Of a stretch of 39,104 nucleotides of DNA, positions 1 to 39,104 are shown piece after piece. Position numbers and translations under genes: made by a program. The stretch lies in IMG/VR virus record IMGVR_UViG_3300025383_000049, positions 1 through 39,104 of that record. The stretch is one strand, 5' to 3'. This stretch comes from a virus. Numbering within the stretch: position 1 is the stretch's first letter; the number at the start of each line of letters is the position of its first letter. Below the pieces are notes generated by a model that had not been told where the DNA came from, did no database searches, and was given only the letters and a program-made list of their open reading frames with translations.

Positions 1-284
1 TGACCAAATATTTGAGAAAACAAATCACTGATATCAGTACCGTCTGTTGAAAATGCAAATCCATGCGGTCCATTAAAACCACCTTGAAATTGTGGTCTTG
101 GGTTATCATACAAGTTACGTTTTTGTGGGTCGCTTAATGTATCATAAGCAGTTTGTATTTCTTGAAACTTTTGCGTATCGCCACCCTTGTCAGGATGATG
201 TTGACTAGCCAATTTACGATAGGCTTTTTTAATTTGATCTTGTGTTGCGTCTTTGTTAACGCCCAATACTGAATAATAATCCAT
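1..284 (-). CDS. dnaJ: DnaJ-like J-domain co-chaperone (3' end beyond window)
   Basis: The first 94 codons of a DnaJ-family protein are present; the C-terminal part lies beyond base 1. The N-terminus reads [20 protein letters not shown], followed by an AYRKLA helix, the diagnostic HPD motif (HHPDKGG, about residues 32-38) and a Gly/Phe-rich stretch (GGFNGPHGF). J-domains stimulate the ATPase of a DnaK partner, so the likely role is to recruit host DnaK for phage protein folding or replication-complex remodelling. Zinc-finger and substrate-binding domains cannot be judged. A consensus sigma70 promoter ends 5 nt before the ATG and no Shine-Dalgarno is visible, suggesting a leaderless early transcript. 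Confidence 0.9.
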
Positions 285-289
285 ACACT

Positions 290-318
290 ATTCTATCAAA
301 TATAATAGGCTTTGTCAA
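290..318 (-). promoter_or_regulatory. sigma70-type early promoter for dnaJ
   Basis: On the minus strand TTGACA (318-313) is followed by a 17-nt spacer and TAGAAT (295-290). The predicted start falls on or next to the A of the dnaJ ATG at 284, leaving essentially no 5' leader. Confidence 0.8.
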
Positions 319-558
319 TTATTGTTGTGGTGGAGGATTGGGTGGGCTAGCAAATTTTTCTGATGCTGTAAAACCCAAACCTGCAATAACAATATACATC
401 ATACTATTAAACATATTTGGATCAACTGTAAGTTTAAAAAATAAATTGGCAACAAAGCCTACACAACAAAGTGTAAATGAAATTAATGTAACAACTCTTT
501 TACTTGAGATAGATTTATTATGACTATCTGCTAACATTGACTTCATCATATCGTTCAT
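319..558 (-). CDS. Small two-helix membrane protein, holin-like
   Basis: A 79-aa protein with two hydrophobic segments (about residues 22-42 and 52-68), a basic SSKR before the first and a proline-rich tail (PPNPPPQQ). This size and topology resemble small phage holins and conserved T4-like membrane proteins, but no catalytic motif exists and holin function is inference. The start overlaps the upstream stop as TAATG, with a GAGG ribosome site just before it, so it is translationally coupled to the 558-1100 gene. A second two-helix protein lies at 35081-35371. Confidence 0.7.
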   Translation of the reverse strand: MNDMMKSMLADSHNKSISSKRVVTLISFTLCCVGFVANLFFKLTVDPNMFNSMMYIVIAGLGFTASEKFASPPNPPPQQ

Positions 559-1100
559 TAAATCCTCGCAATTGCTTTTAGGTTTTTAATGTATTCGTCT
601 TCTTCGTAAAGTTTTTTAACAGACATTCCTGCTCTATGACGATATTCGTTTAATTCTTCTTCTTTTTCTGTTCTTGCTCTATATTCAGTAGGTGATAATG
701 TCATTACTTGCTTTAATACTTCTGGATCAGCATCATAATCTTCATCGTCAACTTGTACTGTCCAATCTTTGAGACTTAAATCAGTTAATGTTTTCAAATC
801 TTCTAAAATTTCACATATTCTATTAGGTGTTGATGTTCTGCGATTTGTTTCGGCAAACACTAACCATTTACCAGGTTCAATTTCACCTTGACTTACGCTA
901 GCATCTAATATCCAATCATAACCAACTTCTAACCATTGAACTAAATCTTGTGCTGCTGCTTTACTGTGTGTAACAAAAGTAATTGTTACTACATCACTAT
1001 CTTTACCCATTTTAGCAGCGTATTCGTCAACTGTTATTGTAGGGTCTAGTTGACCAACCATATCATGATAATCTAAACCTTCATTTAATTGTCTATTCAT
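558..1100 (-). CDS. Conserved phage protein of unknown function
   Basis: A 180-aa acidic soluble protein with no signal peptide or membrane segment. The middle (GYDWILDASVSQGEIEPGKW, then LVFAETNRR) looks like a compact alpha/beta domain; the C-terminal third is charged and helical (EKEEELNEYRHRAG). I recall similar proteins as conserved hypotheticals in environmental T4-like phages, usually beside a homologue of the next gene upstream, but know no function. It lies two bases after the 1103-1726 gene and is coupled to the membrane protein downstream, so the three form one minus-strand operon. Confidence 0.75.
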   Translation of the reverse strand: MNRQLNEGLDYHDMVGQLDPTITVDEYAAKMGKDSDVVTITFVTHSKAAAQDLVQWLEVGYDWILDASVSQGEIEPGKWLVFAETNRRTSTPNRICEILEDLKTLTDLSLKDWTVQVDDEDYDADPEVLKQVMTLSPTEYRARTEKEEELNEYRHRAGMSVKKLYEEDEYIKNLKAIARI

Positions 1101-1102
1101 GA

Positions 1103-1726
1103 TTACAATGTCCCCGGTTGTGCTATTGCTGACCCGCCTGGCATTGCCCCTGCACCCTGCATTGGTGAAGATTGAGCATTACTTTGCTGTTCATTTTCGC
1201 CTTGAATATTTTGTTTATCAAGGTCTTCGTTGTATGCGTCTTCGATATCCTCTAGATCAATTACTTCACCGGCAATGTCAATACTACCTTGTTTAATATC
1301 ATCCATTAACTCTAATGGAATAGTAATCTTAACAAACCAAATTTTTCGTTGCTCCATTCTAGGATATTTGGTACCTGGAACAAAGTCATCATAATTAGTA
1401 ATTTCAATAGGAACTTTAATGTCTGATTTAGCAAACATTACTTTGCATCCTAATGCCAATAAACGTTTTACACCACGTGGGTCAGGCATTAACTTATAAG
1501 GCCACATGAAAATACAAGTAACCTCATAACGACCTATATTTGGACCCTGTACTAATTCACCTAATAACCAATTTTTATAAGCATATAAATCACTATCATC
1601 AAGCACACGCTCAAAGTCCAACAATATGGACATAGATCCGTCACTTGTCATAATACCTTTAACGGTACTGATTATACTAGTATAATCTACATCGTTGAAC
1701 CAATCATCTGCTACTTTATGAACCAT
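1103..1726 (-). CDS. Conserved phage protein of unknown function
   Basis: A 207-aa protein. The N-terminal about 150 residues look globular, with MSILLDFERVLDDSDLYAYK, then NWLLGELVQGP and FMWPYKLMPDP. The last about 40 residues are low-complexity, Gln/Asn/Gly/Pro-rich and probably disordered. It resembles a family seen as a pair with the downstream 180-aa protein in environmental phages; function unknown. It is the first gene of the operon that continues to the membrane protein. A GATAAATA box ends 5 nt before the ATG and no good Shine-Dalgarno is visible. Confidence 0.75.
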   Translation of the reverse strand: MVHKVADDWFNDVDYTSIISTVKGIMTSDGSMSILLDFERVLDDSDLYAYKNWLLGELVQGPNIGRYEVTCIFMWPYKLMPDPRGVKRLLALGCKVMFAKSDIKVPIEITNYDDFVPGTKYPRMEQRKIWFVKITIPLELMDDIKQGSIDIAGEVIDLEDIEDAYNEDLDKQNIQGENEQQSNAQSSPMQGAGAMPGGSAIAQPGTL

Positions 1727-1731
1727 ACTTA

Positions 1732-1739
1732 TATTTATC
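1732..1739 (-). promoter_or_regulatory. T4-like late promoter box, proximal
   Basis: GATAAATA on the minus strand (T4 late consensus TATAAATA), separated from the ATG at 1726 by TAAGT. Transcription would start at about the ATG. Confidence 0.5.
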
Positions 1740-1781
1740 TCTTTTTACACTATCTCAGTAATACTACAGAGGCTAACATTA

Positions 1782-1789
1782 TATTTATC
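1782..1789 (-). promoter_or_regulatory. T4-like late promoter box, distal
   Basis: A second GATAAATA about 50 nt upstream of the proximal one. Both sit in the same 12-base context (AGATAAATATAA on the minus strand). This copy would give a leader of about 50 nt. Confidence 0.45.
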
Positions 1790-1836
1790 TTAAGTTTCTG
1801 CAGGAACAGTGCTATATTATTACATAACCTTACATA

Positions 1837-1844
1837 GGTAAATA
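1837..1844 (+). promoter_or_regulatory. Possible late promoter box before phoH
   Basis: GGTAAATA is a six-of-eight match to TATAAATA and lies about 30 nt before the phoH start. It is followed by a clear ribosome site AAGGAG at 1863-1868. Confidence 0.35.
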
Positions 1845-1875
1845 ATATTGCCGATTGTTTATAAGGAGATATACA

Positions 1876-2640
1876 TTGAGCAAAAGAAAAACCGGAGCTT
1901 TAAGAAAAGAACAAAACAGCAAGAAAATGCATAAAATTACAACATATTATAACAACGAAAGTAATAATACTATAGATTTTAACCAAACGCATAAAATTAA
2001 AAAATCTATAGAACTCGTACCCCAATCAGTAAACCAAGAAAATTATATATTAAATCTCATGGATAATTCCAAAGATATAGTAGTAGTTTATGGCCCTGCA
2101 GGTACAGGTAAAACTTATTTAGGTATGCTTGCTGCTTTAAAGGCACTTAGACAAGGAGATTGTAAAAAGATTATTTTAACCAGACCGGCAGTTGCAGTAG
2201 ATGATGAAAAACATGGGTTTTTACCAGGAGATATTAATAGTAAAATGGAACCTTGGGTAAGACCTTTATTGGATATTCTTAAAGAATACTATTCAATGAA
2301 GGAAGTTGAATATATGCTCAAAGAACAAATAATAGAGATTACACCATTAGCTTTTTGTAGAGGAAGAAACTTTAAAAATGCCTGGGTAATCTTAGATGAG
2401 GCTCAAAACGCTACCCCAAGTCAAATTAAAATGCTTATGACCAGAATTAGTTTTGGTAGCAAAATTATAATTACAGGTGACGTTGAACAGACTGATCGTA
2501 GAACCAAAGATAACGGCTTATTAGATTTGACATATCGCTTAACACAAAATCCTGTTAGTGAAATTGGATTAAGCGAATTTTCTGTCAAGGATATAAGACG
2601 CCATAGAATAATTGAAAAAGTATTAAAACTTTACGATTAA
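1876..2640 (+). CDS. phoH: PhoH-family P-loop ATPase
   Basis: A 254-aa PhoH-type NTPase, a family very common in marine and T4-like phages but of unsettled role (RNA metabolism or phosphate-stress links have been proposed). Walker A GPAGTGKT is at residues 73-80, the family block LTRPAVAVDDEKHGFLPGD follows at about 101-119, and Walker B VILDEAQNAT at 171-180. A basic N-terminal tail precedes the ATPase. I chose the TTG at 1876 because AAGGAG lies 7 nt upstream of it; the longer frame from 1855 would place that ribosome site inside the coding region. The stop overlaps the stop of the convergent gene at 2637. Confidence 0.93.
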   Translation: MSKRKTGALRKEQNSKKMHKITTYYNNESNNTIDFNQTHKIKKSIELVPQSVNQENYILNLMDNSKDIVVVYGPAGTGKTYLGMLAALKALRQGDCKKIILTRPAVAVDDEKHGFLPGDINSKMEPWVRPLLDILKEYYSMKEVEYMLKEQIIEITPLAFCRGRNFKNAWVILDEAQNATPSQIKMLMTRISFGSKIIITGDVEQTDRRTKDNGLLDLTYRLTQNPVSEIGLSEFSVKDIRRHRIIEKVLKLYD

Positions 2641-2918
2641 GGCTTTAGATCATCTTTGGCTTTTAATGACACAGGTGCTTCCCTCTCTAGTTGTGCGATT
2701 AGAGAGGGATAGACTGCTTTATAATATTCATTTAATTTGTCAAAATCTGTGTCAACTTTTGTGCCTTCAACAGTACACTTTTCAATTTTTTTAAGTGCGT
2801 AATCTACAATAATATTGCAGGTAGATACATCAGCAGGCTTAACACGTTTAGCCATTCTAACTTCTTCGTTGATTTGCCCGCCGGGCTGACGTAAAAATGT
2901 AATTAATAGATATCTCAC
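2637..2918 (-). CDS. Conserved small protein of T4-like cyanophage type
   Basis: A 93-aa protein starting MRYLLITFLRQPGGQINEEV. It has the pattern of a small conserved hypothetical of T4-like cyanophages (MRYLL, hydrophobic-aromatic, DGxIxE, then a D-x-x-T-x-N-V/I-I-xDY/F block and a YY...Y segment). Here those are DVSTCNIIVDYALKK and LNEYYKAVYPSLI. Function is unknown. It overlaps the end of gp44 by 4 nt, implying coupling to the clamp-loader gene. It does not look like gp62, which was not found in the window. Confidence 0.75.
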   Translation of the reverse strand: MRYLLITFLRQPGGQINEEVRMAKRVKPADVSTCNIIVDYALKKIEKCTVEGTKVDTDFDKLNEYYKAVYPSLIAQLEREAPVSLKAKDDLKP

Positions 2919-3838
2919 GATGTTAACTCCACTAGTGTTGCCGCCAAAGCAATTTCGGGAATGCCGATCAATGGAAGATTTGCAAGACCATTACGTATAT
3001 AGATAATACTTGCATCACGCCTTTCGTTTGTTGCTCCCCAAAGATCAATATTGTCATACATCCACTTATACACATCTTCAATGCGTGTTGGATATAAAGC
3101 AATATATTGCATTAGTTGTTTTCGTCCTTCAATAATGTCGCCACTTTTAAACAAATCAGTTGCTTGAAGTAACAACTCATCTTCGCTTTGACCTTCTTTT
3201 GATATTGGAAGTAACACGCCACTTGTACTTGCTTGTTGTAAACGATTCAAACATTTACGTAGATCAGGATATGTAGCACGAACATATGTATCTAAGATAT
3301 CTAAATCAAAGTCAATATTTTCAGTTACAAGAACTGTTGCTGCCCTAGCAGTAAAATCTACTTGATTAGTCTTAGCAATATGAAATTCGTGACAGCGACT
3401 TTTAATTGCTGGAATAATTTTATGTTGATAGTTACAAGTTAATATATATCGTACAGTGCTATGATATGCTTCCATATCATGTCTAAGTGCTGCTTGACTT
3501 GGTTGAGTTAAGTAGTCAGCCTCATCTAACAGCACAATTTTAAACTTACCAAAAGGCATTGTTTGTACAAAGCTATTAATCTTTGTTCTAAGATTGTCAA
3601 TGCCATTTTCTCGACTAGCATTGATTTCTAAGATATCCCAGTCTTCAATGCCCAACTCATGAATCAAAACTTTGGCTAATGTAGTTTTACCAGTACCGGG
3701 ATCACCTGATAAAAGTAAGTGTGGAATAGTTTCATTCTTAAGCCAATTCTCAACTGTTTCACGTTGTGATTGGTCTACAAAAACATATTCATCTACAGTT
3801 TTAGGTCTGTACGCTTCTACCCAAAGTTTGTTATTCAT
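2915..3838 (-). CDS. 44: Sliding-clamp loader large subunit, gp44-like AAA+ ATPase
   Basis: A 307-aa clamp-loader ATPase of the T4 gp44/RFC type, which opens and loads the sliding clamp on primed DNA. Visible motifs: VEAYRPKTVDEYV (RFC box II-like) near the N-terminus, Walker A GDPGTGKT at 45-52, Walker B LLDEAD at 103-108, sensor-1 LTCNY at 133-137 and the SRC arginine-finger motif at 147-149, then a helical C-terminal collar. Length is close to T4 gp44. The start overlaps the GroES-like stop by one base. It lies in the run of genes behind the sigma70 promoter at 5091-5119, fitting early expression. Confidence 0.93.
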   Translation of the reverse strand: MNNKLWVEAYRPKTVDEYVFVDQSQRETVENWLKNETIPHLLLSGDPGTGKTTLAKVLIHELGIEDWDILEINASRENGIDNLRTKINSFVQTMPFGKFKIVLLDEADYLTQPSQAALRHDMEAYHSTVRYILTCNYQHKIIPAIKSRCHEFHIAKTNQVDFTARAATVLVTENIDFDLDILDTYVRATYPDLRKCLNRLQQASTSGVLLPISKEGQSEDELLLQATDLFKSGDIIEGRKQLMQYIALYPTRIEDVYKWMYDNIDLWGATNERRDASIIYIRNGLANLPLIGIPEIALAATLVELTS

Positions 3839-4200
3839 TAAAGTACCTTATCGCTCATTGTTAAATCTTCTACTCGTTCATCACTGACAGCTAAAATATC
3901 GTTTGGATCAACTTTGCGAATTACTTTTTCGCCAGTTTCATCTTCAATACGTAAGCCTCTAGTCCATCTACCATGAGATACTAACACATATTGCCCTACT
4001 TTAACAGTTGTTTGGGCGGGCCCAATAGCATATACTCTTGCCCAACGAGGTCTAATTCCAGAACTTTTCATATCATCATATGGAATAACAATACCTGAAC
4101 TAGTAATACGTTCCTCAAAATCCATATCACATACTACAACTGTATCGTGAATTGGTTTAATTGATTTAAATTTAATTGTTGCGTAATTTACTGTTGCCAT
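3838..4200 (-). CDS. GroES-like co-chaperonin
   Basis: A 120-aa protein matching the GroES fold signature: KPIHDTVVV at the start of the beta barrel, SSGIVIP at the mobile-loop position, WARVYAIGP, VKVGQYVLVSHG and DPNDILAVSDE at the end. Phage co-chaperonins such as T4 gp31 replace host GroES so that GroEL can fold the large capsid protein; that role is inferred. It has a C-terminal extension of about 15 residues compared with bacterial GroES. It overlaps neighbours on both sides by one base, between a basic unknown and gp44. Confidence 0.82.
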   Translation of the reverse strand: MATVNYATIKFKSIKPIHDTVVVCDMDFEERITSSGIVIPYDDMKSSGIRPRWARVYAIGPAQTTVKVGQYVLVSHGRWTRGLRIEDETGEKVIRKVDPNDILAVSDERVEDLTMSDKVL

Positions 4201-4568
4201 TATACACCTTTGCTTTTTGCTTTAATTTCTTCAACTTCAATATCATCATTTTGCATGGCTTCTAATTCTTTTTCTTGTGGGGTCAATGCAAAATTTTCTT
4301 CAGGTTTGGGTCTTTTCATTAATGGTTGACCTGGTTGTGCTGAACGATTGCCTACTGTAGCTGCATATCCTTCTGCACGTTTTTGTGTCATAGATTTAAC
4401 TACATTGCCTTTGCTGTCAATGATATCACCTCTGGCGTTCATTTTAACCCCAGTAGTTTTTTTACCATCACCTTTGGCTTGTAAACCAACTGCTCTGGTT
4501 TTCTCATTTTTAGCCATGATTGCAGCCATGTCTACTTTTTTACCCTGTGCGCTTCTATAAATCGCCAT
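4200..4568 (-). CDS. Small basic protein of unknown function
   Basis: A 122-aa hydrophilic protein, Lys/Gly-rich in the first two thirds (MAIYRSAQGKKVDMAAIMAK, later GDGKKTTGVKMNARGD) and acidic at the C-terminus. It is probably largely disordered. A clear ribosome site AGGAG precedes the ATG. I recall conserved hypotheticals with this N-terminus in environmental phages but no assigned role; nucleic-acid binding is possible from the charge. It is co-directional with the DnaE-like gene and GroES-like gene. Confidence 0.7.
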   Translation of the reverse strand: MAIYRSAQGKKVDMAAIMAKNEKTRAVGLQAKGDGKKTTGVKMNARGDIIDSKGNVVKSMTQKRAEGYAATVGNRSAQPGQPLMKRPKPEENFALTPQEKELEAMQNDDIEVEEIKAKSKGV

Positions 4569-4577
4569 AAAATTCTC

Positions 4578-5084
4578 CTATTTTAAAAACTCGTCTATGG
4601 GAAGATCATAATATAAACTATTTATTTTATGAATCCCTATGAGAAATAATACAAAACTAGCAACAGAACTACCTCTGCCTACACCCCAAACTATATTGTT
4701 TTGGCGCATAGTATCTACTAGATATTTTAAATATTTTAATAGTGTAAACATATTACGTTCCTGATACATCAACAATTCCTGTCCAGCACGTTGTAATTCA
4801 CTATCATCACTACATTGGTCTAATACCCACTGTGCAATATCCATATTTAAATATTCATTTGGGATAAACCAATTATTTTGTAATTGTTTATCGAATTCAT
4901 TTTTGGAAATATTAGTTAATTGATATTCGATACATTTGGGAATATCAACCAATTCTAAGTCATTACTAAATTGTATTGATTTTTCTACTAATACGTTGTT
5001 AAGTTTAATTTCTGGATTAGTATAATAAAGATTTAATAAATCTGTTTCATTAAATATTAATTGACCATACGAATCTGTTCTCAT
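4578..5084 (-). CDS. DnaE-palm-like fragment lacking catalytic aspartates
   Basis: A 168-aa protein whose C-terminal about 65 residues resemble bacterial DNA polymerase III alpha: MYQERNMFTLLKYLKYLVD, then IVWGVGRGSSVASFVLFLIG and a final DLPIDEFLK. In DnaE the equivalent GPGRGSxAGSLVAY...DLLFERFLNPER is a triphosphate-contacting part of the palm and is followed at once by the PDxDxD catalytic motif. Here the protein stops right after the EFL segment, so the aspartates are missing. The N-terminal about 100 residues have only weak DnaE resemblance. It is probably not a polymerase; it could bind nucleotide or a DnaE partner. A near-perfect sigma70 promoter ends 6 nt before the ATG, with no Shine-Dalgarno. 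Confidence 0.72.
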   Translation of the reverse strand: MRTDSYGQLIFNETDLLNLYYTNPEIKLNNVLVEKSIQFSNDLELVDIPKCIEYQLTNISKNEFDKQLQNNWFIPNEYLNMDIAQWVLDQCSDDSELQRAGQELLMYQERNMFTLLKYLKYLVDTMRQNNIVWGVGRGSSVASFVLFLIGIHKINSLYYDLPIDEFLK

Positions 5085-5090
5085 AGATCA

Positions 5091-5119
5091 AGTATAATAT
5101 TATTCTGTGTCTTTGTCAA
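5091..5119 (-). promoter_or_regulatory. sigma70-type early promoter for the DnaE-like/gp44 operon
   Basis: On minus, TTGACA (5119-5114), 17-nt spacer, TATACT (5096-5091). It overlaps the last codons of the 5100-5657 gene and predicts a start at or beside the ATG at 5084. Confidence 0.8.
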
Positions 5120-5657
5120 CTTTTTCTTTCCAACCTAATTCCATTTTTTCCCAAGGTTTAGGGTCAAATAGTTTAACAATATTATCTTTACTTTTAAGCA
5201 CATCCACTGTAGATATATCTGGTTTATTCCACCAGCCTTTTGCTGATACTAATGCTTCAGCCATTTCGATAGTTAATTGGAATCGTATACCTGATGTAAT
5301 AGCAGAACCAAAATCAATATCGGTGATGTGTAATTTCCCTTCCATAATAGCATTTAATTTTTGTAATAATATCATTGCTACGATCTGGTCGTATGGTTCT
5401 TCAGGAGACATGCAAATTTTAATACCTGCATTTTGATATTTTTGAATAGCCTCAATATCATTACTTGATACTATAACACTATCTTCTAAACATTGTTCTA
5501 TAAAATAGTCCATTCTAGCTATTGCAACATTTTGTTCGTGCATATTATCAGTATACACTATCATAGAAACATTAAAATTATAGATGTTTACCATAAATTT
5601 ATTGTCTAAATGCAGGCCTGTTGCAACCGTGAAAGTTTTAGATATTCTAACGTCCAT
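5100..5657 (-). CDS. Unknown phage protein
   Basis: A 185-aa soluble protein I do not recognise. The N-terminal half alternates hydrophobic strands and helices (MVNIYNFNVSMIVYTDN; VAIARMDYFIEQCL), then a helical region with KLNAIMEGKLHITDIDFGS. The C-terminus is charged. There is no membrane segment or obvious catalytic motif. It follows the 77-aa gene by a single base, so it belongs to the operon coming from the virion genes upstream, while a new early promoter begins inside its 3' end. Confidence 0.65.
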   Translation of the reverse strand: MDVRISKTFTVATGLHLDNKFMVNIYNFNVSMIVYTDNMHEQNVAIARMDYFIEQCLEDSVIVSSNDIEAIQKYQNAGIKICMSPEEPYDQIVAMILLQKLNAIMEGKLHITDIDFGSAITSGIRFQLTIEMAEALVSAKGWWNKPDISTVDVLKSKDNIVKLFDPKPWEKMELGWKEKVDKDTE

Positions 5658-5658
5658 A

Positions 5659-5892
5659 TTATTTTACTTGTTTTTGAATGTTGATAAGCGAATCTATGTT
5701 TTGCTTTTTGACCATTTCATCCATTTTTGCGGCATATGCTGCTTTATAATTATCAAGAGCCATAAGTATTTGATTTATTAATGCACGATTTCCTGTTCTA
5801 CCCGCAAATGTTAACTTATTTGTTAGACTTGAAATAGTTTTTTGAAGTTCTTCTAAACTTTTATCTGATAAATCACCAATAAAAGGATGCAT
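5659..5892 (-). CDS. Small helical protein of unknown function
   Basis: A 77-aa protein, mostly amphipathic helix (LSDKSLEELQKTISSLTNKL; ALDNYKAAYAAKMDEMVKKQ). I start it at the ATG at 5892 (MHPFIGDLSDKS); an upstream in-frame TTG at 5904 overlaps the stop of the previous gene and is less likely. No function assigned; length and helicity would suit a small coiled-coil accessory or chaperone-type protein, but that is a guess. Confidence 0.6.
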   Translation of the reverse strand: MHPFIGDLSDKSLEELQKTISSLTNKLTFAGRTGNRALINQILMALDNYKAAYAAKMDEMVKKQNIDSLINIQKQVK

Positions 5893-5897
5893 CGTGA

Positions 5898-6935
5898 TTA
5901 CCAAGAACTAAGTGAAGTCCTAGTCCAAATATTTGACCCATTATAGCTAGTAGCAGTACATACATTACTACCTGTATTGGCAGTTGTCAAGACAAATGTT
6001 GAACCTGCTGTGCCACCTGAGCGGGTGCTACTGATTGTAACGGTTGAATTTCCATTTACTATAGATTTAATATAATAAATGGTATTAGCTACTATTCCAC
6101 CGATCACATCTCCTGTGAATACAATAGGAGCATTAGCTACCAAGCTTGTTAAATTGTTTAATAATATTTCATTGTTTGATGAATATGTATTACTTACTGT
6201 TTTACTTACTGTAGTAGAATTAAAATTGCCTGTGCAAACATAAAGATAGTTTGCGTCAACTGCTACTGTACCTTCTGTGTCGCCCGGGAAACCAGTTGGG
6301 GGAGGGGTACGTACTTGTATTTCAGTTGTTTGATATGGTCTGTTAGTTGGGGTAATATAAAGTGTGTTACCGCAATCTGTTGTAGTAATTGTATAGTTTA
6401 ACTGCGATACACCATATGGAGCTGTAACAGTTGCAACGTTGGCAACATTAGCATAGTTTTCTAAAATTGTAACACCATAATTATTATTTGATGATACTAC
6501 TGACGCAGGGAATGAAATAACTGCGTTAGCATTGCTAACTGCTAATTGTAATTGAATTGATTGTTGTGTGCCAGTTGGAGCCCAGCTACCAAACTGAAGC
6601 GTTGTATTTGCCGATACTGTACCGTATTGAACATCACCTAAACTTGCGTTTACTAATACAGTGCCTGCTAATGCATTGCCTAAATTGTATGTGGTCGCTC
6701 TAAAACTACGTGTGCTTGCATTGCTAATAAGTGTATTAGCCATGTTATTGTTAAGAGTAGTATTAGCCAATGCTGATTTTAATACAGCATTGTTTTGTAA
6801 ATCAGTAATCTCAGTAGCAGCAGTATTTAAATTAGTTACAATAGAACTAAAGTTGTCTCTAAATCCCTGAGAACTTTGATTCTGCCCCGGTACTGGATAA
6901 TTTACATTGATTCCGTTTGTGTTAATTGTACTCAT
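5898..6935 (-). CDS. Tail-fibre or adhesin-type virion protein
   Basis: A 345-aa Asn/Thr/Ser/Val-rich beta-structured protein. The N-terminus (VPGQNQSSQGFRDNFSSIVTNL) resembles the N-terminal module of the 1520-aa fibre (FPNDPSADAIRIAFQKTQNN), probably a virion-attachment domain. A module near residues 265-300 (VFTGDVIGGIVANTIYYIKS) recurs in the 841-aa and 470-aa proteins. Low charge and absence of signal peptide fit a tail or baseplate appendage. A late-type box ACTAAATA (6961-6954) and a CGGAA ribosome site precede it. Confidence 0.7.
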   Translation of the reverse strand: MSTINTNGINVNYPVPGQNQSSQGFRDNFSSIVTNLNTAATEITDLQNNAVLKSALANTTLNNNMANTLISNASTRSFRATTYNLGNALAGTVLVNASLGDVQYGTVSANTTLQFGSWAPTGTQQSIQLQLAVSNANAVISFPASVVSSNNNYGVTILENYANVANVATVTAPYGVSQLNYTITTTDCGNTLYITPTNRPYQTTEIQVRTPPPTGFPGDTEGTVAVDANYLYVCTGNFNSTTVSKTVSNTYSSNNEILLNNLTSLVANAPIVFTGDVIGGIVANTIYYIKSIVNGNSTVTISSTRSGGTAGSTFVLTTANTGSNVCTATSYNGSNIWTRTSLSSW

Positions 6936-6953
6936 TTATTTGTTTCCGTAATG

Positions 6954-6961
6954 TATTTAGT
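6954..6961 (-). promoter_or_regulatory. Possible late promoter box before the 345-aa adhesin
   Basis: ACTAAATA on the minus strand, 18 nt before the ATG at 6935. It is a six-of-eight match to TATAAATA and overlaps the end of the 841-aa gene region. Confidence 0.4.
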
Positions 6962-6962
6962 A

Positions 6963-9488
6963 TTATTGATTTGGGAGTATAGTTTTTCTTGGGAACAATA
7001 CATAAAAATCTTTACTATTAAGAGGATTAGGTACAGGGGTTCCACTTGGTAAATCGGTAAACGCAGGAGGAACCAATGTGTTGTTATAATCATATGTAAG
7101 TGCTTTGTCTACGGTAAATCTATCAATTTCAAAATTGATTTGATTTAATACATAAGGTTGATTTAACTCGTTGACCCAAAGTGTCTGTATATTTTGCGCA
7201 ATTTGTTGACTGTAACCGGGCTTAGTATAGCATATTACCCAAGCTGGGGTAAATCCTAATGTGCTACCATTGCTTTGTTGACTTGTCATCCATAATGGTA
7301 AGACGTTGCTATCATATACTTGACCCAATACCTGTCCTACTCTTTCACGCATATTTGGTAAACTGTTTGGATATAATTCTTGTACGTGACCTGGATCTAA
7401 ACTTGTGTAATAAGTAGGTTGCCCGTCACTATCAGGGAAAATATAACTAGCATATATGTCTGTAACACTAGCATACCATGGTCCTAAAAATAAATTGATT
7501 GGTCTAGGCCATTCAATTGACTCACTAACACTTACTCCTTCTGGGTTTACTAAGTTATCAATGACTTCACTATAAACGACTTCATAAATCACATTACCAT
7601 CGCTGTCTTTTGCTACAGCAGTGTTGATTTGTCCTAAAGTTAGATAACGCCAATAATGATTTTGTGTAACTGCTGCTACATATTGGTCAAAGTCACTAGC
7701 ATATATTCCATAAGCGTGCATATAGGTTACATTAGTTGCTACACCAAAGTTTGGATCATTTGGTCTATAAACAGCCTGAGGAGGAATAATAGTTGTGCTG
7801 GTTAATAGTTGATCTAATATATAATGCTGATAAAGAGGTGGTGCAGCAGTTATATAAAGTGTATCTGTTGGTTGTGCAAATTCTTGATATACGTTTAATG
7901 TAAATGTTTGCAAACTTTGTACTATTGGATAATTAGGTGCATATGCGTTTACAGTAAATGTATATTCAGTTATAGAGCCTGGATCTGCAAATGTATTACC
8001 TGGTTGAAAAGCAACCGTTCCCGTAATATCACCAGTAGGTTGTAATACTAAGTTAGGTGGTAAAGAACCACTTGTTATTCTATATTCTATAGGCACGTCA
8101 CAAATTGCTAATAATGTTAATGTGCTAACAGTACCGTTTGAAATTTGTCCTAAATCGCTAGGTGTTATCCAAGTTATATCGCCAATGATTTGGTTAGCAA
8201 TTAAAAATGAAAAGTTAAAAAAGGCAGAAGTTATGTTAGTATTAACATTAGCTTTTTGTATTTGCACTTGAAATGAAAACTCATTAATAGTGTCAGGAGA
8301 TACAACAGGGGTGCCAGTAATCCATCCTGTATTAGGATCACCTGTTAATCCTAAAGGCAAGCCAACATAGTTATAACGTATAGCATTGCCATCAAAATCA
8401 TATCCTAACATTTTAAAAGCAAAAAACTCTCCGCTTAAAATTTGTCCTATAAATGCGCCGGGTGAATTATTTGGAGCATATGTAACACCGTTACCATTTG
8501 GTGGTAAAACATAGTAACTATATAATCCTGGATTATCAGTTATATTGTAACTGGCAGGGCGTGTATTTAATAATGTAGGTACTCTAGTATTAGGTGGTAA
8601 CCCCGGACCTCCTTGACTTTGAGGAGTATTTTGATTTACTACAGTAATATAATACGATTGTAAATCATTACCTAAAGGACTTAATAATTCTAATGAAAAT
8701 GAATAAGTTCTAATAGTTGGCTGACCTAAAGTACTATTAGGTAATGTAGCTGTTAAAAATCCTGTAGCCGAATTTAATAAAGTGTATACTGGGCCGAACT
8801 GTGTTGTGCTTATAGTAAATTGAGTTTGGTTTGGTACGCTTTGTATATAATATGTTTTACTTGCTTCGATGCCACCAAAACTTGTACCAGTAAATACAAT
8901 CTCTCTGCCAACTATAAAACCAGATGTACTAACAACAGTGATTGTATAATCAACAGCCGATGTAATTGTAGCATAGGTCACAACTGTTTCATAAGTTACT
9001 TCAGTAACTGGTGCATCAGCATAACCTCTGATTAATCCATTTTCATTTATTTCTAATCCAGGCGGTAGTTCACCTTGAATTAACTCGATTAATATTGGAT
9101 TTGTAGATATTGGATTGCTATATTGTATTGGTAATTCTACCCAAGTGCTATCGTAGGTTGTTAAAATAAATCCAGACGGGGTAGTCAATGCGGGCAATGC
9201 TGCTGCATTAATAGTAATAGTAAATGTTCTATCTTGTATTTGATTTAAGTTATCAGTAACTCTAATAGCAAAATTGTAAGTAGTTTGTGCATTTACTAGT
9301 GCAGGAGTCCCTAATAAAAATCCTGCACTGTTTAAAGTTAATCCGTTTGGAAGTGCACCACTTAATAACTTATAAGTTAGTGAAGTAGCAGGACTCACAG
9401 GCGTAGCTGAAAATTGAAAATCAATAGGTGTTGCACTTGGAAATATGCCTATTGATCCTGCTGCTGTATTCCAAACTGGGGCAGTCAT
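6963..9488 (-). CDS. Large Ig-like (He_PIG-type) virion adhesin
   Basis: An 841-aa protein with several putative Ig/cadherin-like repeats of the He_PIG type, each showing the pattern YRITSGSLPPNLVLQPTGDI or TYKLLSGALPNGLTLNSAGF followed by a G-T-P turn; related copies occur near residues 40, 120, 370 and 470. An inserted module (FTGTSFGGIEASKTYYIQS, about residue 198) is shared with two other virion proteins here. The C-terminal about 250 residues are aromatic-rich and unlike the repeats, possibly a baseplate-binding or trimerisation part. Such proteins decorate tails or capsids and bind surface glycans. A clear AAGGA precedes the ATG, and the gene lies two bases behind the endolysin. Confidence 0.75.
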   Translation of the reverse strand: MTAPVWNTAAGSIGIFPSATPIDFQFSATPVSPATSLTYKLLSGALPNGLTLNSAGFLLGTPALVNAQTTYNFAIRVTDNLNQIQDRTFTITINAAALPALTTPSGFILTTYDSTWVELPIQYSNPISTNPILIELIQGELPPGLEINENGLIRGYADAPVTEVTYETVVTYATITSAVDYTITVVSTSGFIVGREIVFTGTSFGGIEASKTYYIQSVPNQTQFTISTTQFGPVYTLLNSATGFLTATLPNSTLGQPTIRTYSFSLELLSPLGNDLQSYYITVVNQNTPQSQGGPGLPPNTRVPTLLNTRPASYNITDNPGLYSYYVLPPNGNGVTYAPNNSPGAFIGQILSGEFFAFKMLGYDFDGNAIRYNYVGLPLGLTGDPNTGWITGTPVVSPDTINEFSFQVQIQKANVNTNITSAFFNFSFLIANQIIGDITWITPSDLGQISNGTVSTLTLLAICDVPIEYRITSGSLPPNLVLQPTGDITGTVAFQPGNTFADPGSITEYTFTVNAYAPNYPIVQSLQTFTLNVYQEFAQPTDTLYITAAPPLYQHYILDQLLTSTTIIPPQAVYRPNDPNFGVATNVTYMHAYGIYASDFDQYVAAVTQNHYWRYLTLGQINTAVAKDSDGNVIYEVVYSEVIDNLVNPEGVSVSESIEWPRPINLFLGPWYASVTDIYASYIFPDSDGQPTYYTSLDPGHVQELYPNSLPNMRERVGQVLGQVYDSNVLPLWMTSQQSNGSTLGFTPAWVICYTKPGYSQQIAQNIQTLWVNELNQPYVLNQINFEIDRFTVDKALTYDYNNTLVPPAFTDLPSGTPVPNPLNSKDFYVLFPRKTILPNQ

Positions 9489-9490
9489 TA

Positions 9491-10108
9491 TTATCCTTGA
9501 AGAATAGCTAAAGCTGCGTTATACTTTGCTGTTCTATCATCAAGACCAATTGTACCACCATTGATACGCTTAGTCATTGTTACGATATCACCTTTATCAG
9601 CAATGTCATTAAGACCATGTGTATTCCAGAACCAAGCAGCACTGGCTACAGCGCCTTCTGTTGTTTCTAAAAATGCTACGGTGTCATCTAATGATTTGCC
9701 TAATGATGCTGCGAATTTACTGTAATTGTCTTTACCAGTTAATTGAATTAATCCGCGACCACAAAATTTGTAACCGTCGCCACTTGCTTCATCGCCATTG
9801 CCCATACGACTTGCGTATACTTTGTTAGCAATCTTTTGTGGATTACGAGCATAAGCATTTGCTGTGTCAGCATCTGGGAAATACTTGTGGAATATCTTTT
9901 GTAAACCATCAGCACTATAGTTTAAATTTTCTTTAACAAAGTTAAAGTCGCCACTTTCGTGTGCTACTTGTGCTAAGAAACCTGCCATGCGTTGTGGTGT
10001 GTTGATACTATAGTTTGCGCATTCTGTGTTTAATGCGTCAACAAACTTTGCTAATGTGTCGTGCTTTGTTTTTGGACACAATTTTTGTAATAAATCTACT
10101 GTAATCAT
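9491..10108 (-). CDS. GH19 chitinase-like endolysin
   Basis: A 205-aa GH19 lysozyme-type peptidoglycan hydrolase. The catalytic segment is AHESGDFNFVKENLNYS, with acids E51 and E60, followed by KVYASRMGN and the GYKFCGRGLIQLTGKDNY block typical of phage GH19 enzymes. The C-terminus (TKRINGGTIGLDDRTAKYN) also matches. There is no signal peptide, so release needs a holin or the enzyme could be virion-borne. It lies between two adhesin genes: 11 bp after the 1520-aa fibre and two bases before the 841-aa protein, with ribosome site AAGGAA. It is therefore probably co-expressed with late virion genes. Confidence 0.92.
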   Translation of the reverse strand: MITVDLLQKLCPKTKHDTLAKFVDALNTECANYSINTPQRMAGFLAQVAHESGDFNFVKENLNYSADGLQKIFHKYFPDADTANAYARNPQKIANKVYASRMGNGDEASGDGYKFCGRGLIQLTGKDNYSKFAASLGKSLDDTVAFLETTEGAVASAAWFWNTHGLNDIADKGDIVTMTKRINGGTIGLDDRTAKYNAALAILQG

Positions 10109-10119
10109 TTCTTAATTCC

Positions 10120-13100
10120 TTATAATCTACCAACGGCGATTTCAATCACGCCTTCTGATCCATCAAAGTCAGCAAGTGCTTTACCAATTGCTGTGCCCAT
10201 TAATGGATTACTACTAGCCTTAGCATAACCATTGCCGGCTGATACCATAATGTTGCCTTTACGAACAACACCTTTTACTTTGACAGGTACACGACCCTGA
10301 AGTGCGATAACGACTGGGTAAGTTACCTGTATATTTCCATTCATTACATAAGCTGGGTTTGTTGATACTACGCCTGCTACAGCATTAGTATCTTCATCAG
10401 CTATAGTTACTTCTTGACTACCGCCAAACATCAATACTGTGCCTGGTTCATATAAACCATCTGCTGCATAATACTCACCTAAGTCAGCGTATGTAGCTGT
10501 TAATTTACTACCTGCACTTAATGTCCAGTTACCAGTTATTGATCCTGCTGTAGTGTTTGCACCAGTTGTTAATGTTGTGCCATATAATGTAGCAGATGCA
10601 CCACCTACTGTACCTGATGATGTGTTTAAATTGCCTGTACCGATATTGCCTGTTACAGTTAAACTTGTTAATGTGCCAACACTTGTGATATTTGGCTGTG
10701 CATTAGTATAAACAGTACCTGCTACTAATGCGTTGCCTACTTGACCACTTACATTAGCACCTGCTACTGCGTTTGCTGTAGTTGCGTACGTAGCAAGACC
10801 AACAGCTCCACTCACATTACCGCCTGCCACTGAGTTAGCAACTGCTGCGTATGACACTTGTCCACTTACATTAGCACCTGCTACTGCGTTTGCTGTAGTT
10901 GCGTATGCTACTGTACCAGTGACATTAGACCCTGTTAAGCTAGTTAACCCAGAACCATTAGCATACAATACCATTGATGCAGTATTGACTGTTGAAGTTA
11001 CATTCAAAAGTGTTGTTGCAAAAGAAACTGACCAACCAGTATTCCATTGTGAAGCTGCATAGTTACTATAACCTGCTTGGAATTCAGTTACGAATACTTG
11101 AGGGTAACTCCATACTGTGCTTGTTTCACCGATATAAATGCAGCAATATGTGCCATCAAATCCAAATCTTACATTCAAGGCGGGACGAGAATTCGTAGTA
11201 ATATCAGCAAAAGTACTATACCATCCCGGCGGGGATGGTAAATAGTTATATCCACCTAGATTAATTTCAAACGCTTGACCATCATACGTATAAACTGTAA
11301 CGGTCATATGCATCATAGTATTTGTATAGCCTTGAGGTAATGTAATCTTTATTGCACCAGTTACGGCACTAGTAGGTTGGGATGTAGCATAAGATGCTCC
11401 GCCTGGATTGACAACACGCAATGCATAACCAGTACCAGAAATGTCTGTTATGCCAGCAGTAAACACCCCTGTACCAGCACCAATGTTACCAACATTAGCG
11501 TTACCTGTTACATTCAACGCACTTAATGTACCAAGACTTGTTAGACTTGAATTTGTTACGTTTGAAGATAGTGTACTACCTGTAAGGTTACCTGCTGCTA
11601 CAGCGTTTGCTGTTGTAGCGTATGTAACGGCTCCTGTAACATTTGCGCCTGCAATATTACCAATAAACACGTTAGCTGTTAAGCTTGCGTTGGTGTCACG
11701 TACAGCCAATGTACTTGCGGTAGCATTTAACGCTGTTTGATAATTATCTACATAGTCAGCATTTAAATTAGCAATACGTGTTTGTGAACTGATTACAAAA
11801 GGAGCAGTTCCATTAGCCACAGTAGATACAAATGAATTTGCTGTAGTTATATTACCAGTAACACCTAATGAACTTAGTGTACCAACACTTGTGATATTTG
11901 GTTGTGCATTAGTATAAACAGTACCTGCTACTAATGCGTTGCCTACTTGACCACTGACGTTTGCACCTGCAACTGCGTTAGCTGTTGTAGCGTATGTAAC
12001 AGCACCTGTTACGTTAGCACCTGGTATATTTGATAAACTATTTGCGTTACCACCAAATGTTGTAGCAGAAAAATAACCATTTGCTAAGTTAGCACTAAAT
12101 GCTGTATTAATATAATTTTGTGAATTACCATTTGATGATGATGTTACAAATGTAGGATATGCTGTAGTTGATGATGATGTGTTTGTTTGTAATGCGTTTG
12201 CATTTCCAGCAGAAGTGGCATATGTTGCGTTTGCAACTGTACCAGTAACGTTAGCACCTGCTACCGCATATGCTGTATTAGCTACGTTAGCATTAGCAAC
12301 ATAACCTAACACGTTTGCACCTGCAACGTTATTTGCTGTAGTTGCGTATGTTACAGCACCACTTACATTGCCACCTGCAATATTACTTAAATTTCCTCCA
12401 TCACCTTTAAACTGCGCGGCACCAATAGTACCGCTATTTGCATAGACGTTACCAGAAGTAATATTACCTGATATTGAAGCATTACCTGATAATGTTAATA
12501 AATTCGATGAGTTGTTAAATGTAAACGCTGAACTACCAGCAAATACACCGTTACTATTAAATTGTATTTGTGTATTACTACCACCAATTGGTGATGGAAT
12601 TAATGATGCATTGTTCCATGACAGTCCACCTGAACCGTTTGTCATTAAGAAGTAATTTGCACCACCGCCTGTGATTGTTAAGTTACTTACAGGACCTAAA
12701 TTAGATAAACCATTAACATTTAATCCTGTTAATGTACCAAGACTTGTAATATTAGGTTGTGCAGATGTTGTTAATGTACCTGTAATATTACTTGAAATAA
12801 TGTTAGTAGAAGTAACTTGTAATACGTTTGCTGTTCCACCGACTGATACATTAAAGTTACCATTTACATCTAATGATGCGTTACTTGTTCCGTTTACGAT
12901 ATAGGAACCTGCACCAACAGAAATATTAGTAATATTACTACCATCACCTGATAGATATTGTGCTTGTATTTTTCCTGCGTTAGCATATAAGTTACCAGAC
13001 GTGATGTTGCCTGTAACCACTAAAGAACTCAATGTGCCAACACTTGTGATATTAGGTTGTGCGTTTGTATAAACTGTACCAGCAATTAATGCATTACCAA

Positions 13101-14682
13101 CTTGACCTGATACATTAGCACCTGCTACATTATTTGCCACGTTAGCAAAGTTTACTTGACCACTTACGTTAGCGCCTGCTACATTATTTGCCACGTTAGC
13201 AAAGTTTACTTGGCCTGATACATTAGCACCTGCTACATTATTTGCCACGTTAGCAAAGTTTACTTGACCACTTACGTTAGCACCTGCTACTGCGTTAGCG
13301 GTAGTTGCGTAAGCAACCGCACCACTTACGTTAGCACCTGCTACTGAGTTAGCAGTAGCTGCGTAATTTACTTGACCCGTTACATTAGCACCAGCTACAC
13401 TGTTAGCAATACCGGCATATGTTACTTGACCACTGACGTTAGCCCCTGCTACATTATTTGCTACATTGGCATAGTTTACTTGTCCATTGACATTAGCACC
13501 TTGAACATTGCTTAAATTACCGGCTTCACCTACAAAGTGAGCAGCGCCAATTATACCACTGTTAGCATAAACGTTGCCAGAATTAATATTTGCTGTTACT
13601 GCTAATGAACTTAATGTGCCTACACTTGTGATATTAGGTTGTGCGTTTGTTAATACAGTTCCTGAATATGTACTGTAGTTTGCGTTTGCTACGGTTCCAC
13701 TGACATTGGCACCGGCTACACTATTGGCTGTAGTTGCGTATGCGACTGCTCCACTGACATTAGCACCGGCAACACTGTTGGCTGTAGATGCATATGAAAC
13801 AGCTCCTGATACATTAGCACCTTGAATATTACTTAAATTATTACCACTACCAATAAAGTAGTTTGCGTTTACAGCATTGCCCAAGTTAGCATTAGTTGCT
13901 AATAAATTACCTGTAATATTTGCAGTGCCGTTAATGTTTGCACTATTGTTGGTAAAAATAGCAATATTACTACCGCCTACACCTATTTTTACATTGCTAG
14001 TAGATGCAATTACATTGCTTGTTGTTGTGCTGTTTTGAATAAGGTAGTTAGCTGCTGTAATAACATTAGTGATGTTACTGCCATCACCTTTTAAGTATTC
14101 TCCTTGAATAATTCCTGAATTGGCATAAAGATTACCAGTTGTAGAAGTACCAGTAACATTTAATGAAGTCAATGTGCCAACGCTTGTGATATTTGGTTGC
14201 GCGTTTGTTGTCAATGTGCCAGTAACATAATTAGCTGATATTAAATTACCACCATTTATATTGTTACTAGCAGTTAAAACCGATGTTGTTATAGAATTGT
14301 TGACTATAACATTATTTGATGTAATATTACCTGATATAGTAATATTACCAATGTTAGAAAGATTACTAGGAATGTCTATTTGTAAAACTTGCGAAGAGGT
14401 AGTCATTACAGCAAAGTTGCCTGCATTTGACCCAATACCTAATCCTAATGTACTTGATTGAACTTGAACTTGCGCAAGATTGGCACTAACTACAACATTT
14501 CCTGTAGGCGAACTTACGCTAATACCTGCACCAGGGGTTTGGTTTACAGATAAAACTGCTTGTGCTTCTAACCCAGCAAATAAAGTATTAAAGTTGTTTT
14601 GTGTTTTTTGGAATGCAATTCTAATAGCATCTGCGCTAGGATCGTTGGGGAATGAACCAAAGTCTATATTCTGTTGTGACAT
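10120..14682 (-). CDS. Long repeat-rich tail fibre
   Basis: A 1520-aa fibre. An N-terminal attachment-like module (residues 1-45) leads into a shaft made of many copies of an 18-residue unit with consensus VAGANVSGxVxYAxxANx, interspersed with blocks of the type TNAQPNITSVGTLSSLxVTG. Around residues 1100-1210 lies a more globular domain (MTVTVYTYDGQAFEINLGGY ... FDGTYCCIYIGETS). The C-terminus (TATYADLGEYYAADGLYEPG, then VLMFGG ... GRVPVKVKG ... IEIAVGRL) is a conserved phage-fibre end domain resembling intramolecular-chaperone or trimerisation modules. Adhesion to the host is the likely role. A paralogue fills 37618 to the window end. Late box GATAAATA and an AAGG ribosome site precede it. 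Confidence 0.85.
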   Translation of the reverse strand: MSQQNIDFGSFPNDPSADAIRIAFQKTQNNFNTLFAGLEAQAVLSVNQTPGAGISVSSPTGNVVVSANLAQVQVQSSTLGLGIGSNAGNFAVMTTSSQVLQIDIPSNLSNIGNITISGNITSNNVIVNNSITTSVLTASNNINGGNLISANYVTGTLTTNAQPNITSVGTLTSLNVTGTSTTGNLYANSGIIQGEYLKGDGSNITNVITAANYLIQNSTTTSNVIASTSNVKIGVGGSNIAIFTNNSANINGTANITGNLLATNANLGNAVNANYFIGSGNNLSNIQGANVSGAVSYASTANSVAGANVSGAVAYATTANSVAGANVSGTVANANYSTYSGTVLTNAQPNITSVGTLSSLAVTANINSGNVYANSGIIGAAHFVGEAGNLSNVQGANVNGQVNYANVANNVAGANVSGQVTYAGIANSVAGANVTGQVNYAATANSVAGANVSGAVAYATTANAVAGANVSGQVNFANVANNVAGANVSGQVNFANVANNVAGANVSGQVNFANVANNVAGANVSGQVGNALIAGTVYTNAQPNITSVGTLSSLVVTGNITSGNLYANAGKIQAQYLSGDGSNITNISVGAGSYIVNGTSNASLDVNGNFNVSVGGTANVLQVTSTNIISSNITGTLTTSAQPNITSLGTLTGLNVNGLSNLGPVSNLTITGGGANYFLMTNGSGGLSWNNASLIPSPIGGSNTQIQFNSNGVFAGSSAFTFNNSSNLLTLSGNASISGNITSGNVYANSGTIGAAQFKGDGGNLSNIAGGNVSGAVTYATTANNVAGANVLGYVANANVANTAYAVAGANVTGTVANATYATSAGNANALQTNTSSSTTAYPTFVTSSSNGNSQNYINTAFSANLANGYFSATTFGGNANSLSNIPGANVTGAVTYATTANAVAGANVSGQVGNALVAGTVYTNAQPNITSVGTLSSLGVTGNITTANSFVSTVANGTAPFVISSQTRIANLNADYVDNYQTALNATASTLAVRDTNASLTANVFIGNIAGANVTGAVTYATTANAVAAGNLTGSTLSSNVTNSSLTSLGTLSALNVTGNANVGNIGAGTGVFTAGITDISGTGYALRVVNPGGASYATSQPTSAVTGAIKITLPQGYTNTMMHMTVTVYTYDGQAFEINLGGYNYLPSPPGWYSTFADITTNSRPALNVRFGFDGTYCCIYIGETSTVWSYPQVFVTEFQAGYSNYAASQWNTGWSVSFATTLLNVTSTVNTASMVLYANGSGLTSLTGSNVTGTVAYATTANAVAGANVSGQVSYAAVANSVAGGNVSGAVGLATYATTANAVAGANVSGQVGNALVAGTVYTNAQPNITSVGTLTSLTVTGNIGTGNLNTSSGTVGGASATLYGTTLTTGANTTAGSITGNWTLSAGSKLTATYADLGEYYAADGLYEPGTVLMFGGSQEVTIADEDTNAVAGVVSTNPAYVMNGNIQVTYPVVIALQGRVPVKVKGVVRKGNIMVSAGNGYAKASSNPLMGTAIGKALADFDGSEGVIEIAVGRL
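10921..11082. repeat. Near-identical block shared with the second fibre
   Basis: These 162 bp match 38626-38787 at all but one position (GTT versus GAT near 10991). It encodes the FQAGYSNYAASQWNTGWSVS region and the start of the following shaft. Adjacent DNA on the globular-domain side is clearly diverged. Confidence 0.9.
13121..13265. repeat. 54-bp tandem repeats in the fibre shaft
   Basis: Three exact 37-bp cores begin at 13121, 13175 and 13229, exactly 54 bp (18 codons) apart. They encode successive VAGANVSGQVNFANVANN units; less exact copies continue to about 13500. All are in frame, consistent with shaft lengthening by unequal recombination or slippage. Confidence 0.9.
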
Positions 14683-14701
14683 ATCTAATTACCTTATTCT
14701 G

Positions 14702-14709
14702 TATTTATC
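14702..14709 (-). promoter_or_regulatory. T4-like late promoter box for the tail fibre
   Basis: GATAAATA on minus, 19 nt before the ATG at 14682, with an AAGG ribosome site in between. Confidence 0.6.
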
Positions 14710-14735
14710 GTTTTTTAATTAAACAGTCCAGACAA

Positions 14736-14764
14736 AAAAATACCCGTGCTAGACGGGTATTTTT
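14736..14764 (-). terminator. Rho-independent terminator, probably bidirectional
   Basis: A perfect stem TACCCGT / ACGGGTA with a 5-nt loop, flanked by A5 on one side and T5 on the other, giving an AU-extended stem and a U-tract in either direction. It separates the 784-aa gene from the fibre promoter. Confidence 0.88.
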
Positions 14765-14780
14765 CAAAAGTAATTATAAA

Positions 14781-17135
14781 TTACTTTTCAATTGCGTGTA
14801 GTTTTCTTAATACGCTCATCATTGAATCATCAGCTACACTTGGTTTTACACTTGTGTGAGGTAATGTTGTTTGATCACGTTTTGGCTTATTCAAACCACC
14901 ACTGATTACTTTAGTCATGAAGTCCATATCTTGTGTGAATTGAGCATCTGTACCTTTGCCTGTTCTGTCTGAACCTGCTTGGTTAGCCCATTCATCTAAT
15001 TTTTCAGATTCGTCTGTTTCTTCTTCGTCTTTGGCTTCTTCTAAATCTTCTTCTTTAGCTTCTTCTAATTCTTCTTCATTAGTTGCGCCACCTGATTTAC
15101 TAGCTACCATGTTTTGAGCAGCATTACCTAATGTAGCGTTCATGGCATTGTCTTTACCACTGTCTGGAGGATTTTGAGATTGATCTTCTTCCATACCATC
15201 TTCAGCAACTTGATATGTCATTTGATCTTCAGTTTCTACTTCATCCATTCTGCCTGAACAAGCACATTCCATCATGCCACATTCATTGCAACCTTCTTCG
15301 TGTTCATGGTCATGTTTTTCATCTTCGTAATCACCATGATCAGTGCTATGACCTGTCATTTTTTTAATTAACGACATCATACCGTCATGATCATCAACTA
15401 CGTCAATTTTAGGAGCATTCATTGCTTTGACAACTTCAACTTCTTTTTCACCGTCTGCACTAGGTCCGTCATGACTAAACATGCCTAAACCCGCTTGCTT
15501 TACAATGCTCATTAATTCGTCAGCAGCTTGATCTGTAGCAGTTACAGTTACTGATTTAGGTTGACCTTCTTGATCACTCATTGCTACACTTAAACCTTCA
15601 TTAATTTCAGTGTATTCAGTTAATAAATTGTTTAATTGTGCATCCCATGATTCAAAAACGCTCATATCTGTTTCTAAAACATCTTTATCTTTGAATGTTT
15701 GACCAAATGCCTTAAATGTATCACCTGGTGTTGTTTGTGCTTTATGCTTCATCCATGATGTTTTATCCATCTCATCTACTGGCATTGTTTCTTCAAGTTC
15801 AGGTGTATGTGCACCAAAGCTTGCCATGTCATCTACTGTTGATGATGTTTCATCCATTACTCCATGATTTAAACCATGAATTGGACTCATTGTGCCATAA
15901 CATTCATCAAGACCTTGTTTGTAACCTTCGTGGTACATTCTATGTTCTTGTGAACCTTCTTCAAAAGGACAATTATAACCATGTTTAGCTAAAGCATGGG
16001 CTCTACCAAAGTGGTGTGCTGCCTTCATTTTGTTTTCATGGCTTTCTTTTAATTTCTTTTTCTTTGCTTTTTTCTTTTCATCGTACTCAATGTCTTTGGT
16101 AACTTTCTTTCCAGCTTTTTCAGCTTTCTTGTCGTCCTTACCTTTATGTTTCATATCGTACTCTAAATCTTTAGTTACTTTTTTACCAGCTTTTTCGGCT
16201 TTATTATCAGCCTTTGTGCGGCTTTCAAGTGTTGTTGTGCTTCTTCCCATACCTAATCCACCTCTACTTGTGCCGTCTACTCCGGCTTGTTGTAATGTTT
16301 CTGCTTCTTCGATACCCTTTTTTGTAAAGAGTGACTTAACTTTTTGACCAAGACTTTTCTTTTCAGGTTCGTCTAAAGGATTTCTTGGGGCACTTCCTTT
16401 AGGTGCTTTTGGCATTTTATGTGTTTCTGGTTGTACAACTTTAACGCCGTTTGGCAATTTGTAATCTTCTAGTGTTGTTTGACTACGACCGGCGCCTAAT
16501 CCTGCACCGTCAACATCCATGCCACCGGTATGAGGAATGTCTGCTTCTTCAATACCTTCTTTATGTAATTTGCTTAATGTTTGTGCTAAACGTGCTTGTT
16601 TACCTAACTTGCCTGAATCATGTTTGTGTTTTGCTGCAAATGCTGCTGTTGACATACCTGCTTTTTTTGCTTTAGCACTAAATGCACCAGGATGTTTAAT
16701 TGCTTTTTGAATCCATTTATCTTCATCCATTGATTCTTCAGATACAGGTTGTGTTGTTGAAGCATTAGCAGGTTGAGTTGTACTCTGTTGCTGTTGCTGT
16801 TGAGGAGTTACAACTGTAATCTTTTTATCTTGTGATAATTGTTTGATTGCCGGACCTAAAGTTTTTTGTAATTTAGGATCATTAATAGTTACTACACCTG
16901 CACTTGCTGGTTTATTGCTACCTTGTTGCTGTACAGGAACAGGAATTGGAGCATCTTCTGATAATCTTTGTTTTTTAATTTGATGAAAAACATCTTTAAG
17001 AGATAATCTACTAGCAGGTGCTACATCGACTGATTCTTTAAGAACTTTTTTACCTGCTTTAGGTGTTGTGTTGGTTTCCTTGATAGGCTTATTTTGCACT
17101 TCAGAAAACTTTTCTAACATTTTTTTCATATCCAT
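14781..17135 (-). CDS. Large charged mosaic protein with RMF-like and Cys-cluster segments
   Basis: A 784-aa Lys/Glu-rich protein of unknown function. In order: a basic, Gln/Pro-rich N-terminus; a KHPGAFSAKAKKAGMSTAAF helix motif (about 144-163) of a type seen in other phage proteins; two related segments, GLGAGRSQTTLE and GLGMGRSTTTLE; a duplicated KAEKAGKKVTKD block; a segment HFGRAHALAKHGYNCPF ... MYHEGYKQGLDECYG (about 372-413) that resembles ribosome modulation factor; a His/Glu-rich cysteine cluster GCNECGMMECAC (about 609-620); and a strongly acidic C-terminal region rich in EEE. It could be an internal head or scaffold-like protein judging from its position beside packaging genes, but this is unproven. 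An AAAGGA ribosome site precedes the ATG. Confidence 0.75.
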   Translation of the reverse strand: MDMKKMLEKFSEVQNKPIKETNTTPKAGKKVLKESVDVAPASRLSLKDVFHQIKKQRLSEDAPIPVPVQQQGSNKPASAGVVTINDPKLQKTLGPAIKQLSQDKKITVVTPQQQQQQSTTQPANASTTQPVSEESMDEDKWIQKAIKHPGAFSAKAKKAGMSTAAFAAKHKHDSGKLGKQARLAQTLSKLHKEGIEEADIPHTGGMDVDGAGLGAGRSQTTLEDYKLPNGVKVVQPETHKMPKAPKGSAPRNPLDEPEKKSLGQKVKSLFTKKGIEEAETLQQAGVDGTSRGGLGMGRSTTTLESRTKADNKAEKAGKKVTKDLEYDMKHKGKDDKKAEKAGKKVTKDIEYDEKKKAKKKKLKESHENKMKAAHHFGRAHALAKHGYNCPFEEGSQEHRMYHEGYKQGLDECYGTMSPIHGLNHGVMDETSSTVDDMASFGAHTPELEETMPVDEMDKTSWMKHKAQTTPGDTFKAFGQTFKDKDVLETDMSVFESWDAQLNNLLTEYTEINEGLSVAMSDQEGQPKSVTVTATDQAADELMSIVKQAGLGMFSHDGPSADGEKEVEVVKAMNAPKIDVVDDHDGMMSLIKKMTGHSTDHGDYEDEKHDHEHEEGCNECGMMECACSGRMDEVETEDQMTYQVAEDGMEEDQSQNPPDSGKDNAMNATLGNAAQNMVASKSGGATNEEELEEAKEEDLEEAKDEEETDESEKLDEWANQAGSDRTGKGTDAQFTQDMDFMTKVISGGLNKPKRDQTTLPHTSVKPSVADDSMMSVLRKLHAIEK

Positions 17136-17147
17136 TTTAATAATCCT

Positions 17148-17774
17148 TTATGCTCTTGATCTTGTGCCAATTGGCGGTTTAGCTGGTCTAGTAATTTTTG
17201 ACATTGGGCTTTGATCACCTAATTTTTTGTCATCCAAATATGGCTTGAATGGATCAAACGCATCCTTAGTTTCTTTTGCTGCGTAAGGCATGTTAATTTT
17301 ATCATCCTTAGCCTGATCTTTAATGCTGTTCAAATATGAACCTGCATATTCTTTACTTGCTTTTTTGCCGTTGTCTTCCATTTCTTCGTGTGTAAGAACT
17401 GGACTATGTTTCATTTGATTAGCGTATAATTCTGACTCATGGTCAACGCTATCATCATATTTTGTATCTATAACACGTACCATGTTCAAGTTATGACCTA
17501 ATAATTGTGCCATTTGCTGAATCATTGGTTCGTTTGCAGGATAACGAAATTTAGCTTTAATAATACATACACGTTGATTTTCTAAATCAGGGAAACCATA
17601 TGGAGACTTTTGTATTGGTGTGTAAGTTGGTTTGCTAATTTCTTTAGGATCAAACTTGCTAGTAAGATTATATGTGAATAATTCTAGGAAGTTATCGGTA
17701 ACGTCCCCTGCGATTTTTATAGTGTAATCATAGGTATGTACACTTTCTGCTATATAATGTTTTAAACTTTTCAT
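17148..17774 (-). CDS. Conserved phage protein of unknown function
   Basis: A 208-aa protein beginning MKSLKHYIAESVHTYDYTIK. The first about 110 residues look like an alpha/beta domain (IKIAGDVTDNFLELF; SPYGFPDLENQRVCIIKAKF), followed by a hydrophilic, probably disordered tail rich in Lys, Asp and Pro. Similar N-termini occur in conserved hypotheticals of environmental T4-like phages; I know no function. It lies between the small terminase and the 784-aa protein, in the packaging/structural block. A GATAAATA box and an AGGG ribosome site precede it. Confidence 0.7.
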   Translation of the reverse strand: MKSLKHYIAESVHTYDYTIKIAGDVTDNFLELFTYNLTSKFDPKEISKPTYTPIQKSPYGFPDLENQRVCIIKAKFRYPANEPMIQQMAQLLGHNLNMVRVIDTKYDDSVDHESELYANQMKHSPVLTHEEMEDNGKKASKEYAGSYLNSIKDQAKDDKINMPYAAKETKDAFDPFKPYLDDKKLGDQSPMSKITRPAKPPIGTRSRA

Positions 17775-17792
17775 ATTGGATTCCCTATACTA

Positions 17793-17800
17793 TATTTATC
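17793..17800 (-). promoter_or_regulatory. T4-like late promoter box
   Basis: GATAAATA on minus, 18 nt before the ATG at 17774, overlapping the stop of the small terminase gene. Confidence 0.55.
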
Positions 17801-18278
17801 ATTGATCCTGATTTTTATTATTCAGAATTTTAAGTAATTCATTGCGATCTAATTTCTTGCCTTCACCTACTGTGGTAATTTCAACTTCATCATTCTTAGC
17901 GGCAGCTTTTTGATCTAATGCTGCTTTTTTAAGCTGTAATTCAATGGTTTTAAGCTTTTTGTTGATTTTAGCTGTTTTAGCTGTGATAGCATGACCCAAT
18001 AAATTGCTAGCTACCCCAAATATTTCACTGCTGTATCTGCTATCAGTTTGCATACCCAAATCCATTAGGTCTTTGTAACTTGCTGTGGCAATATTAGCTA
18101 GTTCATCCATCTCTATGTCGGACATTTCTAAGCCCCGAACTTGAGGTAATGCTTGCTCAATTTTTTCTATATTAGTTAGGACCTCTGGGGTAATTTCTTG
18201 ACCAGGATCAAGAACGGGGGTTTCCGAGTTCTCAGATTGGGGTTCTAGGTTAAATAATTCTTCTAATTTTCGGTTCAT
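17799..18278 (-). CDS. 16: Small terminase subunit, gp16-like
   Basis: A 159-aa mainly helical protein. An acidic N-terminus (LFNLEPQSE ... DPGQEITPE) is followed by the characteristic helical core (SYKDLMDLGMQTDSRYSSEI, FGVASNLLGHAITAKTAKIN) and a coiled-coil KKLKTIELQLKKAALDQKAA, then a short basic tail. T4 gp16 shows the same order, with its core helix [20 protein letters not shown] corresponding closely. It would recognise concatemer DNA and activate the large terminase gp17, which is not in this window. It starts 7 bases after the sulfotransferase-like gene. An AATAAATA box ends 4 nt before the ATG and no Shine-Dalgarno is visible. Confidence 0.78.
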   Translation of the reverse strand: MNRKLEELFNLEPQSENSETPVLDPGQEITPEVLTNIEKIEQALPQVRGLEMSDIEMDELANIATASYKDLMDLGMQTDSRYSSEIFGVASNLLGHAITAKTAKINKKLKTIELQLKKAALDQKAAAKNDEVEITTVGEGKKLDRNELLKILNNKNQDQ

Positions 18279-18282
18279 AAAG

Positions 18283-18290
18283 TATTTATT
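18283..18290 (-). promoter_or_regulatory. Possible late promoter box at the gp16 start
   Basis: AATAAATA on minus, separated from the ATG at 18278 by CTTT. It overlaps the last codons and stop of the upstream gene, so chance occurrence in AT-rich DNA is possible. Confidence 0.4.
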
Positions 18291-19002
18291 GGTAAAATTG
18301 AACTTGGTTAATTAAATCATAATCGGGCTTATAAAAGTCTTTAACACGTGTAATATAATCAGGATTTTTGTCTATTATCTCCTGTAGTTGCGCTTTCATT
18401 TTGTTAATGTTTAATATCGAAGTTTCACCATGCGAATATTCTTTTATCTCCACATCATATGAAATAGAGAATGTATTTGACATATAATTAATAAATGATG
18501 TTTTAAAGTTAGGATCCTCAAGATTAAAAAATATACAACTATCTGTGTTTAGTGTGCTTAAATAATTAACCTGATAATCAGTATGTTCGTCTAATCTAAC
18601 ATCTGTAAATATTTTGTTTATAGTAACAGGATTGTCTATTGTAGCGCCAGGAAATTTTCTATGAAACATTTCTATTATACCAGATATCCATCTTTTATAC
18701 GGGTCTCTTAATATAACTATAAACTTATAATTTGATTGCCCCTGTTTAATAAAATTATAATTGCTATAGCGAAATCCTACATCATCTACTGGTCCCCAAA
18801 ACTTTTGATCATTGGGCACATCTATTACAGCAGAGAAATTTTTACTATGCAACCATTGTAATATCCACCTTGATGCATTTTTTGGAATTGCTACATATGC
18901 GTAATTCAATGAGTTATGTGTTAAACACCCGCCCCAATCATGATTATCTTTTAACCAAGTATATTTTTTATATATAGGAGTATCAACAGATTGTATTATC
19001 AT
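18286..19002 (-). CDS. Sulfotransferase-like enzyme
   Basis: A 238-aa protein with the two PAPS-binding signatures of sulfotransferases: the 5'-phosphosulfate loop AIPKNASRW (residues 38-46, with catalytic-type Lys41) and the 3'-phosphate motif VILRDPYKRWISG (96-108, Arg99 and Ser107). Downstream HTDYQVNYL and CIFFNLEDP fit the Sulfotransfer_2-type fold. The acceptor is unknown; a host or virion surface glycan is the usual guess. It overlaps the gp4 stop by 4 nt and sits directly before small terminase, an unexpected place for a metabolic gene. Upstream on minus is TATAAATC, close to a late promoter. Confidence 0.8.
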   Translation of the reverse strand: MIIQSVDTPIYKKYTWLKDNHDWGGCLTHNSLNYAYVAIPKNASRWILQWLHSKNFSAVIDVPNDQKFWGPVDDVGFRYSNYNFIKQGQSNYKFIVILRDPYKRWISGIIEMFHRKFPGATIDNPVTINKIFTDVRLDEHTDYQVNYLSTLNTDSCIFFNLEDPNFKTSFINYMSNTFSISYDVEIKEYSHGETSILNINKMKAQLQEIIDKNPDYITRVKDFYKPDYDLINQVQFYQ

Positions 19003-19436
19003 TTACTTCTTGATTTATAAAACAAATCGTCTTCAGTTATAACACGAAAAACTAAACCCTGTTGTTTACAATATGCTTTTGCTGCTGCCCATTTAACATG
19101 ATTTAATGCTACTACTGCTCTGTTTCTAGCATTTGTAACTTTACTTTCGATAATACTTTGTTTTTTAGGTTTAATCTCTATTATTTCGGCTACTTGTTTA
19201 CCGCCAACTGTTTCATATAATACAAAAAAATCAGGCACATAAACTGTGCCTTTGCCTGTAAATGGATTACGATATGGAATTTTTATAGCTTCACTAGCCC
19301 ATTGAATAACTTTATCATGGCTATCGCAAAAAATCATAAAACTTAATTCCCAACCACTACGATAATAAGGCTTGTGATTACCTACGTATTTGTGTGGGTT
19401 TTTTGGAGTGAAAAAACTTTGAGCATATCTAGCCAT
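18999..19436 (-). CDS. 4: Head completion nuclease-like protein, gp4-type
   Basis: A 145-aa homologue of T4 gp4 (gp50/4), the head-completion protein that acts on packaged DNA ends before tail joining. The N-terminus FFTPKNPHKYVGNHKPYYRS and the segment WASEAIKIPYRNPFTGKGTV are characteristic. Nuclease-type residues are visible: E30 in SGWELSF, D69 in YVPDF, and E87-x-K89 in EIIEIKPKK, a PD-(D/E)xK arrangement. It follows the 126-aa gene by one base and overlaps the sulfotransferase start. Confidence 0.88.
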   Translation of the reverse strand: MARYAQSFFTPKNPHKYVGNHKPYYRSGWELSFMIFCDSHDKVIQWASEAIKIPYRNPFTGKGTVYVPDFFVLYETVGGKQVAEIIEIKPKKQSIIESKVTNARNRAVVALNHVKWAAAKAYCKQQGLVFRVITEDDLFYKSRSK

Positions 19437-19437
19437 T

Positions 19438-19818
19438 TTATTGTACTACGTTTCTAGCAGCGTTTTGATTTGGATGAGGAATAACACTTATTCCATACAA
19501 TGACACTTTTGATTTAAATGAATTTAAATAATAACAAATAAGACCTTGCATTTGTAACAAGCCTTGTTGTGCGGGTGTGCTACCTGAACTTATTGATTTT
19601 AACAAAGTAACAGCTGGTATATTAGTTTCTTGTGATATTAAAAAAATTAAGTATGTAAAATTTTGCGCAACTTGTGAAGATGTACAAACAGAATTAAAAT
19701 ATCCATTAACCATATCAAATTCAGAAAATGGTACTACTAATTGATTATTATAAAAATTATCAAATATTTGTACTGTTTGATCTAATGATAACGTACTATT
19801 ATTAACTGTTACTGCCAT
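19438..19818 (-). CDS. Unknown virion-cluster protein
   Basis: A 126-aa protein, helical in the centre (FTYLIFLISQETNIPAVTLL; LLQMQGLICYYLNSFKSKVS), with an N-terminal NNSTLSLDQTVQIFDNFYNN. The hydrophobic stretch is amphipathic rather than a clear membrane helix. I do not recognise it. Its place between the tube-fold protein and gp4 and a perfect TATAAATA late box suggest a virion-assembly role. Confidence 0.65.
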   Translation of the reverse strand: MAVTVNNSTLSLDQTVQIFDNFYNNQLVVPFSEFDMVNGYFNSVCTSSQVAQNFTYLIFLISQETNIPAVTLLKSISSGSTPAQQGLLQMQGLICYYLNSFKSKVSLYGISVIPHPNQNAARNVVQ

Positions 19819-19837
19819 AGTTATTTACCTGTATAAC

Positions 19838-19845
19838 TATTTATA
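19838..19845 (-). promoter_or_regulatory. Perfect T4-type late promoter box
   Basis: TATAAATA on minus, exactly the T4 late consensus, 19 nt before the ATG at 19818. This is the best anchor for reading the other NATAAATA boxes as late promoters. Confidence 0.75.
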
Positions 19846-19858
19846 CATCTATTTTTAG

Positions 19859-21334
19859 TTAAGGACCAAAGTCAGGAGTAGGAGGAGGAGCGTTAGTTAT
19901 TGAACTAAGATCGGCTGCAGGTAATATAGGATCTACACCAGTGACTTGTGTTCCAGCAGTTGAAGGTGCACCTGCTTGACTTGAACCAAATACAACTTGT
20001 GTTGGGCTAGGTCCTTGAACTTGACCTGTCAATGGATTTACATTAGCAAGTATATTTGGTGGATTAGCTGATAATGCTCCACCATTAGGTGCAATGCCAG
20101 GTGACGAAGCTAAACCAGCTGGTCCAGGACTTGTTGATGCTCCTGGTAGTGTAAACGGAGCATTTCTAGTTCCGTTGTTATTATTTGTGGCAGCATTTTG
20201 TACTTGACTGTTTATTGCTCCTGAATTTGCACCTGCTGACGATGGTTGATTTGGTGGAGGTGTTGTAGTTGATGCAGGCGGTGTTGAATTAGGTGACGGA
20301 TTAAGTATTGATGGTCTTCTTAATGATTGTACTTGACCCCCACTTGGTCCTGGAACAACACCGTTATTACTAATAACATAACCTTGTGTTGGAGTTCTAG
20401 TAATCGGACTTGGTGTAAGATCATATGAATCTGGCATGCCAAATCCAGTAACAATATTACTAGGTTGTGTACCGTCTAACGATCCTTCATTATAAACTAC
20501 TGTTTCATAATCTATATTCATAGTGTTTCTCATAACACCAGCACCATCATCATAACTATAAGTATCGTGTTGAAAATTTGTAATAATAGGATTAATTAAT
20601 GTGTATGCTAAAAAGTTATGTCTCATTAAACCAAATATTGTTATCTTTTTAAAGAAAGGAACTTTAGCAGATGAACTAGCTGATGGTACATTAGTTTCAC
20701 CTATATACCCCCAGTTGCTTGTATTAGGCAATGCACTGTTAGGAAGATATTGTGTTCTTAAATCATAATTATTCATTGTAGCTACAGTAGTGGCGCCGCC
20801 AGCCGGAGGAGCAAATTCTGCTTGTGCTGCTGTGCCTGTGTTACCACTAAATGCAACGCCTGGTAGAGAACCATCAGCATAATAATATGTATAATATGCA
20901 GCCCACATCTTGGCTATTGTATTATTCATATCATCGTGAAATGAAATGTTTACTGGATCATATTTTATTTTAGTTTGTACAATTCTTTTTCTATTATATT
21001 GATTTAATTGATGAGTGGCAATTGTATAACTAGGCAATTTAATATCTCTAACTAATATTCCAATCATATTTGTTTGATCAGGAGTATTAGGTGTGTATGC
21101 TTGTGGATTTATATCAAATGATACGTGAAATAAGAATTTTTGTTTAGGCGCATTAGCAAATGAATTGCTATTAAATATTTTGTCAGCGTGACCAAAATCT
21201 GCTAATACTTCTTTAAGAGTATTGATGCCTAATGCAGATGCAAGACCATTGGCGCCTACTAACCCTATTACACTAGATAATAGAGAAGGGCTTGAAGCTG
21301 CCTCTAATGACTGACCATTATATCCTAGTGCCAT
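19859..21334 (-). CDS. Tube-fold baseplate/tail protein, gp54/gp48-like
   Basis: A 491-aa protein. After a hydrophobic N-terminal region (SLLSSVIGLVGANGLASALG) comes a tail-tube-like domain: KQKFLFHVSFDINPQAY, RDIKLPSYTIATHQLNQYNR and YDPVNISFHDDMNNTIAKMW, with a returning strand region near 225-275. T4 gp54 and gp48, the tube initiators, share the pattern of a tube fold with ISFRMD at the matching strand. The last about 170 residues are Pro/Ala/Asn/Gly-rich and disordered-looking. Being next to gp19 supports a tube or baseplate role; the precise gp number is uncertain. A hairpin covers the region just before its ATG. Confidence 0.55.
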   Translation of the reverse strand: MALGYNGQSLEAASSPSLLSSVIGLVGANGLASALGINTLKEVLADFGHADKIFNSNSFANAPKQKFLFHVSFDINPQAYTPNTPDQTNMIGILVRDIKLPSYTIATHQLNQYNRKRIVQTKIKYDPVNISFHDDMNNTIAKMWAAYYTYYYADGSLPGVAFSGNTGTAAQAEFAPPAGGATTVATMNNYDLRTQYLPNSALPNTSNWGYIGETNVPSASSSAKVPFFKKITIFGLMRHNFLAYTLINPIITNFQHDTYSYDDGAGVMRNTMNIDYETVVYNEGSLDGTQPSNIVTGFGMPDSYDLTPSPITRTPTQGYVISNNGVVPGPSGGQVQSLRRPSILNPSPNSTPPASTTTPPPNQPSSAGANSGAINSQVQNAATNNNNGTRNAPFTLPGASTSPGPAGLASSPGIAPNGGALSANPPNILANVNPLTGQVQGPSPTQVVFGSSQAGAPSTAGTQVTGVDPILPAADLSSITNAPPPTPDFGP

Positions 21335-21342
21335 GTTTTTAT

Positions 21343-21373
21343 AATCCTATTCACGATTGGCGTGAATAGGATT
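21343..21373 (-). promoter_or_regulatory. Hairpin masking the ribosome site of the tube-fold gene
   Basis: A perfect 13-bp stem (AATCCTATTCACG / CGTGAATAGGATT, loop of 5) lies between gp19 and the next gene. On minus it is not followed by a U-tract, but its 3' arm contains AGGA, the only ribosome-site candidate before the ATG at 21334. Confidence 0.65.
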
Positions 21374-21382
21374 TGTATTTTA

Positions 21383-22036
21383 TTAACGGCCAGAAGTACC
21401 GATACCTGTAGCTGAATCCTGAGCGATTGCAGAATTTCTAGCAACAGCTGGATTACCCAATCCTTGAAGCGAACCATTGAGCAATTGAACTGCGTTGTCA
21501 TAACGCATAGCTAATTGAATTGTTACTGCTTCACTTGTAGCATAGTTTAATGTTTGGTAGTTAGCTGATTTTAAGAAGCAACCATACAATTGCCATTCTT
21601 CTAATACTACTGGAGCATATGCACCGTTACCACCGTCTAAGATTTGAATGTTTGTTTCAAACTTGTAATCTTGACCTGCTGCTGCTGACGCTTGTTCTAC
21701 AAAGTTCATTTGTTTTTGTAGTTGATCGCCAATTGCTTGACCTACAGTACCTGATGCGTCATCACGAATTGTCATGGTCAATTCTTGCCATGTGTGTTTA
21801 CCAGCAAGATAGATGCGTGAGTTATACACGTTTAATGTAATTTCGTCAAACGATAAGTTTGGACGCTGACATTCCATTACTTGTTTTGTTAATGATAAAC
21901 CGTCATTGCCTAAACCAAGATTGATAAAGTTTACTCTAAATCTAAACTGAAGTTTAGGCATTAACAAGCCTTGGTTTCCGCCTGAGTTGTCTCCTGCGAC
22001 TGTCATGTTGAACAATGATTGTGAGGCAATTGCCAT
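21383..22036 (-). CDS. 19: Tail tube protein, gp19-like
   Basis: A 217-aa T4 gp19-type tail tube protein, which polymerises into the inner tube through which DNA passes. Typical strands are visible: LQFRFRVNFINLGLG, MECQRPNLSFDEITLNVYNS, HTWQELTMTIRDDASG and VLEEWQLYGCFLKSANYQTL, then TSEAVTIQLAMRYDNAVQ at the end of the fold. Length is somewhat greater than T4 gp19 (163 aa), mostly from terminal extensions. It lies directly downstream of the sheath gene as in T4, with an AGGAG ribosome site. Confidence 0.88.
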   Translation of the reverse strand: MAIASQSLFNMTVAGDNSGGNQGLLMPKLQFRFRVNFINLGLGNDGLSLTKQVMECQRPNLSFDEITLNVYNSRIYLAGKHTWQELTMTIRDDASGTVGQAIGDQLQKQMNFVEQASAAAGQDYKFETNIQILDGGNGAYAPVVLEEWQLYGCFLKSANYQTLNYATSEAVTIQLAMRYDNAVQLLNGSLQGLGNPAVARNSAIAQDSATGIGTSGR

Positions 22037-22057
22037 ATTAATTCTCCTAATATACTA

Positions 22058-22065
22058 TATTTAGT
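22058..22065 (-). promoter_or_regulatory. Possible late promoter box for gp19
   Basis: ACTAAATA on minus, 21 nt before the gp19 ATG, abutting the hairpin that follows gp18. It would restart transcription after the hairpin. Confidence 0.45.
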
Positions 22066-22094
22066 CTAGACACCACTGTTCATAGTGTCTAGAC
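22064..22094 (-). terminator. Strong hairpin between gp18 and gp19
   Basis: A perfect 10-bp inverted repeat GTCTAGACAC / GTGTCTAGAC with an 11-nt loop. No U-tract follows on minus (TAAATA does), while TTTT follows on plus. It may attenuate, process or stabilise mRNA between sheath and tube. Confidence 0.6.
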
Positions 22095-22103
22095 TTTTAT
22101 CTC

Positions 22104-25100
22104 TTACCCTGCGTTGTTACCTAATGTACCTGTTGCCAAGATGCGAACTGGGATATAGATAAACTCAGCAGCCTTGACAGGCTCAATTGCGCAGTCTACC
22201 CATAACTCGTTAGCATCAATTCTCGCAGGTGTGTTGTTTGATTTATCGCAAACTACCAAGTAGTCATAGATACCGCGTTTAGCTACTAAATCAACAAACA
22301 ATGATTGAATTACACCAGCAATTGCTTTTTGTGTAACACTATCATTAGGTTCAAACACGAACGGTCTTGCTGCTAATGTTAATTGACGGCGAATATATGC
22401 TACTAATCTTGCAACGTTTGTTCTATCTAAAGAACTATTTGATTCAAAACTTGTAATATTGCCATAGTTTAACAAACCTTGACCTGTGAAGAACACTAAT
22501 GGGTTAATGTTGTTTGTGTAAAGAACATCACGAATACCTTGACTTGTCTTAATTGATACATAAGCACCTGTTTGAGCATTTACGTAACCAATTGATGATG
22601 CATTAGTAATAATACCTCTGCGTGTACCTGCTGCCGCTAACCAAGGATAAGCAACTTGGTCATTGTACAAGAATGTACTTAACATCATATGACTTGGTGG
22701 AACTGCAACTTGGTTGCCGCTTAAGTCTACTGATAAGCCCGATGGATAGAACAAGCCAAGATATGTATCACGTGTGACACAACCTTGAATACTTGTTGAC
22801 GGTGCATTAGCAGCATTAGTTGCCCATGCTTGAATTGCTGTTGCATCGTTAGGTAATGTCATTGGTGTATCACCTAAGATATAACTTGTATCACCGCGAT
22901 CAGTGTTGAGTGTTACCATGTCTGGTTGTAACTCACAGTAGTTAGGGCAAGCTTGTAAGTTGAAGTAGTTATCTTCATCTCTGATGTCCTGATTGGTTTC
23001 AATTGCTGCACGTAATGATTTTACAACCATTGCACGTTGAGCATATGCACCCATGTATGGAGCACCATTTTCTTGATTACCACTTTGTGTTACCCATGCA
23101 TCTGTTTGTGTTGGTAAATCTTGATCTGGGAAACTATTAGCATTAAAGTAATTAACTTCATATGCTTTTACGTTAAACCCTGAACGTCTTGTATTCCATA
23201 ACAACATACCTACTGGATATAAGCTTGCTTTAGGAGCATCTAAATCTAAGTAGTTACTTGTTAGCAAACTCTTAATTGTTGGAATTGGATCAGTTGCTGG
23301 GTTTGTGTCACCGTTAGTTGCCCAACGTGCATCTTCAAAAATAATACCGCTTGAATTAATGCTATCAGTATTACTTAACAATACCCATTGATCCATACCG
23401 TTGTAACTCTGCCAACGATTTACCAATGGATAATTTACTAAGTCTGATGTGTCAATCCAAATATCACCGTATACTAATGCATCACCTGTACTTTGTGTAG
23501 TTGGTGCTGTAGCACTAATAATTGGACCATTTGGATCAGTATTATTTGAACCACTTGTTGGGAAGCCGTTGCTGTCATAGTTACTATTACCATAACCCTT
23601 CCAACCTGTTGATGTGTTTACCATGATGTCAACTTGAGTTGGATCACTGTAATACCATAACTGACCATCAGCAGGAGCTACGTTTGGTGCTCCTAAACTT
23701 GCTGTATAAGTAGGTGTTAATGCTACCCAGTTACTGATTTGTGTAGTATATATTGTAGCAGGAGTACCTGATACATATTGGATTGATTCTACTACACCAG
23801 AACCTACTGATGTTACTTTAACAACTAAATCGTTTGCTGTGTGAGCGCCACCCAATTCAGTACCGTTAAATGTAATAGTATCACCTACTGCATAACCAGA
23901 CCCTGCATTACGGAAGCTTAATGGATTTACTACGTATTGTCCATAATAGTTTTGTACTTCACCAACAAATCCTGTACCGCTACCAGTTGTTGATGACTGT
24001 GCAGGATAGAATGCAGGTAATGCTGCTGGACCATATTTAACATTAGTTGTAGTTCCTGCAACAAAGCCAGCTGTTGTCATTAATCCTAAAGAATAACCTG
24101 TTGTGTAATTTGTATCGTCTACAATAATTACACCACCTTGTGTATGTGAAAGAACAATAGCACCTGATGAATTTACTGACACTGATGTGTAAGGTACGCC
24201 AGAAGCATACCATTGTGTTGCAAAGCTTGTAGCATTTGTAACAGCCGCTAAATTCATTGTGTATGGACCATCCAATGATTGTGATGATGGTACAGAAACA
24301 TAAATGTTTGCTGTTTCACCTGATGTGAATGAGAAAGTAGGATCTGTAGCACTACCTGTTGCTACAGTTGCCCCTGTTGCTGATTTTGACCATAAGTAAA
24401 CAGGGCCTAAATTTGTTTCACCGTCGTAACCATATTGAGCATAAACTGTATTAAGTGGAATTGCAGAACCACCTGTTGAATCTAATAAAGAATCAGCTAC
24501 CCAGTCACTGGTTGCTAATGTAACTGGTTTATTGATCCATTTCAAACTAGCACTGCTCCATTGACTTACTGTTGGTAATAAACCGTTACCTGCACTACCT
24601 ACTTTAAGCCATACAGAACCTGATGGGGCAGGACTTGCTTGACTTGCTTGCCACAATGGTTGTTGTGCTGATGTACCGTATACAAAAGAAGGTTGAAAGT
24701 AAGATCCAGCATCAATGCCGATATCTGACAATACTGTTCCTGTATGTGCAGCAACTGTTAACCAATAACCGCTATTTGGCTCATTTGGTTGTGTTGAGAA
24801 TAAGTTTAATTTACCATTGATTACTTGTGCTGATAATCCACCCCAACCTAATGTATTAATAGCATTCGCTAAACCATACACAGTATTGTTTGGAGAACTT
24901 GGGACAGTAATTAATTGTTGACCAGCAGTTGAAGGTGTTACACTGTTTAAGTTAATGTAAAAACTATTACCTGCTGTTAATGTTGGATTAGATTCTGTTC
25001 CTGTTACTGCTGGTACAGATTGTAACCATTGTTTTGAACCTAATGCTACCCATTGGTTAGATAAGTTCTTATAGAAGAACTGCTGACCATTTGAAGCTGT

Positions 25101-25700
25101 TGGAGTACCATTAATATCTGTGGCAATCACAGCATAATCACCTACTGTACCTAAACTTGCATTTGGTACGCCTGCTGTTACGTAAGATGAATAATCATCT
25201 GAATTAATTACGATTGGTGATTGTAAATTAAATGTGCCTGTAACTTGGTCGAATTCATATAAACCCCAAGTTGATGATGTTGTGTTTAACCACCATGCGC
25301 CATTAGCAGGGTTGCCTTCTGGGCGACCTACTGAACCGATTAATGAAGTTAAGTCAATGTCTGCTCTTAAAATATATGCTGAGTTGGTTAATCCAAGTGC
25401 ATAATAAGCTGCTAACAAACCGTATTCATTTAATTCGTAACCATTGATTGGTGTACCATTTGTTGTGTTATAGAAAAATGGGTTACCAAATGTTGATATC
25501 AAATCTTGTTGACTTGTAACTAAAGTTAATTTATTTGCGTTTGCAGGAATAGTGCCTACTGCAACTGTTCCAGGGTTATTTGGATTTGTTTTATTCGCTG
25601 CGGTTGCCAATAAAATGAATGGAACCGAATTTACTGCGCCTGAAAGATACTGCGATTCGTCTACGATAGTAACTTGTACGCCGGGTGATACTAATGCCAT
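22104..25700 (-). CDS. 18: Tail sheath protein, gp18-like, very large
   Basis: A 1198-aa contractile sheath subunit. The N-terminus (MALVSPGVQVTIVDESQYLS) and C-terminus (RRQLTLAARPFVFEPNDSVT, AKRGIYDYLVVCDKSNNTPA, then IDANELWVDCAIEPVKAAEF) match T4 gp18, whose end reads VFEPNTTQT ... ARGVYEFLTVCDDTNNTP. T4 gp18 is 659 aa; the extra about 540 residues are an insertion between about residues 130 and 850, rich in Ser/Thr/Gly and with several WVALG- or LWYYSDPT-like turns. These probably form domains on the outer tail surface. A CATAAATA box and an AAGGAA ribosome site precede it. Confidence 0.93.
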   Translation of the reverse strand: MALVSPGVQVTIVDESQYLSGAVNSVPFILLATAANKTNPNNPGTVAVGTIPANANKLTLVTSQQDLISTFGNPFFYNTTNGTPINGYELNEYGLLAAYYALGLTNSAYILRADIDLTSLIGSVGRPEGNPANGAWWLNTTSSTWGLYEFDQVTGTFNLQSPIVINSDDYSSYVTAGVPNASLGTVGDYAVIATDINGTPTASNGQQFFYKNLSNQWVALGSKQWLQSVPAVTGTESNPTLTAGNSFYINLNSVTPSTAGQQLITVPSSPNNTVYGLANAINTLGWGGLSAQVINGKLNLFSTQPNEPNSGYWLTVAAHTGTVLSDIGIDAGSYFQPSFVYGTSAQQPLWQASQASPAPSGSVWLKVGSAGNGLLPTVSQWSSASLKWINKPVTLATSDWVADSLLDSTGGSAIPLNTVYAQYGYDGETNLGPVYLWSKSATGATVATGSATDPTFSFTSGETANIYVSVPSSQSLDGPYTMNLAAVTNATSFATQWYASGVPYTSVSVNSSGAIVLSHTQGGVIIVDDTNYTTGYSLGLMTTAGFVAGTTTNVKYGPAALPAFYPAQSSTTGSGTGFVGEVQNYYGQYVVNPLSFRNAGSGYAVGDTITFNGTELGGAHTANDLVVKVTSVGSGVVESIQYVSGTPATIYTTQISNWVALTPTYTASLGAPNVAPADGQLWYYSDPTQVDIMVNTSTGWKGYGNSNYDSNGFPTSGSNNTDPNGPIISATAPTTQSTGDALVYGDIWIDTSDLVNYPLVNRWQSYNGMDQWVLLSNTDSINSSGIIFEDARWATNGDTNPATDPIPTIKSLLTSNYLDLDAPKASLYPVGMLLWNTRRSGFNVKAYEVNYFNANSFPDQDLPTQTDAWVTQSGNQENGAPYMGAYAQRAMVVKSLRAAIETNQDIRDEDNYFNLQACPNYCELQPDMVTLNTDRGDTSYILGDTPMTLPNDATAIQAWATNAANAPSTSIQGCVTRDTYLGLFYPSGLSVDLSGNQVAVPPSHMMLSTFLYNDQVAYPWLAAAGTRRGIITNASSIGYVNAQTGAYVSIKTSQGIRDVLYTNNINPLVFFTGQGLLNYGNITSFESNSSLDRTNVARLVAYIRRQLTLAARPFVFEPNDSVTQKAIAGVIQSLFVDLVAKRGIYDYLVVCDKSNNTPARIDANELWVDCAIEPVKAAEFIYIPVRILATGTLGNNAG

Positions 25701-25752
25701 GTTAAAATTCCTTGTGTAATATTTTGAGGTTTACAACCTGATTGCTTAATAT

Positions 25753-25760
25753 TATTTATG
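25753..25760 (-). promoter_or_regulatory. T4-like late promoter box for the sheath gene
   Basis: CATAAATA on minus, 52 nt before the gp18 ATG; seven of eight bases match TATAAATA. Confidence 0.55.
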
Positions 25761-25814
25761 AAATTATTGAAAAAAGTCGGTATATGGAAACCTTTGTTAT
25801 TTAATTGTAATTGT

Positions 25815-25822
25815 AATAAATA
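25815..25822 (+). promoter_or_regulatory. Late-type promoter box at the GIY-YIG gene start
   Basis: AATAAATA on plus, separated by AATTT from the ATG at 25828. No ribosome site exists between, so the transcript would be leaderless. Confidence 0.5.
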
Positions 25823-25827
25823 AATTT

Positions 25828-26697
25828 ATGAATTATAGAGAAGCAGGATTATATTGGATACATCTAGCTGCACATACTGACCCTATGACACAGGGTTACA
25901 TAGGAGTTTCTAAATATCCTGAAGGAAGAATGTCTACCCATTTAAGACGCGCATCAGAAAATAGACATCACAATATTAATCTAATTGAAGCAATTAAAAC
26001 TTTTGGTAAAAAAAAATTAATATGCGAAGTTTTAGTATATGGTTCTGAGGATTATTGTTATACTTTAGAACATGAGTATAGACCAGTTAAGAATTTAGGA
26101 TGGAATATTGCTGAAGGTGGTAAAATGGGGGCAGGACCCAAATTTGGTGTACCCAAAAATAGAGAAAAAATCGAGGCTCGTAGAGAAGCAAAAAGAAAAC
26201 AAGATGAAGAAAGGCAACGTAGGATTGAGGAAGGAAAACCTACCCCTGACGATATTATTTTTTGTAAAAAATTAAAAGAAAAATTAGAGTTGAACAAAAA
26301 AATAGAATTAGGAATTTCTTTAAACGAACCCATACCTGATAGAGTAATTTATTTCAGACCTATTTGCAAAAAATGTAATAAAAATTATAGTGCCATAAAT
26401 TATAAAAAAGACGGTATAACTCATTATCGCAGCGTTTGTGATGAGTGTGGCAGTAAGAAAGCTAAAAACAAAAATAGAGTAGCCAACTGGGAGAAAAGCG
26501 GCTATAAAAAGAAAACTGTGTGTGACAGTTGCGGATTTAGAAGTTTATATCCATCACAAATGACGATATTCCATATAGATGGAAATTTAAAAAATATATC
26601 ATTGAGTAATTTAAGAACTATTTGCTTAAATTGTGTAGAAGTAGTTAAGCGTAAAGAATTAACGTGGAAGCGTGGAGACTTGACTATTGATTACTGA
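25828..26697 (+). CDS. GIY-YIG endonuclease fused to HNH-like zinc domain
   Basis: A 289-aa stand-alone nuclease. The N-terminus is a GIY-YIG variant: GLYWI at 7-11, GYIG at 23-26, catalytic-type Arg34, and a LEHEY segment carrying the metal-binding Glu about residue 79, then GWNIAEGG. A Lys/Glu-rich helical linker follows. The C-terminal about 110 residues hold paired CxxC motifs (CKKC, CDEC, CDSC, CLNC) around FHIDGNLKNISLSNLRTIC, which resembles a ββα-metal HNH core with the last His replaced. It is inserted between gp18 and the dNMP kinase on the opposite strand, typical of mobile endonucleases, and overlaps the kinase 3' end by 39 nt. Confidence 0.82.
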   Translation: MNYREAGLYWIHLAAHTDPMTQGYIGVSKYPEGRMSTHLRRASENRHHNINLIEAIKTFGKKKLICEVLVYGSEDYCYTLEHEYRPVKNLGWNIAEGGKMGAGPKFGVPKNREKIEARREAKRKQDEERQRRIEEGKPTPDDIIFCKKLKEKLELNKKIELGISLNEPIPDRVIYFRPICKKCNKNYSAINYKKDGITHYRSVCDECGSKKAKNKNRVANWEKSGYKKKTVCDSCGFRSLYPSQMTIFHIDGNLKNISLSNLRTICLNCVEVVKRKELTWKRGDLTIDY

Positions 26698-27309
26698 TTC
26701 TAATTGTTTATGTAGATAATCAATAGTACCTGTATTGTCTAAGTGATAATCATAATCTAATCCAACACTGCTGTACTCACTAGGATGCACTTTAAAGACT
26801 TCTTCAAGTGCTTGAATCATTTGTTGTGGATATTCACTGCCGTTGTTAAGTTTCTCAGCGTAAGTCACCCATTCAGGTTCTGTGCCACGATGTGTACGCA
26901 TAGTTATGCCACCTATGTTTTTAATGGCATTAAGTTCATTTGGAAAACGACAATCAGTAATTACAATATCTTCATTAAGACTGCGTAGTTTATTTTCTAA
27001 ACTAGCGATCCAAATATCTTGATGAAATCCTTGACGACAGACTTCGGTGCCCCAGTATTGTAATATCCATCTTGGGGTAAGATTTGGCATGTTTAATCTA
27101 TTAGCCCACCAAGTGTCAACTTGCTCTCGCCATTCACGACTGTGTTTAGTTGAACCTTCTAATAACTCACGGTCCCAACCAAATATAATACTAATTGCGT
27201 CTTTTAAACTTGCTGCGAAACTAAGTCGTTTAAAGCCATGAACCGTACAAAGATAATCTGCGGCTGTATCTTTGCCACTACCGATGAAACCACACACACC
27301 GACAATCAT
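26659..27309 (-). CDS. 1: Deoxynucleoside monophosphate kinase, gp1-like
   Basis: A 216-aa kinase of the T4 gp1 family, which phosphorylates dNMPs to dNDPs for phage DNA synthesis. P-loop GFIGSGKDT is at residues 7-15; FKRLSFAASLKDAI, then RWILQYWGTEVCRQGF and EDIVITDCRFPNELNAIK are family signatures, the last with the DxRFxNE motif. Length is near that of T4 gp1 (241 aa). It may be translationally coupled to the preceding zinc-knuckle frame through ATGA. Its last 13 codons overlap the convergent nuclease gene. Confidence 0.88.
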   Translation of the reverse strand: MIVGVCGFIGSGKDTAADYLCTVHGFKRLSFAASLKDAISIIFGWDRELLEGSTKHSREWREQVDTWWANRLNMPNLTPRWILQYWGTEVCRQGFHQDIWIASLENKLRSLNEDIVITDCRFPNELNAIKNIGGITMRTHRGTEPEWVTYAEKLNNGSEYPQQMIQALEEVFKVHPSEYSSVGLDYDYHLDNTGTIDYLHKQLESVINSQVSTLPR

Positions 27310-27443
27310 ATATTTTCCTTTTTATTTTTACATTTATCCCCATGCCATCTAGCATAGTTCATGCTGTCAATTTCTTTGCTACAATTATAACATTTTATTT
27401 TAGGGGATAAAAGTTTTTCGGTTCTTTTTCTTTGTCGATGCTT
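27306..27443 (-). other. Zinc-knuckle reading frame without a normal start
   Basis: This open frame encodes KCYNCSKEIDSMNYARWHGD then KCKNKKENI, a CxxC-x-RWH-x-x-x-C pattern like the zinc modules of phage endonucleases and small phage proteins. It ends in ATGA overlapping the kinase start, suggesting it once was or is a coupled gene. No ATG, GTG or TTG precedes the cysteines after the in-frame stop at 27446-27444. The -1 neighbouring frame, with an ATG at 27484 (MISGTKPAALIG...), runs into it across A-rich DNA and stops at 27395, so a frameshift, programmed or mutational, could join them. It may be a decayed gene. Confidence 0.45.
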
Positions 27444-27485
27444 TCAGAACCAATTAATGCTGCTGGTTTTGTTCCACTGATCATA

Positions 27486-27524
27486 AAAGAAAAAACTCCC
27501 GTAGTAATTATTGTATTACAGGAG
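27486..27524 (-). terminator. Rho-independent terminator after the ParB-like gene
   Basis: On minus, CTCC...GTAATAC, loop, then a complementary arm ending GGGAG is followed by TTTTTTCTTTT. The stem has one bulge. It ends the gp13/ParB-like transcript. Confidence 0.75.
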
Positions 27525-27548
27525 CGTGACAAAATAAAGCGTTTAGGT

Positions 27549-27959
27549 TCAATACTCATCGTCCGGTGATTCATGTTCACCATAACTACTAGACTTAATT
27601 GACCCTATATAAGCAGGGATGGTATCGTATCCCAATTTAGCATATGCATTCGCACGATGAGTTCCGTCGATGATAGAATTAGTAAATGGGTCAATTACTA
27701 CTGGTGGCATAGTATGCTGAGATTTCATAATCTTAGCAATATTATCTGCTACTAAATCTTCATCAACATCCCATTCATTGAGATTCAACTTAGATAAAGG
27801 GAAGTTCACAAGTTTATATTGATCAAACCAATAGATACGATCTGTAATATCGCCCTCATCAAAGTCATTAAAGTTGCGATGGATCTTTTTGACAATCGAA
27901 TAGATATGACTAGCATCAACAATTTGTTGATTTTCTCTAATCAATTCTTTGATCTTCAT
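27549..27959 (-). CDS. ParB/sulfiredoxin-fold protein
   Basis: A 136-aa protein with a ParB-like core in the second half: MPPVVIDPFTNSIIDGTHRA then NAYAKLGYDTIPAYIG, including the DGTHR motif (98-102) that matches the G-x-HR nucleotide-binding signature of ParB/Srx folds. The N-terminal helical segment has no known match to me. Such phage proteins can be CTPases, nucleases or regulators; activity is unknown. It starts two bases after the gp13 stop with an AAGG ribosome site and ends before a terminator. Confidence 0.72.
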   Translation of the reverse strand: MKIKELIRENQQIVDASHIYSIVKKIHRNFNDFDEGDITDRIYWFDQYKLVNFPLSKLNLNEWDVDEDLVADNIAKIMKSQHTMPPVVIDPFTNSIIDGTHRANAYAKLGYDTIPAYIGSIKSSSYGEHESPDDEY

Positions 27960-27960
27960 T

Positions 27961-28758
27961 TTAACCTTGAATCCAAGTTAATGGTTGACTGTAATCTTGA
28001 TACTTGCGTAGATCATCAAGTAATCTATTTTGAAAGTCCATACCTTGTTGTTTCATAGCAGTACCGTTTAATGTTGTACCGCCACCTGGACCTGCGATAC
28101 TTTGAAACTTCTCACGTGCTTCACCTAATATGATTTGGCAAGTAGCAAGTATAAAGTCGCCGATCCATACGCCAGCACCCGGGTCTTGTAATAATTCTAA
28201 TTCAGGTCTTTGTACGTCAGCCCAAATTAATATACGTTCGCCGGTACCTTTAAAGTCACGGACTACTCTAAGTACTTTTGTTACAGGGTTAAATGTATAA
28301 ACAAGATAGCCACCGAACATACGTGCTGCTAATTCTACATAACCTGCATAAAAGTCATATGTTGCCATACCGCCTGTATAGTTGTAGTTTAACAAGTATG
28401 TGTTAAGAATCGCACTACTGAATGGGTCAAAACTGCTTGAACTTGGACCTGTTTCTAAACCTATTGTTCTTCTGAATACTGATCTTACGTTAATAAACTC
28501 ACTAGGCAACGTATAAGTGTCAACATTTTCAATAGCAGTCATTAACGTATAACTTTCTACAGTGGCATTTTGTGCACGTTGTCTATATATTTTAATAGCA
28601 TATAGATATGCAGCCTCATAATGTTCAGGATCTAATTCAACATCTACAATTCCCTGACCCAAACGTAAGGCTATATTTTGAAATAAAGCCTGTTTCATTT
28701 GTTCTAAATTATACCCGTTTGGGGTATCTAAAGGATTGTTAAGTACGTTAATTGCCAT
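27961..28758 (-). CDS. 13: Neck protein gp13-like (head-tail connector)
   Basis: A 265-aa protein like T4 gp13, which with gp14 closes the filled head and joins the tail. Features: LDTPNGYNLEQMKQALFQNI, the helix YEAAYLYAIKIYRQRAQNAT, then YTLPSEFINVRSVFRRTIG and a final WIGDFILATCQIILGEAREK segment with DFQNRLLDDLRKYQ. The ATG at 28758 (MAINVLNNPLD) is preferred over a TTG at 28770. It is on the minus strand whereas gp14 and gp15 are 3 kb away on plus. A late box in a divergent pair lies upstream. Confidence 0.78.
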   Translation of the reverse strand: MAINVLNNPLDTPNGYNLEQMKQALFQNIALRLGQGIVDVELDPEHYEAAYLYAIKIYRQRAQNATVESYTLMTAIENVDTYTLPSEFINVRSVFRRTIGLETGPSSSSFDPFSSAILNTYLLNYNYTGGMATYDFYAGYVELAARMFGGYLVYTFNPVTKVLRVVRDFKGTGERILIWADVQRPELELLQDPGAGVWIGDFILATCQIILGEAREKFQSIAGPGGGTTLNGTAMKQQGMDFQNRLLDDLRKYQDYSQPLTWIQG

Positions 28759-28781
28759 AGTGAATTCCAATTTTGTAATAC

Positions 28782-28799
28782 TATTTATTACAATAAATA
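28782..28799. promoter_or_regulatory. Divergent pair of late promoter boxes
   Basis: CTATTTATTACAATAAATAC is nearly a perfect palindrome carrying AATAAATA on minus (28789-28782, for gp13) and AATAAATA on plus (28792-28799, for the kinase-like gene), two bases apart. Only one could be occupied by polymerase at a time. Confidence 0.55.
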
Positions 28800-28806
28800 C
28801 TAAATC

Positions 28807-29433
28807 ATGTTAATAAAAGACATAGAAGAAGAACTAACCAGAAAAGATATATCCAAGTATATGAAAGATTTGGGTTGGACTAAACTTGGTTCTGGAAATT
28901 ATGGGGTAGTTTACGGCAAAAAAGATCATAACATGGTGGTTAAAATATTAGTATCAAAATACAATAACGATTCTATTCAATCGGCAGCAGAAAGTTTACA
29001 AGACAAATTTTTAAAATTTATAATTAAAAATCCTAATATTCATTATCCAAAATTCTATCAAACTAAAGCGGGAAATATAGCAGGACAACATTTCAAAATG
29101 TATGAAATGGAAAGGTTAAAAAAACTCAGCCCAATAGAAGATTATGTTATAGGTTATATGGGCCAGTTAGCAGATTATGGTTATAGTCTTGAACAAATAT
29201 ATAATCACATACTTAGACAATTACACCCCGATGATGATATTTCAGTTATGAAATATATTAAAGATTATAATTATTTTAAAACTAAATTTCAATCATTATA
29301 CAAAGCTATGGAGAAATTAATCGCCGGCGCAAATAAACTAGGTGTCGTTACTGATATTGCAGGCGATTATTATACCAACGTAATGAAGAGAGATGACGGA
29401 ACCTTTGTAATTATGGATCCTTGGGCCGCATAA
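28807..29433 (+). CDS. Protein-kinase-like protein with shortened C-lobe
   Basis: A 208-aa protein with kinase-fold signs: glycine loop LGSGNYGVVYG (27-37), VVKIL with Lys46 in the ATP-lysine position, a hinge-like YEMERLKKLS (about 99-108), and at the end GVVTDIAGDYYTNVMKRDDG then TFVIMDPW. The D...N and DPW (204-206) can be aligned with the catalytic-loop Asn and the DFG metal-binding motif, though spacing is not canonical and no HRD is present. The chain stops two residues after DPW, so the activation segment and C-lobe are absent. It could be a minimal kinase, AMPylase-like or pseudokinase. A late box ends 7 nt before the ATG. Confidence 0.68.
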   Translation: MLIKDIEEELTRKDISKYMKDLGWTKLGSGNYGVVYGKKDHNMVVKILVSKYNNDSIQSAAESLQDKFLKFIIKNPNIHYPKFYQTKAGNIAGQHFKMYEMERLKKLSPIEDYVIGYMGQLADYGYSLEQIYNHILRQLHPDDDISVMKYIKDYNYFKTKFQSLYKAMEKLIAGANKLGVVTDIAGDYYTNVMKRDDGTFVIMDPWAA

Positions 29434-29434
29434 A

Positions 29435-29884
29435 TCAAAGATCATTCTCTTTACGATTCTCACTATGATATACGTCAAAACTGCCACCGGGATAACGGCT
29501 TTCAAGTTTACGAACATTCTCAGCAATAACTTCTTGAGGGTCAAGATTTAAACTGCGACAGCAATTAATCCAATACCAAATCACATCGCCTAGTTCACGT
29601 TTTAAATGTACAAGTGTATGCTCATCAAGCATCTTACCTTGAAATAATATCTTTTTACAGATTTCCATAAACTCGCCGCTTTCGCTGCACAAGCCCATTG
29701 CGCCTGTTATAAACAGTGGCACGTTTAATTGTGGACCATGCATGTATTCGCCATTGGCGCCAAAGCCTTCCCAATTAGCATCTAGTCTGTCTAAACGAGT
29801 CATAAACTCTGTTAAGTCATTACTAGTCTCACTAGTTACGGCTCCAACAAAATCTTCGTACTTTTGTAAATCAATATCTTTCAT
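29435..29884 (-). CDS. mazG: MazG-like nucleotide pyrophosphohydrolase
   Basis: A 149-aa all-alpha NTP pyrophosphohydrolase. The metal-binding motif is GLCSESGEFMEICKK (E68, E71, E74) with ELGD (E97, D100) on the next helix; the phage-typical ending NVRKLESRYPGGSFD follows. Phage MazG enzymes clear nucleotides or alter alarmone signals of the host. It is the last gene of an early operon and starts inside the stop of the RMF-like gene (ATGA). It ends one base from the convergent kinase-like gene. Confidence 0.9.
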   Translation of the reverse strand: MKDIDLQKYEDFVGAVTSETSNDLTEFMTRLDRLDANWEGFGANGEYMHGPQLNVPLFITGAMGLCSESGEFMEICKKILFQGKMLDEHTLVHLKRELGDVIWYWINCCRSLNLDPQEVIAENVRKLESRYPGGSFDVYHSENRKENDL

Positions 29885-30060
29885 TTCTTTTTCCTTTTTG
29901 TGTTTTTGTAATCATGAAAACCTTCATACCAATCTTTAGAATTTTGTGTATCTTCTTTACTTGGTCTTGCTTTATCATAAGGGTTATAGGGAATAAAAGA
30001 TGCAGTTCTTTTAGCCCAATTATAACCCTCTAGATATGCTTGTGATTTTTCTTTTGCCAT
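29881..30060 (-). CDS. Small RMF-like protein
   Basis: A 59-aa basic protein: QAYLEGYNWAKRTASF, then IPYNPYDKARP and SKDWYEGFHDYKN. The layout A-x-x-x-G, an x-PY segment, then W-x-x-G resembles ribosome modulation factor (E. coli RMF: AHQRGYQAG, MCPYQ, WLGGWREA), which dimerises and inactivates ribosomes. The cysteine of the CPY motif is absent. The ATG shares one base with the stop of the 376-aa gene (TAATG) and its stop overlaps mazG (ATGA), so all three are translationally coupled behind a perfect sigma70 promoter. The resemblance is by eye. Confidence 0.68.
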   Translation of the reverse strand: MAKEKSQAYLEGYNWAKRTASFIPYNPYDKARPSKEDTQNSKDWYEGFHDYKNTKRKKK

Positions 30061-31190
30061 TAAAATGCCTTTAATATAATCATATTTTCATTAAAGCGAC
30101 CTTTTGGTGTAGTCGCAAGTGCTTTAATATCTTTAAAGAATTTACGTGCAGCAGGCTTGCTACCCATAATCTCTTTGATTTGTGTTTCGGGTTTACGTAG
30201 TGTTTTAGTTTCACTTTCTTTTGTGTCAAAGCCAAGCAATAGATTACCTTTAACGGTAAACTCTTTACTATAGCTATCAGCGATAAAGTGATGTAGTTTG
30301 CGTTTAGCAGTGTCATAAACCCAAGCCTCACTTGCACCAATTAGTTTTACTGGATTGACACTATTAAGTTCAAGTTTGGTTTTAGTATCTTTGTATGTTT
30401 TAAGATACTTTAACTTACTCACACGCTTTTCGGGCGGTACTGCCTTTTTAGCACGTGGGGCTTTGTTAGTTTTCTTAACACTGACATAAGCGTTAAGGTC
30501 ACTAATGATTTGTTCGCAATACTTAATTGCGTTTTTAATTTGGGTCTTGCCCAAATTATTGTAACCTTCAACTAAATCTTTGTCTTTACCTTTAAGTAAT
30601 TCATTGTATTCATCTAAACGATCTTGCCATGCTTTAACTAACATTGGCACATGTTGTGGAAGTATGTTACGTTTAGATAATTCTTCAACGACTTTACTTT
30701 CAAAATCTTTTGGATAGCCGTTAGTGAAAAATTCGTCAAAGTAACCTTCAAGTTCGCCACCTGCTTCCAATGTACGATCACGCATAATCTCTTGTACATT
30801 GGGTCGATTTGGTTTTTCTTCATCAGTAGTGTCAACAGCAACAGTATCCATTAGTCGATTGATTTCAACATCAAGCCCTGATTTGTGCTGCTCACTTAAT
30901 GTAAGCCCACGCAATGACATACGAGCCATAAAGCCTGTAGTTGGGTACACAATACTGTCACTTACTTTACGAAAACGTTTAGCGTCTTTGTCACGCCCGT
31001 TATGTTCCAAATATTGCAATAACAATTCCTTACTTTCTTTGTTTGTAAAAAAGTAATTGTACCAATTTAATGCCTTGATCACTGCAAATTGGTATTCGCT
31101 CTCACTGGGCTGTTTGTCAAATTTGGGTTCAGTACCCAAATATTTGGCATCGTTTTGAGATACCTTAAGTTCTTTAATGTCAGACTTCAT
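30060..31190 (-). CDS. Early-expressed protein of unknown function
   Basis: A 376-aa basic, largely helical soluble protein. The first half has SESEYQFAVIKALNWYNYFF and KDAKRFRKVSDSIVYPTTGF; a coiled region about 190-240; then a basic KKTNKAPRAKKAVPPEKR linker and a C-terminal domain (EAWVYDTAKRKLHHFIADSY, then VKGNLLLGFDTKESETKTLR). I do not recognise a family, though similar proteins seem to occur in environmental T4-like phages. A perfect-consensus sigma70 promoter and a GGAG ribosome site precede it, so it is an early gene, coupled to RMF-like and mazG. Confidence 0.7.
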   Translation of the reverse strand: MKSDIKELKVSQNDAKYLGTEPKFDKQPSESEYQFAVIKALNWYNYFFTNKESKELLLQYLEHNGRDKDAKRFRKVSDSIVYPTTGFMARMSLRGLTLSEQHKSGLDVEINRLMDTVAVDTTDEEKPNRPNVQEIMRDRTLEAGGELEGYFDEFFTNGYPKDFESKVVEELSKRNILPQHVPMLVKAWQDRLDEYNELLKGKDKDLVEGYNNLGKTQIKNAIKYCEQIISDLNAYVSVKKTNKAPRAKKAVPPEKRVSKLKYLKTYKDTKTKLELNSVNPVKLIGASEAWVYDTAKRKLHHFIADSYSKEFTVKGNLLLGFDTKESETKTLRKPETQIKEIMGSKPAARKFFKDIKALATTPKGRFNENMIILKAF

Positions 31191-31226
31191 TATACTTCTC
31201 CGTACAGGGCTATCACACTATATAAT

Positions 31227-31255
31227 ATTATATACGATTTTTGGGCATTTGTCAA
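31227..31255 (-). promoter_or_regulatory. Consensus sigma70 early promoter
   Basis: On minus, TTGACA (31255-31250), 17-nt spacer, TATAAT (31232-31227): full consensus. The leader of about 30 nt holds a GGAG ribosome site before the ATG at 31190. Confidence 0.88.
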
Positions 31256-31279
31256 GCATTATTTTACAAGTAAATATAC

Positions 31280-31287
31280 GATAAATA
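31280..31287 (+). promoter_or_regulatory. Late-type promoter box for the HNH-gp14-gp15 unit
   Basis: GATAAATA on plus, followed by ACTAT and the ATG at 31293; seven of eight bases match TATAAATA. No ribosome site precedes the ATG. Confidence 0.55.
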
Positions 31288-31292
31288 ACTAT

Positions 31293-31946
31293 ATGTTTAC
31301 TGATTCTAAATATAAAAAATGGTACTTCTCTATTATCGAGAATGCAAAAAATAGACCTGTGGTTGGTTACACCGAGCGCCATCATATTTTGCCTAAATGT
31401 TTAGGTGGAAAAGACACCGATGATAATTTAGTAAATCTCACAGCTAGAGAACATTTTATATGCCATTGGTTATTAACAAAAATGGTCACCGAAACCAAAT
31501 CAAAATATCAGCTATGGAATGCATTTAGTTGTATGCTGTACAGAGAAAGACCGGGCCAAGATAGATATAAAGTATCAGGTAAGATTTTTGAATGTATTAA
31601 AATTGCCGGCGCTAAAATAAAAAGTGAAAAATTCAAGGGTGAGAATAATCCAATGTTTGGGAAACGAGGATCGTTAAATCCAAATTTTGGAAAGAAATGG
31701 ACAGAGGAGCATAGAGTAAATGCTAGTATTTCTCATTTGGGACAAACAAGAACAATAGAATCTAGAAAAAAACAATCTGAAAAGACCAAAGGGCGCAAAC
31801 AAACTATAGAGCATATAAACAAACGTTCTAGGTCAGGAGAAGAGAATCATATGTATGGTAAAAAATTAAGTCCTGAAACAATTGCAAAAAGAACTGCTAC
31901 GTTAAAGGCAAATAAATTGGCTAAAAAACTAGCCGTAGGAGTTTAA
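31293..31946 (+). CDS. HNH homing endonuclease with NUMOD3-type repeats
   Basis: A 217-aa mobile nuclease. The HNH core is YTERHHILPKCLGGKDTDDN followed by LVNLTAREHFICHWLL, as in T4-like SegH/Mob enzymes. Two DNA-binding NUMOD3-type repeats follow: GENNPMFGKRGSLNPNFGKK and GEENHMYGKKLSPET, then a basic tail. I start at the ATG at 31293; longer in-frame starts would run through the promoter region. It lies immediately before gp14, and gp14's ribosome site is inside its last codons, so the two are probably co-transcribed. Confidence 0.88.
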   Translation: MFTDSKYKKWYFSIIENAKNRPVVGYTERHHILPKCLGGKDTDDNLVNLTAREHFICHWLLTKMVTETKSKYQLWNAFSCMLYRERPGQDRYKVSGKIFECIKIAGAKIKSEKFKGENNPMFGKRGSLNPNFGKKWTEEHRVNASISHLGQTRTIESRKKQSEKTKGRKQTIEHINKRSRSGEENHMYGKKLSPETIAKRTATLKANKLAKKLAVGV

Positions 31947-31947
31947 C

Positions 31948-33666
31948 GTGCCTAGGCTCAGCCTATACCGCCCGCAGAAAACCTCAGATTATGACTTCTT
32001 TGACAGGAATATATCAGAGCAGCTTACTACTGGCGGCACTGACTTATATATTCATAAGTATTTGGGTCCTAGCAATCAGGGTCCTAGTACAGACTACACG
32101 CAACCCCAATATGATACACTAAACCCTAAAAACATTCAAGACCTATTGTTTTTGGAAAACCGTGATCGTACATACGATACTAGCATTTATAGATTACGCG
32201 GACACTACAACGTACAGAATTTAGATTTTGATTTAAGTCAATTTGGTTTATTCTTAAACAACAATATTATTTTTATTACTGTTCATTACAATGATATGAT
32301 TGAACAAGTAGGTAGAAAGTTAATGGTAGGTGATGTAATTGAATTGCCACACTTATTAGATTATGACCCATTAGATAGTGCTACAGTGCCTGTACCATTA
32401 AAACGCTTTATGCAAATTACAGATGCTAACTGGGCTAGTGAAGGATTTAGTCCTACATGGTATCCGCATTTGTGGCGTATTAAATGTGAACCACTTGTTA
32501 GCAGTGAAGAATTTTCGCAGGTACTTACTGCACCAACAAACACAGACAACTATCTTGGTATATTTGATCCAGCAAAAACTTATCCACAAGGTTATGTAAT
32601 TACATATGGTGGTGTAAATTATAAATCATTACAACCTGTACCAGCAGGTATTACTCCACCGAATAGTACATATTGGGCAGTAGATACTAATCCTACACTA
32701 AACACAATATTAAGTACATACAATACAAATATTGCTATTAACGATGCTGCATTACAAGAAGCAGAAAGAGAAGTTCCTGAATCAGGCTATAACAATAGTA
32801 ACCTTTATGTTGTTCCAACATATGGCGCATATGAAACTGATGCGCAAGGCAATACATATCTAACATATGAAGATGGACAGCCTGCACCTCCTATAGATGT
32901 ATTAGTTTACGATGGAACTAATCCTTCAGCAACTCTTGGTACTATAGAATTTGTAAACAATCCTAACTATAAATTTTCTAGTCCTGTTATTAGAATTAGT
33001 AAGTTAGCATTAGATAATCTAAGAAAAACTGCTCCTTCTATTAATAAATTTGTACAAGCACATTTGCAAATGGAAACACTTGCCCCTGAAAAGTTAGGCA
33101 ACAATTCACAATTTGTAAGCGGCGATAAAGTATTAGTATTTGAAACAACATTTACTACTATCACAGGCCCATATGGTACTGCCGATAACACTTATGCAAC
33201 TGCTGATCAGAACCCAGTTGCTCCTGGTTTTACAGGCAATATCACACAACAAATGGACTATCGTGCAGACTGCGATCCTCGATTCCAATATATTGCACGT
33301 TATTCACCACAATCGTTTGGTTACAGTGCAGGTTACTTAACTGGTTCTGCTAATGCTCCAAATGGATTCCCTGTTAATGCAGGTATAGCTTTCCCACCAA
33401 ACCCAGCAGTTGGCGACTATTACTTACGTATAGATTATATGCCGCAAATATTGTATCGTTGGGACGGTAAACTTTGGGTAAGAATCAGCGAAAACGTGAG
33501 AACACAAACTGGCTTTGCTGATAACACAAATACTTCACAACTTTCAGGCTTCATAAATAACTCAAACACAACTGTGCTTACAAACGGTACAACAACTACG
33601 CAAGCACAGCCGTTATCAGGAATACTTACACAAAGTCCTCCTACATTACCACCAGTAGTAGATTAA
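31948..33666 (+). CDS. 14: Neck protein gp14-like
   Basis: A 572-aa protein whose N-terminal about 200 residues match T4 gp14 by pattern: LSLYRPQKTSDYDFFDRNIS, then DLLFLENRDRTYDTSIYRLR and MVGDVIELPHLLDYDPLDSA, corresponding to gp14's EGDLIYFPMD ... EPYDPF. T4 gp14 has 256 aa; here an additional about 350 residues include a GVNYKSLQPVPAGITPPNST carbohydrate-binding-like module (about 227-246) and a YYLRIDYMPQILYRWDGKLW segment. GTG start with TAGGAG 6 nt upstream. It is followed by gp15 three bases later, keeping the T4 order 14-15. Confidence 0.78.
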   Translation: MPRLSLYRPQKTSDYDFFDRNISEQLTTGGTDLYIHKYLGPSNQGPSTDYTQPQYDTLNPKNIQDLLFLENRDRTYDTSIYRLRGHYNVQNLDFDLSQFGLFLNNNIIFITVHYNDMIEQVGRKLMVGDVIELPHLLDYDPLDSATVPVPLKRFMQITDANWASEGFSPTWYPHLWRIKCEPLVSSEEFSQVLTAPTNTDNYLGIFDPAKTYPQGYVITYGGVNYKSLQPVPAGITPPNSTYWAVDTNPTLNTILSTYNTNIAINDAALQEAEREVPESGYNNSNLYVVPTYGAYETDAQGNTYLTYEDGQPAPPIDVLVYDGTNPSATLGTIEFVNNPNYKFSSPVIRISKLALDNLRKTAPSINKFVQAHLQMETLAPEKLGNNSQFVSGDKVLVFETTFTTITGPYGTADNTYATADQNPVAPGFTGNITQQMDYRADCDPRFQYIARYSPQSFGYSAGYLTGSANAPNGFPVNAGIAFPPNPAVGDYYLRIDYMPQILYRWDGKLWVRISENVRTQTGFADNTNTSQLSGFINNSNTTVLTNGTTTTQAQPLSGILTQSPPTLPPVVD

Positions 33667-33669
33667 CAT

Positions 33670-35049
33670 ATGGCACAATTTTTTTACGATAATCAGATAC
33701 GCAGATTCTTAATTCAATTTGCAAAAATCTTTAGCAATTGGCAAGTTACATTTGGCAATGATCCAGCTGGTAACCCTATCTATGTTCGTGTACCTATTAT
33801 GTATGGCGATCAAAGTCGTCAAGCAGCTACTGTAATTAATAATAACAGTGCAAGTACATTGCCAACCGCGCCAATGATTACTTATTATATCAGTGGTTTA
33901 GAATATAATCAAAAATGGACAACTGATCCTACATTTGTAGATCAACTGCAAGTGAGACAACGCCATTATAATGATGAAACTCAACAATACGAAACCACAC
34001 AAGGTCAAGCATTTTCAATTCAACGTTTAATGCCAGTACCATATACATTAAAAATAAATGTAGACTTTTGGACTACAAACTATAATCAAAAATTACAATT
34101 GATTGAACAATTAGGAACATTGTTTAATCCTGCACTAGAAATACAAAGCACTGATAACTTTATTGACTGGACTTCATTAAGTTCAGTATTCCAAGATGGA
34201 TTAACATTTACAAGTAGAACTATTCCAATTGGCAATAATAATCCTATTGATATTATGACTTGGAAGTTTTACATGCCTATATGGTTAAGCACACCTGCTA
34301 AACTTCTTAAAATGGGTGTTATTGAAAAAATCATTATGTCTATCTATCAAGGTAATGCATTACAAGATATACAAAATGATGACTTGTTATTAGGCACTAG
34401 ATTAAAAGTTACACCATATGGATATAAGTTATTGTTGCAAGGCAATATGTTACAATTACTTCCTGCTAACGAACCTTTCTACCCTGCAAACACTGATCTT
34501 AATAATGTAACACCTCCTGATACAGATTTGTATTGGAGTGCGTTACTTAATGTATACGGAACAATACGTCCTGGTATCAGTCAAATATGGCTAGAGAATC
34601 CTTATATGGATACAGACATTGTAGGTACAATTGTTTCAAATCCATTAGATGATAGATTCTTAATTTATAATATTGATCCTGACACATTACCTCAAAATAC
34701 ATTAGATCCTATCAATGCTGTAATCAATCCACAAGTCACAGGTCCCAATGCAGGATTACCCGGACCTGTTCCAGGTATCAGATATTTGATTGTAGAACCA
34801 ATTGGTGCAGTTGATAGCCCTACTGTTTCATGGGGACCAGGCTTTGTAGCAAACGCTAATGATATCATACAATATGACGGTACTACAAATGAATGGTTTG
34901 TAGCATTTGATAGTCAAACAGATACTACGCCGCAGTTTGTTACTAATTTAGCTACTAATATTCAATATAGATATGTTCAAGAAGAACAAGTGTGGATGAA
35001 ATCATACGAGGGCTGGTATGATCAAGGAAATTATAGCATCGTAATTTAA
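33670..35049 (+). CDS. 15: Tail sheath stabiliser/terminator, gp15-like
   Basis: A 459-aa protein whose N-terminal about 240 residues match T4 gp15: FFYDNQIRRFLIQFAKIFSN, YVRVPIMYGDQSRQA, MPVPYTLKINVDFWTTN, LIEQLGTLFNPALEIQSTDN and IMTWKFYMPIWLSTPAKLL. gp15 caps the finished tail and binds the neck. T4 gp15 has 272 aa; the extra C-terminal part is Pro/Asn/Thr-rich with a GIRYLIVEPIGAVDSPTVSW and YDGTTNEWFVAFDSQ segment. Larger neck, terminator and sheath all point to an enlarged tail surface in this phage. Confidence 0.82.
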   Translation: MAQFFYDNQIRRFLIQFAKIFSNWQVTFGNDPAGNPIYVRVPIMYGDQSRQAATVINNNSASTLPTAPMITYYISGLEYNQKWTTDPTFVDQLQVRQRHYNDETQQYETTQGQAFSIQRLMPVPYTLKINVDFWTTNYNQKLQLIEQLGTLFNPALEIQSTDNFIDWTSLSSVFQDGLTFTSRTIPIGNNNPIDIMTWKFYMPIWLSTPAKLLKMGVIEKIIMSIYQGNALQDIQNDDLLLGTRLKVTPYGYKLLLQGNMLQLLPANEPFYPANTDLNNVTPPDTDLYWSALLNVYGTIRPGISQIWLENPYMDTDIVGTIVSNPLDDRFLIYNIDPDTLPQNTLDPINAVINPQVTGPNAGLPGPVPGIRYLIVEPIGAVDSPTVSWGPGFVANANDIIQYDGTTNEWFVAFDSQTDTTPQFVTNLATNIQYRYVQEEQVWMKSYEGWYDQGNYSIVI

Positions 35050-35051
35050 TT

Positions 35052-35059
35052 CTTAAATA
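35052..35059 (+). promoter_or_regulatory. Possible late promoter box
   Basis: CTTAAATA on plus, 21 nt before the ATG at 35081, followed by a GGAG ribosome site at 35071-35074. Confidence 0.4.
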
Positions 35060-35080
35060 GTACATCACACGGAGATTAAT

Positions 35081-35371
35081 ATGAGTATTGAAGAAGAAAA
35101 AGTTAGAACACAGATTTGGGTATTAAGATTGATGGCTATCGTTTTAGGTAGCGTATTAGTATCTACTGTATTAGTAATGTTAGTAGGTTTATTTGTACCT
35201 AACACTGTAGTTGATAACGCTGAAATCTTTAAGATTTTAGGTCCAGCATTTAGTATGGTTGTTGGTGCATTTGTAGGTTCATTCGCTACTATGATGGGAA
35301 TGAAAACCGATACATTTAATCCTAATAGTAAACCAAATAAAACAATCATCGAAGAAAACATTAACGAGTAA
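35081..35371 (+). CDS. Small two-helix membrane protein, holin-like
   Basis: A 96-aa protein with two strong transmembrane segments (about residues 15-38 and 50-72; IVLGSVLVSTVLVMLVGLFV and ILGPAFSMVVGAFVGSFATM) and hydrophilic ends. This topology is common among phage holins and other small membrane proteins; no sequence hallmark settles it. It follows the gp15 gene with its own late-like box and GGAG site and precedes the Nudix gene by two bases. Confidence 0.7.
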   Translation: MSIEEEKVRTQIWVLRLMAIVLGSVLVSTVLVMLVGLFVPNTVVDNAEIFKILGPAFSMVVGAFVGSFATMMGMKTDTFNPNSKPNKTIIEENINE

Positions 35372-35373
35372 TA

Positions 35374-35793
35374 ATGTCTAATGTAGCCGCCGGTATATTC
35401 TTTTACTGCAAAAGTACAAATCGTTTTTTGTATTTGATGCGTAATGATAAAAATTATAACTGGAGTATACCTGGCGGTAAAATTGAAAAAGACGAAACAC
35501 TGTTAGATGGTCTTAAAAGAGAATGCTTTGAAGAAATGCAATTCTCTGATATAACAAAATTAATTCCAATACAAAAGTTTGTAAACAATACGTTTACATA
35601 TCATACTTTCTTTTGTGCTGTTGAAAACGAATTTATACCCATATTAAATGATGAACATTGTGGTTATGCATGGGTAGGCGAAAATCAATATCCTAAACCA
35701 TTACATAGTGGATTGTTTAGCACAGTCAATATAGATGTGGTACAAGAAAAATTAAAATCTCTTGTGAATATGATTACATACCGAGTATCTTAG
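35374..35793 (+). CDS. Nudix hydrolase
   Basis: A 139-aa Nudix protein. The box GGKIEKDETLLDGLKRECFE then EM fits GX5EX7REUXEEXGU with G35, E41, R49, E50, E53 and E54 in place; the later consensus Gly is replaced by Gln56. The N-terminal AAGIFFYCKSTNRFLYLMR strand region is typical. Phage Nudix enzymes (e.g. T4 NudE) cleave ADP-ribose, dinucleoside polyphosphates or nucleotides; the substrate here is unknown. Its 3' end overlaps the convergent XhlA-like gene by 20 nt. Confidence 0.92.
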   Translation: MSNVAAGIFFYCKSTNRFLYLMRNDKNYNWSIPGGKIEKDETLLDGLKRECFEEMQFSDITKLIPIQKFVNNTFTYHTFFCAVENEFIPILNDEHCGYAWVGENQYPKPLHSGLFSTVNIDVVQEKLKSLVNMITYRVS

Positions 35794-36088
35794 CAATAAC
35801 GTGAAATCCTAACGCGCCTGCTGTAGCAGCACCGCCCATTATCATCCAACGCCATTTTTCTAAACTGTTAATTTTACCGTTGACTTCTTTATGTTGTCTT
35901 TGATTTTCTTCTTGGAAATTACGTAGTGTGTCGTGTATTTTATCGAAATTATGTTCTACTTTATCATCAAGATTGTCAACACAATCTTTTAAATCAACAA
36001 ACTTCTGGTCCAGGTTTGACACCTGGACCTGAAGTACAGCAATATCTGTTTCTGTTTTCATTTTGTTGATACGTGCTGCTGCTGGCAT
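35774..36088 (-). CDS. XhlA-like coiled-coil membrane-anchored protein
   Basis: A 104-aa protein: a long coiled coil (about 13-80, heptad-rich LQVQVSNLDQKFVDLKDCVD and LDDKVEHNFDKIHDTLRNFQ) then KWRW and a C-terminal membrane helix (MIMGGAATAGALGFHVIAKI). This is the layout of haemolysin XhlA-type phage lysis proteins. A role in lysis or membrane anchoring is inferred. No clear ribosome site precedes the ATG at 36088; a second ATG at 36061 is possible. It lies 5 bases after the 470-aa gene. Confidence 0.68.
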   Translation of the reverse strand: MPAAARINKMKTETDIAVLQVQVSNLDQKFVDLKDCVDNLDDKVEHNFDKIHDTLRNFQEENQRQHKEVNGKINSLEKWRWMIMGGAATAGALGFHVIAKILGM

Positions 36089-36093
36089 GACTA

Positions 36094-37506
36094 TTAAGTG
36101 TTGTTAATAGTTACGATAGGCTGAGGTTGTCCACCGTATGTGTTGCCTGCGTATGCTGTACCAAATGTAGCGATGACATCTGGATATACATTAGACAATA
36201 CAGCTAAACCTGTACCTGAACCACCTGCGCTAGCTGCTGTGAATGTTACACCAGTCATGTTACTAGCTGATCCAATTGCTGTCCAGTTAGTATTACCTGA
36301 GTAGTAAATTGTGTATACTGAACCAGGTGTTAATGAACCATCTGCAACTGTTGCTGGGAACACTTCACTTTGATAATCACTTAATGAATATACATACTCA
36401 GTTGATGGAGTTGCTGTTGTAGCAATAATTGACATTGTGTTTGGTCCCAATGATGCGTTTGCTACGTTTGCTGTATAAGCAGGAGCTGTAATACCAGTTA
36501 CTGTACCGTGTACAAGATATTTTGATTTGCCTTTTTGACGAACAATATATCCTGCTTCTGGAAGTGCACCTAATAAAGGATCACCGTAACCATTGAATCC
36601 TGCAGCATTGTAATTTGAGTTAGCACTCAATACTGCTTGGTTTTGGATAGCATTTGCTGTTACGCTTGCGTTTGATGCTAAAGCAACGTTTGGACCACCT
36701 GGATATGCAGCAACTGTAAATGCAGCAGCGTTTGGAATATTTCTTACGAAATATGTACTGTTAGCTACTAAGTTACCAAATGATGTATCAAATATAACTG
36801 GATCACCTGCTACAAGAGTTTGAGCATTGCCAGAAGTACCAATAACGTTACCGGTAGCAGTACTATTAGCAACTGCAACTGTTACATTACCTACATTGTT
36901 TGATACTACACCTAATAAATTTAAGCTGTAATTATTTGGTGTGCCTTGATAAGCATAAAGATGTGTACCATTTGCTACGTTAGCAAAGTCAGTACCTAAA
37001 CCAACAATTGTAGCACTAGCATTACTTGCAAAAACTGTACCAACTAAGTTGGCACCGAATGCTACGTTTACTAATGTTTGTTTACCAAACTGTGCTGTGT
37101 TACCACCTACAGCACCATATGATGTCATATTTGTTGCTGTATTTGAACCGTCTGGATTACTAAATCCATAATCAATTAAACCAACTGTTAAAGCTACTGA
37201 TTGGGCTGATGTGTTAGTAATTGATGGGTATGTTCTTGGTTGAACACTTAATTCTGTTGCTGAAACACTGAATGTATTATTACTTAAAATGTTTTCAACA
37301 TAATATGTTGTGCCAGCAACTAAGCCGCCAACAGTTGATGCTACAGTGAATGGCATGTTTGGAACAAGACCTTCACCTGCAGTGCTTGTATAACCACTAG
37401 CTGGTTGTCTAATATTTTGTGACACGGTCACTACGTGACCTGCCGCTGTTGTAGCAGTAAGTGTCAATACTGCTTGCGACTTTGCTATTTTAATCGGACG
37501 TCCCAT
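36094..37506 (-). CDS. Virion surface protein with repeated beta modules
   Basis: A 470-aa Asn/Ala/Thr/Val-rich protein starting MGRPIKIAKSQAVLTLTATT. It contains two copies of a module (VASTVGGLVAGTTYYVENIL, about 50-70; DTSFGNLVANSTYFVRNIPN, about 245-265) also seen in the 345-aa and 841-aa proteins, a central EAGYIVRQKGKSKYLVHGTV segment common in phage structural proteins, and a terminal YYSGNTNWTAIGSASNMTG ... FTAASAGGSGTG domain. It is probably a decoration or tail-associated protein. AAGGAG precedes the ATG; two hairpins and a late box lie in the leader. Confidence 0.7.
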   Translation of the reverse strand: MGRPIKIAKSQAVLTLTATTAAGHVVTVSQNIRQPASGYTSTAGEGLVPNMPFTVASTVGGLVAGTTYYVENILSNNTFSVSATELSVQPRTYPSITNTSAQSVALTVGLIDYGFSNPDGSNTATNMTSYGAVGGNTAQFGKQTLVNVAFGANLVGTVFASNASATIVGLGTDFANVANGTHLYAYQGTPNNYSLNLLGVVSNNVGNVTVAVANSTATGNVIGTSGNAQTLVAGDPVIFDTSFGNLVANSTYFVRNIPNAAAFTVAAYPGGPNVALASNASVTANAIQNQAVLSANSNYNAAGFNGYGDPLLGALPEAGYIVRQKGKSKYLVHGTVTGITAPAYTANVANASLGPNTMSIIATTATPSTEYVYSLSDYQSEVFPATVADGSLTPGSVYTIYYSGNTNWTAIGSASNMTGVTFTAASAGGSGTGLAVLSNVYPDVIATFGTAYAGNTYGGQPQPIVTINNT

Positions 37507-37538
37507 TTTTTTTCTCCTTATATGTGGGTTCTAGCCAC

Positions 37539-37579
37539 TACGCGGTGGTATCCGCGTAAGTCATTGCAACCATGCAATG
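37539..37579 (-). promoter_or_regulatory. Two hairpins in the leader of the 470-aa gene
   Basis: Perfect stems CATTGCA/TGCAATG (37562-37579, loop 4) and TACGCGG/CCGCGTA (37539-37558, loop 6) lie in a row between the late box and the ribosome site. They may stabilise the mRNA or tune translation; no terminator U-tract follows. Confidence 0.6.
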
Positions 37580-37587
37580 AACAATAC

Positions 37588-37595
37588 TATTTATC
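37588..37595 (-). promoter_or_regulatory. T4-like late promoter box
   Basis: GATAAATA on minus, about 80 nt before the ATG at 37506, just upstream of the two hairpins and downstream of the fibre stop at 37618. Confidence 0.55.
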
Positions 37596-37617
37596 ACATT
37601 ATGGGATTAATACAGTC

Positions 37618-39104
37618 TTATAATCTGCCAACAGCAATTTCAATAATGCCGTCATTGCCGTTATAATCAGCTAGTGCTTTGCCTATTACAGTACCGATTA
37701 GTGGACTACTACTTGGTCTTGCGTATCCATTGCCACCTGATATTAGCATATCACCTTTGGTAATTTTGCCTCTTACTTTACAAGGCACACGACCTTGAAG
37801 TGCTAATACTACTGGGTATTCAGCATTTATGCCACTGTTCATAACATAAGCAGGATTTGTACTTACTACACCGGCAATTCTGTTTGTGCCATCTTCAGCC
37901 ATAGTTACTTCATTTATGCCACCAAACATTAATACAGTACCCGGTTCATAATTGCTATCACTACTATAATATTCACCCAAGTCAGCGTATGTAGCTGTTA
38001 GCTTACTTCCTGCGCTAAGTGCCCAGTTACCAGTAATTGTGCCTGCTGTTGTGTTTGCACCTGCGTTTATAATAGTAATATTGTTTAATGTATTAATATT
38101 ATTTTGAGTGTTCCCCATTACAGTAGTTGCTTGCGATACTGTGCCGGTCACGTTGCTTCCTGCTACACTATTAGCTACCGCAGCATATCCTACTTGACCG
38201 CTAACGTTTGCTCCTGCTACAGCATTTGCGGTTGCGGCATAAGATACTTGACCACTAACATTAGCACCTGCTACTGAATTTGCTGAACTTGCCACCGTGG
38301 CACTACCTGCACTAGTGGCATATGTTGCGTTTGCTACAGTACCACTGACATTTGCACCGGCAACTGCGTTGGCAGTAGTCGCGTATGCAACTGCACCTGA
38401 CACATTTGCACCTGCCACTGAGTTAGCTGTAGATGCATATGAAACCGCACCTGACACATTCGCACCAGCAACTGAGTTAGCTGTGGTTGCATATGTAGCC
38501 AATCCAACTGCACCACTTACGTTACCGCCAGCAACTGCATTGGCAGTAGTCGCGTATGCAACTGCACCTGATACATTTGCACCTGCTACTGAGTTGGCAA
38601 CTGCGGCATAACCTACTTGGCCGGTGACATTAGACCCTGTTAAGCTAGTTAACCCAGAACCATTAGCATACAATACCATTGATGCAGTATTGACTGATGA
38701 AGTTACATTCAAAAGTGTTGTTGCAAAAGAAACTGACCAACCAGTATTCCATTGTGAAGCTGCATAGTTACTATAACCTGCTTGGAAATCTGTAACGTAT
38801 ACCTGTGGATAAGCCCAAGTTGTACCGGTTTCGCCAATGTATATACAAGTATATGTACCATCATAGCCAAATCTTACATTTAGACTTCCTCTTGATTGAG
38901 TATTAATATATGCAAATGTATTATACCAAGTGTTATTAGGAGCATAGTTATAACCACCACAAATGATATCAAAACTTAAGCCGTCGAAGGTATAAACACG
39001 AACGGTCATACGCATCATGGTATTTGTAAAACCTTGAGGTAATGTAATCTTTATTGCACCAGTTACGGCACTAGTGGATGTAGCATAAGATGCTCCGCCT
39101 GGAT
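37618..39104 (-). CDS. Second repeat-rich tail fibre (5' end beyond window)
   Basis: The last about 495 codons of a paralogue of the 1520-aa fibre. The reading frame stays open past the ATG near 39018 to the window edge, where it encodes PGGASYATSTSAVTGAIKI, matching the other fibre, so the true start lies outside. It has the same domain order: globular domain (MTVRVYTFDGLSFDIICGGY ... ETGTTWAYPQVYVTDF), 18-residue shaft repeats, and the conserved end domain (TATYADLGEYYSSDSNYEPG ... GRVPCKVRG ... IEIAVGRL). The shaft between domain and end is much shorter than in the first fibre. Host adsorption is the inferred role. Confidence 0.83.
   Translation of the reverse strand, partial: PGGASYATSTSAVTGAIKITLPQGFTNTMMRMTVRVYTFDGLSFDIICGGYNYAPNNTWYNTFAYINTQSRGSLNVRFGYDGTYTCIYIGETGTTWAYPQVYVTDFQAGYSNYAASQWNTGWSVSFATTLLNVTSSVNTASMVLYANGSGLTSLTGSNVTGQVGYAAVANSVAGANVSGAVAYATTANAVAGGNVSGAVGLATYATTANSVAGANVSGAVSYASTANSVAGANVSGAVAYATTANAVAGANVSGTVANATYATSAGSATVASSANSVAGANVSGQVSYAATANAVAGANVSGQVGYAAVANSVAGSNVTGTVSQATTVMGNTQNNINTLNNITIINAGANTTAGTITGNWALSAGSKLTATYADLGEYYSSDSNYEPGTVLMFGGINEVTMAEDGTNRIAGVVSTNPAYVMNSGINAEYPVVLALQGRVPCKVRGKITKGDMLISGGNGYARPSSSPLIGTVIGKALADYNGNDGIIEIAVGRL
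38137..38640. repeat. In-frame shaft repeats of the second fibre
   Basis: About nine degenerate units of the VAGANVSGxVxYAxxANx type (54 bp, with some longer variants). The protein pattern is well kept while third codon positions vary. Antisense open frames here are by-products of the repeats. Confidence 0.85.

Follow-up and report, generated by a model that had tools for sequence, protein, structure and literature searches.

Proteins resembling ribosome modulation factor (RMF) are already recognized in bacteriophages: NCBIfam describes them in two models, Rmf_CrpP_fam (NF041886) and Rmf_like_phage (NF041887), and two Rmf-like candidates have been reported from phage Milano (PMC6588377). These Rmf/CrpP-fold proteins are 45–65 aa long, with a predicted helix-loop-helix structure and the motif order EGY ... 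(N/C)PY ... W-x-x-G(F/Y/W), and their genes often lie in dense runs of small genes with overlapping ends. We found Rmf-like proteins in phages of Caulobacter, Serratia, Burkholderia, Pseudomonas, Vibrio, Rhodobacter, Klebsiella, Kosakonia and Streptomyces; examples of the fold are a 65-aa protein of Caulobacter phage Cr30, PS2_033 of Serratia phage PS2, Burkholderia phage BcepSauron_332, and a protein from an IMG/VR contig (L163). A limited literature search found no paper in which any phage Rmf-like protein had been assayed. In Streptomyces and Arthrobacter phages (L113–L116 and L275) the Rmf/CrpP-fold gene lies directly 3' of the gene for the capsid maturation protease (or a MuF-like protein), and in phage Ignacio it also precedes the scaffold gene. 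Ribosome hibernation is difficult to reconcile with such a head-morphogenesis context.

The sequence analysed here (the window) is the whole 39,104-nucleotide stretch of IMG/VR record IMGVR_UViG_3300025383_000049 and covers 39 kb of the genome of a T4-like phage; the tail sheath encoded in it has matches in PA5oct-type and other T4-like phages. It encodes a 59-aa protein, MAKEKSQAYLEGYNWAKRTASFIPYNPYDKARPSKEDTQNSKDWYEGFHDYKNTKRKKK, in the middle of a three-gene unit (Table 1). The original prediction regarded this protein as RMF-like and considered RMF-type hibernation unusual in a phage; given a family model named after phages and genes of this kind in many of them, the claim of rarity does not hold.

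Table 1. Features of the 59-aa gene, its surroundings and the corresponding slot in related phages
Feature	Position	Strand	Remarks
sigma70-type promoter of the three-gene unit, TTGACA-17-TATAAT	31227..31255	-	conserved among relatives
Gene 1 of the unit, 376-aa conserved phage protein, function unassigned	30060..31190	-	phrog_11903, E 5e-64
Stop/start overlap TAATG, 376-aa gene / 59-aa gene	30058..30062	-	1 base common; TAA stop 30062-30060, ATG starts 30060
59-aa accessory protein	29881..30060	-	pI 9.6; predicted two-helix hairpin, lysine-rich tail
Start/stop overlap ATGA, 59-aa gene / mazG	29881..29884	-	4 bases common; TGA stop 29883-29881, ATG at 29884
Gene 3 of the unit, MazG-like nucleotide pyrophosphohydrolase (149 aa)	29435..29884	-	PF03819 36.3 bits (cut-off 22); phrog_229, E 4e-39
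HNH/NUMOD3 homing endonuclease	31293..31946	+	
Protein kinase-like gene	28807..29433	+	phrog_15752, E 2.4e-8
dNMP kinase	26659..27309		
GIY-YIG-like endonuclease candidate	25828..26697	+	by eye
PF04957-like segment in 784-aa protein (14781..17135)	15906..16031	-	11.8 bits, E 0.012, below cut-off
64–66 aa slot protein (SFDPLEKRMETMMTVIDTAI...) before mazG, in relatives	L016 5109-5303; L022 5101-5301; L023 3771-3971; others		

Several other genes of the window deserve mention. The homing endonuclease gene separates the three-gene unit from the structural genes, and a second endonuclease candidate occurs at 25828. Between a neck gene and mazG, on the strand opposite to the latter, lies a gene whose product is similar to the T7 gp0.7-type protein kinase, an inhibitor of host transcription. 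The only PF04957-like match in the window is a segment, AAHHFGRAHALAKHGYNCPFEEGSQEHRMYHEGYKQGLDEC, embedded in a 784-aa protein; it is conserved in L262–L266, including a 364-kb contig, and a stronger embedded copy (26 bits) was found in a 1339-aa frame of the relative L111.

The 59-aa frame overlaps both of its neighbours exactly as originally described, and ribosome-binding sites of the AAGG type are visible by eye at a good distance 5' of its own start and of the mazG start. One could suspect a spurious open frame that merely fills a gap, as its homologs are confined to one lineage and its third-position G+C is low (0.17); this is hardly credible, however, for a frame that fits precisely between its neighbours, shares a stop/start overlap with each of them and comes with ribosome-binding sites, and that is missing as a whole unit in relatives, i.e. 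was inserted as a gene. On these sequence grounds we regard the 59-aa frame as a genuine small gene.

The perfect promoter that had been assigned to the unit is also real. TTGACA-17-TATAAT agrees with the consensus at all 12 positions, as no other site in the window does (Markov expectation 0.13), and precedes the first gene of the unit, 1.1 kb upstream of the 59-aa frame, which comes second. Of 13 relatives, 12 keep it in place with 10–12 of the 12 consensus bases and the remaining one (L014) with 9, at 25–36 bases ahead of the start, though the 376-aa proteins of these phages are only ~52–55% identical. A different signal marks other genes: 18 of the 25 VTAAATA sites in the window, which resemble the T4 late promoter TATAAATA, fall in the 90 bases that precede gene starts, a zone that covers ~4% of positions, and the genes that follow them are mostly structural. 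Our scan of the window found no such late-promoter-like site upstream of the genes of the three-gene unit. Together with the conserved sigma70 promoter, this makes early transcription by the host polymerase a reasonable assumption; the unit is thus probably expressed early, as had been proposed, with the timing deduced from these promoter patterns.

As for the partners of the 59-aa gene in this unit, homologs of the 376-aa protein (phrog_11903) are present in many T4-like and giant phages, and the product of the third gene possesses a MazG domain by the PF03819 threshold; the coupling to mazG that had been claimed stands, by virtue of the ATGA overlap. The original prediction went on to suggest that the module alters the ribosome and the nucleotide or alarmone state of the host. 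The alarmone idea is weakened, because the cyanophage MazG that was assayed in purified form neither bound nor hydrolyzed (p)ppGpp and preferred dGTP and dCTP (PMC6850273). A dNMP kinase gene near the MazG unit accords with a role in the nucleotide pool.

Comparison with related phages reveals that the space between the phrog_11903 gene and mazG is a variable slot. In L031 (whose MazG is 93% identical), L052 and the more distant L014 nothing lies between the two genes; the flanks in L031 and L052 are the same as those around the 59-aa gene, and in the DNA alignment the latter appears as a clean insertion between conserved flanks. In the other relatives the same slot is mostly filled by a 'SFDPLEKRMETMM' protein of 64–66 aa, by inspection unrelated in sequence to the 59-aa protein; L015 and L028 contain a second small frame beside it, and L032 has a second, similar copy of it. 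The 59-aa gene of phage Cr30 at the matching position is likewise unrelated to our frame. The slot bears on the suggestion that the 59-aa protein partners or regulates the neighbouring MazG-like enzyme, with translational coupling reflecting a complex. We consider this improbable: the 4-base overlap with mazG would fit it, but densely packed phage operons have overlaps of this kind as a rule, and MazG evidently needs no 59-aa protein in the closest relatives, where mazG follows straight after the 376-aa gene.

The 59-aa gene itself was found in only three other IMG/VR contigs, where the encoded protein is identical, and searches of annotated phages, plasmids and GTDB genomes detected no homolog of the protein. 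TBLASTN hits in FLC8/FLC6 (E 3) fall within a 302-aa protein that has no RMF match and were dropped. We found no divergent homolog in phage records, plasmids, GTDB or IMG/VR against which to compare the motif residues. Judging from this distribution, the 59-aa gene is an accessory gene confined to one lineage.

The case for RMF rested on the layout A8-x-x-x-G12 ... P27Y28 ... W44-x-x-G47. The motifs are indeed present in this order, and in its loose form the A-x-x-x-G/PY/W-x-x-G layout arises in only 2 per 10,000 composition-preserving shuffles, but the spacing of RMF (14 residues from G to P and 9 from PY to W) is missed: the 59-aa frame has 15 and 16, compared with 13–14 and 9–12 in 22 RMF and Rmf-like sequences. 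It shares with RMF (PF04957; E. coli Rmf, PDB 6h4n and 2jrm) small size, basic character and motif order, and lacks the N-terminal MKRQKRDRL block. The search with the Pfam RMF profile, named beforehand as the test that could refute RMF identity, gave no match; no Pfam family matched the 59-aa protein at E ≤ 10, nor did any NCBIfam model, those for Rmf/CrpP and PRK14563 included, and membership via PHROGs was likewise rejected. This test has power, since PF04957 detects E. coli RMF (79.6 bits) as well as eight small phage Rmf-like proteins (24–36 bits). A BLASTP comparison with E. coli RMF produced no alignment at E ≤ 100, and a profile built from four bacterial RMFs alone gave the 59-aa frame 0.3 bits, a score reached by 3,508 of 20,000 shuffles. 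We conclude from these comparisons that the 59-aa protein is not RMF. A true phage RMF, which would bind the 3' region of 16S rRNA, dimerize 70S ribosomes and so idle those of the host early in infection, would agree with the motif order, the size, the basic charge and the early unit, yet it is very improbable when PF04957 and PRK14563 detect other phage Rmf-like proteins and fail here, and when the bacterial profile places the frame inside the shuffle range and BLASTP yields no alignment; a general early shutdown of translation would presumably hurt the phage too.

Remote kinship to the wider phage Rmf/CrpP-fold group is a different matter. The 59-aa frame resembles these proteins in size, predicted helix-loop-helix structure, motif order and the overlapping ends of its gene, and it is 38% identical to the L163 protein over 45 aa; it differs from them in its spacing and in falling below every curated cut-off (28 bits for NF041886 and 40 bits for NF041887, with no match at E ≤ 10), cut-offs that some PF04957-matching relatives do not reach either. 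With phage Rmf/CrpP profiles whose members had not been picked by likeness to it, the frame scored 11.9–13.2 bits, a level that 5 of 20,000 shuffles attained; the alignment inserts some six residues ahead of the W motif, and HHalign gave probabilities of 37–75%. Ranked against the 27,287 frames of the fetched loci, the 59-aa frame came directly behind the family proteins, though only at E 0.13–0.29; family members left out one at a time scored at least 20 bits against the family profile. In the reverse direction, a phmmer search of the same frames had an Rmf-like protein as its top non-self match (E 0.026), with several more Rmf-like proteins among the matches that followed. A further profile gave higher values (15.8–17 bits, 0 of 20,000 shuffles, HHalign 84–89%), which we discount because six of its members had been picked up by a pattern that was itself derived from the 59-aa frame. 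The resemblance exceeds that of nearly all shuffles but, at these E-values, falls short of proof; remote kinship is possible on this evidence.

It is nevertheless quite conceivable, if somewhat short of an even chance, that the protein is an unrelated small early product, a lineage-specific orphan for host takeover whose likeness to Rmf motifs is accidental. The failure to match any curated family, the deviant spacing, the lack of relatives beyond one near-identical lineage and the unrelated small proteins in the same slot of other phages all fit such an orphan, whereas the frame outscores 99.97% of shuffles with the unselected profiles and Rmf-like proteins are prominent among its top non-self matches.

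Structure prediction agrees with the helix-loop-helix outline. The predicted secondary structure of the 59-aa protein has this arrangement, as has that of the Rmf-like control; AlphaFold2 run without relatives placed helices at residues 4–20 and 35–58 (pLDDT 74, pTM 0.29). A Foldseek search with this model against the PDB and viral models returned nothing, which says little, because the RMF-family control L163 (53 aa, above the PF04957 cut-off, two predicted helices) retrieved nothing either. A sequence search of the PDB yielded chance matches only, to yeast Tsa2.

We tentatively favor, at a probability of roughly 0.45, an early gene in a variable slot whose product is a divergent Rmf/CrpP-fold relative and acts as a host-directed accessory protein. 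On the sequence evidence, the gene was gained by this T4-like lineage between the phrog_11903 gene and mazG, is read with them by the host sigma70 polymerase, and its translation is coupled to that of both neighbours. The product is predicted to be a short basic helix-loop-helix protein, most likely a very divergent relative of the fold group with a PY-to-W loop about 6 residues longer, and it probably binds some host macromolecule early in infection; its target may be the ribosome or RNA, which the motif and the lysine-rich tail would place first among the candidates. The more specific proposal, that this long-loop variant is made early together with a nucleotide pyrophosphohydrolase and alters host ribosome activity during takeover, seems to us very unlikely.

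What we describe is thus an ordinary accessory gene whose remote link to the Rmf/CrpP fold is unproven. If the kinship is true, the 59-aa protein would be one more, unusually spaced member of a widespread phage Rmf-like group; the wider point is that Rmf-like proteins recur across unrelated phages.
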